A stretch of DNA of 64,000 nucleotides from Armatimonadota bacterium. Lineage in GTDB: Bacteria; Sysuimicrobiota; Sysuimicrobiia; Sysuimicrobiales; Humicultoraceae. Both the position numbers and the translations under genes were made by a program. The notes below the pieces were generated by a model. It saw only the letters and a list, made by a program, of their open reading frames with translations. It was not told the origin of the DNA and did not search any database. Below are positions 1-64,000 of the stretch, piece by piece. The stretch is taken from the NCBI GenBank assembly GCA_031459855.1, contig JAVKHP010000001.1, positions 2,439,906 through 2,503,905 of the forward strand, given 5' to 3'. Each line of letters opens with the position of its first letter. Positions within the stretch are counted from its first letter, which is position 1.

Positions 1-1002
1 CCGGTCCCGCCGCCTGCGGCCGCCGCGGCCTACTGTGCGCTGGGCGCGATGGTCGCGGTCGCCCGTGGGACGTGGCACCCCCCACGGGCCGCTCGCACGG
101 CGGGCGTGGCGGCGGCCCTCGCCGCGACGGCGCTCTGGCTTGCGGTCGCCACGCGGCCACCCGCGGTGCTCGTGGTGACTGTGCTCGACGTCGGGCAGGG
201 CGACGCCATCCTGATCCAGAGTCCCTCGGGCCGCGTCGCGCTCGTGGATGCCGGCGGTGAGCTGCACGCCGCGGCCACCGGCCGGGACGTGGGGCGACAG
301 CGCGTCGTGCCCGCGCTGCGCCGCGCGGGCGTGCGACGCGTCGACGTGGCAGCCCTGTCGCATCCCCATGAGGACCACGCGGGAGGACTGCCCGCGATCG
401 TGGAGAACTTCCCGGTCGGAGTCGTGCTGGATCCTGGTGTCCCGCATCCGTCGCCCGCCTACCTCCGCCTGTTGGGCGCCATCCACGGCGGGCGGATTCC
501 CCACCGGATCGCGCGGGCGGGCATGGAGGTCGACCTCGGGGCCGGCGTCCGCCTCGCGGTGCTCTACCCGCCGGAGGTCCCACCGCCGGTCGACGACGAT
601 CCGGTGCACGCGCGCGGCCTGGTGGCACGCCTGCGCTACGGGGCGTTCGCCGCGTTGCTCACCGGCGACGTCGAAGACGGCGTGGAGGACTACCTGCGCA
701 GCCGGGGCGCGGTGCTGGAGAGCGTCGTTCTCAAGGTGGGACACCACGGGAGCCGGACGTCCACCAGCCCGGCGTTCGTCGCTGCGGTCCGCCCGAAGAT
801 CGCGGTCATCTCCGTGGGCGCCGACAACGCCCACGGCCATCCCCATCCCGCGGTGCTCGACGTGCTGCAGCGCGCGGGCGTGCGGGTCTACCGCACCGAC
901 CGGCATGGCGCCGTGCGTCTCGAGAGCGACGGGCTGGTCGTCCGCGTCCGCCCGTTCCGCGACGAGCCGCGCGCGGGAGCAGACGTGGGGCAGGGCCCCT
1001 GA
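1..1002 (+). CDS. comEC: ComEC/Rec2 DNA-uptake channel, C-terminal part (5' truncated by window edge)
   Basis: The reading frame is open from base 1, so this is the 3' end of a longer gene; the ATG at 49 is internal. The visible 333 residues begin with the last hydrophobic segment of the Competence domain and continue into a metallo-beta-lactamase-like domain. The strand LDVGQGDAILI, the metal site SHPHEDHAGG, the TGDVE strand and VGHHGS are all present. ComEC forms the inner-membrane channel for single-stranded DNA in natural transformation, and this domain is thought to act as the nuclease. holA follows 24 nt downstream, as in many Firmicutes. The family and orientation are clear; whether the organism is transformable is not shown. 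Confidence 0.93.
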   Translation, partial: PVPPPAAAAAYCALGAMVAVARGTWHPPRAARTAGVAAALAATALWLAVATRPPAVLVVTVLDVGQGDAILIQSPSGRVALVDAGGELHAAATGRDVGRQRVVPALRRAGVRRVDVAALSHPHEDHAGGLPAIVENFPVGVVLDPGVPHPSPAYLRLLGAIHGGRIPHRIARAGMEVDLGAGVRLAVLYPPEVPPPVDDDPVHARGLVARLRYGAFAALLTGDVEDGVEDYLRSRGAVLESVVLKVGHHGSRTSTSPAFVAAVRPKIAVISVGADNAHGHPHPAVLDVLQRAGVRVYRTDRHGAVRLESDGLVVRVRPFRDEPRAGADVGQGP

Positions 1003-1026
1003 GCGGGAGCGCGCGGGTGCGCAGTC

Positions 1027-2004
1027 GTGCCTGAGCGGCCGGTCCTCATCATCGGCGAGGAGGAGTTCCTCGCGGAAGAGGCGCTGGCGCGGGTGGTGGA
1101 CCGGTTCCTGCCCGCAGCGGAACGCGCGCTGAACCTCGACGTCCTGGATGCGTCCACGCCGGTCAGCGAGCTGCTGGTGCGCCTGCAGACCGCGCCGTTC
1201 TTCGGGCCGCGCCGGGTGGTGGTGGTCCGGCGGCTGGAGGCGATGCGCGACACCGAGCAGGAGCAGCTCGCCGCTTACCTCGACGGGGATGACGAGCCGC
1301 CGACCGTGGCGGTCTTCATGGCGCGCGAGCTCGACCGCCGGCGCCGGCTGTTCCAGGCGCTGAAGCGCCGCGCCGAGATCATCGAGTGTCGGCCGCTCCC
1401 TCCCCGCGAGCTGCCCCGGTGGGTCGCAGATCGGTTTCGCGCCGTCGGCAAGCGCGTCGCGCCCGGTGCGGCCGAGCAGCTGGTCGCGCTGGCGGGCGGC
1501 GGTCTCCGCGACCTCGCCCACGAGGTGGACAAGGTCGCGTCCTACGTGGGCGACCGTCCGGTCGTCACCCCTGCGGACGTGGCGGCGATCGCCAGCCGGT
1601 TGGGCGAGGCGTCGATCTTCACCCTGGTCGACGCCGTCGGCAGCGGGCGGATGGCCGCGGCGCTGCGGGCGCTGCACGACAACCTGGCCACCCACGAGCC
1701 GCTGCAGGTCCTCTTCATGATCGCCCGGCAGTTCCGGCTGATCCTCCGCGCGCACCGCCTGGCCGGGCGCACGAGCCCCCAGGCCACTGCCGACCGGCTC
1801 GGGGTGCCGCCGTTCGTCGCGCGCAAGGTCACAGAGCAGGCGCGGCGGTTTCGCGCGGGGCAGTTCCCGGGCATCTTCGCCATGCTGGAGGACGCCGACC
1901 GCGCCATCAAGAGCGGCAGCCCGGCCCGGCTGGTGCTGGAGACCCTGATCGTGCGCCTGTGTGACGGCGAACGGCGGGGCGCGGGGGGACGGCGGGGCGC
2001 GTGA
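1027..2004 (+). CDS. holA: DNA polymerase III subunit delta (clamp-loader delta)
   Basis: A 325-residue protein starting at GTG 1027 (MPERPVLIIGEEEF...). Length and layout fit HolA: an N-terminal AAA+-like module without a working Walker A, with the characteristic LxGxExFLxxEA start, then a C-terminal collar domain (about residues 215-320). HolA is the clamp-loader wrench that opens the beta clamp. The neighbours comEC upstream and rpsT downstream (convergent, stop codons 11 nt apart) reproduce the comEC-holA-rpsT order of Firmicutes, which supports the call for this fast-evolving family. Confidence 0.92.
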   Translation: MPERPVLIIGEEEFLAEEALARVVDRFLPAAERALNLDVLDASTPVSELLVRLQTAPFFGPRRVVVVRRLEAMRDTEQEQLAAYLDGDDEPPTVAVFMARELDRRRRLFQALKRRAEIIECRPLPPRELPRWVADRFRAVGKRVAPGAAEQLVALAGGGLRDLAHEVDKVASYVGDRPVVTPADVAAIASRLGEASIFTLVDAVGSGRMAAALRALHDNLATHEPLQVLFMIARQFRLILRAHRLAGRTSPQATADRLGVPPFVARKVTEQARRFRAGQFPGIFAMLEDADRAIKSGSPARLVLETLIVRLCDGERRGAGGRRGA

Positions 2005-2015
2005 GCCCGGCCCGG

Positions 2016-2258
2016 CTACGCCGGACGCGACGCGGCACGGCGCATCAGGCGCGCCTTCACCCGGGCCGCCGCGTTGGGGTGGATGATGCGGCGCAGTGCG
2101 GCCTTGTCCAGCGCCTTCTGCGCCAGGGGAATGCGGGACGGATCGGCCAGCGCGCGCTTCACCAGCGTCTTGATCCGCGAGCGGACCGACGCGTTGGCGG
2201 CGCGCCGGCGCGCCGACTTGCGCAGATGCTTGAGACCCGACTTGGTACGCTTGGCCAC
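2016..2258 (-). CDS. rpsT: 30S ribosomal protein S20
   Basis: Encodes 80 residues with the S20 pattern: VAKRTKSGLKHLRKS at the N terminus and a lysine/arginine-rich helical bundle with VRSRIKTLVKRAL in the middle. S20 binds 16S rRNA early in 30S assembly. I chose the GTG at 2258 because AGGAGG sits just upstream; the frame extends further 5' but that part is not S20-like. It is convergent with holA and divergent from murJ. A good promoter (2308-2336) and a small leader hairpin (2278-2293) precede it. Confidence 0.95.
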   Translation of the reverse strand: MAKRTKSGLKHLRKSARRRAANASVRSRIKTLVKRALADPSRIPLAQKALDKAALRRIIHPNAAARVKARLMRRAASRPA

Positions 2259-2277
2259 CGATGCTCCTCCTGCGCGG

Positions 2278-2293
2278 GCCCCGCGCCCGGGGC
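2278..2293 (-). other. Hairpin in the rpsT 5' leader
   Basis: A perfect 6-bp stem (GCCCCG/CGGGGC) with a 4-nt loop lies between the predicted rpsT transcription start (about 2301) and its Shine-Dalgarno. S20 is autoregulated at translation in E. coli, so this could be a regulatory fold, but there is no T-tract and no further evidence. Confidence 0.35.
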
Positions 2294-2307
2294 ACCAACC
2301 GCGCGGC

Positions 2308-2336
2308 ATTCTAGCACGCGCGCAGGGCAGGAACAA
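2308..2336 (-). promoter_or_regulatory. Sigma-70 type promoter of rpsT
   Basis: On the reverse strand TTGTTC (2336-2331), a 17-nt spacer, then TAGAAT (2313-2308) preceded by TG, giving an extended -10 (TGCTAGAAT). The predicted start near 2301 leaves a leader of about 42 nt before the GTG. Confidence 0.7.
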
Positions 2337-2350
2337 GCCGCTCGCCGCGC

Positions 2351-3955
2351 GTGGCCATGACCGCCGGACGGCCGCGCCTCGTGCGCGCCGCGTCGCTGCT
2401 GGCCGTGGCGACGGTGGGCAGCCGGGTGCTGGGGCTGGTGCGCGAGGTGGTGGTGGCCGCGCTGTTCGGCGCCACCGACGCCAAGGCGGCCTACGTGATC
2501 GGCTACTACGTCCCGTTCTTCGTGCAGCGCCTGTTCCTGGGCGGCACGCTGTCGGTCGTGCTCATCCCCACGCTGGCAGAGGTCGAGGCGCGCGCGAGCG
2601 CGGCAGAGCGCGCGCGGGTGGTCGGCGCACTGGCCACGCTGGTGGTGGCCATCGGGGTGGCGATGGTGGCCCTGGGCCAGGTCGGAGCGCCCTGGCTGGT
2701 GCGGATCGCCGCGCCGGGGTTTGCGACCGACCCGGCCCAGCTGGCGCTCACCGTGCACCTGACGCGCATCAACTTCCTGGCGATGTTCTTCCTGGCCCTG
2801 GCGGTGTTCGCCACCGCCTACCTGCAGGCGCAGCAGCGGTTTGCGGCGCCGGCGCTGGCACCCCTGGCGTTCAACGTCACGATCATCGCCCTCACCCTCT
2901 GGTGGGGCCCACGCCTGGGGATCACCGGGCTGGCCGTGGCGTGGGTCGCCGGCACGGCCGTGCAGTTCGCCGCGCAGGTGCCCGCCCTGCTGGCCGCTGG
3001 CTTTCGGCCGCGCCTGGACGTCGACTGGCGGCATCCGGCGCTGCGCACGCTGGTGCGCCTCGCGGTCCCCGCGATGGTGGGACTCGCGATCGTGGAGATC
3101 AACGCCTACGTGGGGCGGTTCCTGGCGTCGCTGCTGCCCGCCGCGCCTGGCGTCAACGCGGTGGCGGCCCTCGACTACGCCTACGAGGTGGTGCAGGCAC
3201 CCATCGGGATCCTGGCCATCTCGGTGGCGACGGTGCTGTTTCCCGGGATGAGCCAGGCCGCGGCTGCGGGCGATCGGGCGGCGCTGCGGCAGGCGACCGC
3301 CCTGGGCGTGCGCGCCCTGCTCTTCCTGGTGCTGCCGGTGTCGGCGCTGCTGGTGGCCCTGGCGGCACCGGTGGTGCGGGTGGTGTTCGAGCGCGGCCAG
3401 TTCGGTGCCGGCGCCACCGCCACCGTGGCCGCGTGTCTGGCCGCCTACGCCGTCGGCCTCGTCCCCATGGCGCTGTACTACGTGGCCACGCGGGCGTTCT
3501 ACGCGCTGCAGCGCGTGCGCACGCCGGTGGCGGTGGGTGCGGTCATGGTGGGCGCCAACGCCCTGCTGGCCGCGGTGCTGATGCGCCCGCTGGGGGTCGC
3601 GGGCATCGCGCTGGCCAGCGGCCTGGTGGCGTTCGCCAACACGGGGGTGCTGCTGGTGCTCCTGGCGCGGGCGCTGGGCGGCCTTCAGGGTGGTCGTGCG
3701 GCGTCCACCGCGGTGCGGGCCGGCGCCGCGGCCGTCGTGGCTGCGGCGGCCGCCCGCGGTGTGCTCGCCGCAAGCGGTGGCGCCGTGCTCGTCCCGGGGG
3801 AGGCCGGGCGGGCTGCGGCGCTGGCCGTGGCCCTGGGGGCGGCCGCGGTGACGTATCTGGCCGGCTGCCTGCTGCTGCGGGTGGACGAGGTGACGTTGCT
3901 CCGGGACCTGGTGCGCCGGCGGCCCGCGCATGCGGCCGCCGCAGGCGTTCCTTGA
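2351..3955 (+). CDS. murJ: Lipid II flippase MurJ (MviN family)
   Basis: 534 residues, nearly all hydrophobic, with the 14-helix MurJ/MOP layout. The early motif RVLGLVREVVVAALFG is typical of MurJ TM1-2, and RGQFGAGAT recurs in the middle loop. MurJ flips undecaprenyl-linked peptidoglycan precursor across the inner membrane. Start: GTG 2351, or ATG 2357 two codons later; neither has a strong Shine-Dalgarno. The stop codon TGA (3953-3955) lies inside the TTGACA -35 box of the hrcA promoter, so the two units touch without a spacer. Confidence 0.93.
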   Translation: MAMTAGRPRLVRAASLLAVATVGSRVLGLVREVVVAALFGATDAKAAYVIGYYVPFFVQRLFLGGTLSVVLIPTLAEVEARASAAERARVVGALATLVVAIGVAMVALGQVGAPWLVRIAAPGFATDPAQLALTVHLTRINFLAMFFLALAVFATAYLQAQQRFAAPALAPLAFNVTIIALTLWWGPRLGITGLAVAWVAGTAVQFAAQVPALLAAGFRPRLDVDWRHPALRTLVRLAVPAMVGLAIVEINAYVGRFLASLLPAAPGVNAVAALDYAYEVVQAPIGILAISVATVLFPGMSQAAAAGDRAALRQATALGVRALLFLVLPVSALLVALAAPVVRVVFERGQFGAGATATVAACLAAYAVGLVPMALYYVATRAFYALQRVRTPVAVGAVMVGANALLAAVLMRPLGVAGIALASGLVAFANTGVLLVLLARALGGLQGGRAASTAVRAGAAAVVAAAAARGVLAASGGAVLVPGEAGRAAALAVALGAAAVTYLAGCLLLRVDEVTLLRDLVRRRPAHAAAAGVP

Positions 3956-3981
3956 CACTGCAAAAACCGCGGTGCTACGCT
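3952..3981 (+). promoter_or_regulatory. Vegetative promoter of hrcA-dnaJ
   Basis: TTGACA (3952-3957), 18-nt spacer, TACGCT (3976-3981). The -35 overlaps the murJ stop codon. CIRCE starts 9 nt after the -10, so HrcA bound there would cover the transcription start. Confidence 0.8.
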
Positions 3982-3990
3982 GAACGGTGA

Positions 3991-4017
3991 TTAGCACTCT
4001 CCTTGCGAGAGTGCTAA
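3991..4017 (+). promoter_or_regulatory. CIRCE operator (HrcA-binding inverted repeat)
   Basis: TTAGCACTC, 9-nt spacer, GAGTGCTAA: a perfect match to the CIRCE consensus. It lies in the 5' leader, 21 nt before the hrcA ATG and just after the -10 box. HrcA binding here represses the operon until heat shock titrates GroEL; that mechanism is established for the family. Confidence 0.98.
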
Positions 4018-4038
4018 CCCCCGGGAGGGATTACCGGG

Positions 4039-5067
4039 ATGACGCAGCTCGACGAGCGCAAGCGCGCGGTGCTGTGCGCCGTGGTCGAGGAGTACATCCG
4101 CTCGGCGGAGCCGGTGGGCTCCGAGCACCCGGCCGTGCGCGAGCGCCTGGGCGTCAGCCCGGCGACGATCCGCAACACCATGGCCGCCCTGGAGGACCTG
4201 GCGCTCCTGACGCACCCGCACACGTCCGCCGGGCGGGTGCCCACCGACGCCGGCTACCGGCTCTACGTGGACCTCATGCTGCAGGCCGAACCCCTCCCCG
4301 CCGCCGAGCGCCAGACCATCCGGCGACGCCTCGAGCGCTCGGCCGCTGAGCCCGACGAGGTCCCCGAGGAGGCCGCGCGGGTGCTGGCCCTGGTGACCCA
4401 GTACGCCTCCGTCGTGGCCTCCCCGGCCCTGGAGCATCAGACGTTCCGCTCGCTGCACCTGATGCCGCTCGGCGCCCGACGCGCGCTGGCGGTCATCGCC
4501 ACCAACGCCGGCGGCTTCCAGGGTCGCGTGATCGACCTGCCCGAGGGGGTCGGGCCCGACGACCTCGAGCAGCTCTCCCGGACCATCACCCAGCGCCTGC
4601 AGGGCGTGCGCGTGGCCGACCTGACCCGCGACCGGCTGGAGCGTGCCGTCGACGAGGCCTCGCGGTACCAGCGCCTGCTGCAAGAGGTCCAGGGCTGGCT
4701 GCGCCGCGAGGTGGCGCGGGGCGGCGCGCGGGTCGTCGTGGAGGGCGCGCGTCACCTGCTGCGCGAGCCCGAGTTCCACCGGCCGGAGGCTGCCACGCGG
4801 GTGCTGGCGGCGCTCGAGGAGGAGGAGCTGCTGGCCGAGGCGCTGGCTGGCGCGCCGGCGGAGGGCGTCTGGATCGTCATCGGCTCCGAGAACCGCCGGG
4901 AGGAACTGCGCCAGTGCAGCCTCGTGGTGGCGGCCTATCGGGCCGGCGGCCAGCCAGCCGGCTACGTGGGGCTCGTGGGGCCCACGCGCATGCGCTACCG
5001 CCGCGCGGTGGCTGCCGTCCAGTACGTCGCCGAGCGTCTCAGCGAAGCCCTCGCGGTCCTGGAGTAG
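4039..5067 (+). CDS. hrcA: Heat-inducible transcription repressor HrcA
   Basis: 342 residues, usual length. The N-terminal winged helix (about 1-75) contains YIRSAEPVGS, GVSPATIRNTMAALE and HTSAGRVPTDAGYR, all diagnostic of HrcA; a GAF-like domain and C-terminal dimerisation region follow. HrcA represses CIRCE-controlled chaperone genes, and a perfect CIRCE lies in its own leader, so autoregulation is expected. ATG 4039 is preceded by GGGAGGGA. dnaJ follows 6 nt downstream. Unlike the usual hrcA-grpE-dnaK-dnaJ order, grpE and dnaK are absent here. Confidence 0.97.
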   Translation: MTQLDERKRAVLCAVVEEYIRSAEPVGSEHPAVRERLGVSPATIRNTMAALEDLALLTHPHTSAGRVPTDAGYRLYVDLMLQAEPLPAAERQTIRRRLERSAAEPDEVPEEAARVLALVTQYASVVASPALEHQTFRSLHLMPLGARRALAVIATNAGGFQGRVIDLPEGVGPDDLEQLSRTITQRLQGVRVADLTRDRLERAVDEASRYQRLLQEVQGWLRREVARGGARVVVEGARHLLREPEFHRPEAATRVLAALEEEELLAEALAGAPAEGVWIVIGSENRREELRQCSLVVAAYRAGGQPAGYVGLVGPTRMRYRRAVAAVQYVAERLSEALAVLE

Positions 5068-5073
5068 CCGCCC

Positions 5074-6186
5074 GTGGCCGCCCGCGATCTCTACGCCGTG
5101 CTGGGGGTGGACCGGAACGCCTCGCAGGAGGAGATCAAGCAGGCCTTCCGGCGTCTGGCCCGCGAGTACCACCCCGACGTCAACAAGACGCCCGGCGCCG
5201 AGGAGCGCTTCAAGGAGATCAACGAGGCCTACCAGATCCTCAGCGACCCCGCCAAACGGCAGCAGTACGACCGGTTCGGCCGGGTCGCCGGTGACGTCGA
5301 CCGCGATCCCTTTGCGGGCGTCTCGCCGTTCGACGACCTGTTCGAGATGTTCTTCGGCGGCCGTCCGAGCGCGGCCCGCGCGGCGGAGGGACCGGAGCGC
5401 GGCGCGGACCTGCGGGTGGACCTGGAGCTGTCCCTGGAGGAGGTCGCCACCGGCGTCGAGCGGCGCGTCGAGGTGGTGCGGCTCGAGACCTGCCCGTCGT
5501 GCTTTGGGACCGGCGCGGAGCGCGGCTCGCGTCCCGAGCGCTGCGCGACCTGTCAGGGGACCGGCGAGGTCCGCCGGGTGTCGCGCACGGCCTTCGGGCA
5601 CCTGACGCGCATCGGGCCCTGCCCGCAGTGCGGCGGCACGGGCACCTACATCGCCAACCCATGCCGGCAGTGCCGCGGCGCGGGGCGGGTGGAACTGCCC
5701 CGCGAAGTCACGGTAGCCGTGCCGGCGGGCGTCGAGGACGGGATGCAGCTGCGGCTGCCCGGCGAAGGCGAAGCGGGAGCGCGGGGCGGCGAGCGCGGCG
5801 ACCTGTACGTCGTGGTGCACGTGGCGCCACACCGCGTGTTCACCCGCCGGGGCCGGGATCTGGCCTGCGAGGTGGAGATCTCCATGGTGCAGGCCGCGCT
5901 GGGCGATGTGGTGCCGATCAAGACGCTCACGGGCGAGGCCGAGCTGGAGGTGCCGCCCGGCACCCAGCCCGGGACGCGGCTTGTGCTTCGGGGGCACGGA
6001 CTGCCGGACCTGCGCGGGGGCCGTGGCGATCTCCACGTGACCGTGCGCGTGGTGATTCCCACGCGGCTGACCGCCGAGCAGCGCGAGCTCCTCGAGCGCT
6101 TCGCGGCCCTCGGTGCCGGGCGCGGCAGCGGGCGGCGCAAACCCATCTTGAAGAAGGTCAAGGACCTGCTGCAGCCGTCGCCGTGA
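5074..6186 (+). CDS. dnaJ: Chaperone protein DnaJ (type I Hsp40)
   Basis: 370 residues. J domain at 4-68 with the HPD tripeptide (YHPDVNK). Four zinc-finger repeats lie at about 146-210: [24 protein letters not shown] and CRQCRGAG. C-terminal substrate-binding beta domains follow. DnaJ delivers clients to DnaK and stimulates its ATPase. The glycine/phenylalanine-rich linker is unusually poor in glycine (around [19 protein letters not shown]). Start GTG 5074 lies 6 nt after the hrcA stop, so it is co-transcribed under CIRCE control. No partner dnaK or grpE is adjacent. Confidence 0.97.
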
Positions 6187-6247
6187 GCGTCCGGTGGCCA
6201 AAGGCAGCGGCCGCCGGACGGTCCAGCGCCGGGTGCAGGGTCCTGCG

Positions 6248-7141
6248 ATGCAGCAGGACGTCGCCGTGACGTGGCTCGAGGTCGCGGTCGCCGTGCGGCC
6301 GGCGCAGGTGGAGGCCGCGGGTGCCGTCCTGCTTCAGCACGTGCCCGCCGGGTTCGCTGAGGTGCGCCGCCGCCAGCGGACGCTGCTGGCCTACCTGCCC
6401 GCCTCAGCCGCCGGGCGCGCGACGCTACGGGCGTTGCAGGATGCCTTGCGCGCTCTGGGGGTGCGGGTGCGGACCCGTCGGGTGTCCGCGGCGCAATGGT
6501 CGGTGGCGCAGGAGGCGCATCGGCGGCCCGTGCGCGTCGGGGTCATCGAGATCCAGCCATCGCACTGGACGGCGCCGCCCCCACCCGGCTGCCACGCCGT
6601 GCGCCTCGATGCCGGGATGGCGTTTGGCAGCGGCACCCATCCGTCCACCCAGCTGTGCCTGCGGGCGCTGTCGGAGATGCCGCGCGGGGCGCGCGTGGTC
6701 GACGTGGGCACGGGCTCGGGGATCCTGGCGATTGCGGCCGCCCGGCTGGGCGCTGCGCGCGTGCTCGCCCTGGACATCGACCCGGTGGCCGTGGCCGTGG
6801 CACGGGCCAATGTGCGGCGCAACGGGCTGGCGCGGCGCGTCCGCGTCCGCCAGGGTGACGGTGGCCGCATGCGCGCCCGGGCCGACCTCGTGCTGGCCAA
6901 CCTCACGGCCGACGACGTCGCCCGCCTGCTGCCGCGCGTGGCCCGCTGCCTGCGCCCGGGCGGACGGGTGGTGCTGAGCGGGTTCGGATACGGACGCGCG
7001 GCCGCCGTGGCCGCCGTGGCCACGCGCTGCGGGCTGCGCGTCGAGCGGATCGCGCGGTTGCGCGGGTGGGCGGCGGTGCACGCGCGCGCGCCCGGGCCTG
7101 CTACCGCGCGCTCCATCCCGGGCCGGCGGGCGGACCGGTGA
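6248..7141 (+). CDS. prmA: Ribosomal protein L11 methyltransferase
   Basis: Class I SAM methyltransferase of the PrmA family, 297 residues from ATG 6248. N-terminal L11-recognition domain (TWLEVAVAV...), then AFGSGTHPST, VVDVGTGSGILAIAAA (SAM motif I), ALDIDPVAV (acidic loop) and LVLANLTADDV, the PrmA-specific NxTxD-like motif. It trimethylates L11 residues. A longer form from GTG 6194 is possible, but ATG 6248 puts the conserved WLEV strand where homologues start. The order dnaJ-prmA-rsmE matches Firmicutes; the end overlaps rsmE as GTGA. Confidence 0.93.
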   Translation: MQQDVAVTWLEVAVAVRPAQVEAAGAVLLQHVPAGFAEVRRRQRTLLAYLPASAAGRATLRALQDALRALGVRVRTRRVSAAQWSVAQEAHRRPVRVGVIEIQPSHWTAPPPPGCHAVRLDAGMAFGSGTHPSTQLCLRALSEMPRGARVVDVGTGSGILAIAAARLGAARVLALDIDPVAVAVARANVRRNGLARRVRVRQGDGGRMRARADLVLANLTADDVARLLPRVARCLRPGGRVVLSGFGYGRAAAVAAVATRCGLRVERIARLRGWAAVHARAPGPATARSIPGRRADR

Positions 7142-7893
7142 CCGGCAGCCCGCCTGGCCAGACGCCCCGGCGGTTCTACGTCGCCCCGGGGAGCCTCCCG
7201 GCTCCCCTGATCACCTTCGGGCCGCGCGAGGCCCACCACATCGCCCGCGTGCTGCGCCTGCGCCCGGGCACCCGCATCGTGGTGTTCGACGGCGCCTGCG
7301 AGGTGGACGCGGAGCTCGTGAGCACCACTGGCGGGGTCGTCACGGCCCGACCGCTGGGGCCGGTGCGGCCGATCGTCCGCCCGGTGGCACTCACGCTGCT
7401 CCAGGGGCTGCCGCGTGGTCCCAAGATGGACGTGATCGTGCGGATGGCCACCGAGCTCGGGGTGGCGGCCATTCGTCCGGTGCTGACAACGCGCGCCGCG
7501 CCGGAGCCGGGCGCTGCCCGGGTGGAGCGCTGGCGGCGCATCGCGCGCGAGGCCGCCCGGCAGTGCGGGCGGGGCGACGTGCCCGCCGTCGAGGCACCTG
7601 CCCCGCTGGCCCAGGCCCTGGCCGCGCTGGGGCCGGTCGACCTGCTGGTGGTGCCGTGGGAACGCGCCCGCCGACCGCTGGGCGCGGTGGTGGCGGGCCG
7701 CGCGTTCGCGGCGGCAGCGGTCCTCGTCGGGCCGGAAGGCGGTCTGGCCGCGGACGAGGTGGCGGCGGCAGAAGCGGCCGGGGGCGAGGCGGTCTCGCTG
7801 GGACCGCTGGTGCTGCGCACCGAGACCGCGGGCCTCGCCACGGTCGCCATGCTGCTGTACGAGCGATACCTCCGCTTGCATTTCGATACATGA
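7138..7893 (+). CDS. rsmE: 16S rRNA (uracil-1498-N3)-methyltransferase
   Basis: 251 residues, SPOUT-superfamily RsmE. N-terminal PUA-like domain (HHIARVLRLRPG), then a knotted SAM-binding domain with LLQGLPRGPKMDVIV, IRPVLTTRA, VGPEGGLAADEV and LGPLVLRTETAGL, the usual end motifs. It methylates U1498 in helix 44. I chose GTG 7138, which overlaps the prmA stop by 4 nt; the frame extends upstream without homology. The last codons and stop lie inside the argC promoter and ARG boxes. Confidence 0.95.
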   Translation: MTGSPPGQTPRRFYVAPGSLPAPLITFGPREAHHIARVLRLRPGTRIVVFDGACEVDAELVSTTGGVVTARPLGPVRPIVRPVALTLLQGLPRGPKMDVIVRMATELGVAAIRPVLTTRAAPEPGAARVERWRRIAREAARQCGRGDVPAVEAPAPLAQALAALGPVDLLVVPWERARRPLGAVVAGRAFAAAAVLVGPEGGLAADEVAAAEAAGGEAVSLGPLVLRTETAGLATVAMLLYERYLRLHFDT

Positions 7894-7912
7894 CTCTGTA
7901 TACTTATTCAGT
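7875..7912 (+). promoter_or_regulatory. Two tandem ARG boxes (ArgR operator) upstream of argC
   Basis: Box 2 (7895-7912, TCTGTATACTTATTCAGT) matches all but two defined positions of the E. coli consensus TNTGAATWWWWATTCANW. Box 1 (7875-7892, CTTGCATTTCGATACATG) is a weaker match. They are 2 bp apart, close to the 3-bp spacing of classical ArgR operators. The AT-rich patch stands out in this GC-rich sequence. Box 2 covers the -10 and box 1 the -35, so ArgR binding would block RNA polymerase. argR is the last gene of the operon, implying feedback. Confidence 0.85.
7876..7904 (+). promoter_or_regulatory. Promoter of the arg operon
   Basis: TTGCAT (7876-7881), 17-nt spacer, TATACT (7899-7904). 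The argC ATG is at 7914, so transcription would begin about 3 nt before it or at it. No Shine-Dalgarno fits between, suggesting a leaderless mRNA. Confidence 0.8.
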
Positions 7913-7913
7913 C

Positions 7914-8951
7914 ATGACGCTGCGGGTGAGCATCATCGGCGCCTCGGGCTACGGCGGCGGCGAGCTGGTGCGGCTGCTGTGGGGCCATCCCCACGTCCAG
8001 CTGGTGCACCTGACCGCCGAGAGCCGCGCGGCCGAGGCCTACGGCGAGGTCTTCCCCAACCTGCGGGACGTGGTGCTGCACACCACCGAGGAGGCGGATC
8101 TGCCCCGCATCGCTGCCGACTCCGACGTGGTGTTCTTCGCCCTGCCCAACGGGCTGCCGATGCAGATGGCCCCCCAGCTGGGCGACCGGGTGAAGATCAT
8201 CGACCTGGGCGCCGACTTCCGGTTCCGCGATCCGGCCACGTACCAGCAGTGGTACAGAGCGCCCCACGCCTGTCCGGCGTTGCTGGCCGACGCGGTCTAC
8301 GGACAGCCCGAACTGCACCGGGACCGGCTGCGCACGGCGCGCGTGGTGGGCAACCCGGGCTGCTATCCCACGGCCGCGTTGCTGGCCATGGCGCCGTTCC
8401 TGCAGGCCGGGGTGGTCGACACCACCGGCATCGTGGTCGACGCCAAGTCGGGGGTCTCGGGCGCCGGCCGCGCGGTTTCCCTGGGCGTGCACTTCGCCGA
8501 GGTGAACGAGAACGTGAAGCCGTACAACGTGGCGGCCCACCGCCACCAGCCCGAGATCGCCCAGGAGATCGCGTCTCTCACCGGGCGGCCCGCGACAGTG
8601 ACGTTCGTGCCCCACCTGATCCCCATGACGCGGGGCATCCTGGCGACGGTCTACCTGCGGCTGCGCCAGCGGTTGACCACCCAGGAGGCCGAGGGCCTCC
8701 TCCGGGAGGCCTACGCTCGCGAGCCCTTCGTGCGGGTGCTGGTCGGTGCGCTGCCGCAGACCAAGGCCACCTACGGGTCCAACTACTGCGACGTGGCGGT
8801 GCGGATCGACCAGGAGGGAGGCTGGGTGATCGCCATGGCGGCCATCGACAACCTCGTGAAGGGCGCGGCCGGCCAGGCCATCCAGAACATGAACATCATG
8901 TGCGGCCTGCCCGAAGACGCGGGCCTGCGCGTGCTGCCCCTCTACCCGTGA
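7914..8951 (+). CDS. argC: N-acetyl-gamma-glutamyl-phosphate reductase
   Basis: 345 residues. N-terminal NADP-binding fold with GASGYGGGELVRLL, then the active-site region VVGNPGCYPTAALLA with the catalytic cysteine, and a conserved C-terminal block with HRHQPEI. Catalyses NADPH-dependent reduction of N-acetylglutamyl-5-phosphate, step 3 of arginine synthesis. ATG 7914 is where family similarity begins; upstream codons in this frame overlap rsmE and are non-homologous. First gene of argCJBDGHR, directly after the ARG-box promoter, with no visible Shine-Dalgarno. Confidence 0.97.
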   Translation: MTLRVSIIGASGYGGGELVRLLWGHPHVQLVHLTAESRAAEAYGEVFPNLRDVVLHTTEEADLPRIAADSDVVFFALPNGLPMQMAPQLGDRVKIIDLGADFRFRDPATYQQWYRAPHACPALLADAVYGQPELHRDRLRTARVVGNPGCYPTAALLAMAPFLQAGVVDTTGIVVDAKSGVSGAGRAVSLGVHFAEVNENVKPYNVAAHRHQPEIAQEIASLTGRPATVTFVPHLIPMTRGILATVYLRLRQRLTTQEAEGLLREAYAREPFVRVLVGALPQTKATYGSNYCDVAVRIDQEGGWVIAMAAIDNLVKGAAGQAIQNMNIMCGLPEDAGLRVLPLYP

Positions 8952-8958
8952 CGCTGCC

Positions 8959-10191
8959 ATGACGGAGACGCCCGCACCCGAGCGTGGACCGTCGATCGTG
9001 CTGCAGGACGGCACCGTCACCACGCCGCGGGGCTTCCGGGCCGCGGGGATCCACTGCGGGATCAAGCCCGACCGGCCGGACCTCGCGCTGGTCGCTGCCG
9101 ACGCGCCCGCGGCCGCCGCGGGCGTGTTCACCACGAACCGGATGCGGTCGGCGCCCGTGCAGCTGAGCGAGGCGCGGCTGCGCGCGGGGCGCGCCCAGGC
9201 GGTGGTGATCAACAGCGGCAACGCCAACGCGTGCACGGGCGCCCGCGGCGTCGCCGACGCGCAGGCCATGGCCGCGGCCGCCGCGGCGGCGCTGGGCATC
9301 CCCGACGAGCTGGTGCTGGTGGCGAGCACCGGCGTGATCGGCCGCCCGCTGCCCATCGACACCATCACGGCGGCGATGCCGCGTCTGGTCGCCGCGCTGG
9401 GCTCCGACGGCCTGGCGGCGGCCCGGGCGATCATGACGACCGACGCCTTCCCGAAGACCGCCGCCGCCACGGTGGCGTTGGGCGATGGGACCGCCACCGT
9501 CGGGGGCATTGCCAAGGGCGCGGGGATGATCCATCCGCACATGGCCACGATGATCGCGGTGTTGACCACCGACGCGGCCGTGGCCCCCGCGTTGCTGCGC
9601 CGCGCCCTGCAGGACGCGGCCGACCGGACCTTCAACTGCATCAGCGTCGACGGCGACACCAGTACCTCGGACAGCGTCTTCCTCCTGGCCAGCGGTGCGG
9701 CCGGGGTGCGGCCGATCGACGCCGTCGACGAGCGGTACGCGGCCTTCGTGGCCGGTCTGACCGCCGTGGCCGGGCGCCTGGCGCGGCTCATCGTGCAGGA
9801 CGGCGAGGGGACGACGCGGGTCGTCGAGATCCGGGTGCGGGGCGCCCGGTCGGACGCCGACGCCCGGCGTGTGGGCCAGACGGTGATGACGTCGCTGCTG
9901 GTGAAGACCGCGTTCCACGGGGCGGAGCTGAACTGGGGACGGCTCGCCGCCGCGGTGGGCCGCAGCGGGGCCGAGGTCGATCCCGACCGGCTGGCGATCG
10001 CCATCGGCGACGTGTGGGTGGCCGAAGGCGGTGTGGGCGTCCCCGAGCGCTACGACGCTGCGGCCCCGCTGCTGCGCGCGTCCGAGGTGACCGTGACCCT
10101 CGACCTGGGCCTGGGCGGGGGCACGTTCGTGGGCTGGACCAGCGACCTGGGCGAGACCTACGTGAAGATCAACAGCGGGTACCTGACGTGA
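8959..10191 (+). CDS. argJ: Bifunctional glutamate N-acetyltransferase/amino-acid acetyltransferase
   Basis: 410 residues, full-length ArgJ (Ntn-hydrolase fold). The self-cleavage region KGAGMIHPHMATMIA is present; the precursor is cut at the Ala-Thr bond to give alpha and beta subunits with Thr as nucleophile. VVINSGNANACTGARG and FNCISVDGDTSTSD are further ArgJ signatures. It recycles acetyl from N-acetylornithine to glutamate. No separate argA is seen, so the cyclic pathway is expected. ATG 8959 is 7 nt after argC, and the stop overlaps the argB GTG. Confidence 0.97.
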   Translation: MTETPAPERGPSIVLQDGTVTTPRGFRAAGIHCGIKPDRPDLALVAADAPAAAAGVFTTNRMRSAPVQLSEARLRAGRAQAVVINSGNANACTGARGVADAQAMAAAAAAALGIPDELVLVASTGVIGRPLPIDTITAAMPRLVAALGSDGLAAARAIMTTDAFPKTAAATVALGDGTATVGGIAKGAGMIHPHMATMIAVLTTDAAVAPALLRRALQDAADRTFNCISVDGDTSTSDSVFLLASGAAGVRPIDAVDERYAAFVAGLTAVAGRLARLIVQDGEGTTRVVEIRVRGARSDADARRVGQTVMTSLLVKTAFHGAELNWGRLAAAVGRSGAEVDPDRLAIAIGDVWVAEGGVGVPERYDAAAPLLRASEVTVTLDLGLGGGTFVGWTSDLGETYVKINSGYLT

Positions 10192-11057
10192 CCCTCGTGG
10201 ACCTGGCCACCGAGGCCCGGCTGATCGCCGCCGGGGTACGCTACGCCGCCGCCTGGCGCGGCAAGACCGTCGTGGTCAAGTACGGCGGCAGCGTGCTCGA
10301 GGCCGGCACCGCCGGCACCGTCATCGAGGACTTGGTGCTGCTCAAGGCCGCCGGCGTGCATCCGGTGCTGGTGCACGGGGGCGGCGCCGAGATCACCCGG
10401 ATGCTGGAGCGGGTCGGCAAGCCCACGCGGTTCGTCGACGGCCTGCGGGTCACCGACGAAGAGACCATGGAGATCGTCGAGATGGTGCTGGCGGGCCGCG
10501 CCAACAAGGCCCTGGTGACGATGGTCGGCCAGGCCGGCGGCAGCGCCGTGGGGCTCTCGGGCAAGGACGCGGGCCTGCTCCAGGCACGACGCCAGGAGCG
10601 TCCGGCGGGCCTGGGCCTCGTGGGGGAGGTCGTGGAGGTCCGCGGCCAGCTCCTGCGCATCCTCAACGAGGCCGGCTACATCCCCGTGATCGCCTCGATC
10701 GGCGTGGGGCCGGGCGGCGAGAGCCTCAACCTCAACGCCGACCACGCCGCCGCGGCGCTGGCGGTGGCCCTGGGGGCCAGCAAGCTCATCCTCCTGACCG
10801 ACGTGCCCGGCGTGATGCGCACACGGGACGGCACATCCGCGCTGATCTCGAGCCTGACGGCCGCCGAGGCCAGGGCCCTGGTGGCCGACGGCACCGTCTC
10901 GCGCGGCATGATCCCCAAGGTCGAGGCGTGCCTGCTGGCCCTGGAGCGGGGCGTGCCCAGCGCGCACATCATCGGCACCGAGGCGCCGCACGCGCTGCTG
11001 CTGGAGCTGTTCACCGAGGAAGGCGTCGGCACCATGATCACCGGAGGCGGACGATGA
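10188..11057 (+). CDS. argB: Acetylglutamate kinase
   Basis: 289 residues, amino-acid kinase family. VVVKYGGSVLE near the N terminus is the phosphate-binding lysine strand, followed by VLVHGGGAEITRML, GLRVTDEETMEIVEMVL, and LTDVPGVM near the end. Phosphorylates N-acetylglutamate and is the usual feedback point for arginine. GTG 10188 overlaps the argJ TGA by 4 nt; the frame is open far upstream but not homologous there. ATGA overlap with argD. Confidence 0.97.
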   Translation: MTLVDLATEARLIAAGVRYAAAWRGKTVVVKYGGSVLEAGTAGTVIEDLVLLKAAGVHPVLVHGGGAEITRMLERVGKPTRFVDGLRVTDEETMEIVEMVLAGRANKALVTMVGQAGGSAVGLSGKDAGLLQARRQERPAGLGLVGEVVEVRGQLLRILNEAGYIPVIASIGVGPGGESLNLNADHAAAALAVALGASKLILLTDVPGVMRTRDGTSALISSLTAAEARALVADGTVSRGMIPKVEACLLALERGVPSAHIIGTEAPHALLLELFTEEGVGTMITGGGR

Positions 11058-12265
11058 CGACCGACGAGGTGCTGGAGCTGTCGCGCCGCTACCTGCTGCC
11101 CACCTACCGCCGGGCGCCCGTGGCGTTCGCGTCAGGGCAGGGCGTGTGGCTGGAGGACCTGGAGGGCCGGCGCTACCTGGACTTCGTCGGCGGGATCGCC
11201 GTGTCGGCGCTCGGGCACAACCACCCGGCGCTGGTGGCCGCGCTGTGCGCCCAGGCCGCGCGGGTGATCCACGTGTCCAACCTGTTCCACATCGCCGAGC
11301 AGGCCCGGCTGGCCCAGTGGCTGGTCGAGCACTCGTGCGCCGACCGCGCCTGGTTCTGCAACAGCGGCGCCGAGGCCAACGAGGCGGCCATCAAGCTGGC
11401 GCGGAAGTGGGGCCGGCAGGACGGGCGGGGACGCTACGAGATCATCGTGGCCCAGCAGTCGTTCCACGGTCGGACCATGGGGACGCTGGCGGCCACGATG
11501 CAGCCCAAGTACCAGGAGCCGTTCGCGCCGTTGCTGCCGGGGTTCGTCGCGGTGCCGTTCAACGACCCCGACGCGTTGCCCGCCGCCACGACCGAGCGGA
11601 CCGTGGCCGTGATGCTGGAGCCGGTGCAGGGCGAGAGCGGCGTGGTCCCGGCCGACCCCGGCTACCTGCAGGCGGTGCGCGAGTGGTGCACCGCCAACGA
11701 CCTCCTGCTCATCCTCGATGAGGTGCAGACCGGGATGGGCCGCACGGGGACGCTGTTCGCCTACGAGCAGTACGGCATCGAGCCCGACGTGCTCACCCTG
11801 GCCAAGGGGTTGGGCGGCGGCGTGCCGATCGGCGCGCTGCTGGTCAAGGAGCGGTACGCCGCCCTGGGGCCGGGCGACCATGGCAGCACGTTTGGCGGGA
11901 ACCCGCTGGCCTGCGCGGCGGCCCTGGCGGTGGCCCGGACGATCGTGGCCGAGGGGTTGCCGGTGCGCGCGGGGGCCATGGGCCGCTACTTCGCCGCGGG
12001 GTTGCAGCGGCTGGTCGACCGCGGGCTGGCCCGCGCGGTGCGCGGCCGGGGACTGCTGCTGGCCCTCGACCTCGCCGTGGAGGCCGGGCCGGTCGTCGAC
12101 GCGTGTCGCGCGGCGGGCCTGCTGGTGAACGCGGTGCAGGCGAAGACGCTGCGGTTCGCGCCGCCGTTGATCGTGGGCGAGGAGGAGATCGACCAGGCGC
12201 TGGCGATCCTGGAGCGGGTCCTCGCGGAGGTCGCCACGGCCCCGGGGCCGGTCGCGACGAGCTAG
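11054..12265 (+). CDS. argD: Acetylornithine aminotransferase
   Basis: 403 residues, class III PLP aminotransferase. FVGGIAVSALGHNHP, NSGAEANEAAIKLARKW, the PLP-binding EVQTGMGRTG and the Schiff-base lysine in TLAKGLGGG, then HGSTFGGNPLACAAA, are all visible. Makes N-acetylornithine from the semialdehyde. ATG 11054 overlaps the argB stop. A 183-nt gap separates it from argG, the largest inside this operon. argF, needed to carry ornithine to citrulline, is not here. Confidence 0.96.
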   Translation: MTTDEVLELSRRYLLPTYRRAPVAFASGQGVWLEDLEGRRYLDFVGGIAVSALGHNHPALVAALCAQAARVIHVSNLFHIAEQARLAQWLVEHSCADRAWFCNSGAEANEAAIKLARKWGRQDGRGRYEIIVAQQSFHGRTMGTLAATMQPKYQEPFAPLLPGFVAVPFNDPDALPAATTERTVAVMLEPVQGESGVVPADPGYLQAVREWCTANDLLLILDEVQTGMGRTGTLFAYEQYGIEPDVLTLAKGLGGGVPIGALLVKERYAALGPGDHGSTFGGNPLACAAALAVARTIVAEGLPVRAGAMGRYFAAGLQRLVDRGLARAVRGRGLLLALDLAVEAGPVVDACRAAGLLVNAVQAKTLRFAPPLIVGEEEIDQALAILERVLAEVATAPGPVATS

Positions 12266-12448
12266 GCGGCGCGCGGAGCCCGGGCCGCGCGGCGGCCGGC
12301 TGCTGCATGCACGGGGCGATGCCCCGCGGGTTGTGCACAGACGCAGGCTGCCGGGGCGTCGGGCGCGTGGAGGCTCGGCGGTGCTGCGGCGCGCGGGGTG
12401 CACCGGCACCGGATGCCGGCAACGGCGAAGCGGGGAAGGAGCGGGCAG
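12266..12448. other. Gap between argD and argG with a short hairpin
   Basis: No credible gene. A perfect stem-loop CGGGGC-GAT-GCCCCG lies at 12312-12326 without a T-tract. The 13-mer CTGCATGCACGGG (12303-12315) recurs at the 3' end of argG (13661-13673). No ARG box or convincing promoter was seen. Confidence 0.4.
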
Positions 12449-13681
<1,233 letters not shown>

Positions 13682-13734
13682 CCTGCCGGCGCTCCTCGTC
13701 AGGTGCACCGGGCGCCGGCGCACTGCCCGGGGGC

Positions 13735-15212
<1,478 letters not shown>

Positions 15213-15216
<4 letters not shown>

Positions 15217-15752
15217 GCCACAGCCGGGCCGCCCGCACCCCGCAGGTCGCCGGGCTGCAGACGCCGCAGGACGTGGAGGCGGGCACCGAGGTGCGCACGG
15301 TGCACCAGCGGCTGCAGCGGATTCTCGAGATCGTGGCCCGGACGCCCATCGCCACCCAGCAGGAGCTGGTCCGGGCGCTGCGGGCGCGGGGCATCCGTGT
15401 CACCCAGGCCACCGTCTCCCGGGACATCAAGCGCCTGGGCCTGGTGAAGGTGCCCACCGGCGAGGGCACCTACCGGTACGCAGCCCCCGCACAGGTGCAG
15501 CCAACGGGCGACGAGGTGCGCCGCAGGCTCCAGCGGGCCTTCGCCGACTACGTCACGGCGGTGGAGGAGGGCAGCGGGCTGGTGCTGGTCAAGACCGCCG
15601 ACGGCAGTGCCGGTCCGGTGGCCGAGGCGATCGACGACGCCGCTTGGCCCGACGTGGCGGGTACGGTCGCCGGCGACAACACGATCATCGTCGTGCCCCG
15701 CCGTGCCCGCGACCGGCCAGCCATCGTGCGGAGGCTGCGCAGCCTGCTCTGA
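15213..15752 (+). CDS. argR: Arginine repressor ArgR
   Basis: 179 residues with a non-conserved N-terminal extension of about 25. Winged helix-turn-helix at about 28-95 (ATQQELVRALRARGIRVTQATVSRDIKRLG), then the arginine-binding oligomerisation domain with GSGLVLVKTADGSAGPVAEAID and GTVAGDNTIIVV. ArgR hexamers bind ARG boxes when arginine is high. GTG 15213 overlaps the argH stop, so the repressor is made from the operon it controls; the matching operator is at 7875-7912. Confidence 0.96.
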
Positions 15753-15850
15753 CCGCCACCTCCCCGGGGGCCTGGCGACGCTCGCGCCCGGAGGATGCGT
15801 TCTCCCCCTGCCGAAGGGAGGGTATGACTGGAGGAGGGGGAGGAAACCGG

Positions 15851-16828
15851 GTGAGTGACCCCGCGCCCCACCAGGCGACCATTCGGCTACCGTCCGGACC
15901 TGCGGCCGTGGCTGTCCTCGGCCAGCAGGACCTGGTGCTGGCCATGGTCGAGGAAGAGGTCGGGGCCACCGTCCGCGTCCGCGGGGACACGCTGGTCATC
16001 CGCGGGACCGCGGAGCAGGTCGACCGGGCCACGCGGGTGTTCGAAGAGTTGCTCGAGCTGGCCGGTACGGGCCAGACCCTGGCGCCCGCCGATCTCCGGC
16101 GGCTGCTGCGCGCCGCCGCGCCTCCCGGCGCGGTGCGCGCGGCCGGGGAGGTGCTCCTCCAGACTCCCAGCGGCAAGGTGATCGCGCCCCGGACACCCGG
16201 CCAGGCCGCTTACGTCCAGGCGATCCGCGCCCACGATCTGACCTTCGCCATCGGCCCTGCCGGGACCGGCAAGACGTACCTGGCAGTGGCGATGGCGGTG
16301 GTGGCGCTCCGGACCCGTGCCGTCCAGCGCATCGTGCTCACACGGCCGGCCGTGGAAGCGGGCGAGCGCCTGGGGTTCCTGCCCGGCGACATCGCAGCCA
16401 AGGTAGACCCTTACCTGCGCCCGCTGTATGATGCCCTCTACGAGATGCTGGGCCCCGAACGGTTCACGCGCCTGTCCGAGCGGGGGGTCATCGAGGTCGT
16501 GCCGCTGGCGTTCATGCGCGGGCGGACCCTGAACGACGCCTTCATCATCCTCGACGAGGCGCAGAACACCACCCACGAGCAGATGAAGATGTTCCTGACG
16601 CGCATGGGGTTCGGATCACGTGCCGTCGTCACCGGCGACATCACGCAGATCGACCTGCCGCGCGACCGGGTGTCGGGACTGGTCGAGGCCCGCGAGATCT
16701 TCCGCGGCGTGGCCGGCATCGCCTTCGTGGAGCTGCGCGAGGGCGACGTCGTGCGCCACGACCTGGTGCAGACCATCGTGCGTGCCTACGAGCGCTACGA
16801 GGCGGCCCGGGGCGGGAGCCCCGCGTGA
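15851..16828 (+). CDS. phoH: PhoH-like ATPase
   Basis: 325 residues. Walker A in GPAGTGKTYLAVAMAV, Walker B in FIILDEAQNTT, then GFGSRAVVTGDITQIDLP. An N-terminal KH-like segment (about 1-90) matches the PhoH/PhoL branch found beside ybeY. These are RNA-linked P-loop ATPases, probably in ribosome maturation or RNA decay. GTG 15851 has GGGAGG at 15838-15843. An in-frame ATG at 15824 also has AAGGGAGG but would add a Gly-rich stretch encoded by the second Shine-Dalgarno, so I prefer GTG. Confidence 0.93.
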   Translation: MSDPAPHQATIRLPSGPAAVAVLGQQDLVLAMVEEEVGATVRVRGDTLVIRGTAEQVDRATRVFEELLELAGTGQTLAPADLRRLLRAAAPPGAVRAAGEVLLQTPSGKVIAPRTPGQAAYVQAIRAHDLTFAIGPAGTGKTYLAVAMAVVALRTRAVQRIVLTRPAVEAGERLGFLPGDIAAKVDPYLRPLYDALYEMLGPERFTRLSERGVIEVVPLAFMRGRTLNDAFIILDEAQNTTHEQMKMFLTRMGFGSRAVVTGDITQIDLPRDRVSGLVEAREIFRGVAGIAFVELREGDVVRHDLVQTIVRAYERYEAARGGSPA

Positions 16829-18939
16829 TGGCCCGCAGCGGTCCCCGTGGCCCGACGGTCCCGGGGCGGCTGGTATGGGCCCGCCGTGGTGCCATCGCCG
16901 TCTGTACGCTGCTGGCGCTGGTGGCGATCATCGGTGTGGACTACCTGCCGCCCAGGGTGGACCTGCAGCCAGGACGCCCGAGCCCCCGCGACATCCGGGC
17001 ACCGCGCACCGTCGAGTTCGAAGATCCCGTCCGGACCGAGGCGCTGCGGGCGGAGGCGATGCGCGCGGTGGCGCCGGTCCTGCGGCACGCGCCGGCCGAG
17101 GTGGCTGCGGCACGCCAGGCCGTGGTGACGGCGTTTGCGGCCGTACGCGAGGTCCGCACCCGCAGCCGCCTGGCGTCGGTGGTCGCTGGCATGGCCGCGG
17201 TGCGGGCGGCCGTGGCGCTGCCGCTGTCGGACGTCGCTGCCCGCGCGGCAGCGACTGCGCCGCTCGGTCAGCTCGAGCGCGCGGCGAAGGCGGCGGAGGC
17301 GGCCGTGGACCAGGCCATGGCCGCGGGCGTCCGGACCGAGGACCTGGCGATGGCCCGCGAGCGAGCGCGCCAGGCCGTGCGGGATGCGGGGTTGCCTCCC
17401 GACCTGTACGCCCTGGCAGCGGAGGTGGCCGCGGCCGCGGTGCGGCCGACGATGGAAGTGGACCAGGGCCGCACGGCCGCAGCGCGCCTGGCCGCCGCCA
17501 GCGCGGTGCCACCCGTGCGGGTCCGGCTGGAGCGTGGCCAGATCATCGTGCGCGACGGCGACGTGGTCACACCCGCACATCTGCGCATGCTGGCCGCCGC
17601 GGGGCTGTACCCGCCGCGGGTGAGCTGGGCGGGTGTGGGCGGCGTCGCCGTGATCGTGGCCCTGGCGCTCGCGGCCACCGGCGCCTACCTCTGGCAGTAT
17701 CAGCCGGAGGTGTGGGCCAGCGAGCGGTTACTCGTCGTCTGGAGCCTGGTGGTGCTGCTCACCGTGTTCCTCAGCCAGGCGCTGGGCGCGCCGCGGTTCA
17801 GCAACTTCCTCGCCCCGGCGGCGATGGGCGCCATGTTGCTGGGGATCCTCCTGCAACGCCGCCTGGCGCTGTTCTCGTCCGCGGTGGTGGCGGTGTTGGT
17901 GGGGCTGGCGGCCGAGCGCGAGCTGGCCGCCGCGGTCGTGGCCTTCGTGGGGGGACTGGCCGGCGTCTTCGCGACGCGCCAGATCCACCGGCGATCCGAC
18001 TTTGGCCTGGCCGGGCTGGTCGTGGGGGTCACCAACGCGGTCGCGATCCTGGGGATGGGGCTGGCCGAGGGACGGGAGCTGTACCCGGCAGTGGTGGTGG
18101 CCGGCGCGTGGGGCGTCGCCGGCGGGCTGCTGGCCGGCGTGGCCGCGATCGGGGTGTTGCCGTTCATCGAGCAACTGTTCGGGCTCGTGACGCCCATCAA
18201 ACTGCTGGAGCTTGGGAACCCCGCGCACCCGCTGCTGCGGCGGTTGCAGCTGGAAGCGCCCGGGACCTACCATCACAGCATCATGGTGAGCAACCTGGCC
18301 GAGGCCGCCGCCGAGGCGGTCGGGGCCGACGCGCTGCTGGCCCGCATCGGGACCTACTACCACGACATCGGCAAGCTGCGACGCCCCGCCTTCTTCGTGG
18401 AGAACCAGCTGGGCATCGACAACCCCCACGAGAAGATGACCCCCAGCCTCTCCGCCCTCACGGTGGCGGCGCACGTGCGCGACGGTCTGGAGCTGGCGCG
18501 CGAGTACGGGCTGCCGCCGGTCATCCAGGAGTTCATCGCGCAACACCACGGCACGACCCGACTGACCTACTTCTACCATCAGGCCCTCGAGCGCGGCGAC
18601 GCCGTCGACGAGACCGCGTTTCGCTACGAAGGGCCCAGACCGCAGCGGCGGGAGGTCGCCATCGTCATGCTGGCGGACGCCGTGGAAGCCGCCGTCCGCG
18701 CGCTCACCCGCCCCACGCCCGACCGGCTCGAGGAGGCGGTGCGCAAGATCGTCCGCGAGAAGCTGGAAGACAGCCAGCTGGACGAGTGCGGGCTCACGTT
18801 CCGGGACCTCGACCGCATCGTGAACGCGTTCGTGCGCATCCTCTCGGGCATCCTGCACCCGCGGCTGGAGTATCCGGACCTGGAGCGGGAACTGGCGCGG
18901 CGTCGGCCCCCGCGGGTGGCCCGCTTGCGGTGGCGGTAG
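16828..18939 (+). CDS. 7TM-HD family phosphodiesterase (PgpH-like)
   Basis: 703 residues. One TM near the N terminus (about 12-32), a large extracytoplasmic 7TMR-HDED domain (to about 260), about seven hydrophobic segments (265-460), then a cytoplasmic HD domain with APGTYHHSIMVSNLAEAAA, YYHDIGKLRRP and IAQHHGTT. Family members such as Listeria PgpH hydrolyse cyclic di-AMP. ATG 16828 overlaps the phoH stop (TGATG). The phoH-pgpH-ybeY-dgkA order is a conserved Firmicutes block. Cyclic di-AMP as substrate is inferred from family. Confidence 0.92.
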   Translation: MARSGPRGPTVPGRLVWARRGAIAVCTLLALVAIIGVDYLPPRVDLQPGRPSPRDIRAPRTVEFEDPVRTEALRAEAMRAVAPVLRHAPAEVAAARQAVVTAFAAVREVRTRSRLASVVAGMAAVRAAVALPLSDVAARAAATAPLGQLERAAKAAEAAVDQAMAAGVRTEDLAMARERARQAVRDAGLPPDLYALAAEVAAAAVRPTMEVDQGRTAAARLAAASAVPPVRVRLERGQIIVRDGDVVTPAHLRMLAAAGLYPPRVSWAGVGGVAVIVALALAATGAYLWQYQPEVWASERLLVVWSLVVLLTVFLSQALGAPRFSNFLAPAAMGAMLLGILLQRRLALFSSAVVAVLVGLAAERELAAAVVAFVGGLAGVFATRQIHRRSDFGLAGLVVGVTNAVAILGMGLAEGRELYPAVVVAGAWGVAGGLLAGVAAIGVLPFIEQLFGLVTPIKLLELGNPAHPLLRRLQLEAPGTYHHSIMVSNLAEAAAEAVGADALLARIGTYYHDIGKLRRPAFFVENQLGIDNPHEKMTPSLSALTVAAHVRDGLELAREYGLPPVIQEFIAQHHGTTRLTYFYHQALERGDAVDETAFRYEGPRPQRREVAIVMLADAVEAAVRALTRPTPDRLEEAVRKIVREKLEDSQLDECGLTFRDLDRIVNAFVRILSGILHPRLEYPDLERELARRRPPRVARLRWR

Positions 18940-18949
18940 CGTCGGCGCC

Positions 18950-19393
18950 GTGCGCGTGCACCTGGTCACCCATCGCGTACGCGGCCGGCTACCGCGACGG
19001 GCCGTCCTCGCCGCGGCCCGGGCGGCACTCCGGGCCACAAGGGCCCCGGCAGATGCCGAGGTGGAGATCGCCCTGGTGGACGACGCCACGATTGCCCGGC
19101 TGCACCGCCGCTACCTGGGCCGTCGGGGCGCCACCGACGTGCTGACGTTTCCCGACGACGGGGCCCCGGTGCTGGGCGAGATCGTGATCTCCGTGGACCG
19201 CGCGCGGGCGCAGGCGGCCGCCGTGCGCCATGCGCTGCGGCGGGAGCTGGCGTTGCTGGTGATCCACGGCGTGCTGCACCTGCGTGGGTACGACGACCGC
19301 ACCTCGGTGGCCGCCGCGCGCATGCATCGCCGGGCCGCGGCGATCCTGGCCATGCTCGACCGGCGTGCCCGCCGTGCGCGGAGGAGCCGATGA
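18950..19393 (+). CDS. ybeY: Endoribonuclease YbeY (16S rRNA 3' end maturation)
   Basis: 147 residues. Contains ATDVLTFP (family T-D-V-L-S-F-P), EIVISVDRA, and the metal motif HGVLHLRGYDD. Family members have H-x3-H-x5-H; here the third ligand position is Asp, which may still bind zinc but is unusual. YbeY trims rRNA and supports 70S quality control. GTG 18950 is 10 nt after the HD gene, and the stop overlaps the dgkA ATG, preserving the conserved cluster. Confidence 0.93.
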   Translation: MRVHLVTHRVRGRLPRRAVLAAARAALRATRAPADAEVEIALVDDATIARLHRRYLGRRGATDVLTFPDDGAPVLGEIVISVDRARAQAAAVRHALRRELALLVIHGVLHLRGYDDRTSVAAARMHRRAAAILAMLDRRARRARRSR

Positions 19394-19905
19394 AGCACTC
19401 ATTGGGGGAGAGCCTCCAGTTCGCCGGACGCGGCCTCCAGGATGCGTGGCGGTCGCAGCGGACCATGCGGATCCACGTCGTCGCCGCCGTGGCGGTCGGC
19501 GCCGCGGGCCTGTGGCTGGGCGTCTCCCCGGCGGAGACCGGCGTGCTGCTGCTCACCGTGGCGGCCGTGCTGGCCGCGGAACTGTTCAACACCGCCGTGG
19601 AGGTCCTGGTGGATCTCGTCGTGGGCACGCAGCACCACGAGCTGGCGCGGCGCGCCAAGGACCTCAGCGCCGCCGCGGTGCTGGTCGCGGCGGCAGCGGC
19701 GGTCGGGGTAGGCCTCGTGGTGCTGGCTGGCCCCGCGCTGGCTGCGCTGCGTGGCGGTGCGCGCGCGGGCCCAACGGTCGTGCGGCTGCTGGCGGCGGCG
19801 CTCCTGGTCGTCGTCGCCATCGCGGCCGTGGCGGCGGTGCGCGCCCCGCGCCCCGCGTCGGTGTCGGCTCCCGCGCGCGGATCCGCCCGGCCACCTATGC
19901 TATAA
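19390..19905 (+). CDS. dgkA: Diacylglycerol/undecaprenol kinase family membrane protein
   Basis: 171 residues. The DgkA core (about 1-115) has the amphipathic start SLQFAGRGLQDAWRSQRTMRIH, the catalytic helix AAELFNTAVEVLVD and ARRAKDLSAAAVLVAA. A further hydrophobic segment (about 130-150) and a Ser/Ala/Pro tail extend beyond the usual 120 residues. In Gram-positive lineages this family phosphorylates undecaprenol. ATG 19390 overlaps the ybeY stop. The stop TAA sits inside the -10 box of the next gene's promoter. Confidence 0.92.
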   Translation: MKHSLGESLQFAGRGLQDAWRSQRTMRIHVVAAVAVGAAGLWLGVSPAETGVLLLTVAAVLAAELFNTAVEVLVDLVVGTQHHELARRAKDLSAAAVLVAAAAAVGVGLVVLAGPALAALRGGARAGPTVVRLLAAALLVVVAIAAVAAVRAPRPASVSAPARGSARPPML

Positions 19906-19906
19906 T
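19898..19906 (+). promoter_or_regulatory. Extended -10 promoter before the CNNM/CorC gene
   Basis: TGCTATAAT: perfect -10 (19901-19906) with an upstream TG. No good -35 was found at 16-18 nt. It overlaps the dgkA stop codon. Confidence 0.65.
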
Positions 19907-19959
19907 TTTCTCCCGACTGCAGGGGGTCTCGCTGGCCCAGAAGGCAGGCACGACCGCGG

Positions 19960-21252
<1,293 letters not shown>

Positions 21253-21870
21253 ATGCGCGCGCGGCTCCGGACCTACCTGATCGCCGGCCTGCTGGTGGTG
21301 CTCCCCGCCGCCGTCACCGTGGCGGTGCTGCGGTGGCTGTTCCGGGTGCTGGACAGCGTGCTGGCGCCCGTCTTCGCCCTGGCGGGCCTGCGCGTGCCCG
21401 GCCTGGGGCTGCTGAGCGGCGTGGCGCTCATCCTGCTCGCGGGCGCCATGGCCAGCAACGTGTTGGGGCGCCGTCTGGTCGAGGCCTTCGACCGGTTCAT
21501 GCTGCGGATTCCGCTGGCCCGGTCGGTCTACGCTGCCACCAAGCAGCTGGCCGACTCCATCCTGCATCCCAACCGGATGGCCCTCAAGGAGGCCGTGCTG
21601 GTCGAGTGGCCGCGCAAAGGGCTCTACACCGTCGGCTTCGTCACCGGGGAGGGGCGCGGCGAGCTCCGGACGGTGGCTGGCGAGCGCATCGTGAACGTCT
21701 TCATCATGACCACGCCCAACCCCACCAGCGGGTTCGTGTGCCTGGTGCCGGAGAGCCAGGTGGTCCGCCTGCAGATGTCCATCGAGGACGCCCTGAAGCT
21801 GGTGGTCTCGGGCGGGATCGTGACGCCGGCCGAGGTCGGCCGTCCGGTGCCCACAGGGCGGTTCGAGTGA
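21253..21870 (+). CDS. DUF502 family membrane protein
   Basis: 205 residues starting at ATG 21253, immediately after the previous stop. Two N-terminal hydrophobic segments (about 7-27 and 48-68) are followed by a soluble domain with RIPLARSVYAATKQLADS, VGFVTGEG and TPNPTSGFVCLVPESQV, hallmarks of DUF502. The function is unknown; related plant proteins are endomembrane-associated. It is last in a pair with the CNNM/CorC gene, and the stop overlaps cdd. Confidence 0.9.
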   Translation: MRARLRTYLIAGLLVVLPAAVTVAVLRWLFRVLDSVLAPVFALAGLRVPGLGLLSGVALILLAGAMASNVLGRRLVEAFDRFMLRIPLARSVYAATKQLADSILHPNRMALKEAVLVEWPRKGLYTVGFVTGEGRGELRTVAGERIVNVFIMTTPNPTSGFVCLVPESQVVRLQMSIEDALKLVVSGGIVTPAEVGRPVPTGRFE

Positions 21871-22361
21871 TGGCCCCCGCGCCCCGCCGCGGCGGCCGCG
21901 GCGCCGCCATGGGGCCCCGGGCCGCGGTGCGCCGTGCGGCAGCAACCCCACAGAGCCGGGGCGTCTCGCTGCACCCCAGGCAGGTCGCAGCCCTGGTGCG
22001 TGCCGCCCGCCGCGTCCGCCTGCGGGCCCACGCTCCCTACTCGCGGTTTCCGGTGGGGGCCGCGGTGCTGACCGCGTCTGGTGCCATCGTGACGGGGTGC
22101 AACGTCGAGTCGGCGTCCTACGGCCTGTCGATCTGCGCCGAGCGCGCGGCCGTGGCACACGCCGTGGCCAGCGGCCACCGGCGGCTGCGGGCGGTCGCGG
22201 TCGCGGCCCGGCCGGCGGCGATGCCGTGTGGCGCCTGCCGGCAGGTGCTCCACGAGTTCGGCGTCGAGACCGTCGTCGTGGTGGCGCCGCGCGGGGCACC
22301 CCGCCTCTACCGGCTGCCCGACCTGCTGGCGCACCCGTTCGGGCCTGCCGGCATGCGGTGA
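21870..22361 (+). CDS. cdd: Cytidine deaminase
   Basis: 163 residues from ATG 21870, overlapping the DUF502 stop (TGATG). About 35 N-terminal residues are Arg/Ala-rich and non-conserved, so ATG 21909 or a later start is possible. Core motifs: APYSRFPVGAAV, GCNVESASYGLSICAERAA (zinc ligand Cys and catalytic Glu), MPCGACRQVLHEF (two zinc-binding Cys). Deaminates cytidine and deoxycytidine. In Firmicutes cdd is followed by era and recO; era is missing here. Confidence 0.95.
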   Translation: MAPAPRRGGRGAAMGPRAAVRRAAATPQSRGVSLHPRQVAALVRAARRVRLRAHAPYSRFPVGAAVLTASGAIVTGCNVESASYGLSICAERAAVAHAVASGHRRLRAVAVAARPAAMPCGACRQVLHEFGVETVVVVAPRGAPRLYRLPDLLAHPFGPAGMR

Positions 22362-22439
22362 GGCGCCCGCGGGCGCGCAATAGCGCGCCGACGCGTGCGC
22401 CAGCACTTCTCATCGATCCGCCACTGCCGCCAGCGTTCC

Positions 22440-22469
22440 TTGACGCTCGCACGCGGGCGTTCGTATAGT
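22440..22469 (+). promoter_or_regulatory. Promoter upstream of the PRC/MgtE_N/CBS gene
   Basis: TTGACG (22440-22445), 18-nt spacer, TATAGT (22464-22469). It is the only good promoter in the 166-nt gap after cdd. Confidence 0.7.
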
Positions 22470-22527
22470 AGTCGCGGCGCCGCGCATGCGCGGCCGCCTG
22501 GACGCGGTCCAGGATGGGAGCAGGATC

Positions 22528-23811
22528 GTGCATGTCACGTCGCTGCCGTTCAGCCGGCTTCTGGGACGGCGGGTCGTGGACGCCCGCGGCTATCCGCTGG
22601 GGCGGCTCGCGGACCTGGCGGCCGAGGTGCACCCCACACGGCCGCGCATCACGGGACTGCTGCTGGACGTCGACCGGCCGCGGGTGGCTCTCATCCCCTG
22701 GAGCGCGGTCGCCGCGCTGGAGCCCCAGATCAGGCTGAGCGTCGACCGCGCGGCGTTGCAGCCGCGTCCCCTGCAGCCCGACGAGGTCCCCCTGCGGGAA
22801 GCCCTGCTGGACAAGCAGGTCGTCGACACCCACGGGCTGCGCGTCGTGAAGGTGAACGATCTGTTCCTCGCCCGCAGCAACGGCGATCTGCTCCTCAGCG
22901 GCGTGGACGTCGGGCTCACGGGATTGCTGCGGCGGCTGGGGCTGGAACGCCCGGTCCGCTGGGTGTGCGCGCGGCTCCGGCGGCCGCTGTCTGACCACGC
23001 GCTCCCCTGGACCTACGTCGCGGCGCTCGGGGGTCCGGTGACGCCCCTCAAGCTGTCGATCTCGCGGGAACGCCTCCAGGCCATCCACCCGGCCGACCTG
23101 GCCGACCTGCTCAGCGAGATGGATCGCGAGGAGCGGGTGGAGGTGATGGCGGCGCTGCGCGACGACGTGGCCGCTGAGGTGCTGGAGGCGGCCGACCCCG
23201 AGGTGCAGACGCACATCCTCCGGTCGCTGCCCGCCGACCGCGCGTCGGACATCCTCGAGGAGATGGAGCCCGACGAGGCCGCCGACGTGCTGGGCGAGCT
23301 ACCGCGCGAGACCGCCACGGAGCTGCTCGACCGCATGGAGCCCGCGGCGGGCGCCGAGGTCAGCCGGCTGCTGGCGTACCCGCCCGACTCCGCCGGCGGG
23401 CGCATGACCCTCAACTTCATCGCGGTACCCGCCCAGTGGACGGCGGAGCAGACGATCACCCGGCTGCGCGAGCTCGCGCCCGACGCCGAGACGATCTACT
23501 ACCTGTACGTGGTCGACGACGCCGGCCGGCTGCTGGGCGTGCTCTCCCTGCGGCGCCTGTTGATCGCCGATCCCCAGACCCCCGTGACCCAGCTGATGAC
23601 GCCCGACGTTGTGGCGGTCCGTGCCAACCAGAGCGACGAGACGGCTGCGGGGCTCCTCGCGAAGTACGACCTGCTGGCGATTCCGGTGCTCGACGCCGAG
23701 GACCGGCTGCTCGGCATCATCACCGTCGACGACGTCGTGGACCTGCTGGCTGACCGGCTGGGCGGCCGGCTGCCCCGCCGGTTGGAGCGCATCCGGCGGC
23801 GGCGGGAGTAG
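22528..23811 (+). CDS. Soluble PRC-barrel / MgtE_N / CBS protein
   Basis: 427 residues with no membrane segment. Order: a PRC-barrel (about 5-70, LLGRRVVDARGYPLGRLADL), a second PRC-like repeat (about 85-150), an MgtE_N helical superhelix (about 180-305, with IHPADLADLLSEMD, SDILEEMEPDEAADVLGEL) and two CBS motifs (about 310-420). This is the cytoplasmic Mg2+-sensing half of MgtE without its channel. It sits 5 nt before an NRAMP gene, so it probably gates or regulates it (inference). I chose GTG 22528, preceded by GGGAGCAGGA; ATG 22486 is the alternative. Confidence 0.9.
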   Translation: MHVTSLPFSRLLGRRVVDARGYPLGRLADLAAEVHPTRPRITGLLLDVDRPRVALIPWSAVAALEPQIRLSVDRAALQPRPLQPDEVPLREALLDKQVVDTHGLRVVKVNDLFLARSNGDLLLSGVDVGLTGLLRRLGLERPVRWVCARLRRPLSDHALPWTYVAALGGPVTPLKLSISRERLQAIHPADLADLLSEMDREERVEVMAALRDDVAAEVLEAADPEVQTHILRSLPADRASDILEEMEPDEAADVLGELPRETATELLDRMEPAAGAEVSRLLAYPPDSAGGRMTLNFIAVPAQWTAEQTITRLRELAPDAETIYYLYVVDDAGRLLGVLSLRRLLIADPQTPVTQLMTPDVVAVRANQSDETAAGLLAKYDLLAIPVLDAEDRLLGIITVDDVVDLLADRLGGRLPRRLERIRRRRE

Positions 23812-23816
23812 CCGCC

Positions 23817-25049
23817 GTGCGGGGCCTTGGGCGCCGCTGGACGGCGCTGATGGCGTTCCTTGCGGTGGCGGGGCCGGGGATCATCACCGCGGCGGTGGAC
23901 AACGACGCCAACGGCATCGCCACGTACTCGACCGCGGGCGCGCAGTTCGGCTACGCGTTGCTGTGGACCCTGCCCCTGGCGGCGGTGGCGCTGGTCGTCG
24001 TGCAGGAGATGACCGCGCGGATGGGATCGGTGACCGGCCTGGGGCTGGCGGACCTGATCCGCGAGCAGTTCGGCGTGCGGGTCACCACGGCGATCATGGC
24101 CGTCCTGGTGGTGGCCAACTGGGCCAATACCATCGGGAACTTCGCGGGCGTGGCCGGGAGCCTGGAGATCTTCCGCTTGCCGCGGCTGGTGGGCATCCCC
24201 GTCGTGGCCGCGGTGGTGGCGCTGCTGGTGCTGCGCGGCGGCTACCGGCTCATCGAGCGCGTCTTCCTGGGTGCGTCGGCGCTGTACGTCCTCTACGCCA
24301 TTTCGGCCGTCCTGGCCCGGCCCGACTGGTCCGCGGTGTCGCGGGCCGCCGTCGTGCCCACGGTGCGGCTCGACCGGGAGTACCTCTACCTGCTGATCGC
24401 CCTGATCGGCACCACCATCGCGCCGTGGATGCAGTTCTACCAGCAGGCGGCCGTGGTGGACAAAGGGCTCACGGCGGGCGACCTGCGGCTGGAACGGGCG
24501 GATACGGCGCTGGGCGCGCTGGTCACGGCGCTGGTAGCCGGGTCGATCATCGTCGCCACGGCGGCCACGCTGCACCCGGCCGGCATCGTCGTCGCGCGCG
24601 CCGAGGACGCAGCGCGGGCGCTGGCGCCGCTGGCCGGGATCTACGCGTCGGCGTTGTTCGCGGTGGGGCTGCTGAACGCCGCCGTCTTCTCGGTGGCGAT
24701 CATCCCCCTCTCGACGGCGTACAGCGTCTGTGAGGCGTTCGGCTGGGAAGCGGGGCTCGATCGGTCTCCCCGCCAGGCGCCCGTCTTCTACGGGCTGTTC
24801 CTGGCCGTGCTGATCACCAGCGCGCTCGCGGTCCTCTGGCCGGGCCTGCCGTTGATTCCCGTCATGGTCTTCTCCCAGGCCTTGAACGGTGTGCTGCTCC
24901 CCGCGGTGCTGGTGGCCATGCTGCGCCTGGTCAACGACCGGCGCCTGCTGGGCGAGCACGTGAACGGCTCCGTGGCCAACGCCATCGCCGGCACGGTGAC
25001 GGCCGCGCTGGTGGTGCTGACGCTGGCGCTGCTCGTGTGGAGCCTGTAG
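23817..25049 (+). CDS. NRAMP-related divalent cation transporter
   Basis: 410 residues, about 11 hydrophobic helices. GPGIITAAVDNDANGIATYS is the TM1 region, where canonical NRAMPs have DPGN; here it is DNDAN. TM6 reads IGTTIAPWMQFY in place of the canonical MPH motif that supplies the Mn/Fe-binding Met. Such changes occur in NRAMP-related Mg2+ transporters. GTG 23817 lies 5 nt after a soluble MgtE_N/CBS protein, supporting Mg2+ or a related hard cation (inference). Confidence 0.88.
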   Translation: MRGLGRRWTALMAFLAVAGPGIITAAVDNDANGIATYSTAGAQFGYALLWTLPLAAVALVVVQEMTARMGSVTGLGLADLIREQFGVRVTTAIMAVLVVANWANTIGNFAGVAGSLEIFRLPRLVGIPVVAAVVALLVLRGGYRLIERVFLGASALYVLYAISAVLARPDWSAVSRAAVVPTVRLDREYLYLLIALIGTTIAPWMQFYQQAAVVDKGLTAGDLRLERADTALGALVTALVAGSIIVATAATLHPAGIVVARAEDAARALAPLAGIYASALFAVGLLNAAVFSVAIIPLSTAYSVCEAFGWEAGLDRSPRQAPVFYGLFLAVLITSALAVLWPGLPLIPVMVFSQALNGVLLPAVLVAMLRLVNDRRLLGEHVNGSVANAIAGTVTAALVVLTLALLVWSL

Positions 25050-25079
25050 GCCACGAGGGCCGCAGACAGGGTCCTGATC

Positions 25080-25862
25080 GTGGGTCTGTACACGCTGGAA
25101 GGCGTGGTGCTGCGTCGGCGGAATCTGGGCGAGGCCGACCGCCTGGTCGTGCTCTTCTCCCGCGAGCGGGGGAAGGTGACGGTGGTAGCGCGTGGCGCCC
25201 GGCGCCCCCGCAGTCGGCTGGGCGGCCGCCTGGAGCCGCCCGCGCGCGTCCGCGCCCTGGTGGCGGAGGGGCGCACCCTCGACGTGCTGGCGCAGGTCGA
25301 CGTGCTCGACGCCTACCCGGCGCTGCGGCAGGACCTGGACCGCGTGGCGACCACCGCGCTGGTGCTGGAGCTGGTGGACCGCGCTCTGGCCGACCGCCAG
25401 CCGCATCCAGACGTCTACCGGCTGCTGCTGGAAGCCCTGGAGCTCCTGGTCCAAGGGGGCGGCGACCTGGCCTGCGCGTGGTTCCTGGCGCGCCTGCTGG
25501 TGCTCACGGGACACCGCCCGGCGGTCGGACGCTGTGCGGTGTGCGGCGCCCGCACGCGCGGGCCGGTGGCGTGGAGCGCAGCGCTGGGTGGCAGCCTGGA
25601 CGCCGCGTGCAGGCAGCACGACCCGCAGGCGTTCCCCCTGGATGGGCGCACTGTAGGACTGCTGGCGTTCCTCCTGGACGCGCGGCCATCCGCGGTGCGC
25701 AGGCTGCGGCCGCCCACACGCGACCTGGTCGCCGCCACCCGTGCGCTCCATCAGATGGCCGAGGCGGTCTGGGAGGTGCGCCTGCGGGCGCCGGCCGTCG
25801 TCGGGCGCCTACGGGAGACCGCACCCCCCTACGGGATCCGCGCCGACGGCTCCGGGCCTTGA
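25080..25862 (+). CDS. recO: DNA repair protein RecO
   Basis: 260 residues. N-terminal OB fold with LEGVVLRRRNLGEADRLVVL and VTVVARGARRPRSRLGG, an all-helical centre, and a CxxC zinc element (GRCAVCGA) with a further Cys about 25 residues on. RecO loads RecA with RecR and anneals ssDNA. GTG 25080 gives the conserved start. It precedes the glyQS operon as in Firmicutes; era, its usual upstream partner, is absent from this locus. Confidence 0.95.
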   Translation: MGLYTLEGVVLRRRNLGEADRLVVLFSRERGKVTVVARGARRPRSRLGGRLEPPARVRALVAEGRTLDVLAQVDVLDAYPALRQDLDRVATTALVLELVDRALADRQPHPDVYRLLLEALELLVQGGGDLACAWFLARLLVLTGHRPAVGRCAVCGARTRGPVAWSAALGGSLDAACRQHDPQAFPLDGRTVGLLAFLLDARPSAVRRLRPPTRDLVAATRALHQMAEAVWEVRLRAPAVVGRLRETAPPYGIRADGSGP

Positions 25863-25875
25863 TCGCAGGGCATCG

Positions 25876-25884
25876 TGGTATATT
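25876..25884 (+). promoter_or_regulatory. Extended -10 promoter of the small membrane protein
   Basis: TGGTATATT: TG plus a good -10 hexamer (25879-25884), about 13 nt after the recO stop. The predicted start near 25891 coincides with the Shine-Dalgarno region of the next gene. Confidence 0.6.
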
Positions 25885-25904
25885 CCCTTCGGGGAGGTGC
25901 GGGG

Positions 25905-26159
25905 ATGGAGATCGACCTCGATCGGGCGCGCCGTGCGCTCGTGGACCTGGGCGCGGCCCTCGCCGAAGCCCGCGGCGTGGTGCGGGTCGGCCCCGATGGC
26001 GTCGTGCGGATCCGCACTGAGTCCGAGGTGATCGAGCTGCCGGTCTCGTGGGCGGTGGCGGGGCTCGTGGCGTTCGCGGCCGCTGCCCTGCTCTCGGCGG
26101 TGCCGGTCCCCTCGGTGCGACGGCGCAGTCGGGAGGAGGAGCCGCTCGGGATCGGCTGA
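25905..26159 (+). CDS. Small hypothetical membrane protein
   Basis: 84 residues from ATG 25905, with GGAGG at 25893-25897. A predicted amphipathic N-terminal half (DLDRARRALVDLGAALAEA) is followed by a beta-like stretch (VVRVGPDGVVRIRTES) and one TM helix (about 49-68, SWAVAGLVAFAAAALLSAV), then a short charged tail. I recognise no family. A strong Shine-Dalgarno and its own extended -10 promoter argue it is real. It lies between recO and the glyQ T-box. Confidence 0.65.
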   Translation: MEIDLDRARRALVDLGAALAEARGVVRVGPDGVVRIRTESEVIELPVSWAVAGLVAFAAAALLSAVPVPSVRRRSREEEPLGIG

Positions 26160-26360
26160 TGCCTCGGCTGCGGCACTGGCGCGGACGTCAAACGGCCGCG
26201 ACGCGCCAGGGAGCCGGTCGTGTCTTGCTATAGGAGCTCTGTGGACGTTTCCACAGGGACCGGTGTCGGTGTCCGGGTCCAGGTGGTCAAGGACCTGCTG
26301 GGGCCTGGGAGATAGAGCGCGTGGCGCTCGACGAGTATGCTTTCGACGCGCGCCGGTGCG
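26160..26360. other. Intergenic stretch with hairpins and a possible 24-codon ORF
   Basis: No family recognised. Contains an 8-bp inverted repeat CTGGCGCG/CGCGCCAG, then AGGAG followed 5 nt later by GTG 26241, opening a 24-codon frame that ends at 26315. The start of that frame lies in a 7-bp stem-loop, CTGTGGA-CGTT-TCCACAG (26239-26256). The coding status is undecided. Confidence 0.3.
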
Positions 26361-26390
26361 TTGACCCTGCGCGCGGGGCGCTGGTACAAT
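26361..26390 (+). promoter_or_regulatory. Promoter of the glyQS T-box transcript
   Basis: TTGACC (26361-26366), 18-nt spacer, TACAAT (26385-26390). Transcription would start near 26397, at the beginning of the T-box leader. Confidence 0.75.
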
Positions 26391-26396
26391 GGCCGG

Positions 26397-26657
26397 GCCA
26401 TCGGCCGTCTGGCGATGCGGGAGAGGAGTAGGCGCGTGGCCGGCTGGAGAGAGCCCGTGGGTGGTGCGAACGGGCGCGGCGCGCGCTGAACGGCGCTCCC
26501 AAGCCGCTGCCCGGCGTCCGGCGCGCAGGTGCGCTGGGGCGTCGACGCAGCCGGGAACCGCCCGTTAGCGCGGACGAGAGGGCCCGCCGGTCGGAGCGAC
26601 CGGCGGGAATCAGGGTGGAACCGCGGAGCCGCCGTCCCTGAGGACGGGGCTCCTTTT
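26397..26657 (+). ncRNA. T-box riboswitch (glycine) upstream of glyQS
   Basis: The T-box sequence AGGGTGGAACCGCGG (26612-26626) is near-canonical. It contains UGGA, whose A would pair with the U discriminator of tRNA-Gly. Upstream, GAGGAGTAGG, AGAGAGCCCG and GGTGGTGCGAACGGGC resemble Stem I conserved elements, and a GGC codon at 26492-26494 is a plausible glycine specifier. A GC-rich hairpin with T5 follows as the terminator. Uncharged tRNA-Gly would stabilise the antiterminator and allow glyQS transcription. The specifier assignment is inference; the T-box itself is clear. Confidence 0.93.
26626..26657 (+). terminator. Conditional intrinsic terminator of the glycine T-box
   Basis: GAGCC-G-CCGTCC, loop CTGA, GGACGG-GGCTC, then CCTTTTT: an 11-bp stem with one bulged G and a T-run. 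Its 5' arm overlaps the end of the T-box sequence, as needed for mutually exclusive terminator and antiterminator folds. Confidence 0.9.
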
Positions 26658-26687
26658 TGTGTGACCCGCTGTCGACCGTGGGAGCCG

Positions 26688-27584
26688 ATGCCAAGGCGCG
26701 TGCGGACGTTTCAGGAGCTGATCTTGGCCCTGCACCGGTTCTGGGGCGCGCGCGGGTGCGTGCTCGAGGAGCCCTACGACGTCGAGGTCGGGGCCGGCAC
26801 GATGCACCCGGCGACGTTCTTTGGCGCGCTGGGACCGCAGCCCTGGCGCGTCGCCTACGTGCAACCCAGCCGGCGCCCCGTGGACGGCCGGTACGGCGAC
26901 AACCCCAACCGGCTGTACCGGCACTACCAGTACCAGGTCGTGCTCAAGCCGCCGCCGAACGACGTCCAGGCGCTCTACCTCCGCAGCCTCGAGCGGCTGG
27001 GCCTGGTGCTGGCGCACCACGACGTGCGCTTCCTGGAGGACGACTGGGAAGCGCCGACGCTGGGTGCGTGGGGCGTGGGGTGGCAGGTGTTCCTCGACGG
27101 TCTGGAGATCACCCAGTTCACGTACTTCCAGCAGATGGGCGGCTTCGACGTGGAGCCGGTGGCGGTGGAGCTCACCTACGGGCTGGAGCGCCTGGCCATG
27201 TACCTGCAGCGGCGGGCCTGGGTGTACGACGTCGTGTGGGCGCCGGGGGTGACGTACGGGGCGGTGCGCCGGGCGGAAGAGCGCGAGTACTCCGCGCACG
27301 GGTTCGAGCATGCCGACATCCAGACCCTGTGGCGGCTGTTTGACGCGCACGAGGCCGAGGCGCGGCGGCTCCTGGAGATCCCTCTGGTGCGGCCCGCCTA
27401 CGACGAGGTGCTGAAGTGCTCGCACCTGTTCAACCTCCTGGAGGCGCGGGGCGCCATCAGCGTCGCGCAGCGGGTGGAGCTCATGGGACGCACCCGGGCC
27501 CTGGCGCGCGCGTGTGCGGCCGCCTACCTCAACCGGCTAGCCGACGCGCAGGCCGCCGCGGCGGGAGGCACCGGTGGTGCCTGA
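26688..27584 (+). CDS. glyQ: Glycyl-tRNA synthetase alpha subunit
   Basis: 298 residues, class II catalytic subunit of the bacterial alpha2beta2 GlyRS. Shows [54 protein letters not shown] and YFQQMGG. Activates glycine. ATG 26688 is preceded by GGGAG and follows the T-box terminator. Its end overlaps glyS by 11 nt, so the subunits are translationally coupled. Confidence 0.97.
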
Positions 27585-29649
27585 GCTGCTGGTCGAGGTC
27601 GGCGCCGAAGAGCTGCCCCCGCACGCGCTACCGGCCGTGCTCGAGCAGCTGGCGCGCGAAGCGCAGGCGGCGCTCCAGGAGGCGCGGCTCGAGGTGCGCG
27701 AGGTGCAGACTACCGGCACGGTGCGGCGTCTGGTGCTGACCGCGGTGCTGGCCGCAGCGCGGCAGCGGGACGTCGTCACGGTGGTGCGTGGCCCGGCCGC
27801 ACGCGTGGCGTTCGACGCCCAGGGACGGCCCACCCAGGCGGCGGTGGGGTTCGCACGGGCCCAGGGGGTGCCCGTGGAGGCGCTGCAGGTGCGCGACCTG
27901 GACGGCGGGCGGTACGTGGTGGCGGAGCGTCACGCGCCCGGGCGCCCGGCCGCGGTGGTGCTGGCCGAGGTGCTCCCCGGCGTGCTCGGCCGGCTGGTCT
28001 TCCCCAAGATGATGCGGTGGAACGGCGACGGCGTCCGCTTCGGCCGGCCGATCCGGTGGATCGTGGCGCTGCTGGACCGGCAGGTGGTGCCGCTGAGCTT
28101 CGCCGGAGTCCGCGCAGGACGGCGCACCGTCGGCCATCGGGTGCTCGCGCCGCGCGCCATCACGCTGCCGCAGGCTGCGGCCTACCCGGCGGCCATGCGC
28201 CAGGGGCGGGTGATCCTCGATCCCGCCGCGCGGCGCGCCCGCATCGCGCGAGGCGCCACGCGCCTGGCTGCGGCTGTGGGCGGGCGCCCGCTGCTGGATG
28301 CCGCGTTGCTGGACGAGCTGGTGTGGTCGATCGAGCACCCCACGCCGCTGCTCGGGCGCTTCGAGGAGCGGTTCGCCAGGGACCTGCCGCGCCCGGTGGT
28401 GCTGGTGACGCTGCAGCACCACCAGAAGTGCTTTGGCGTGGAGGGCGCCGACGGCGCACTGCTGCCGGCGTTCATCGCCGTGCGCGACGGCGGCATGGCG
28501 CACCTGGCAGCGGTCCGCACCGGGCACGAGTGGGTCGTGCACGCGCGGCTGGCAGACGCGCGGTTCTTCCTCGAGGAGGACCGGCGCGGCACCTTCGACG
28601 CATGGGACGCGGCGCTGGCGCGCGTGGCCCACGGCGCGGGGCTGGGCTCGATGGCCGACCACGTGGAGCGCCTGGCCCGGGTTGCGCAGTGGCTGGCCGG
28701 CGCCGTCGGCGCGTCCGCGGACGACCGGGCGACGGTCGCGCGGGCCGCGCGCCTGTGCAAGGCGGACCTGGTGACGGCCATGGTGGGCGAGTTCCCCGAG
28801 CTCCAGGGCGTGGTGGGGCGTCTCTACGCCGAGGAGCGCGGAGAGCCTGCCGCGGTCGCGCAGGCCATCGAGGAGCACTACTGGCCCAAGGGGCCCGGCG
28901 AGCCTCTGCCCGCTACGCTCCCGGGCGCGCTGCTGGCCATCGCCGATCGGGCGGTGCTGCTGGCGGGGGCGTTCCTCCGAGGGTTGGAGCCGACGGGCTC
29001 GCAGGATCCCTACGGGCTGCGCCGTGCCGCCAGCGGGATCGCCGTGATCGCGGCCGAGCGGGGCCTGCCGCTTGGGTTGCGATCGTTGTTCGACGAGGCG
29101 ATGGCGGCGTACGCCGCGCCGGTAGACGATCGGGCGCGGGCCGTGGAGGCCTGCGTGGCCTTCACGCTCCAGCGGCTGCGGACGTGGCTGGAAGAGCAGG
29201 GCATCGCGTATGATACCCTCGATGCCGTGCTGGCGGTGGGGGACGACCGGCCGGCGGATCTCGCCGCGCGAGCCCGGGCCCTCCAAGCCGCCCGTCGGCA
29301 ACCCGCGATGCCGCGCCTGGCCACGGCATTTGCGCGGGCCTCACGCATCCTGTCGCAGGGGACGGCGGCCGACCGGGTCGCGCCGGACCTCTTCGTGGAG
29401 CCGGAGGAAGCAGAGCTGTATCGTGCCTGGCAGGAGGTGGCCGCGATCGTGGAGGCGGAGGCAGCGGCAGGGCGCTACCCGGCCGCCCTGGAAGCGCTGG
29501 TGCGGCTGGCCGACCCGGTCGACGCGTTCTTCGACCGGGTGCTCGTCATGGCGCCCGACGAGCGCCTGCGGGGCAACCGCCTGGCGCTGCTACGGGCCGT
29601 GACGCAGAGCTTCCTGCGCGTGGCAGACTTCGGACGGCTGGCAGGCTGA
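27574..29649 (+). CDS. glyS: Glycyl-tRNA synthetase beta subunit
   Basis: 691 residues, normal length. [20 protein letters not shown] at the N terminus, [20 protein letters not shown] and [12 protein letters not shown] in the body, an HD-like module, and a C-terminal anticodon/DALR-type helical domain with [22 protein letters not shown]. Binds tRNA-Gly and completes the enzyme. GTG 27574 overlaps glyQ (GTG 27577 is equally possible). Co-regulated through the T-box. Confidence 0.97.
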
Positions 29650-29669
29650 CGGTGGAGGGGAGGAAGGCC

Positions 29670-30746
29670 GTGTCGCGTGTGCGCTCGGTCCGCGCGCAGA
29701 CCGAGCGGTGGGAGGAGGTGGCGCTGCAGCCCCGGGCGGCACGTGCCGCCGCGTCCCGCGGACGCGTGGAGCCCGAGCCGGAGGACGACCTGCGGACCGC
29801 GTTCCAGCGCGACCGGGACCGGATCCTGCACAGCAAGGCGTTCCGCCGCCTGGCGCACAAGACCCAGGTGTTCATCGCGCCCGAGGGCGACCACTACCGG
29901 ACGCGCCTGACGCACACGCTGGAGGTGGCGCAGATCGCCCGCACGATCGCCCGCGCGCTGCGGCTCAACGAGGACCTCACCGAGGCGATCGCGCTGGCGC
30001 ACGACCTCGGGCACCCGCCGTTTGGCCATGCGGGCGAAGCGGCCCTGGACGCGGCCATGGCGCCGTGGGGCGGCTTCCGGCACGATGCGCAGAGCCTGCG
30101 CGTGGTCGAGCGCCTCGAGCGCCGACGTCGCGCCGACGGCAGCCTGGCGTGGGGGTTGAACCTCACCTGGGAGGTCCGCGACGGCATCGCGGGCCACTCC
30201 AAGGGGTTGCGCGACCTGCAGGCCGCGGATCACGGTGATCCCCTGCCGGCGACGCTGGAGGGCCAGGTGGTGCGGCTGGCCGACCGCATCGCCTACGTGC
30301 ACCACGACACCGACGACGCGGTGCGCGCCGGCCTCATCGACGAGAGGGCGGTGCCGGAAGCGGTCACCGCCGTGCTGGGCCCGACGCGCGGGCGCTGGCT
30401 GGAGGTGATCGTGCAGGACGTGGTGGCCACCAGCGCGGACGCCGCGGTGGTGGACCTGTCGCTACCGGTCCGGCAAGCCCTGAACGCCCTCAAGGACTTC
30501 CTGACGACGTGGGTCTACCGGGTGGCCGCGGCCCTGCAGGAAGCCAGCCGGGCCCAGCGGCTGCTCGAATGGTTGTTCCAGCACTACATGGCACACCCGG
30601 ACGCCCTGCCGTCCGACGTCCGGGCGGCAGCGGCCGACGAGCCGCTGGCGCGCGTGGTGTGCGACTTCCTGGCGGGCATGACCGACCGGTACGCGATCCG
30701 GACGTTCACCGGGCTGTTCGTGGTGCAAGGGGTGGACGGCATCTAA
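29670..30746 (+). CDS. dgt: dGTPase-like HD-domain dNTP triphosphohydrolase
   Basis: 358 residues. HD motifs: DRDRILHSKAFRRLAHKTQVF, RLTHTLEVAQIARTIARAL, ALAHDLGHPPFGHAGE and the distal Asp in RLADRIAYVHHDTDD. Cleaves dNTPs to deoxynucleosides and triphosphate. GTG 29670 has GGAGGGGAGGAAGG just upstream; the in-frame GTG 29652 would put that Shine-Dalgarno inside the gene. dgt next to glyS also occurs in Firmicutes, where it leads into dnaG-sigA, absent here. Confidence 0.93.
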   Translation: MSRVRSVRAQTERWEEVALQPRAARAAASRGRVEPEPEDDLRTAFQRDRDRILHSKAFRRLAHKTQVFIAPEGDHYRTRLTHTLEVAQIARTIARALRLNEDLTEAIALAHDLGHPPFGHAGEAALDAAMAPWGGFRHDAQSLRVVERLERRRRADGSLAWGLNLTWEVRDGIAGHSKGLRDLQAADHGDPLPATLEGQVVRLADRIAYVHHDTDDAVRAGLIDERAVPEAVTAVLGPTRGRWLEVIVQDVVATSADAAVVDLSLPVRQALNALKDFLTTWVYRVAAALQEASRAQRLLEWLFQHYMAHPDALPSDVRAAAADEPLARVVCDFLAGMTDRYAIRTFTGLFVVQGVDGI

Positions 30747-30951
30747 GGGAAGCGATCGACGGGACGCGCGCGAGCGCCCCGGGCTCGCACGACGGCTCGA
30801 GGGTGCCGGCGATGCGCGGGGCTCCCGGAAAGCCCTGCCGCACGTCCGGGCACGCCAAACGGTATGGGCCTGCATCGCGCCGACGGTGCGACGGGCGATG
30901 GGGCCTCGCCGAGGCAGCACGGTGCAGCACAGTGGAGGTGAGAGACGGCGT
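30747..30951. other. Gap between dgt and hppA
   Basis: 205 nt without a gene. A stem GCGAGC/GCTCGC lies shortly after dgt, and GCCTC/GAGGC near 30902-30915; neither has a T-tract. No clear promoter was found, although a strong Shine-Dalgarno (GGAGGTGAGAG) precedes hppA. Confidence 0.3.
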
Positions 30952-32913
<1,962 letters not shown>

Positions 32914-33030
32914 GCGGGGTGCGGGGCGCCATCGATCCATGACCGCGGGAGGAAGCGCTGCGGAGCCCACAGAAGGTGGCGGACGGGCATCCCGGCGCGG
33001 TCCGGCGGCATCCGCAGAGGAGGCAGCATC

Positions 33031-33627
33031 GTGGCAGGACGGCAGGGAAACACCGAGATTCCGGTGCGCGTCCAGGGCAAGCACCTGGAGGTTACCGACG
33101 CGTTGCGGCAGTACGTGGAGCAGAAGGTCGGCAGGCTGGCGCGGTACCTCGACCACATCCAGGAGGCCCAGGTCGTGCTCAGCACCACCCGGGACCGGGT
33201 AGCCGGGCGGACCATGGGCGTGGAGATCACGGTGTGGTGCGATGGCCTGGTGCTGCGGGCCGAGGAGTTCTCCGAGGACATGTACGCCTCGATCGACCTG
33301 GCCGCCGAGAAACTGGAGCGGCAGATCGAGAAGTACCGGAGCCGGATGATCGAGAAGCGGCGGTTGGACGCCGCGCGCCGCCGGCGGCGTGCGGAGCAGG
33401 CCGTGGAGGTCGCCCTGCGGGCCCCCGACGTGGCCGAGGAGGCGACGCCCGGGATCGTGCGCGTCAAGCGGTTCCCGGTGAAGCCCATGACCGAGGACGA
33501 GGCCGTGCTCCAGATGGAGCTGCTGGGCCACGCGTTCTTCGTCTTCCGTGACGCCGCGACGGAACGGCTGCGGGTGCTCTACCGCCGCCGCGACGGCAAC
33601 TACGGCCTGATCGACCCCGAAGGCTAG
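33031..33627 (+). CDS. hpf: Ribosome hibernation promoting factor, long form
   Basis: 198 residues. N-terminal S30AE/RaiA domain (about 8-110, IPVRVQGKHLEVTDALRQYVEQKV), a basic linker, and the C-terminal dimerisation domain (about 140-195, IVRVKRFPVKPMTEDEAVLQM and FFVFRDA). Long HPF joins two 70S ribosomes into 100S dimers in stationary phase. GTG 33031 follows GAGGAGG. In Firmicutes hpf directly precedes secA; here one hypothetical gene sits between. Confidence 0.95.
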   Translation: MAGRQGNTEIPVRVQGKHLEVTDALRQYVEQKVGRLARYLDHIQEAQVVLSTTRDRVAGRTMGVEITVWCDGLVLRAEEFSEDMYASIDLAAEKLERQIEKYRSRMIEKRRLDAARRRRRAEQAVEVALRAPDVAEEATPGIVRVKRFPVKPMTEDEAVLQMELLGHAFFVFRDAATERLRVLYRRRDGNYGLIDPEG

Positions 33628-33664
33628 GAGTCCGCAGGGGCGCGGCGCGGACGGGGAGGGTACG

Positions 33665-34318
33665 GTGGCGCGCGACGGCGGGCAGTCCACGGCGGCCCAG
33701 GCGGAGGAGATCATCCGGCGGTTGCGCGGGGTGGTGGCGGCGCGCGTCGTGCCCACGCCCGACGGCGCCATCGACGTCGTGCACGTGCTGGGGCAGGCCG
33801 ACCGCAGCCCGCGCCTGATCGCCACCGACGTGGTGTCGGCGCTGGCGGCGGAACTGGGCGTGCACCTCGACCCCCGCCAGGTGCGGGTGGCGGCGATGCG
33901 GCCCGAAGAGCAGACCACGGCCACGCCTCAGGCGCGGCTGAAGTTCGTGGGCCTGTCGCTGTCGGTGGTCCGCGACAGCGCCGAGGTCAAGGTGCACCTC
34001 GAGGACCGGGGGATGCTCTACGAGGGCGTGGCCGCGGGGCCCAACGTGCCGCGGCACCGCCTGGCGCTGGTGGCCCAGGCGGCGCTGCGCGCCGTCGAGG
34101 TGTTCCTGCGCGCGCCCGGGCTGCTGGCCTTCGACGGCGTGACCACCACGCGGGTGGGCGACCACGAGGTGGCCGTGGTGGCCGTGGTGCTCACCGGCAG
34201 CGAGCAGGAGGTCCTGGCCGGATCGTCGGTGGTGCGCGACGACGTGCGCGAGGCCGTCGTGCGGGCGGTCCTGGCCGCCGTCAACCGGCCCATCTCCTGG
34301 CTCACCGCACAGCGCTAG
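33665..34318 (+). CDS. Conserved hypothetical protein (two alpha/beta modules)
   Basis: 217 residues, soluble, no signal peptide. N-terminal module (about 8-75) with IIRRLRGVVAARVV and RSPRLIATDVVSALAAELGV. The second module (about 88-215) has ARLKFVGLSLSVVRDSAEVK and ends DDVREAVVRAVLAAVNRPI. I recall similar two-part proteins of unknown function in Firmicutes and Actinobacteria but can name no family. GTG 33665 lies 37 nt after hpf and the gene is probably in its operon. The C-terminal AVxAVLxAVNR pattern suggests a dimeric alpha-beta fold (inference). Confidence 0.75.
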   Translation: MARDGGQSTAAQAEEIIRRLRGVVAARVVPTPDGAIDVVHVLGQADRSPRLIATDVVSALAAELGVHLDPRQVRVAAMRPEEQTTATPQARLKFVGLSLSVVRDSAEVKVHLEDRGMLYEGVAAGPNVPRHRLALVAQAALRAVEVFLRAPGLLAFDGVTTTRVGDHEVAVVAVVLTGSEQEVLAGSSVVRDDVREAVVRAVLAAVNRPISWLTAQR

Positions 34319-34423
34319 CCCGCACGGCGCCGCCGCAGGTCGCGCTGCCGCCCTGCAGGTCGTCGCGCCACGCACCGGTGGTGTGCGGGCGGCACGCAGA
34401 GGATGGCGGCCGGCCCGCCGCAC

Positions 34424-34461
34424 GGGCCCGGCGCCCGGGGACGTCCCCGGGCGCCGGGCCC
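34424..34461. repeat. Perfect 38-bp palindrome upstream of secA
   Basis: Every base from 34424 to 34461 pairs with its mirror: it starts GGGCCCGGCGCCCGGGG and its dyad centre is ACGT. As RNA it would form a hairpin of about 17 bp with a tetraloop. It ends 7 nt before the secA -10 box, so it replaces the -35 region. There is no T-tract, so it is not a textbook terminator. It could be a bidirectional terminator, a DNA cruciform or an operator. Confidence 0.9.
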
Positions 34462-34468
34462 GTTACCG

Positions 34469-34474
34469 TATAAT
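34469..34474 (+). promoter_or_regulatory. -10 box of secA
   Basis: Perfect TATAAT, 34 nt before the secA ATG. No TG extension, and no -35 because the 38-bp palindrome occupies that position. The leader would carry GAGGTGA (34499-34505). Confidence 0.6.
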
Positions 34475-34508
34475 GGAGAAGTTGGGCGTTGCGCCCACGA
34501 GGTGACCC

Positions 34509-37126
<2,618 letters not shown>

Positions 37127-37148
<22 letters not shown>

Positions 37149-39157
37149 GGCTGCTTGCGGCGCTGGCCAGCGGTCTGGGGCTGGCGCTGGCCTTTCCGGC
37201 ACCCGACCTGGGTGTGCTCGCATGGGTCGCGCTCGTGCCCCTGCTGCTCGCCGTCGACGGACAGCCCCCGGCCGCAGCCTTTCGGCTGGGCTGGGGGGCG
37301 GGCGTGGTGTGGTTTGGCATGCTGCTGGCGTGGGCGCGGGCATTCGGGCTGCCTGCCTGGATCGTCCTCACCGCGCTGATGGCCGTCTTCCCCGCGGTCT
37401 TCGCAGCGCTGTGCGCGTGGCTGGCCGATCGCCGCCCCGGCCGGCTCCTGTGGACGGCGCCGCTGCTCTGGGTGGCCACGGAGCTGCTGCGGACGGCGGG
37501 GCCGCTGGCCTTCCCCTGGGGGCTGTTGGGCCTGACTCAGCACCGCGCTCCCTCCATGCTGGCGGCGGCCTCGGTGGTGGGCGTCATCGGCGTCTCAGGA
37601 CTGCTCGTGGCGGTCAACGCGGCCGTGGCCGTGGCGGTGCGCGGACGGCCGCTCCCGGCAGTGGCGGCGATCGCGGTGGCCGCGGCCGTGGCGGGCGCCG
37701 GCGCGGCCCTGGCAGCGCACCGCCCGGCGGCGCCTGTCGGAGTGCCGTACCGGCAGGTCGCTGCCGTGCAGCCCAACGTCGATCCGCGTCGGCCCGCCGT
37801 AGTGGCACCTGTCCGCGCGCCAGGGTCTGTGCTCTGTGCGGTGTGCAGCCCGCCCGGGGACGGGCCTGCGAGCGCAGCCGAGGTGCAGGCCAGGCTCGCG
37901 CTCGAGGGCGCGGGCCGGGCGCGCGCGGCCGGCCCGCAGCTGGTCGTCCTCCCCGAGACCGCCGTTCCCGCCGACGTGGGCGCCGATCCGCCGCTGCGTC
38001 GGGCCCTGGCCGACGCCGCAGAGGGCGCCGTGGTGGTGGTCGGCGCGACCGCACCCGGTCCGCGCAACGTGGCGGTGGTGCTGGGCGCCGGCGGCGACGT
38101 GCTGGGCGTCTACGCCAAGCGCCGGCTGGTGCCGTTTGGGGAGGCTGGGGTGGTGCCGGGCGATGGCGGCGCGCCCATCGCCACGCCTGCCGGCCGTCTG
38201 GGCGTGCTGATCTGCTACGAGTCCGCGTTTCCGGCGATGAGCCGGCACCTGGCCCGCCAGGGCGCCGAGATCCTCGTGATCCTCACCAACGACGGCTGGT
38301 TTGGCGACGCTGCCGGACCTGCGCAGCACGCGGCCCATGCGGTCTTCCGCGCCGCTGAGACGGGCAGAGCGGTCGTGCGCGCCGCCAACACCGGGGTGTC
38401 CATGGTGATCACGCCCGACGGCCAACAGGTCATCCGGCAGCCGCTGAACACGGCCGGCGTGATCGCCGCAGCGGTCCCCTGGGGTGGGCCGCCGGCGCCG
38501 TATGCCCGCTGGGGGTGGCTGTGGGAACCGGCGGCGCTCGCCGCGGGGGCTGGCCTGGTGCTCCGGCATGCCTGGCCCTGGCTGCGCGCGCGCCGTGCGG
38601 AGGTGGGGGCGCTTGGGGTGGCGCTGGCAGGTCCAGGGGCCGTGTGGCTCGCCGGCCGGTGGATTGGAGACACCGGCCCCGGTGCCTGGATCGGGGCCCT
38701 GCTGCTGGTGGTCGCCGCGTGGCGCGCCGGTCCACGGGCGGCCGTCGATGCCCGGGGCGTGTGGCTCGGCATGGCGGGTTCCCTGGTGGTCACCGGCGTG
38801 CTCGCGGTCGTGATGGTCGCCGCCTATGCCCGGTACGGGTTCAGTGTGCCCTTGATTGCCCCTGCACCGGCTGCGGCGCTCCTGATGGTGCTGCAGGCCT
38901 GTGCCCTGGAGGCTTGGCTGCGCGGTGCGGTGCTGGCCCGCGCCGCGGCGCTTGGGGGGCCGGCTGCGAGCGTGGCGATTGCGGCACTGGCGGGGGCGTT
39001 CCTCCGCATAGGCGCCGCGCAGGAGGTCTTCCTCTGGTACCTGCTGACGGGGCTGGTGTTTGGGCTGATCCGGCTCCACACCGGGGACGCGTTCGGGCTC
39101 GGGCCGGCCCGGGCAGCGGGCGACGCCGTGGTCATGGCGCTGGCACGGTTGCGGTAG
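37127..39157 (+). CDS. lnt: Apolipoprotein N-acyltransferase with an extra C-terminal membrane domain
   Basis: About 676 residues, against the usual 500. N-terminal membrane helices (1-185), then a nitrilase domain with the triad Glu (VVLPETAVP), Lys ([11 protein letters not shown]) and Cys ([11 protein letters not shown]). Lnt adds the third acyl chain to lipoproteins. From about residue 470 there are 5-6 further hydrophobic segments. [13 protein letters not shown] followed by [17 protein letters not shown] resembles a CPBP (Abi) protease domain whose EExxxR, FxxxH and HxxxN residues are mostly missing. Start GTG 37127 overlaps secA; ATG 37094 is an alternative. Confidence 0.88.
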
Positions 39158-39301
39158 GACCGGCGGGCCGCACGGCGCAGGCCTCGGGCCGCCGGGGCCG
39201 TGTACGAACAGTACGTACACCCCACGGATTCCCCGGTGGGTGGTGCACGTGCCGGCACGTCGCGGCCCGGGCTCCCACCGCTGGAGGCACCTGCGGCGGT
39301 C
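39158..39301. other. lnt-prfB intergenic region with an inverted repeat
   Basis: Contains GTGTACG-N7-CGTACAC (39200-39220), a 7-bp perfect dyad typical of operators, followed by CCCAC/GGTGGG pairing (about 39221-39240) that could end lnt transcription. No gene. The dyad is about 100 bp upstream of the prfB promoter. Confidence 0.4.
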
Positions 39302-39310
39302 TGCTATAAT
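39302..39310 (+). promoter_or_regulatory. Extended -10 promoter of prfB
   Basis: TGCTATAAT with -10 at 39305-39310. The ATG of prfB is at 39321, 10 nt beyond, so the mRNA would be leaderless or nearly so; no Shine-Dalgarno lies between. No -35 match. Confidence 0.7.
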
Positions 39311-39320
39311 GCCTGCGGCT

Positions 39321-40440
39321 ATGATCCAGTTGGACGAACTCTACACACAGCTACGCGAGGGCCGTCGTCGCCTCCAGGATCTCCGGGGGCATCTTTGACC
39401 TGCCCGCCAAGCAGGCCCGTATCGCCGCGCTCGAACAGGAGATGCAGCAGCCCGCGCTGTGGGCCGACGCTGCCCGCGCCCGCGCGCTCGGTCAGGAGCT
39501 GAGCCGGCTGCGGGCGACGGTGGAGGCCGTCGCCGGCCTCGAGCGGCGGCTGGACGACCTCGAGACGATGCTCGAACTGGCCGCCGAAGACGGGACGGGC
39601 GGCGCAGCCGGCTTCACGGCGGCCGAGCTCGCGACCGAGGCCCGCGCCGTGGCGGCCGAGCTGGCGCGGCTGGAGACCGCCGTCCTGCTCTCAGGGCCCC
39701 ACGACGAGGCCAACGCCATCCTGTCGATCCACGCGGGTGCCGGCGGCACCGAGTCCCAGGACTGGGCCCAGATGCTCCTGCGCATGTACCTGCGCTGGGC
39801 CGAGCAGCACGGGTACACCACCGAGATCGTCGACCTCTCGCCGGGCGAGGAGGCCGGGCTGAAGAGTGTGACCGTGATCGTCGGCGGCCCGTACGCGTAC
39901 GGGTACCTCAAGGCCGAGCGGGGCGTCCACCGGCTGGTGCGGCTCTCGCCCTTCGACGCGGCCCACCGCCGGCACACATCCTTCGCCCTGGTCGACGTGA
40001 TTCCGGAGGTCCAGGTGGCCGAAAGCCAGCTGCGCGACGAGGACCTGAAGATCGAGACCTACCGGGCCGGCGGCGCCGGCGGGCAGAACGTCAACAAGGT
40101 CGAGACGGCGGTGCGGATCACCCACCTGCCGACCGGCATCGTGGTGCAGTGTCAGAACGAGCGGTCCCAGCATGCGAACAAACTGACCGCCCTGCGCATC
40201 CTGGCAGCACGCCTGGCCGAGCGCGCGGAGGAGGAGCGGCGGCAGCAGCTGGCGCAGCTGCGGGGCGAACACCGCGAGGCGGCGTGGGGCAACCAGATCC
40301 GCTCGTACGTGCTGCACCCCTACCAGCTCGTGAAGGACCACCGCACCGGCGTCGAGACCGGTGACACTGCTGCGGTGCTGGACGGCGACCTCGACCGGTT
40401 CATCGAGGCCGCGCTGCGCAGCGGCGTGGTCCCCGGATGA
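39321..40440 (+). CDS. prfB: Peptide chain release factor 2 (programmed +1 frameshift)
   Basis: Read as join(39321..39395, 39397..40440), 372 residues. The first 25 codons end at an in-frame TGA (39396-39398); shifting +1 at CTT-TGA-C joins the main frame at GAC. GGGGG just upstream acts as the internal Shine-Dalgarno, as in E. coli prfB. RF2 signatures: SPF in the codon-recognition loop ([11 protein letters not shown]) and GGQ in [15 protein letters not shown]2 reads UGA and UAA, so low RF2 favours the frameshift, giving autoregulation. The stop overlaps the next ATG. Confidence 0.97.
39381..39398 (+). promoter_or_regulatory. prfB recoding site (+1 frameshift)
   Basis: CTCCGGGGGCATCTTTGA: purine-rich GGGGG 3 nt before the slippery CTT, then TGA followed by C, the weakest UGA context. 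Spacing matches the E. coli arrangement. Confidence 0.95.
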
Positions 40441-41159
40441 TGGCGCGGCCCGGCCCTGCGCCACGCGGCGCGGCCCGGGTCGGGCGGCCGGCGGTGCTGC
40501 TCGCAGTACTCGGCGTCGTCGCCGGCGTCGTCCTGTGGGTGCCGCCGGCGCTGGTGGCCCGGCAGGTCGAGGCGGCCGTGCGTCCGCATCTCGCCTCCGG
40601 CGGCACGGTGGCGGTGACGGTGCGCGCCACCCCGTGGGGACTGGCGGCGGGGCGCCTGGGCCGGGTGACGGTCACGGCTGCAGACGTCAGGCTGGGCGAG
40701 CTGGTCGCACAGCGGATGGCGGCACGTCTGGACGACGTGCGCGTGGCGCGCACCGACGGGGGATGGCGCGTCGCGCGGGTGACCTCCGGTGAGACCACCC
40801 TCGAGATCGGCCCGCAGGCGGTGCAGCGGCTGCTCGAAACGCGGGGCGTGGAACGCGCGCGGGTCGAGATCGCGCCTGACGCCGTGGTCGCCGCCGGCGA
40901 GATCCGCCTGGGGGTGGCCCGGTTGCCGCTGCGCGTGAGAGCCCTACCCTACTCGGCCACCGGACAGGACCTGCGCTTCCGCATCGTGGCGTTCGAGGTC
41001 GGCGGCACCCAGGTGCCGCCCGCGCTGGCTGAGACGATCGCCGCAGCCGTGCAGCCCCCGATCGCGCTGGACGGGCTGCCCTGGCCGGTCCGCGTCAGCC
41101 GGGTGGACCTTGCGGCGGGTGTGATCCGCCTCGTGGCGCGCGTCGGCGACACCCCGTGA
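40437..41159 (+). CDS. DUF2993 (LmeA-like) family lipid-binding protein
   Basis: 240 residues. One N-terminal membrane anchor (about 19-37, [18 protein letters not shown]), then a periplasmic domain with alternating beta strands ([27 protein letters not shown]), matching DUF2993. Relatives such as LmeA bind phospholipid and act in envelope glycan assembly. ATG 40437 overlaps the prfB stop. It is followed by DUF5693 and csaB, suggesting a role in cell-surface polymers (inference). Confidence 0.8.
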
Positions 41160-43144
41160 GCCGCCCGCTGCTGGTAGGCTGCCTCATCGTCGGCCTGCTG
41201 GCCGCTGCGGTGGTCGCGGTCTTCCGTCACGGGGTGGAAACCAGGTACCGTACCGTCGAGATCGTGCTGGACGGACCGGACTGGAGGACGCTGGCCCGGC
41301 GGGAAGGCCAGCCGGTGCGGGCAGTGCTCGGCGAGGCGCGACGGCGCGGTGCCACCTCGGTGGCCGTGCCCGACGTCACGCTGCGGCAGCTGGCCGACGA
41401 AGGGGTGGCCACGTACGCCGCGGGTGGGGCGCTGCTGGCGCAGGCGCGAGCGGCCGCCCTGGCCGGCGGCTTCGAGCGGCTGCGCGCTGCCGGCGCGATC
41501 CGCGCCGATGCCGTCTACGTCGCAGCGGCTCCCGACGTGTTCCCATGGCTGGTGGCGACGCTCCGGGTCTTGCTGGGCGCCGACCGCGTACGCGTGGTCG
41601 AGGGCGTCATCGAGGCGCTGGGCGTGCAGGGCGACCTCGAGGAGCTGGGGCTGGGCGTGCACGAGCGCCTGGTGGAGGACTACCGGGCTGCGGGGCTGCA
41701 CCTGGTGCTGCGGCCACGCAACTACCGGGGGCTCACCGCGGCGAGCCTGCAGGCGCTGGTCGACGGGTATGCGCGCGTGGCGCCCGAGCCCACGTTCGTC
41801 TTCGCCCTGACCGAGGTGCAGGGCTACGAAGGTCTCGTCGACGCAGCCGCCGCGGCATACCGCCGGGTGGGCGCCCGGTTCGGCCGCATCGAGGTGTTCG
41901 CGGCGCGCCGCAAGCAGCGCGGGGAAGACCGGCTGACGGCCTTGATGCGCCCGGAGGTCATCCGCGTCTTCAGCGTGACGCCGGAGGAGCTCCAGCAGTT
42001 GCGGCCGCGGGAGGTGGCCGACCGCTTCGTGCGCGCGGCCCAGGAGCGCAACCTGCGCCTGCTCTACGTCCGCCCCCTGCTCGCCACCCCGGCGGGCGTC
42101 CCGGCGCTGGAGACCAACTTCCAGCTGGTGGAGTCGATCGCCGCGGACCTGCACCGGCTGGGCTTTCGTACCGGTCGCGCCCGCCCGCTGCCGGACCAGA
42201 TTCTCCCGGTCCCGCCACCGGTGGCCGGGCTGCTCGCCGCGCTGGTGGCTCTGGGGGGCGCCGCGCTGGGTCTGCTGGTGCTCCACGACGTCGCGCGCGC
42301 GGTGGGCGTGCGGCTGCCCGGTGGGATCGACGCCGCTGTCCTGGCGGCAGTCGTCGCCGGCACGCTGATCGCAGCAGGCCGCGCCTGGGGAGACCTGTGG
42401 CGCCAGGTGTTGGCGCTGGGGATCGCCCTCGCGGGGGCAGCGGGTGCGACGGTCTGGGCGCTGCCTCGTCCCGCGTCCGGGAGCGGCAGCCCGGTCGTGG
42501 CAGGGTACCTCACGCTGGGGCGCGCCGTGGGGCTGGCGGCTGCCGCCGGCCTGCTGGTCGCAGCGGTGCTCGCGCAGTGGACGTTCATGCTGGCGATCCG
42601 CACGTTCCTGGGCGTCAAGGCCGCGCACGTCATCCCCGTGCTCGTGGTCGGGCTCTGGCTGGCCTTCGCCCGGCGTCCTGCGGCCGGATGGCGCGCAGCC
42701 CTCGCCGACGTCGCGGCCTGGCTGGCCCGGCCGCTGCGCGTGGGCACGGCCCTGGCGCTGCTGGCCGCAGGAGTCGCGGCCGCGCTGCTCCTGGTGCGCA
42801 CCGGCAACGTTGGCCTGCCCCTGGCGAGCGCCGAGCAGCAGCTGCGTCAGGCGCTGGAGGCCCGTCTGGTCGCCAGGCCGCGCACGAAGGAGTTCCTGCT
42901 GGGGTATCCCGCGCTGGTGCTCGCGGGTGCAGCCGCTGTCGCGCACCGTCCGCAGGTGGCCACGGCCTTCGCCCTGCTCGGCACCGTGGGCACGGCTGGC
43001 GCGATCAACTCGTTCTCGCACCTGCACACGCCCCTGCTCCACACGCTCTGGCGGACGGCGCACGCGTTCTGGCTGGGCGGGGTCGTGGCAGCGCCGGCCG
43101 TGGTGGTGCTCCTCTGGACAGGACGCCGCACGCGCCCATCCTGA
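41156..43144 (+). CDS. DUF5693 family membrane protein
   Basis: 662 residues. Signal/anchor helix (about 4-22), a large extracytoplasmic domain (about 25-345) resembling a TIM-barrel-like fold with VLRPRNYRGLTAASLQALVDG, then about 9 hydrophobic helices (355-655). DUF5693 proteins are regularly encoded just before csaB in Firmicutes, pointing to secondary cell-wall polymer handling; the biochemical role is unknown. GTG 41156 overlaps the DUF2993 stop by 4 nt. The stop at 43144 lies inside the csaB coding region. Confidence 0.88.
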   Translation: MSRPLLVGCLIVGLLAAAVVAVFRHGVETRYRTVEIVLDGPDWRTLARREGQPVRAVLGEARRRGATSVAVPDVTLRQLADEGVATYAAGGALLAQARAAALAGGFERLRAAGAIRADAVYVAAAPDVFPWLVATLRVLLGADRVRVVEGVIEALGVQGDLEELGLGVHERLVEDYRAAGLHLVLRPRNYRGLTAASLQALVDGYARVAPEPTFVFALTEVQGYEGLVDAAAAAYRRVGARFGRIEVFAARRKQRGEDRLTALMRPEVIRVFSVTPEELQQLRPREVADRFVRAAQERNLRLLYVRPLLATPAGVPALETNFQLVESIAADLHRLGFRTGRARPLPDQILPVPPPVAGLLAALVALGGAALGLLVLHDVARAVGVRLPGGIDAAVLAAVVAGTLIAAGRAWGDLWRQVLALGIALAGAAGATVWALPRPASGSGSPVVAGYLTLGRAVGLAAAAGLLVAAVLAQWTFMLAIRTFLGVKAAHVIPVLVVGLWLAFARRPAAGWRAALADVAAWLARPLRVGTALALLAAGVAAALLLVRTGNVGLPLASAEQQLRQALEARLVARPRTKEFLLGYPALVLAGAAAVAHRPQVATAFALLGTVGTAGAINSFSHLHTPLLHTLWRTAHAFWLGGVVAAPAVVVLLWTGRRTRPS

Positions 43145-44238
43145 TCTGCGGGTACTACGGCTTTGGCAACCTCGGCGACGAGGCCGTGCTGGCCGGGATC
43201 CTGGCGGCCGTGCGCCGGCTCGCGCCGGGGCTGCGGGTCGTCGTGCTCTCGGGCGATCCCGCGGCCACGCTGTCGGCGCACCGCGTGGAGACGACGCACC
43301 GGTCGCCGGCAGCCGTCTGGCGTGCGCTGGCGGGCGCCCGCCTGCTGATCATGGGTGGCGGGTCGCTGGTGCAGGACGTGACCAGCGCGCGCAGCGCCCT
43401 CTACTACCTCGGTGTGATGCTGGCCGCCCGGATGCGGGGCGTGCCGGTGGCGGCGATCGGTCAGGGCGTCGGGCCGCTCCGGCGCCGGTGGCTACGCGCG
43501 CTGGCGCGTGCGGCGTTCACCCGCGCGGCGCTGGTGGACGTGCGCGACCACGACTCGGCCGCCACGCTGGCCGCGCTGGGCGTCCGCCGGCCGGTGCGCG
43601 TGAGCGCGGACCTGGCGTTCCTGCTGGACCCGGCACCCGCGGCACAGGTGCAGGCGATGCTGGCCCGCTACCGGCTCGATCGAGCGGGCGTCCGGGTGGG
43701 CGTGGCGCCTCGCCTCTGGCCCGGCCTGCCGCCCGCAGCCGCCATGGGCGCGGTCCTGCGGCGGTTCGCCGGGGAGGTGGACGGAGCCGTGGCAGTCTTC
43801 CTCTTCGACCGCGTCCGCGACCGGACGCTTGGCTACGAGCTGGCCGCTGCAGCCGGCGGGCGCGTGGTCGAGGCCGCGACGCCCGCCGACCTCCTGGGGC
43901 TGGTGGGCGCGATGGACCTCGTGGTCGGCGTGCGGCTCCACGCGCTGGTCTTCGCGGCCGCGGCGGGCGTGCCCGCGGTGGGGGTGGCCTACGATCCGAA
44001 GGTCGCCGCGTTCGCGGCCGCCCAGGGACTGCCCGCCGTGCCCGTGGACACGTCGCCCGAGGCGCTGGCGCATGCCCTGCGCGCCGCGTGGGCCGCCCGG
44101 GCGTCGCTGCGCGCGCGGTTACAAGACGCCAGCGGGCAGTTGCGCGCGGCCGCCGCCGAGGCCGTGGCGGCGGCGCTGGCCGCCGGCGGCGTGGCGCTGC
44201 CCCACCGGCAGGAGTTCCCGCACAGCGGCCGGAAGTAG
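43114..44238 (+). CDS. csaB: Polysaccharide pyruvyl transferase CsaB
   Basis: About 374 residues. ILICGYYGFGNLGDEAVLAG is the diagnostic N-terminal motif; IMGGGSLVQDVTSARSALYY and LVVGVRLHALVFAAAAGVP follow. CsaB pyruvylates secondary cell-wall polymer so that SLH-domain proteins can bind, suggesting an S-layer. The start is unresolved: no ATG, GTG or TTG lies in frame between the upstream gene's interior and the GYYGFGN motif. CTG 43114 (used here), ATC 43138 or CTG 43141 are the candidates; a sequencing indel or a frameshift fusion with DUF5693 are alternatives. Confidence 0.88.
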   Translation: MDRTPHAPILICGYYGFGNLGDEAVLAGILAAVRRLAPGLRVVVLSGDPAATLSAHRVETTHRSPAAVWRALAGARLLIMGGGSLVQDVTSARSALYYLGVMLAARMRGVPVAAIGQGVGPLRRRWLRALARAAFTRAALVDVRDHDSAATLAALGVRRPVRVSADLAFLLDPAPAAQVQAMLARYRLDRAGVRVGVAPRLWPGLPPAAAMGAVLRRFAGEVDGAVAVFLFDRVRDRTLGYELAAAAGGRVVEAATPADLLGLVGAMDLVVGVRLHALVFAAAAGVPAVGVAYDPKVAAFAAAQGLPAVPVDTSPEALAHALRAAWAARASLRARLQDASGQLRAAAAEAVAAALAAGGVALPHRQEFPHSGRK

Positions 44239-44284
44239 TAAGGGATCATCCCAACCGCCGCAGCATGTAGGGAGAGGATTCGCC

Positions 44285-44548
44285 ATGCCGGAGGTGCTCA
44301 AGGTCTCCGCAGATTCCAAGCCCAAAGCGGTTGCAGGCGCGGTCGCGGCGGTCCTGCGCGAGAAGGGCTCCGTGGAGATCCAGGCCGTCGGCGCCGGCGC
44401 CGTGAACCAAGCGGTGAAGGCCATCGCCATCACCCGCGGGTTCGTGGCCCCCAACGGCATCGATCTGGTGGCGATCCCCGCGTTCACCAAGGTCGAGATC
44501 GACGGCGAGGAGCGCACGGCGATCAAGTTCCTGGTGGAAGCCCGGTAG
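44285..44548 (+). CDS. spoVS: Stage V sporulation protein S (SpoVS family)
   Basis: 87 residues, full length. MPEVLKVSADSKPKAVAGA, VEIQAVGAGAVNQAVKAIAI, TRGFVAPNGIDLVAIPAF and EERTAIKFLVEAR are nearly canonical. SpoVS is a small Alba-like dimer affecting sporulation and septation in Bacillus, but it also occurs in non-sporulating Thermus and Deinococcus, so it does not prove spore formation. ATG 44285 follows GGGAGAGG. Lies between csaB and prs. Confidence 0.96.
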   Translation: MPEVLKVSADSKPKAVAGAVAAVLREKGSVEIQAVGAGAVNQAVKAIAITRGFVAPNGIDLVAIPAFTKVEIDGEERTAIKFLVEAR

Positions 44549-44630
44549 GAGCGTGGCTGCGCCATGGGTGGCCCCCTAGTGCCCGAGGACGGTCGGGCGC
44601 CCGTCGTCGGGGCGGGCTGACGCCCCGGGC

Positions 44631-45584
44631 ATGGACGGCGCCGGATACGGTGAGCTAAAGCTCTTCGCCGGCAGTTCGGTCCCCGCTCTGGCGAGGGAGA
44701 TCGCCGACGCCCTGCACATCCAGCCCGGGCGCGTCACCCTGATGCGGTTCGCCGACGGCGAGATCTACTGCCGGTACGAGGAGAACGCCCGGGGCGAGGA
44801 CACCTTCGTGGTGCAGTCCACCTGCCACCCCGTCAACGAGCACCTGATGGAGCTGCTGATCATGGTCGACGCGCTGCGGCGCGCGTCCGCGGGGCGCATC
44901 ACCGCCGTGATCCCCTACTACGGCTACGGGCGCAAAGACAAGAAGGAAGCGCCCCGCGAGCCCATCACCGGACGCCTGGTGGCCGACCTGCTGACCACGG
45001 CAGGGATCCACCGGGTGCTCACCATCGACCTGCACGCCGGGCAGATCGAGGGCTTCTTCACCATCCCGGTGGACCACCTGCGGGCGCTGCCGCTGTTCGC
45101 CGACTACCTGGCCCGCAAACACCTGACCAACGCCGTGGTGGTCGCGCCCGACGATGGGGCCGTGAAGCGCAGCAAGCAGCTGGCCGATCGCCTGAACCTG
45201 GACCTGGCCGTGATCTTCCAGCGGCGGGTGGCGGCAGACACCAAGGAGCCCGTCCAGATCGTCGGCGACGTGGAAGGCCGCGTGCCCATCATCATCGAGG
45301 ACATCATCGACACCGCGGGCACCGTGTCGCGGGCCGTGGACGTGCTGATGGCGCGCGGCGCCGTGCCCGAGGTCTACGTCTGCGCGACCCATCCGGTGTT
45401 CGCCGGCCCGGCCCTCGACCGCCTGAGCCGGCCGGAGATCCGCGAGGTGGTGGTCACCAACACCGTCCCGCTGCCGCCCGAGCGGCGCCTGCCCAAGATC
45501 ACCGTGCTGTCGGCGGCGCCCCTGCTGGCCGAGGCCATCCGGCGCATCCACCTCAACCAGTCCGTGAGCCTGCTGTTCACCTAG
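44631..45584 (+). CDS. prs: Ribose-phosphate pyrophosphokinase
   Basis: 317 residues. FADGEIYCRYEENARGEDTFVVQ, the flexible catalytic loop YGYGRKDKKEAPREPITGRLVAD, TIDLHAGQIEGFF, and the PRPP-binding loop IIIEDIIDTAGT, where most enzymes have VDD rather than IED. Makes PRPP from ribose-5-phosphate and ATP, feeding purines, pyrimidines and the histidine pathway encoded downstream. ATG 44631 has a weak Shine-Dalgarno. Standing 82 nt after spoVS, it could be read from the same transcript. Confidence 0.96.
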   Translation: MDGAGYGELKLFAGSSVPALAREIADALHIQPGRVTLMRFADGEIYCRYEENARGEDTFVVQSTCHPVNEHLMELLIMVDALRRASAGRITAVIPYYGYGRKDKKEAPREPITGRLVADLLTTAGIHRVLTIDLHAGQIEGFFTIPVDHLRALPLFADYLARKHLTNAVVVAPDDGAVKRSKQLADRLNLDLAVIFQRRVAADTKEPVQIVGDVEGRVPIIIEDIIDTAGTVSRAVDVLMARGAVPEVYVCATHPVFAGPALDRLSRPEIREVVVTNTVPLPPERRLPKITVLSAAPLLAEAIRRIHLNQSVSLLFT

Positions 45585-45609
45585 GGACGGCAAAGCGGCG
45601 CCGCCGGTG

Positions 45610-45638
45610 TTTACAGCCCGCGCCGCGCCCGATACGCT
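45610..45638 (+). promoter_or_regulatory. Promoter of gltX
   Basis: TTTACA (45610-45615), 17-nt spacer, TACGCT (45633-45638). The gltX ATG is at 45648, 9 nt after the -10, so the mRNA should start at or just before the ATG. Confidence 0.75.
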
Positions 45639-45647
45639 AGGGGCGCC

Positions 45648-47171
45648 ATGGGCAGTGTCCGAACGCGCTATGCGCCGTCGCCCACCGGGTACCTCCACAT
45701 CGGCGGCGCCTGGACGGCGTTCTTCAACTGGCTGTTCACGCGGCACCACGGGGGCGTCTTCGTGTTGCGGATCGAGGACACCGACCGCTCCCGGTCCACC
45801 GAGATCTACGAGGCGGCCATCATCGAGGACTTCCGGTGGCTGGGCATCACCTGGGACGAAGGTCCCGACGTGGGCGGCCCGTTCGGCCCGTACCGGCAGA
45901 CCGAGCGGGCGGCCCTGTACGCCCGCTATGCGCAGGAGCTCCTCGAGCGCGGCGCCGCCTACCCGTGCTACTGCACACGCGAGGAGCTGGAGGCCGAGCG
46001 ACAGCGCGCCGCGGCTGCGGGCGTGCCGTACCGCTACTCCGGCCGCTGCCGTCACCTGACGGCACAGGAGCGGGCCGCCTTCGAGGCCCAGGGCCGCCGG
46101 CCCGCGCTGCGGCTGCGGGTCACCGACGCGCCCGAGCCGATCGTCGCCCACGACCTGATCCGAGGCGAGGTGGTCTTCGATCCCCGCCACCTCGACGACT
46201 ACATCATCGTGCGCTCCGACGGCACGGCGCTGTACAACTTCGCCAACGTCGTCGACGACCACCTGATGCAGATCACCCACGTCATCCGGGGCAGCGAGCA
46301 CCTCTCCAACACCCCCAAGCAGCTGGTGATGTACCGCGCGTTGGGCTGGCCCCCGCCCGCGGTGGCCCACCTGCCGACGATCCTGGGGCGCGACCGGCGG
46401 AAGCTCAGCAAGCGCCACGGCGATACCGCCCTGCGCGAGTACCGGGCGCAGGGCTACCTGCCGGAGGCGATCCTGAACTTCTTCGCGCTGATGGCCTGGC
46501 ACCCCGAGGCCGAGCGCGAGGTCTACAGCGTCGACGAGCTGATCCGGCTGTTCCGCATCGAGGAGATCGGCGCGGCCTCGCCGGTGTTCGACCTGGAGAA
46601 GCTCACGTGGCTGAACGGCGTCTACCTGCGGCGCCTGCTGGTGGAGGCGCCCGAGCGCGTGGTCGAGCTGTGCGCCCAGATCCTGCAGCGCGAGGGGATG
46701 CTGGACGACCCGACCGCGCCCGCACAGCGGGACTACCTGCGCAGGGTGATCGCGGTCGTCGGCGAGCGCCTGAAGGTGGGCCAGGACATCGTCGCCTACG
46801 GGGACTTCTTCTTCCGCGAGGTGGCCTACGAGCCTGCGGCGGCGGCCCGCTACCTGACCGCGGCCGCCGCGCCCCTGCTCCAGGCCTACGCCGACGCGCT
46901 GGAGCGGCTGCCCGTCTTCACGCGGGACGCCATCGAGGCCGCGCTGCGCGAGGTGTGCGCCCGCGCGGGCGTGGACGCGCGGGCGCTCATCCATCCCGCG
47001 CGCGTGGCCCTCACCGGCAAGACCGCCGGCCCGGGACTGTTCGAACTCACCGAACTGCTCGGCCGCGAGCGGGCCGTGGCACGGCTGCGGAGGGCTGCGG
47101 CGGTGGCCCTCCAGCACGACGCCCGCCCCGTCCCGCGTGGCGCGGCCGAGGGTCCGTCGCCCGCGCCTTGA
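45648..47171 (+). CDS. gltX: Glutamyl-tRNA synthetase
   Basis: 507 residues. Class I HIGH variant in APSPTGYLHIGGAWTA, RIEDTDRSRSTE, and KLSKRHGDT as the KMSKS motif; helical anticodon-binding domain after about 330. Charges tRNA-Glu. The start is fixed by MGSVRTRYAPSPTG. A tRNA-Gln gene follows, and a separate glnS exists at 50.5-52.2 kb, so this GltX need not be the non-discriminating type. Confidence 0.97.
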   Translation: MGSVRTRYAPSPTGYLHIGGAWTAFFNWLFTRHHGGVFVLRIEDTDRSRSTEIYEAAIIEDFRWLGITWDEGPDVGGPFGPYRQTERAALYARYAQELLERGAAYPCYCTREELEAERQRAAAAGVPYRYSGRCRHLTAQERAAFEAQGRRPALRLRVTDAPEPIVAHDLIRGEVVFDPRHLDDYIIVRSDGTALYNFANVVDDHLMQITHVIRGSEHLSNTPKQLVMYRALGWPPPAVAHLPTILGRDRRKLSKRHGDTALREYRAQGYLPEAILNFFALMAWHPEAEREVYSVDELIRLFRIEEIGAASPVFDLEKLTWLNGVYLRRLLVEAPERVVELCAQILQREGMLDDPTAPAQRDYLRRVIAVVGERLKVGQDIVAYGDFFFREVAYEPAAAARYLTAAAAPLLQAYADALERLPVFTRDAIEAALREVCARAGVDARALIHPARVALTGKTAGPGLFELTELLGRERAVARLRRAAAVALQHDARPVPRGAAEGPSPAP

Positions 47172-47197
47172 CCCTGCGCGCGACAGGTTCCTATAAT
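47168..47197 (+). promoter_or_regulatory. Promoter of tRNA-Gln
   Basis: TTGACC (47168-47173), 18-nt spacer, TATAAT (47192-47197), 48 nt upstream of the tRNA. The -35 overlaps the gltX stop codon. Confidence 0.75.
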
Positions 47198-47245
47198 CGA
47201 GGTGCCAGCACCGGTGCGCCGCGGGACGCCGCGGCGTCTGCACGC

Positions 47246-47319
47246 TGGGGGATCGTCTAACGGTAGGACGACGGGCTCTGGACCCGTTAGTGGGGGTTCG
47301 AATCCTCCTCCCCCAGCCA
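47246..47319 (+). tRNA. tRNA-Gln (anticodon CTG)
   Basis: Acceptor stem TGGGGGA/TCCCCCA beginning with the U1-A72 pair typical of tRNA-Gln, D arm, anticodon stem ACGGG/CCCGT with loop CTCTGGA (anticodon CTG reads CAG), T arm with GTTCGAATC, discriminator G, and encoded CCA (47317-47319). Confidence 0.97.
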
Positions 47320-47353
47320 ACGAGTCATCGCCCCCATCGAACTTCGTGGCTAT

Positions 47354-48004
47354 TCATCGCCCTGCCAGCACCGCTCGTACGTCCGCTGCGAGATCGACGG
47401 CAGAGATCCCCCACGGGTACGATACGCGGATCGTCCCGCGTCGGTCGATGAGGTAGAGCGCCGTCGCGTGGCCCACGCGTACGTCCTCGGAGGTGCCGGC
47501 GGCCGCGTAGGGCGTCGGATACACGTTGAACGCGCGGTAGACGCGGGCCAGGGCTCCAGGCGCCCCGGTGAGGCCGATGAACGCCGGGTGGAAGAGGGAC
47601 ACGTACCGGCGAAGCCGTGCGGGCGTGTCATGGCCGGGGTCGACGGTCACGAAGAGGACACGCAGGTGCGCTGCGTCCGCCCCGAGCAGCGCTCGCACCT
47701 GCTTCAGCGTCACCAGCGTCAACGGACAGACGTCGGGGCAGCGCGTGTAGCCAAAGGCCAGGAGCGTCACGGCGCCTGTCACGCGCTGCAACGGGAAGGG
47801 ACGGCCGTCGTGGTCGAGCAGGGTGACCTCCCGCGGGAACGGCACCTGAACCGGCAGGCCGTGGAAGCCGGGTGGAGCCGCACGGGTGCAGGCTCCACCC
47901 AGAACTGCCAGCCCCACGACCGCCCAGGCCTGGAGGGTGCGCGTCGCGACCGACCGCGGGCGGCGTCGCGTGCAGTCCGGTCTGCCACGGCCTCCGGTCC
48001 CCAC
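47354..48004 (-). CDS. SCO1/SenC/PrrC family copper chaperone (lipoprotein)
   Basis: 216 residues. N-terminal signal with a lipobox-like AVLGGAC, then a thioredoxin-fold SCO domain: FGYTRCPDVCPLTL carries the CxxxC copper site, VTVDPGHDTPARLRRY follows, and the metal-binding His lies in GHATALYLID. SCO proteins insert copper into the CuA site of cytochrome oxidase or related centres. GTG 48004, 26 nt after the propeller gene's stop, fits the signal peptide best. Same operon as the cupredoxin-propeller gene, which may be its client (inference). Confidence 0.92.
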   Translation of the reverse strand: MGTGGRGRPDCTRRRPRSVATRTLQAWAVVGLAVLGGACTRAAPPGFHGLPVQVPFPREVTLLDHDGRPFPLQRVTGAVTLLAFGYTRCPDVCPLTLVTLKQVRALLGADAAHLRVLFVTVDPGHDTPARLRRYVSLFHPAFIGLTGAPGALARVYRAFNVYPTPYAAAGTSEDVRVGHATALYLIDRRGTIRVSYPWGISAVDLAADVRAVLAGR

Positions 48005-48029
48005 GGCGTCTTCGCGTCGTGCCGGGGCG

Positions 48030-49547
48030 TCAGTGCGCCGGCCTGGGCTTGACGACGACGACACCGTTCCCGCCCCACGCGTCCGGGCCGAGGTGCACGT
48101 CGCCCGCCTTGCGCGGTGGCGTGGTGGTGAGGTCGACCACCGTGAGGATCGGCGCGTACTTGTTGGTGACGTAGGCCAGGAAGCCACCGCCCTGCTTGAA
48201 CCCGTAGGCCACGCCGTGGGCCCCTTTGTACGCCGGTACCTGGCTGACGACCCGAATCCTCGACGGATCGGTGTAGTCGACGGCGATGACGCTGACGTTG
48301 GCGGTCCCGGTGTTGGCTACGACCACGTAGCGGCCGTCCGGGCTGAACGGCGACTGGATGGGCACAGCCCCCACGCGCACGACCTTGACCACCTTCGGAT
48401 TCGCCGGGTCGCGCAGGTCCTGGAAGACGACGCGTCCCTGGAGCAGCTTGTCGTGGGTGAGGAGGACCGTCGTGGTCGCCGCGTAGCGCTTGTTGGGCGA
48501 GATGGCGGCGTACAGCGGCAGGTTGGCGCCGAACGCCTTCCCATCGAGGTCCGTGACTTTCGTCAGATCCACCGTGGCGAGCAGTTTCTCCGCGTCGAGG
48601 TCGATGATCGACATCTTGCCCGCCAGCGCGTTGGCCGCGACCAGGATCTTGCCGTCGGGCGAGATCCAGCCGCCGTGCGGTCCGAACGGCACCTCGATGT
48701 AGCGCACCGGTACCTGCGCCGCCGGAACCGCGGGGTCCACGGCTTTGACCAGGTCGAGCACGGCGATCCGGTTCGAGGCGTTGATGGTCACCACGGCCTT
48801 GCCCCGCGGCGTGGTGTGGGTGTGCGCCGGCGACTCGCCCACCGGGATGCGGTTCTTGACGATACGCCGGGTGGCGACGTCGATGATGGTCAGGTAGTTC
48901 TCGTGCCAGTTGGTCTGGACGAGGTACCGCTCGTCCCAGGAGACCATGGGGTTGTGCGGGTTGTTGAAGTCGCCATCGATGGTCGCCTTCACCCGCATCG
49001 TGACGGCGTCCACGACCGTGATGGTCCCGGGCGCCTCGCGGTTGGGTCGGGTCTGGAACTGGGTGTCGACCCAGACCTCACCGCGGCCGCGCACGCGGGG
49101 CGGCACCACGCTGGTGGGGCTGGCCGGTGGCCACGCCTTGATGAACTGCGGCAAGGGGTCGGTCCCGACCGCGATCTGTCCGTCCATGTAGGGGTGGATC
49201 GCGCACACGTAGACGTAGACGCCGGGCTTGGTGAACTGCTGACGCGCGGTGCCCTTGCGCCCCGCAATGGTGATGGTCTTCGCCGGCTCGTCGAACCCGG
49301 TGAGGAACGTGATCGTGTGCAGCGTCCGGGCGTCGGAGAACGACCACACGACCTCGTCACCGACGCCGACCCGCAGCGTCTGCGGGAAGAACCACGGCGC
49401 GAACTCGCTGACCACGACGGCGTTCTTCGGCAGGGCGGGCGTCGGCGCGCTGCCCGGTGTCTGCGCCGAGCGCGCCGCCGCTGCCGGCCAGACGATCGTG
49501 GCGGCCGCGAGTGCCAGCACCATCACCGTTCGCCGTACGGTTGCCAT
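48030..49547 (-). CDS. Secreted cupredoxin / beta-propeller fusion protein
   Basis: 505 residues. Signal peptide (about 1-29, VMVLALAAATIVWPAAAARS). An N-terminal cupredoxin (about 35-130) carries candidate type-1 copper ligands: His in RTLHTITF and Cys-x2-His-x2-Met in CAIHPYM. A seven-bladed YVTN/YncE-like propeller (about 150-500) follows with GTITVVDAVTMRVKATIDG, YLTIIDVATRRIV and FSPDGRYVVVANTGTANVS. The domain order is opposite to NosZ. ATG 49547 follows GGGGGGTGTC. Probably a periplasmic or extracellular redox protein; its substrate is unknown. Confidence 0.85.
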   Translation of the reverse strand: MATVRRTVMVLALAAATIVWPAAAARSAQTPGSAPTPALPKNAVVVSEFAPWFFPQTLRVGVGDEVVWSFSDARTLHTITFLTGFDEPAKTITIAGRKGTARQQFTKPGVYVYVCAIHPYMDGQIAVGTDPLPQFIKAWPPASPTSVVPPRVRGRGEVWVDTQFQTRPNREAPGTITVVDAVTMRVKATIDGDFNNPHNPMVSWDERYLVQTNWHENYLTIIDVATRRIVKNRIPVGESPAHTHTTPRGKAVVTINASNRIAVLDLVKAVDPAVPAAQVPVRYIEVPFGPHGGWISPDGKILVAANALAGKMSIIDLDAEKLLATVDLTKVTDLDGKAFGANLPLYAAISPNKRYAATTTVLLTHDKLLQGRVVFQDLRDPANPKVVKVVRVGAVPIQSPFSPDGRYVVVANTGTANVSVIAVDYTDPSRIRVVSQVPAYKGAHGVAYGFKQGGGFLAYVTNKYAPILTVVDLTTTPPRKAGDVHLGPDAWGGNGVVVVKPRPAH

Positions 49548-49678
49548 GACGACACCCCCCTGGTGGAGTGACTGGCCGTGCGAGGCGGATCGTGCACCCG
49601 GTGTTGGTCCGTACGTCGTCCTGCCGCGGCAACGCACGCCTTTCCACGTGCGCGGCGTCTTGCAGGAGCGACTAGATC

Positions 49679-49693
49679 ATTAGGTCTCCTAAT
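49679..49693. promoter_or_regulatory. Palindromic operator-like site ATTAGG-N3-CCTAAT
   Basis: Perfect 6-bp arms around TCT, in an AT-rich patch about 130 bp upstream of the cupredoxin-propeller start. Half-sites TTAGG/CCTAA resemble DtxR/IdeR-type boxes, but the spacing differs, so the regulator is unknown. Confidence 0.4.
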
Positions 49694-49753
49694 CAGGGAA
49701 CGGGCTGTTCGACGCAGTGACGCGTCTCTCCTCCTCCGCGTCGCCACCCATCG

Positions 49754-50010
49754 TCAGGGTGACCGGCCGACGGGACGGCCCCGCCCTGGGATGGACAGGC
49801 GCCGCCGCCAGCCGTGGGTAGAGCCAGCGCGCAGGATAGCGTGCGAGGGGCAAGACGCGTCGGACGCAGGGCTCGGCAGGAGGACGCATTCCACCGAGGG
49901 CGGGAGGCCCCGCAGGAAGCTGCGCACCAGCCGTTCGGCGCCACCGCCGGCGACCTTGAGGAGCACCACGACGACCCGCAGGGGCCGCGCGTACGGTGCA
50001 TGCCGGTACG
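49754..50010 (-). pseudogene. Possible glycosyltransferase (GT4-like) N-terminal remnant
   Basis: On the reverse strand LRVVVVLLKVAGGGAERLV followed by RSFLRGLPPSVECVLLPSP reads like the first 40 residues of a GT4 enzyme (hydrophobic strand, GGxGGAER loop). Similarity then stops; in another frame LARYPARWLYPRLAAAPV could be the next piece, implying a frameshift. No downstream catalytic domain exists. Chance similarity in GC-rich sequence cannot be excluded. Confidence 0.3.
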
Positions 50011-50129
50011 CCGACGCGGATAGTCCCGCGCCGCGCTCGGGTGCGATCGTCACATTGGTCTCGTCACTCGCCGAGCCGCCAGGTGACCTCGACGTCCGGG
50101 GTCGCAACTGCGACCGTCCCGTACAGCGG

Positions 50130-50522
50130 TCAGCGGCGTTTGAACGTCTCGACCAGGTCCGCGGCCTGTGGGCCGTCGACGCCGGCCAGCTGGAGGGTCA
50201 GGCGGACGCTGTTGAACAGGGTGACGTCGGGGCGGACCGGCGCGGACCGGTCGATGGTCCCGGTGATCTGCGCCGCCACCCGGGGGATGGGGTACCCTTT
50301 CTCGCGCGCAAGGACCTCGACCAGTTCCACGGCGCAGGTGGCCACGCCGGCCAGGAAGAGTTCTCCGGGCGTGAGCTCCTCGCCCGGGCAGCCGTTCTGC
50401 ACCGGCCCGTCGACGATCACGTGGTGGGTGCGGGCCGAGCACACCACCCGGCCGAAGACGCCCGACGAGCGTGCCTGCGCCTCATAGACTCGCAGGTCCG
50501 TCGCTGCCATGGGGTGCATCAC
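50130..50522 (-). CDS. OsmC family protein
   Basis: 130 residues (126 from ATG 50510). Pattern [36 protein letters not shown], and a C-terminal beta/alpha half fit the OsmC/Ohr fold. One Cys sits at the usual helix position (ATCAVEL) and another in GCPGEE; the second canonical redox Cys is not where Ohr/OsmC have it, so peroxidase activity is uncertain. GGAGGTG lies just before ATG 50522. The 5' end overlaps the 3' end of glnS, implying co-transcription. Confidence 0.85.
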
Positions 50523-52230
50523 CTCCGTGCTGGAGTTTGCCGACGATCTTGGCCCACGAGTCCCGCAGGGTGACGATGCGGTTGAACACCAGCCGGTCGG
50601 GCCGGGAGTCTATAGGATCCTGCCAGAAGTACCCGAGCCGCTCGAACTGGTAGCGCGTGTCCGGGGGATCGCCAAGCACGCTGGGCTCGACGAATCCATG
50701 CACCACGGTGAGGGAGGCCGGGTTGAGGTGGTCGGTGAACTCCCCGCCCGCGGCCTCGGGGTCGGGCACGCGGAACAACCGATCGTAGAGCCGGATCTCG
50801 GCCGGCACGGCGTGTCGGGCCGACACCCAGTGGATCGTGCCCTTGACCGGCCCGTCGGCAGGCGGGCGGCCCAGGGTGTCGGGGTCGTACCGGCAGCGGA
50901 GCTCCACGACCCGACCGGCCGCGTCCTTGACGACCTCGTCGCAGCGGATCACGTAGGCGTGCCGCAGCCGCACGCGCCCGCCGGGCGTCAGCCGGTGGAA
51001 GCCGCGGGGCGGGTGCTCGGCGAAGTCGTCCTGCTCGATGTAGAGCTCGCGACACAGGGGCACCGGCCGCGAGCCCGGCTTCCCGATGTCGCGGGGCCAG
51101 TAGGGGGCATCGAGCTCCTCGACCTGCGCCGGCGGGTAGTTGGTCAGGACCACGCGTAGCGGCCGGAGCACGGCCAGCACCCGCGGGGCCCGGGTGTTGA
51201 GCTCGTCACGGATGGCGGCCTCAAGCAGGCCCACGTCGACGCGGTTGTCCGCCCGGGCCACCCCGATCCTGGCGACGAACGCGCGGATCGCCTCGGGGGG
51301 CACGCCGCGGCGCCGCAGTCCCGACAGCGTGGGCATCCGCGGGTCGTCCCAGCCGCTGACGTACCCGCCCTCCACGAGCCGGATGAGCCGGCGCTTGGAC
51401 AGCACCGTGTAGTCGAGGTTCAGCCGCGCGAACTCGTACTGATGGGGGCGGGGTGCGGCGGGCAGGCCGCACGTCCCGCGCAGGTGCTCGACGAGCCAGT
51501 CGTAGATGGCCCGGTTGTTCTCGAACTCGAGGGTGCAGAGGCTGTGCGTGATACCCTCGATGACGTCCGAGAGCGGGTGCGCGAAGTCGTACAGCGGGTA
51601 GATGCACCACGCGTCGCCGGTGCGGTAGTGCCGCGCGTGCACGATCCGGTAGAGGACCGGGTCGCGCAACTTCATGTTGGGGCTGGCGAGATCGATCTTC
51701 GCCCGCAGCACGTGGGCGCCGTTGGGGAACTCGCCGGCGCGCATGCGCCGGAAGAGGTCCAGGTTCTCCTCGACGCTGCGGTCGCGGTAGGGGCTGGGGC
51801 GGCCGGGCTCGGTCAGGGTGCCGCGGTAGGCGCTGATCTCGTCCTCGGTGAGGCTGTCCACGTAGGCCTTCCCGTCTTTGATGAGCTGCACCGCGCACTC
51901 GTAGAGCTGTTCGAAGTAGTCCGAGGCATAGCACTCGCGGGTCCACCGGAACCCCAGCCAGGCCACGTCCCGCTTGATCGCCTCCACGTACTCCAGGGAC
52001 TCGGTCTCCGGGTTGGTGTCGTCGAAGCGGAGGTGGCAGTCGCCCCCGTAGTCCAGGGCGAGCCCGAAGTTCAAGCAGATGGCCTTGGCGTGCCCGATGT
52101 GCAGGTAGCCGTTGGGCTCCGGCGGAAAGCGGGTGCGCACCCGGCTGTAGCGGCCGTGGCGGAGATCCTCGTCGATGATCTCCGTGATGAAGTTGGGCGG
52201 AACGTGCCGGGGACCGGCGGAGATCGTCAT
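50482..52230 (-). CDS. glnS: Glutaminyl-tRNA synthetase
   Basis: 582 residues. HIGH motif in [44 protein letters not shown] as the KMSKS variant ([14 protein letters not shown]), and a beta-barrel anticodon domain with [22 protein letters not shown]. Charges tRNA-Gln directly. ATG 52230 has GGAGAG upstream; an in-frame ATG at 52287 would add 19 residues. GlnRS is patchy outside gamma-proteobacteria, Deinococcus-Thermus and some others, and its location in the reverse-strand accessory block fits acquisition by transfer. Confidence 0.96.
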
Positions 52231-52250
52231 CGCGCTCTCCGTCGTGGCCT

Positions 52251-52264
52251 CTGCCAGCTGGCAG
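52251..52264. promoter_or_regulatory. 14-bp palindrome upstream of glnS
   Basis: CTGCCAGCTGGCAG is a perfect palindrome 20 bp before the glnS ATG. It could be an operator or a leader hairpin; if glnS starts at 52287 it would be coding. No promoter was recognised near it. Confidence 0.3.
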
Positions 52265-52411
52265 GTTGTCGGCAATTCCTTCGCCATGCACCGGCCGGGC
52301 TCCCTCGCCGGGGGTACGGTCGCGACGCGGTCGACGGCAACCATCTGGTTGCGGCGCCCGGCGCAGCGCAGGGCGGGCAGGCACTGCGCCTCGGCCGGCG
52401 CACGGGCCGGG

Positions 52412-53770
52412 CTAGACGACGACCGGTGGGAACGGCGGCGGGTCGAGCGCCAGGGACGCGGCGGCCGGTCCGGACGGGCCTCCCTCGCCGGCTGCTGGCT
52501 GTTCGCGGGTCCAGAGCGCCAGCAGGGCCGCCGCAGTGGCGGCCTGCTGGGCGTGCCCTGTGCGCTTGAGTGCCGTCTGGGCGTCGCGCAGCGCCTCGAC
52601 GGCTTCGGTCCGGCGACCCTGCGCGTACAGCACGCGCGCCAGCGTGACCTGCGCCTGCGCTTCTGCGGCGCGGGCCCCGGCGGCCTGCGCGTCGCGCAGC
52701 GCGCGCCGCGCGGCGCGGGCGGCGTCACCCCGCCGGTCGATGGCCAGCAACACCTGTGCCAGGCGGCTCCACGCTTCGCTGCGGTGCACAGGATCGGCCT
52801 GGTACTGCTCCTGGAGACGCAGAGCCCGTTGCAGCACGGCCAGCGCATCGCCATAGCGCCCCTGCAAACAGCGGGCCACGCCGAGCGCGGTCAGGGCCCC
52901 GCACAGATCCTCTGGGCTTCCGTCCTGTTGCAGGCTCTGGACCGCCTGTTCGAGCCAGGCCGCGGCCTGCTCGGGATGTCGGCGGACGCAGGCTGCGACC
53001 CCCAGACCCCACAGGGCATAGCCACGGAGCCGCGGAGCGCGCAGGCGGGTGGCCAGGTCCAGCGCGCGCCGATAGGCGCGCTGGCCGCGCTCGGGGTGGC
53101 CGCTGCGCACGTGGACGCTGCCCAAGGCGATGAGGGCGCGCACGTGCTCCTCGGTGCGCGCGGTCTTGCTCCGGCGCATGGCGTCCACGGCCTGCTCCAG
53201 CAGGGGCCGGGCGGCGTCGACGTCCTCCTGGCAGAGCGCCGCCATCCCCTGGAGCGCCAGTGCTTGGCTTGCGGGCCCCTCCAGGCGGTGGCGGGCGGCC
53301 AGCGCGGCGGCCTCTGTGAGGAGCCGCCGGGCGTCCTCGACCTGCCCCCTGGCCAGCAGCACCCGCGCCCGGTGTAGCAGGACCTGGGCGTGCAGGGCCG
53401 GTGGGAGGGGCACCAGTACCCCTTCGGTCGCGGCGAGCAGCCGGAGCGCGTCGTCGCCCGCGGTCCGCGGATCCAGCGCAGACGCCAGGTGCAGCAGGCT
53501 CAGCGCGATCTCCTGGCGGAGGTCGGCGGGATCGAAGAGCAGCGAGCCCACTGAGGTGTGCATCCGGCGGGCCAGGGCGATGACGGTCTCCACCGACGGG
53601 TACGAGCGACCGCTCTCGAGCAGGCTGATGAAGCTCTTGCTCAGGTCGGGCGCACCCAGCGCCTGCTGCGTCAGGCCTGCCCGGTTGCGGGCCAGCATCA
53701 GCCGCCGTCCGAACTGTACGAGCCACTCCGGACGGTGCGCACGTCCCGTGGTCTGCGAGGACCGTAGCAT
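52412..53770 (-). CDS. XRE-family HTH regulator with TPR repeats
   Basis: 452 residues. HTH_XRE at about 19-75 ([39 protein letters not shown]), then roughly eight helical TPR-like repeats (about 90-430, e.g. [40 protein letters not shown]). The architecture resembles RRNPP-like or starvation-responsive regulators in which the TPR domain senses a peptide or protein; the ligand is unknown. Good promoter at 53779-53807 with its -10 only 8 nt before ATG 53770. Upstream of glnS on the same strand with a 181-nt gap. Confidence 0.88.
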
Positions 53771-54177
53771 ACGGGCTCAGTGTAGCGTGATGTCGGACGT
53801 CTGGCAACCAGGTTTCATCTGTGTTGAATTCCGCGCTGGCGTCCGCTCCTCGGAAACACATGGTCGTTCGCCGCCAGGGAAGCTAGGCGACGATGGCGTC
53901 GTGGTTAGCGGACTTCCTCGTCCCGGGAGCGTGCCGTCGCGCAGGAGGGGAAAGCCGGTGATGGTCGGGTCTGACGTCCATGAGCGCCGGTATGCCGCCG
54001 CTGGAGCAGGGGAGGGGCGGCGGCGGGCGAAAGGGAGCATGCGCCCTCGCCGTCGGGCCCGGGCGGCGCTTGGGGCACGGCCGGCGGTGGCGTCCGCGGC
54101 GGATCGTGGCTGCGGAATTCCTCGTGACCGCACGGCCAACGGTCCGGTGGGCCCGGGACACGGACGGAGCTGAGACG
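53771..54177. other. Intergenic region between the TPR regulator and the yerC-like gene
   Basis: 407 bp between divergent genes. The reverse-strand promoter lies at its left end. On the forward strand AGGAGGGG precedes GTG-ATG (53957/53960), opening a 71-codon Arg/Gly-rich frame that ends 4 nt before the yerC-like ATG; it looks non-coding by composition, but the Shine-Dalgarno is good. No riboswitch class was recognised. Confidence 0.35.
53779..53807 (-). promoter_or_regulatory. Promoter of the XRE-TPR regulator
   Basis: Reverse strand: TTGCCA (53807-53802), 17-nt spacer, TACACT (53784-53779), then 8 nt to the ATG at 53770. Implies a leaderless mRNA. Confidence 0.75.
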
Positions 54178-54573
54178 ATGCGACGGCAGCCTGCAGGGGT
54201 GAATCCGCGCCTGCGCGACCCGCTGGTCGATCAGCTCGTCCACGCCATGCTCAGCCTGCGTTCCGCAGAGGAGTGCTACCGGTTCCTTGAGGACCTGTGC
54301 ACGATCGGCGAGGTACGCGCGCTGGCGGCCCGCCTGGAGGTGGCGCGGTTGCTGGCGGCCGGGCGCACGTACGAGGAGATCGCGCGACGCACCGGTGCCA
54401 GCAGCGCCACCATCAGCAGGGTCCGGCGCTTCCTCGAGTACGGCGCCGACGGCTACCGCACGGTGTTGGGGCGGCTGGCCCGGGCGCCGCGTCAGGGCCG
54501 GCCGCGGCGATCGCCGCGACCACGGCGGCCGCAGCGACCGCAGGGGCCGCGGCGACCGCAGGCCAGGGGTTGA
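54178..54573 (+). CDS. YerC/YecD family TrpR-like transcriptional regulator
   Basis: 131 residues. Core (about 18-100) with FLEDLCTIGEVRALAARLEV, TYEEIARRTGASSATISRV and RFLEYGADGYRTVLGRL matches the YerC/TrpR-superfamily HTH. The C-terminal 30 residues are a low-complexity Arg/Pro/Gln tail encoded by imperfect GC-rich repeats. ATG 54178 follows GGAGCTGAG. It sits directly before the his promoter, whose -35 overlaps its stop codon, so it is the likeliest regulator of the his operon (inference). Confidence 0.9.
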   Translation: MRRQPAGVNPRLRDPLVDQLVHAMLSLRSAEECYRFLEDLCTIGEVRALAARLEVARLLAAGRTYEEIARRTGASSATISRVRRFLEYGADGYRTVLGRLARAPRQGRPRRSPRPRRPQRPQGPRRPQARG

Positions 54574-54598
54574 CCGCCGATCCCAAGCGTGGTACCTT
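54570..54598 (+). promoter_or_regulatory. Promoter of the his operon
   Basis: TTGACC (54570-54575, overlapping the yerC-like stop codon), 17-nt spacer, TACCTT (54593-54598). Start near 54605 gives a leader of about 60 nt before hisZ. The surrounding 60 bp are AT-rich compared with the rest. Confidence 0.65.
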
Positions 54599-54606
54599 TT
54601 AAAGGT
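54594..54606. promoter_or_regulatory. Palindromic operator candidate at the his transcription start
   Basis: ACCTTT-T-AAAGGT, a perfect 6-bp dyad spanning the -10 and predicted +1. A repressor bound here would block initiation; the adjacent TrpR-like protein is the natural candidate. Confidence 0.5.
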
Positions 54607-54664
54607 GTTTACTTCGCTGCTACTTTAACGTGATGAAGAAATAAAGGCTCTCCAGGGATCGACC

Positions 54665-55906
54665 GTGCGTATTCGGGGAACGCAGGCGGCACGGTGGCGG
54701 CACGTGCCGGTCGGCATGCGCGACGTGCCCGCCGACGAGATGGTCCGGCGCCGATGGCTGGAAGCGCGCTGGCGCGCGCTCTTTGCGCGGTGGGGCTACG
54801 TGGAGGTCGAGACCCCGCTGCTGGAGTTCCTGGAGACGTTCCTGCAGGGCGCGGGGCCGGGGGTCGGCGACCGGCTGCTGAAGCTCGTGGACACCGGCGG
54901 CGAGGTGCTGGCCCTGCGGCCAGAGATGACGGTGCCCCTGGCGCGGTACGCGGCCACGCGCCTGCTGCCGGCCGGCGACCGCCCGTGGCGCCTGGCGTAC
55001 GTCGCTGCCGTCTTTCGCGGGCAGGAGCGCGGCTCGGGGCGCGAGCGCCAGTTCACGCAGGCGGGCGTGGAGGTCATCGGCGACGGCTCGCTGGCCGCCG
55101 ACGCTGAGGTGATCGCTCTGGCGGCCGAGGCGCTGCGCATCGCCGGGGTCGAGCAGGCCACGGTGAGCGTCGGGCACGCGGGGTTCCTTCGAGGCGTGCT
55201 GGCCACGCTGCCCGCGGCGGCGGCCGACGCTGCCCGCGACCTGTTGTACCGGCGCGCCTTCGCCGAGCTCGACCGGGTCGTGCCGGCGGGTCCGGCGCGG
55301 GAGGCGCTGCGCGCCGTGCCCGGGCTGCGCGGCGCCGGGGCGCTGGAGCGCGCGGCCGCGCTGGCGACGACCGCCGAGAGCCGCGAGGCGCTCGCGGTGC
55401 TGGGCGCGGTCCTGGAGGCGCTGGCGCCCTACGCTCTGGACGTGCGGCTCGAGGTCGACCTGGGCCTGATTCGCGACTTCGACTACTACACGGGCGTCGT
55501 CTTCGAGGCCCACGGGCCGCGGGCAGGCCGGCCCCTGCTGGGCGGCGGCCGCTACGACGCGTTGCTGGCGCGCTTCGGCCAGCCGGCGCCTGCCACGGGG
55601 TTCGCGTTGGGCGTGGAGCGCGTGTTGGACGCCACGCACGTCGCGTTGCCGCAGCCGCCGCGCGTGGTCGTCCGCTACGGCGATGGCGCCGCGTACGCCC
55701 GGGCGGTGCGCGCGGCCGCGCGGCTGCGCGAGGCCGGGGCGATCGCGGTGCTCGCGGCCGGGGACGGGCCGGCCTCCTTGGATGCCCCGGCGTTCCAGGT
55801 GTGGGTCACCGAGGATGGGATCCGGGTAGACAGCGACCGGCATCCCGTCCCCGCGACGCTGGAGGCGCTGTGCGCGCAGGTGCGCGCGATGCAGACGGAC
55901 CCGTGA
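54665..55906 (+). CDS. hisZ: ATP phosphoribosyltransferase regulatory subunit
   Basis: 413 residues, HisRS-like without the anticodon domain. Class II core pieces: PVGMRDVPADEMVRRR, ETPLLEFLETFL, LRPEMTVPLARYAA, FTQAGVEVIG, DFDYYTGVVFEAHG and LGGGRYDALL. HisZ activates and confers histidine feedback on the short HisG, which follows with a 4-nt overlap. GTG 54665. First gene of hisZGDCBHAF-IE. Confidence 0.95.
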   Translation: MRIRGTQAARWRHVPVGMRDVPADEMVRRRWLEARWRALFARWGYVEVETPLLEFLETFLQGAGPGVGDRLLKLVDTGGEVLALRPEMTVPLARYAATRLLPAGDRPWRLAYVAAVFRGQERGSGRERQFTQAGVEVIGDGSLAADAEVIALAAEALRIAGVEQATVSVGHAGFLRGVLATLPAAAADAARDLLYRRAFAELDRVVPAGPAREALRAVPGLRGAGALERAAALATTAESREALAVLGAVLEALAPYALDVRLEVDLGLIRDFDYYTGVVFEAHGPRAGRPLLGGGRYDALLARFGQPAPATGFALGVERVLDATHVALPQPPRVVVRYGDGAAYARAVRAAARLREAGAIAVLAAGDGPASLDAPAFQVWVTEDGIRVDSDRHPVPATLEALCAQVRAMQTDP

Positions 55907-56553
55907 GCGAACGGCTGACGATCGCCCTGCCCACCGGCCGGCTGTGGTCCGGTGCCGTGGCGCTGCTGGCACAGGTCGGCGTGGCTCTCGATGCGTCCGG
56001 CCGCGATCGGCGGTTGCTCGTGGAGGTCGCCGACGACGTGCGGGTGCTGGCGGCCAAGCCGACCGACCTGTTGGCCTACGTCGAGCACGGGGCTGCCGAC
56101 GTCGGCATCAGCGGCCGCGACATGCTGCTGGAGCAGAGCCGCGACGTCTACGAGCTGCTCGACCTGGGGTTTGGCGCGTGCCGGGCGGTCGTGGCGCTGC
56201 CCGAGGAGCGCGCCGACGCCCTGTGGCAGCCCGGCCGCGTGCTGCGCATCGCCACGAAGTACCCACGCCTGGCGGCGCGGTTCTTCGACGAGCTCGGGCG
56301 GCCGGTGGAGGTGGTGGTCCTGCACGGTTCGGTGGAGCTGGCGCCCCTGGTGGGGCTGGCCGACGGTATCCTGGACCTGGTGATGACCGGGCGGACCCTG
56401 CGCGAGAACCGGCTGCGGGAGGTCGCGGAGGTGGCGCGGTCGACGGCGCGTCTGGTGGTCAACCGCGCCAGCCTGCTGCGCCCGCGCGTGGCCGAGTTCG
56501 TGGCGCGGGTGGAACGGCAGGTGCGCACGATGGAGGGCCCCGTCCGTGCGTGA
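55903..56553 (+). CDS. hisG: ATP phosphoribosyltransferase, short form
   Basis: 216 residues, the short class lacking the C-terminal regulatory domain, consistent with hisZ upstream. ALPTGRLWSGAVALL, YVEHGAADVGISGRDML, ATKYPRLAARFFDE and DLVMTGRTLRENRL are characteristic. Joins ATP and PRPP, the first histidine step. GTG 55903 overlaps the hisZ stop. Confidence 0.96.
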   Translation: MSERLTIALPTGRLWSGAVALLAQVGVALDASGRDRRLLVEVADDVRVLAAKPTDLLAYVEHGAADVGISGRDMLLEQSRDVYELLDLGFGACRAVVALPEERADALWQPGRVLRIATKYPRLAARFFDELGRPVEVVVLHGSVELAPLVGLADGILDLVMTGRTLRENRLREVAEVARSTARLVVNRASLLRPRVAEFVARVERQVRTMEGPVRA

Positions 56554-57871
56554 GACCGCGATCGTGCCACGGCTCCTGCGCACCCTGACCCCGCAGGAGC
56601 GGGAAGCGCGCGTGGCGCGCGCCCGGGAACAGGTGTACACCGCCGCACGCCGGCAGTACGCCGCGCAGGTGCTGGACGACGTCGCCCGGGACGGCGATGC
56701 CGCCGTGGCAGCCTACACGGCGCGCTGGGACGGCGTGGCGCTCGCCCCCGGGCAGTTCGCGGTACGCGAAGACGAGGTGGCGGCAGCGCACCGCGCGTTG
56801 CCCGATGCCGTACACGAGGCGCTGCGGGCCGCCATCGCCCGGAGCCGCCGCTACAACCTCTGGCTGCGCCCTCCGGAGCTGGCCCTGACGGAGCTGGAGC
56901 CCGGGGTCGTCGTGGGCGTGCGGTACACCGCGTGCCGGTCGGCAGGGATCTACGTGCCGTCGGGCAAGGGCTCGTTCCCGTCGATGGTCGTGGCCATGGT
57001 GACGCCCGCCGTCGTGGCCGGCGTGGAGGACCTGGCCATCGTCGTGCCGCCGCGTCCCGACGGGAGCGCCGACCCTGCCGTGCTGGTGGCCGCTGACCTG
57101 CTGGGGGTCCGGCGGATCTTCCGGTGCAACGGCGCGGCCGGCGTGGCGGCCCTGGCCGTGGGCACGGCCAGCATCCCGCGCGCCGACGTAGTCGTCGGGC
57201 CCGGCAATCCGGTGATCGCGGCGATCCAGCTGGCCGCAGCCGCCTATGGGGCGCGCCCCCTGGTCCTGCTGGGCCCCAGCGAAGCCGTGGTGCTGGCCGA
57301 CGAGACCGCCGACCCCGAACGCCTGGTGGCCGACCTGCTGAACGAAGCCGAGCACGGTGCGGACTCGGCCGTGCTGCTGGTGACCACCGAGGCGGCCGTC
57401 GCTGCCGCGGTGGCCGCCAGGCTCCCCGATGCGCTGGCCGGGCTTCCGCAGCCGCGCCGCGACTTCGCGCGCGCGGCGCTGGTCGAGCAGGGCGGCCTGT
57501 GGATCGCCGACGACCTGGACGAGGCCATCGCGTGGGTCAACGCCTACGCGCCCGAGCACCTCATGCTTGCCGTGCGCGACCCCTTCGCCCTGCTCCCGCG
57601 CATCCGCCACGCCGGCGAGATCCTCCTCGGGGCGCACACGCCGTTCGCTGCGGCCAACTACGCCATCGGCGTGCCGGCGGCGCTGCCCACGGGCGGGGCC
57701 GCGGTGGCGGCCTCGGGGGTGACGGTGTGGTCGTTCCTCAAGGCGACCTCCCTGGCCACCCTCGACGAGCGGGGTTTGCGGACGGTTGGACCTGCGGCGG
57801 TCCGGCTCGGGGCCTACGAAGGCTTCCCCGCGCACGTCCGGGCGCTGACCGTCCGGGAGGTGTCGGCATGA
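56546..57871 (+). CDS. hisD: Histidinol dehydrogenase (divergent active site)
   Basis: 441 residues, clear HisD family: IYVPSGKGSFPSMVVAM, VVVGPGNPVIAA, AEHGADSAVLL, YAPEHLML (catalytic Glu-His) and LPTGG. Compared with E. coli HisD, zinc ligand Gln259 aligns with Glu (NEAEHG), Asp360 with Asn (AANYAIG) and His367 with Ala (VPAALPT); ligands His262 and His419 (PAHVRALTVR) remain. Oxidises histidinol to histidine, judging by operon context. GTG 56546 overlaps hisG by 8 nt. Confidence 0.93.
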   Translation: MRETAIVPRLLRTLTPQEREARVARAREQVYTAARRQYAAQVLDDVARDGDAAVAAYTARWDGVALAPGQFAVREDEVAAAHRALPDAVHEALRAAIARSRRYNLWLRPPELALTELEPGVVVGVRYTACRSAGIYVPSGKGSFPSMVVAMVTPAVVAGVEDLAIVVPPRPDGSADPAVLVAADLLGVRRIFRCNGAAGVAALAVGTASIPRADVVVGPGNPVIAAIQLAAAAYGARPLVLLGPSEAVVLADETADPERLVADLLNEAEHGADSAVLLVTTEAAVAAAVAARLPDALAGLPQPRRDFARAALVEQGGLWIADDLDEAIAWVNAYAPEHLMLAVRDPFALLPRIRHAGEILLGAHTPFAAANYAIGVPAALPTGGAAVAASGVTVWSFLKATSLATLDERGLRTVGPAAVRLGAYEGFPAHVRALTVREVSA

Positions 57872-58965
57872 CCATGCTCGACCAACCCGCGCGCACCGAC
57901 GGGGTGGCGCTGGTGCGTCGCGAGGTCCGGGCCCTGCGCGCCTACCGGCTGGTCCAGCCGGCCGGCGCCGTGCGCCTGCACCAGAACGAGGCACCCGACG
58001 ACTGGCCCGAGGCCGTCAAGCGCGAGGTGGCGCAGCAGGTGGTTGCGACGCCCTGGCACCGGTATCCCGCGGCCCGGGCCGAGGCCGTCTGCGAGGCGCT
58101 CGCGCGCTTGCAGGGGACGCCCCCGGCGATGGTGGTGCCCACGGCGGGCTCCAACGAGGCGCTGTGGGCGCTGTTTTCCGCCTACGCCGCCGGCGGGACG
58201 GTGGTGCTGGCGACGCCTACCTACTCGATGGCGAGGACCCTGGCCACGGTGGCGGGCGCGCGGGTGGCCGCGGTCCCGTTGGGCGCGGGCTTCGCGCTGG
58301 ACGTCGACGCGGTGCTCCGGGCCGCCCACGCGCACCGGGCGGAGCTGATCTACCTGGTCTCGCCCAACAACCCCACCGGGAACCTGCTGGCCCCCGACGC
58401 GGTCCGCGCGGTGATCGCCGGCGCGCCCGGTGCGGTGGCCATCGACGAGGCGTACTGGGAGTTCGCGAGCGTCTCGCACCTGGACGCGGTGGCGCAGTGG
58501 CCACACGTGCTGGTGGTGCGGACGTTCAGCAAGGCCATGGGCGGTGCGGGCCTGCGGGTGGGCTGGATCACCGCTTCCCCCGAGGTGGCCGCAGAACTGC
58601 ACAAGGTCCTGCCGCCGTATGGCCTCAACGTCTTCGCGCAGATCGCCGTTCCCGTGCTCGTGGCCCACCGCGACGTGGCTCGGGCCCGCGTGGAGGCCGT
58701 GGTTGCCGAGCGGGCCCGCGTCGCGGCCGCCCTGGCGGCGTTGGGGCTCGTGGTGTACCCGAGCGAGACCAACTTCCTCCTGTTCGAGCCGGGCCGCCCG
58801 CCAACTGCTGTCTGGCAGGCACTGGCCGAGCGCGGGGTGCTGGTGCGGGACGTCTCGGGCATCCCCGGGCTCGAGCGGTGCCTGCGCGTCTCGATCGGGC
58901 GGCCCGCCGACAACGACCGCTTCCTCGACGCCCTGCGGGAGACGTTGGGCGCGCACCTGCCATGA
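57868..58965 (+). CDS. hisC: Histidinol-phosphate aminotransferase
   Basis: 365 residues, PLP fold type I. RLHQNEAPDDWPEAVK, TAGSNEALWALFSAYA, LVSPNNPTGNLL, IDEAYWEFA and the PLP lysine in RTFSKAMGGAGLRVGW, then RVSIGRPADNDRFL. Transaminates imidazole-acetol phosphate. ATG 57868 overlaps the hisD stop. Confidence 0.96.
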   Translation: MTMLDQPARTDGVALVRREVRALRAYRLVQPAGAVRLHQNEAPDDWPEAVKREVAQQVVATPWHRYPAARAEAVCEALARLQGTPPAMVVPTAGSNEALWALFSAYAAGGTVVLATPTYSMARTLATVAGARVAAVPLGAGFALDVDAVLRAAHAHRAELIYLVSPNNPTGNLLAPDAVRAVIAGAPGAVAIDEAYWEFASVSHLDAVAQWPHVLVVRTFSKAMGGAGLRVGWITASPEVAAELHKVLPPYGLNVFAQIAVPVLVAHRDVARARVEAVVAERARVAAALAALGLVVYPSETNFLLFEPGRPPTAVWQALAERGVLVRDVSGIPGLERCLRVSIGRPADNDRFLDALRETLGAHLP

Positions 58966-59543
58966 GCCGTCGCGCCGAGCTCGAGCGGGTCACCGCGGAG
59001 ACCCGCGTGCGGGTCAGTCTGGACCTGGACGGCGACGGCCGGGCCGACGTGCGCACCGGGGTGGCCTTCTACGACCACCTCCTGGCGGCGCTCGCGCGGT
59101 TTGCGGGGTTCACCTTGGCCGTGCGCGCCGACGGGGACCTCGCAGTCGATGCGCACCACACCGTGGAGGACGTGGCGATCGTGCTGGGGCAGGCCTTCCG
59201 GGCCGCGCTGGGCGACGGCGCGGGCATCGCGCGCTTCGCCTCGTTGCACCTGCCGATGGACGACGCCCTGGTGCGGGTGGCGCTGGACGTCTCGGGGCGG
59301 CCGTACCTCCACGCCGAACTGGCGTTTCCCCAGGACCGCGTGGGCGACTTCCCGGTCGAGCTGGTCGAGGAAGCGCTACGGGCGTTCGCCACCCACGCGG
59401 CGGTGACGCTCCACGTCGACCAGGTGCGGGGGCGCAACAGCCACCACATCGCGGAGGCGGTCTTCAAAGGGCTGGGCGTGGCCCTGGGCCGGGCAGTGGC
59501 GGTGGTGGGCCGCGACGTCCCCTCCACCAAAGGGGTGCTGTGA
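58962..59543 (+). CDS. hisB: Imidazoleglycerol-phosphate dehydratase
   Basis: 193 residues, monofunctional. FYDHLLAALARFAGF, AVDAHHTVEDVAIVLGQAF, FASLHLPMDDALVRVALD and GRNSHHIAEAVFKGLG carry the two manganese-binding His clusters. No N-terminal HAD phosphatase is fused, so histidinol-phosphate phosphatase must be encoded elsewhere. ATG 58962 overlaps the hisC stop. Confidence 0.97.
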   Translation: MSRRAELERVTAETRVRVSLDLDGDGRADVRTGVAFYDHLLAALARFAGFTLAVRADGDLAVDAHHTVEDVAIVLGQAFRAALGDGAGIARFASLHLPMDDALVRVALDVSGRPYLHAELAFPQDRVGDFPVELVEEALRAFATHAAVTLHVDQVRGRNSHHIAEAVFKGLGVALGRAVAVVGRDVPSTKGVL

Positions 59544-59554
59544 GGAGGCTGGCG

Positions 59555-60181
59555 GTGGAGATCGCGGTCGTCGACTACGGTGCGGGCAACCTGCGCAGCG
59601 TGACACGGGCGCTGGCAGCTGCGGGCGGGACCCCGCGGCTGGTCACCGGCCCTGATGAGCTCGTCGGCGCGGACCTGGTGGTGGTACCGGGTGTCGGCGC
59701 GTTTGCGCCCGCGGTGCGGCGGCTGCAGGCAGCGGGCATGGTCGAGGGACTGCGTGCCGTCGTGCGGGCCGGGATCCCGGTGCTGGGGCTGTGCCTGGGG
59801 ATGCAGCTGCTCTTCGACGAGAGCGACGAGGGCGGTGCGCTCACCGAAGGGTTGGGCATCCTGCGGGGCGTCGTGCGACGCCTTCCGGCGGGCGTCAAGG
59901 TACCCCACATGGGGTGGAACACCCTGGAGGTCGCGCGCCCCGACCCCCTGGTGGCCAGCCTCCCCGAGCCCGCGTACGTCTATTTCGTCCACTCGTACGC
60001 GGTCCAGCCGGCCGATCCTGCGGTGGTCGTGGCCTGGTCCACCCACGGCGTGCGCTTCCCTGCCATCGTGCGCGCCGGCACCGTGATTGGATTCCAGTTC
60101 CACCCGGAGAAGAGCAGCCGTCTGGGCGCGCGGCTGCTGGCCAACGTCATCGCGGGCCTGGCGGCCCGGGCCGCGCGGTGA
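59555..60181 (+). CDS. hisH: Imidazole glycerol phosphate synthase subunit HisH
   Basis: 208 residues, class I glutamine amidotransferase. IAVVDYGAGNLRSV, nucleophile Cys in VLGLCLGMQLLFDES, and the His/Glu pair in GFQFHPEKSSRLG. Supplies ammonia to HisF. I chose GTG 59555 because GAGGAGG lies 7 nt before it; GTG 59540, overlapping the hisB stop, would make that Shine-Dalgarno coding. Confidence 0.96.
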   Translation: MEIAVVDYGAGNLRSVTRALAAAGGTPRLVTGPDELVGADLVVVPGVGAFAPAVRRLQAAGMVEGLRAVVRAGIPVLGLCLGMQLLFDESDEGGALTEGLGILRGVVRRLPAGVKVPHMGWNTLEVARPDPLVASLPEPAYVYFVHSYAVQPADPAVVVAWSTHGVRFPAIVRAGTVIGFQFHPEKSSRLGARLLANVIAGLAARAAR

Positions 60182-60894
60182 TCGTCTACGCCGCTGTCGA
60201 TCTGCGCCGCGGGCGGGCCGTGCGCCTGCGTCAGGGCGACGTCGCCCGCGAGGACGTCTTCGCCGACGATCCGGTGGCCGTGGCCCGGCGCTGGGCGGCC
60301 GAGGGCGCGCCCTGGCTCCACGTGGTCGACCTCGACGGCGCGCTGGCCGGGGCGCCACGCCATCTCGACGTCGTCGGCCGGATCTGTCGTGCCGTCGCCA
60401 TCCCGGTGCAAGTCGGAGGTGGCCTGCGCCGCCTGGACGACGTCGAGGCCGTGCTGGCCGCCGGCGCAGCCCGCGCGGTGCTGGGGACGGCGGCGCTGGC
60501 CGGTCCCCTGTTGCGTGAGGGCGTGCGGCGCTTCGGCGACCGGATCGCGGTGGCCCTCGACGCGCGGCGCGGCGCTGTGGCCGTAGAGGGCTGGCAGGCG
60601 GTCACCGACATCCCGGTGGTGGAGGCCGCGCGGCGCGTCGTGGCCGCGGGCGCGCCGCGCCTGATCTACACCGACGTGACCCGGGACGGGATGCTGACAG
60701 GCCCGGATCTGGACGGGCTCGTCGCGCTCGTGCGCGCGGTCGCGGTGCCGGTGGTCCTCGCGGGCGGCGTGACGACGCCCGATGACGTTCGGGCCGCGGC
60801 TGCCGCCGGCGCCGAGGGTGTCGTCGTCGGCCGCGCCCTGTACGAGGGGCGGCTCCGTCTCGCCGACGTGGTGCGCCTGCCCCGGGTGCCCTGA
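60178..60894 (+). CDS. hisA: ProFAR isomerase HisA
   Basis: 238 residues, (beta/alpha)8 barrel. [16 protein letters not shown] (catalytic Asp), [32 protein letters not shown] (second Asp) and [12 protein letters not shown]. Amadori isomerisation of ProFAR. GTG 60178 overlaps the hisH stop; the stop overlaps hisF (TGATG). Confidence 0.96.
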
Positions 60895-61691
60895 TGCTCG
60901 CCAAGCGCGTCATCCCCTGCCTGGACGTGGCCGCAGGCCGTGTGGTCAAGGGCCGGGCGTTCGTCGATCTGCGCGACGCGGGCGACCCGGTGGCGCTCGC
61001 GGCGCGGTACGACCGCCAGGGCGCCGACGAGCTGGTCTACCTGGACATCACCGCGTCGGTGGAGGCTCGGCCGACCCTGCTCGAGGTCGTGCGTCGCACC
61101 GCCGAGCAGGTGTTCATCCCGCTCACCGTGGGGGGCGGCGTGCGGTCCGCAGACGACATCCGTGCGCTGCTGCTGGCCGGCGCCGACAAGGTCGCAGTCA
61201 ACACCGCGGCGGTGGCGCGGCCCGCCTTGATCGCCGACGCGGCCGATCGGTTCGGAAGCCAGTGCGTGGTGGTCGCGATCGACGCGAAGCGCCGCGAGGA
61301 GGACGGCAGGGTGTGGTACGAGGTGATGACCCACGGGGGACGGCGTCCGACCGGGCTGGATGCGGTCGCCTGGGCGCGCGAGGCCGCGCGCCTGGGTGCC
61401 GGCGAGATCCTGCTCACCAGCGTCGACCGCGACGGCACCGAAGAGGGCTACGAGCTCGAGCTCACCCGGCGAGTGGCCGAGGCCGTGACGATCCCGGTCG
61501 TGGCCTCTGGCGGGGCGGGGCGGCCCGAGCACCTCTGCGAGGTGCTGACGGCGGGCAGGGCCGACGCGGCGCTGGCGGCCTCGATCTTCCACTACGGACG
61601 GTTTCCGATCCCTGTCTGCAAGGCTGCTCTGGCCGCGGCCGGCGTGCCGGTGCGGCTGGTGTGGGACGAGGAGGACGCACGTGAGGCGTGA
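60894..61691 (+). CDS. hisF: Imidazole glycerol phosphate synthase subunit HisF
   Basis: 265 residues, barrel paralogous to His[17 protein letters not shown] (catalytic Asp), [53 protein letters not shown] (second Asp) and [12 protein letters not shown]. Closes the imidazole ring with ammonia from HisH. ATG 60894; overlaps hisIE by 11 nt. Confidence 0.97.
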
Positions 61692-62346
61692 ACCTGACGA
61701 CGCACCCCTGCCGGGCGGTGCAGACGGCGGTTCGGCGCAGGCGGCACTGCTGCGGTGGGAGGGCGGGCTGCTGCCCTGCGTTGTGCAGGACGCCCGGACC
61801 GGCACGGTGCTGATGCTGGCGTGGATGAACCCGGAGGCGTTCGCCCGGACGCTCGCCACGGGCGAGGCGTGGTTCTGGAGCCGCACGCGCCAGGCGTTGT
61901 GGCGCAAGGGCGAGACCTCAGGCCACACCCAGCGGGTGGTGCGGACCGCGGTGGACTGCGACGGCGACGCGGTGCTGCTCCAGGTGGTGCCCCAGGGGCC
62001 GGCCTGCCACACCGGGCACGCGTCGTGCTTCTACCGTGATACAGGCGGATGCGAGCAGCGCGCCGCCGGCCCGGTGTTGCCACGCCTGGAGGCGGTGATC
62101 GCCGACCGTCGCCGCGCGATGCCGTCCGGATCCTACACCGCGCGCCTCCTGGCGGGCGGCGTGGATGCCATCGGCGCCAAGGTGCGCGAAGAGGCCGAGG
62201 AGGTGGTGCGGGCCGCGCGCGCGGAGTCCGACGACCGGGTGGCAGAGGAGGCGGCCGACCTAGTGTACCACCTCCTCGTCCTCCTGGCGGGCCGCGGCGT
62301 GCCGCTGGCGCGCGTGCTCGACGTCCTGGCCGCACGTGGGGCGTAA
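61681..62346 (+). CDS. hisI: Bifunctional PR-AMP cyclohydrolase / PR-ATP pyrophosphatase
   Basis: 221 residues, HisIE fusion. HisI part (about 20-120): [53 protein letters not shown] with the zinc Cys/His set and SCFYR. HisE part (about 130-218): the helical MazG-like [10 protein letters not shown] and [14 protein letters not shown]. Steps 2 and 3 of the pathway. GTG 61681 overlaps hisF; the stop faces the convergent BMP gene across 1 nt. Confidence 0.96.
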
Positions 62347-62347
62347 G

Positions 62348-63502
62348 TTAGGGCTCCTTTGGCCAGGGGCCGACCACGCCAGGGGCGGCCCACTCCATGC
62401 TGGTCAGCTCCGCGACGGTCATCCGCTTGCCGGTCGGCACGCGCACCACACCCTTGCGGTCACGGATCGGCCCGGTGAACGGATCGAAGGCCGGAGGATT
62501 CTTGGCCATCTGCGCGTGGCGGCGCATGACCAGGTCGTACACCGACAGCCGCCCCAGGTCGGGGGTCTGCACGGTCACCGCCTTCAGGCGGCCGACCCAC
62601 TGGGGGTTGATCGGCTCGCCCATCTCGCATCCCAGCTCCACCGCGCCTTGGGCCAGGAGCCACCAGTAGTCGACCTTCTCGAGGTTCTCCGTGGTGTACG
62701 TGCCCTGGTACACCTTTCGTAGGAAGTCCACGTAGATCTTGTCCCAGTGGACGAGCTGGCCCGAGAGACAGTGCTGGGGCGCGAACCGCTTCATGGGCGA
62801 GTAGTGGCCGAAGCTGGGGAGGTTGCGCCGGGCCGCCACCTGCACCACGGTGGGCGAGTCCTCGGTGAAGGCGAAGACGTCGGCCCCCTCGGCGATCAGC
62901 GCCTCGGCCGCCTCCTTGGCCGCAGCCGGGTTGAACCAGTCGTTGATCCAGCGCACGTGGACGGTGGCCCGCGGGTTGACCGCCCGCACCCCCAGCGCGA
63001 AGGCGTCGATGTGCCGCTTCACCTCCGAGATGGGATGGGCCCCCACGTAGGCGATCTTGCCGCTGCGGGTGACGGCCCCGGCCATCAGGCCGTTCAGGTA
63101 GTAGACCTGGTAGAAGTCGGCCATGTAGGTGGCCATGTTGGGCGCCCGCTTGAACCCCGAGGCGTGCGCGAAGATGTGGTTGGGGTAGCGCCTGGCGGCC
63201 GCCAGCGTGCCGTCCATGAAGCCGAAGCTGGTGGTGAAGATGACCCGCGCGCCCTGCTGGATCAGCTTGTCGATGAACAGCGTCTCCTGCCCCTCCTTGA
63301 CGCTCTCGATGAACACCGTCTCGAGCCAGGGGAGCTGCTGTTCCGCCTTCCTCCGCCCCACATCATGGGCGTGGGTCCACCCGTAGTCGCCGATGGGCCC
63401 CACGTAGATGAAGCCGGCCTTCAGCTTCCGCTGCTGCGCCCCGCCCGCAGCGGTCAGGCTGCCGAGCAGCAGCGCAACGACCACCGCCACCGTCCACCGC
63501 AT
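62348..63502 (-). CDS. BMP family ABC transporter substrate-binding protein
   Basis: 384 residues. Signal peptide (MRWTVAVVVALLLGSLTAAG), then the BMP/Med fold: AGFIYVGPIGDYGWTHAHD, VIFTTSFGFMDG, YVGAHPISEVKRHIDAFALG and AEGADVFAFTEDSP. Members bind nucleosides or related ligands for ABC import. ATG 63502 has AAAGGAGG upstream. An ABC permease of matching type lies upstream on the same strand, so a BMP-type importer is likely. Convergent with hisIE. Confidence 0.93.
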   Translation of the reverse strand: MRWTVAVVVALLLGSLTAAGGAQQRKLKAGFIYVGPIGDYGWTHAHDVGRRKAEQQLPWLETVFIESVKEGQETLFIDKLIQQGARVIFTTSFGFMDGTLAAARRYPNHIFAHASGFKRAPNMATYMADFYQVYYLNGLMAGAVTRSGKIAYVGAHPISEVKRHIDAFALGVRAVNPRATVHVRWINDWFNPAAAKEAAEALIAEGADVFAFTEDSPTVVQVAARRNLPSFGHYSPMKRFAPQHCLSGQLVHWDKIYVDFLRKVYQGTYTTENLEKVDYWWLLAQGAVELGCEMGEPINPQWVGRLKAVTVQTPDLGRLSVYDLVMRRHAQMAKNPPAFDPFTGPIRDRKGVVRVPTGKRMTVAELTSMEWAAPGVVGPWPKEP

Positions 63503-63792
63503 GGTGCGCCTCCTTTCGCTGGTCCTCCCGACTCGCTGGTCCTCCCGCCGCATTCGCCCTCTGGACCACGATACGCCCTGCGGGCGCGCTTACCTGCCGG
63601 CCCGCGGCGGGCCGACAGGCATCGGGACCGTCCGACGGCCGCGCCGGAGAGACCTACCGCCTGACATCTACCGCCCGCCCGTGCCGGTGCGGACGTTGCG
63701 GGGCGTACGCCGTCAGGCGGCGTCGCGGTGCTCACGTGCCCCGCCCGTGTCGGCACACACCCTGCGGGACGCAGGCACGGGCGCAAGGGCCA
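63503..63792. other. Gap between the ABC permease and the BMP gene
   Basis: 290 bp without a gene. Contains the tandem repeat at 63516-63547, GC-rich inverted repeats (GGCCCGC/GCGGGCC near 63600) and distant complementary 9-mers GCCCGTGCC and GGCACGGGC (about 63676 and 63772). Could hold the permease terminator; no clear promoter found. Confidence 0.35.
63516..63547. repeat. Tandem 15-bp direct repeat in the BMP gene leader
   Basis: TCGCTGGTCCTCCCG occurs twice (63516-63530 and 63533-63547), period 17 bp. On the gene strand each copy contains GGGAGGACC, so it duplicates a Shine-Dalgarno-like element just upstream of the genuine AAAGGAGG. Confidence 0.8.
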
Positions 63793-64000
63793 TCATCGTT
63801 CCCCGGGCGCCCACGGCACCCCCAGGGCCTCCGGTGCCCCCTGGCCCCGCTGCCGGCGCGCCATGACGGCCAGCGCCGCGATGGTGAAGGCGAAGGGGAG
63901 CATGCGCAGGAACTCCGGTGGGATCTGCGCCTGCAGCCGGAACGACAGGAAGAACAGGGCACCGTACAGGAAGGTGCCCGCGACGGCACGCAGGGGGTCC
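63793..64000 (-). CDS. ABC transporter permease, C-terminal fragment (truncated by window edge)
   Basis: The last 68 residues of a reverse-strand gene continue past the window. GTFLYGALFFLSFRLQAQ, IPPEFLRMLPFAFTIAAL and a final GVPWAPGER fit the end of BPD_transp_2 (RbsC/YufQ-type) permeases of BMP nucleoside importers. The stop codon is at 63793-63795. With the BMP protein downstream it probably forms one importer. Confidence 0.85.
   Translation of the reverse strand, partial: DPLRAVAGTFLYGALFFLSFRLQAQIPPEFLRMLPFAFTIAALAVMARRQRGQGAPEALGVPWAPGER

Follow-up and report, generated by a model that had tools for sequence, protein, structure and literature searches.

What does a secreted protein that joins a blue copper-type domain to a beta-propeller do, and why is its gene followed by one for an SCO-type lipoprotein? 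The question is raised by a gene pair on the minus strand of the window, by which we mean the whole stretch of 64,000 nucleotides of an Armatimonadota genome that was analysed. The original prediction, made from the letters of this stretch, took the pair to be a copper redox module in which the SCO protein is the partner of the two-domain protein, and it proposed that a dyad upstream may bind a metal-responsive regulator. From the domain alignments and the conserved residues described below, we infer that the product of the first gene (gene A) is exported and binds copper at two predicted places, one a type-1 (blue) site and the other a site within the propeller channel.

The gene pair and its domains

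The features of the locus are as follows, in positions of the window.

49679..49693, no strand assigned: operator-like dyad ATTAGG-N3-CCTAAT, separated by 131 nt from the start codon of gene A
48030..49547, minus strand: gene A, predicted secreted cupredoxin-propeller protein of 505 aa, ATG at 49547
49143..49436, minus strand: N-terminal amicyanin-like cupredoxin domain, about residues 38-135
49317-49319, 49203-49205, 49194-49196 and 49185-49187, minus strand: predicted type-1 ligands H77, C115, H118 and M121, respectively
48033..49100, minus strand: seven-bladed YVTN/YncE-type propeller, model residues 150-505
48216..48956, minus strand: channel signature H198-N199, H242, H291, Q398 and H444, in blades 1, 2, 3, 5 and 6
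47354..48004, minus strand: gene B, SCO1/SenC lipoprotein, inferred GTG start at 48004
47726-47740, minus strand: C-x3-C of gene B (C89-x3-C93)
47468-47470, minus strand: distal His179 of gene B

The pair is flanked by a tRNA-Gln gene (47246-47319), which comes after an aminoacyl-tRNA synthetase gene, and by an OsmC-like gene. Gene A begins with a hydrophobic leader, read by eye, and has an in-frame GTG upstream of its ATG. Its N-terminal part resembles the amicyanin-type cupredoxins in the order and spacing of H...C-x2-H-x2-M, and the HMMER alignment to amicyanin, which covers residues 37-127 and spans the whole domain, places H77 and C115-x2-H118-x2-M121 at the type-1 positions. Unlike those cupredoxins, the domain is fused to a propeller and scores under the curated cut-offs (1.3e-6 for NCBIfam TIGR02657, amicyanin; 0.031 for Pfam PF00127). 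All four ligands are invariant in the alignment of the four full-length homologues. The propeller itself is recognised above cut-off by PF21783 (YncE-like, Pfam, 7e-9) and by TIGR02276 (YVTN repeat, NCBIfam, 1.5e-7), and the architecture first proposed, a type-1-like copper domain joined to a YVTN propeller in a secreted protein, is borne out by these alignments.

A model of the whole protein, built with four sequences (pLDDT 65, pTM 0.64), renders the propeller fairly well and the cupredoxin poorly; in both models the pLDDT of the cupredoxin lies mostly between 30 and 60. The model of the cupredoxin alone (pLDDT 49.9) gave chance fold matches, with no cupredoxin among the 50 listed.

The start of gene B, GTG 48004, lies 25 nt past the stop of gene A. 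Its product matches PF02630 (E 4.3e-36, 124 bits against a cut-off of 22.8) and has a hydrophobic leader with lipobox Cys39, both read by eye. The three marks of an SCO1/SenC protein, namely a PF02630 score above cut-off, the C-x3-C and a distal His, are all found in gene B, which agrees with its earlier description as an SCO-type lipoprotein with a CxxxC.

Within the phylum, a sequence profile detects gene A in three of 43 genomes: that of the window (G000), G006 (88 % identity) and G020 (74-76 %). In each the SCO gene is the next gene downstream, a constancy that supports the SCO protein as the partner in a copper module. The search at E 1e-20 covered 386 genomes, and its three matches all fall inside the phylum; none of the 343 genomes beyond it matched at this threshold, with at most three candidates scored per genome. 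A survey of seven genomes from the phylum of G222 gave no match, and scans of viral contigs turned up no relative. Among genome contigs, the scan picked up a single close relative along with two generic propellers.

Gene B is the only PF02630 match in the window genome, as is its counterpart in G020, and G006 has two such matches, both on the contig of gene A. The window genome has two CuA-type COX2 genes, 310 and 597 kb from the pair, so that the absence of oxidase subunits nearby was noted correctly, and it has a clade II NosZ as well. A single SCO could serve all of these, and this suggests a different account of the pair: the cupredoxin would be an ordinary electron carrier, the propeller a metal-free docking or structural part, and the SCO, merely co-regulated with gene A, would serve the CuA sites of NosZ and of the oxidases. 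Metal-less YVTN propellers are common, and one YVTN structure (1l0q, Z 36.7) is the best fold match of the propeller model (residues 150-505). This account has to be weighed against the conservation of the channel.

The propeller channel, its family and the known copper enzymes

According to our reading of the strand list of the model, the signature residues each start an innermost strand. A tblastn search of plasmids with gene A returned 18 records, of which one type, found on two plasmids of Methylocystis rosea, extends over both domains and the remainder are propellers without a cupredoxin. In a first alignment H198, N199, H242, H291, Q398 and H444 are identical in all four two-domain proteins and in 10 of the 11 plasmid propellers. 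The eleventh, from Variovorax (H18), is annotated as a gene in two pieces, and since the stretch across both is out of frame it does not enter the tally of signature proteins.

A second alignment, which no longer included L037 and L039, found the full six-residue set in 20 of 27 proteins. The 20 span Actinomycetota, Bacillota, Deinococcota, Pseudomonadota and the phylum of the window; the seven without the set are generic controls, found with the generic propeller L025 as query. Five of the 20 (Shinella, Enterococcus, Cytobacillus, Rhodococcus and P. kurunegalensis) were found with the P. veronii propeller as query, and the plasmid matches came from the gene A query itself, which favours query-like proteins. 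Two extra His, H215 and H244, are invariant solely in the three close members. The His/Gln set of the channel is thus strict over 20 proteins while the two extra His vary, and docking alone needs no such conservation, which makes a metal-free propeller improbable in our view.

In the stretches viewed, copper or heavy-metal genes occur at 13 of the 16 plasmid loci with the set and at one of the seven without it (Fisher p 0.005, for loci and context categories that we chose, with a 'heavy metal' P-type ATPase counted as copper context and kinship ignored). The plasmid matches H3, H6, H9 and H12 (apparent duplicates), H13 and H15 were excluded from the loci viewed. The context genes at the loci with the set encode CueP, CopC/CopD, a multicopper oxidase, an azurin-like protein and a copper/heavy-metal P-type ATPase. 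Three of the 16 signature loci, from Pseudomonas fluorescens, Enterococcus and Rhodococcus, show no clear copper gene in the stretch viewed, the first having solely a heavy-metal-associated domain protein. The sole locus with a copper gene and without the set is that of Priestia, where a multicopper oxidase lies at the edge, and four of the seven set-less loci are PQQ-dehydrogenase loci.

Judged by sequence and gene context, the signature propellers form a larger family associated with loci for copper resistance, without a name in the libraries used. The original prediction had overlooked both this family and the conserved channel signature. Propellers of copper clusters such as WP_092239342.1 (Pseudomonas veronii) and WP_104992625.1 (Deinococcus) share with gene A the HN-H-H-Q-H set and the copper gene context; they differ from it in having no cupredoxin and in carrying PAQ or PVQ in an additional blade. 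Such proteins are annotated as 'cytochrome D1 domain-containing' or 'YncE family', and we know of no function for them. In Paracoccus a signature propeller is fused to DUF305, so the fusion to a second domain has arisen at least twice.

The Methylocystis rosea protein WP_245435095.1, annotated as 'hypothetical protein', has the domain order, the type-1 ligands and the channel set of gene A at 35 % identity, and is about 100 aa longer. Its gene neighbours are a multicopper oxidase, a COX1-family gene, SirB2 and NnrS. Neither SCO nor MarR was found in its annotated neighbourhood, nor was an SCO found there in six frames, and SCO is therefore not an obligate partner. The co-occurrence with SCO expected at the outset holds for all three carriers in the phylum and does not extend to this distant full-length homologue.

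The propeller model also matches NosZ (1fwx, Z 32.5, rmsd 2.6, 310 aligned), hydrazine synthase beta (5c2v, Z 31.8), SBP56 (2ece, Z 31.3) and thiocyanate dehydrogenase (8q9x, Z 30.4; 6g5m, Z 29.5). The fold that gene A has in common with known enzymes shows no function. NosZ, SBP56 and thiocyanate dehydrogenase are nevertheless known copper propellers of this fold, and they favour a reading of gene A as a catalytic copper oxidoreductase, in which the channel would turn over a small periplasmic substrate, the type-1 site would act as a relay and the SCO would load copper.

NosZ of clades I, II and III (L-NosZ) resembles gene A in having a seven-bladed propeller, channel-facing His and a cupredoxin domain, and there is brief sequence similarity around H291. 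It differs in that the cupredoxin stands at the opposite end (first in gene A) and is of the CuA and not the type-1 kind; the gene A cupredoxin has one Cys, C115, and not the two of the CuA motif. The channel of gene A has four conserved His (six in the close members) and no His-His doublet, against the seven His of CuZ, which in P. stutzeri NosZ are H129, H130, H178, H326, H382, H433 and H494, some of them also named in the titles of mutant structures in the fold-match list. With neither the Cys pair nor the seven-His set, gene A was rejected as a member of NosZ. Its best NCBIfam match, the lactonase-type NosZ model NF052460 (clade III, L-NosZ), stands at 63 bits, far below the cut-off of 700, and was likewise rejected: generic propellers score 85-126 bits, among them L025 at 114 without any channel His, so the match says 'propeller' and no more.

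Methanethiol oxidase, an SBP56 protein, is a periplasmic copper propeller whose genes adjoin SCO1/SenC, and its copper His in Hyphomicrobium are His89-His90, His140 and His412 (available text of PMC5739008). Gene A has no SBP56 Pfam match up to E 1 and no His-His doublet, and membership was rejected; unlike methanethiol oxidase, it has no MauG gene that we saw adjoining. Thiocyanate dehydrogenase has its copper site in the channel of a seven-bladed propeller (available text of PMC9456337 and PMC6504805). Its genes adjoin copC/copD and its active site consists of H135-H136, H206, E288, D314, H381, H437, H482 and H528, as far as the available text of PMC6504805 gives them. Gene A does not reproduce this list and has a type-1 domain added; membership was rejected by the ligand pattern (short of a full alignment), the His135-His136 doublet being missing.

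The neighbourhoods of these enzymes have their parallels here, with SCO1/SenC beside methanethiol oxidase, copC/copD beside thiocyanate dehydrogenase, and CopC/CopD genes about 1.5 kb beyond the SCO gene in G006. The co-occurrence of nosZ, described below, and the position of the Methylocystis copy among N-oxide genes would also suit catalysis. However, the doublet of all three known enzymes is missing, there is no conserved gene context for a substrate, and the channel set is found as well in propellers without a redox domain in copper-resistance clusters, which fits handling better than catabolism. The precedents set by the three known enzymes keep catalysis a candidate, which we consider rather unlikely. 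Copper handling with a redox function is favoured over it because the channel occurs without an electron-transfer domain in those clusters.

It is also conceivable that the channel binds another metal, such as zinc, and that gene A is a metallochaperone of the kind of AztD, a zinc metallochaperone with a propeller (PMC6689063). Several signature propellers weakly match the AztD model of NCBIfam, but gene A has no match to it, and the gene neighbours are copper and not zinc genes, with the one exception of ZnuA, whose gene lies close to the locus in G006. We regard this reading as very improbable.

A probable MarR-family regulator and the co-occurrence with nosZ

A MarR gene stands at the head of the operon in G006 and G020, directly before gene A on the same strand, and a dyad lies just before MarR (TAGTTAGG-ACC-CTTAACTA in G006, TTTAATTAGG-CGT-CCTAATTAAA in G020). 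The MarR ortholog of the window genome (56 % identity) is 1.8 Mb away from gene A, and a MarR remnant was looked for beside gene A in the window and not found. The window dyad, ATTAGG-TCT-CCTAAT, is perfect and is the only match to its 12-base pattern at one mismatch or fewer in the 3.19 Mb genome. The MarR protein carries a C-terminal tail with four Cys and several His (CVTCR...HHC...DC.DH, as read from the sequence).

MarR is present in 13 of the 43 genomes of the phylum. TTAGG-N3-CCTAA with at most one mismatch adjoins it in five of these loci (G001, G006, G012, G020 and G033), where base composition gives a chance expectation of about 0.2 over all 13. Dyads with two mismatches, for which chance weighs more, occur in four further loci (G000, G024, G030 and G038). 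There is no dyad by MarR in G013, G021 and G027, and G018 has two matches, neither upstream of MarR. In eight of the 13 loci MarR has a cupredoxin gene as its neighbour; in G000, G012, G020, G027, G030, G033 and G038 this is of one small type, and in G006 it is of another.

Since the arrangement is conserved in relatives, the comparison of sequences indicates that the window dyad is more than chance. The MarR-adjacent dyads and the cupredoxin neighbours in the 13 loci suggest, as the most fitting reading, an operator through which MarR would control gene A and SCO in trans. DtxR- and CsoR-type operators were considered and dropped because the conserved neighbour is MarR; the candidate regulator probably belongs to the MarR family, with a tail rich in Cys and His, and is probably not a classical copper sensor. 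What survives of the proposed metal-responsive site is an operator-like dyad, unique in its genome and recurring by MarR, whereas the regulator that would bind it is probably of another kind than the classical copper sensors.

Full-length nosZ is found in all three carriers of gene A and in 9 of the 40 other genomes (p 0.018, on three carriers and with kinship ignored). For MarR the comparison is 9 of 13 genomes with full nosZ against 3 of 30 without MarR (Fisher p 2e-4, kinship ignored). The exceptions are nosZ without MarR in G011, G014 and G032, MarR without nosZ in G030, G033 and G038, and G024, where MarR is accompanied by nosZ fragments only. Together, the Methylocystis locus and the co-occurrence with nosZ suggest a setting in N-oxide metabolism.

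A proposed role in copper handling

We hypothesize that gene A encodes a MarR-controlled periplasmic copper-handling redox protein that works with SCO in N2O-reducing bacteria, a reading that we think quite possible and stop short of calling probable. Copper would bind in the channel, at a predicted metal site at the top of the seven blades formed by H198, H242, H291 and H444 with Q398, and an electron would leave through the type-1 site to a small cupredoxin or a cytochrome. Metal would be exchanged between the gene A protein and the membrane-anchored SCO (gene B). By binding TTAGG-N3-CCTAA, MarR would switch on the pair of gene A and SCO together with the small cupredoxin, presumably in cells whose N2O reductase and CuA oxidases create a high demand for copper. 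The sequences themselves show the two domains, the ligand motifs and their conservation, the adjacency of the genes, the operator-like dyad and the context of the family. In this scheme we infer the identity and occupancy of the metal, the path of the electron, the transfer to or from SCO, the inducer and the purpose.

Each of the domains is known. What is apparently new is the order of the fusion, which puts the cupredoxin first and so inverts that of NosZ, together with the channel set and the copper context of the family; in the open-access full-text literature, which leaves most subscription papers outside its scope, we found no title on the propeller family or on a cupredoxin-propeller fusion. 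A bolder and doubtful extension is that gene A adds a fourth kind to the three copper propellers known from NosZ, methanethiol oxidase and thiocyanate dehydrogenase. In it the four-His and Gln channel of widespread, undescribed copper-resistance propellers would be wired to a type-1 relay, which would let a single chain both bind copper or substrate and pass the electron outwards; a dedicated SCO would load it, and a new class of Cys/His-tailed MarR tied to N2O respiration would control it.

If the proposal is true, a genuine part of copper-resistance clusters goes unrecognised under the labels 'cytochrome D1 domain-containing protein' and 'YncE family protein', and its predicted metal site would be directly mutable. 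The fusion to a blue-copper domain would then provide a built-in optical and electrochemical readout of the channel site, and the propeller may make a new kind of copper site accessible to experiment. The pairing of the sole SCO of a genome with gene A would imply a role for SCO there beyond oxidase assembly alone, and the MarR operator would define a regulon that can be put to the test in a little-studied group of bacteria that reduce N2O.

Related proteins and other copper genes

Relatives from another family within the phylum have the reverse architecture, with a YVTN propeller at the N-terminus and a type-1 cupredoxin at the C-terminus (L037, L038, L039 and L040, from genomes G022, G034, G016 and G031, respectively). 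The cupredoxin of these proteins contains C-x2-H-x2-M, and their set of channel histidines is unlike that of gene A, which encodes the secreted cupredoxin-propeller protein. The Methylocystis rosea plasmid with the two-domain protein WP_245435095.1, a distant full-length homologue of gene A, encodes a second propeller about 2.4 kb upstream (L046:4935-5912) with the complete HN-H-H-Q-H channel set (H198-N199, H242, H291, Q398 and H444 in gene A); a COX1-family (qNor-like) gene of that plasmid has an in-frame stop (L046:11412-13724). The window's own genome has a full-length gene for clade II (Sec-type) NosZ (G000:C1:795783-797618; L036:6133-8619), whose score of 819 bits exceeds the 625-bit cut-off.

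Neighbours of the MarR gene

In genome G001 (L065:1477-2813), the same putative MarR regulator and a perfect copy of its predicted operator are followed by a protoglobin gene (PF11563, 3.4e-36). This arrangement hints at a gas signal. A small secreted cupredoxin gene is divergent from MarR in 7 genomes (L044:969-1412 and orthologues), its product having a C-x-LHP motif without the usual C-x2-H-x2-M.

Surroundings of the cassette

A tRNA-Gln gene (window 47246-47319) lies 34 nt past the end of the SCO gene. Downstream of SCO in G006 are CopC and a CopD-YtkA-cytochrome c fusion (L034:12119-14365). Because the surroundings of gene A differ among its three carriers, G000, G006 and G020, the gene A cassette may be mobile.
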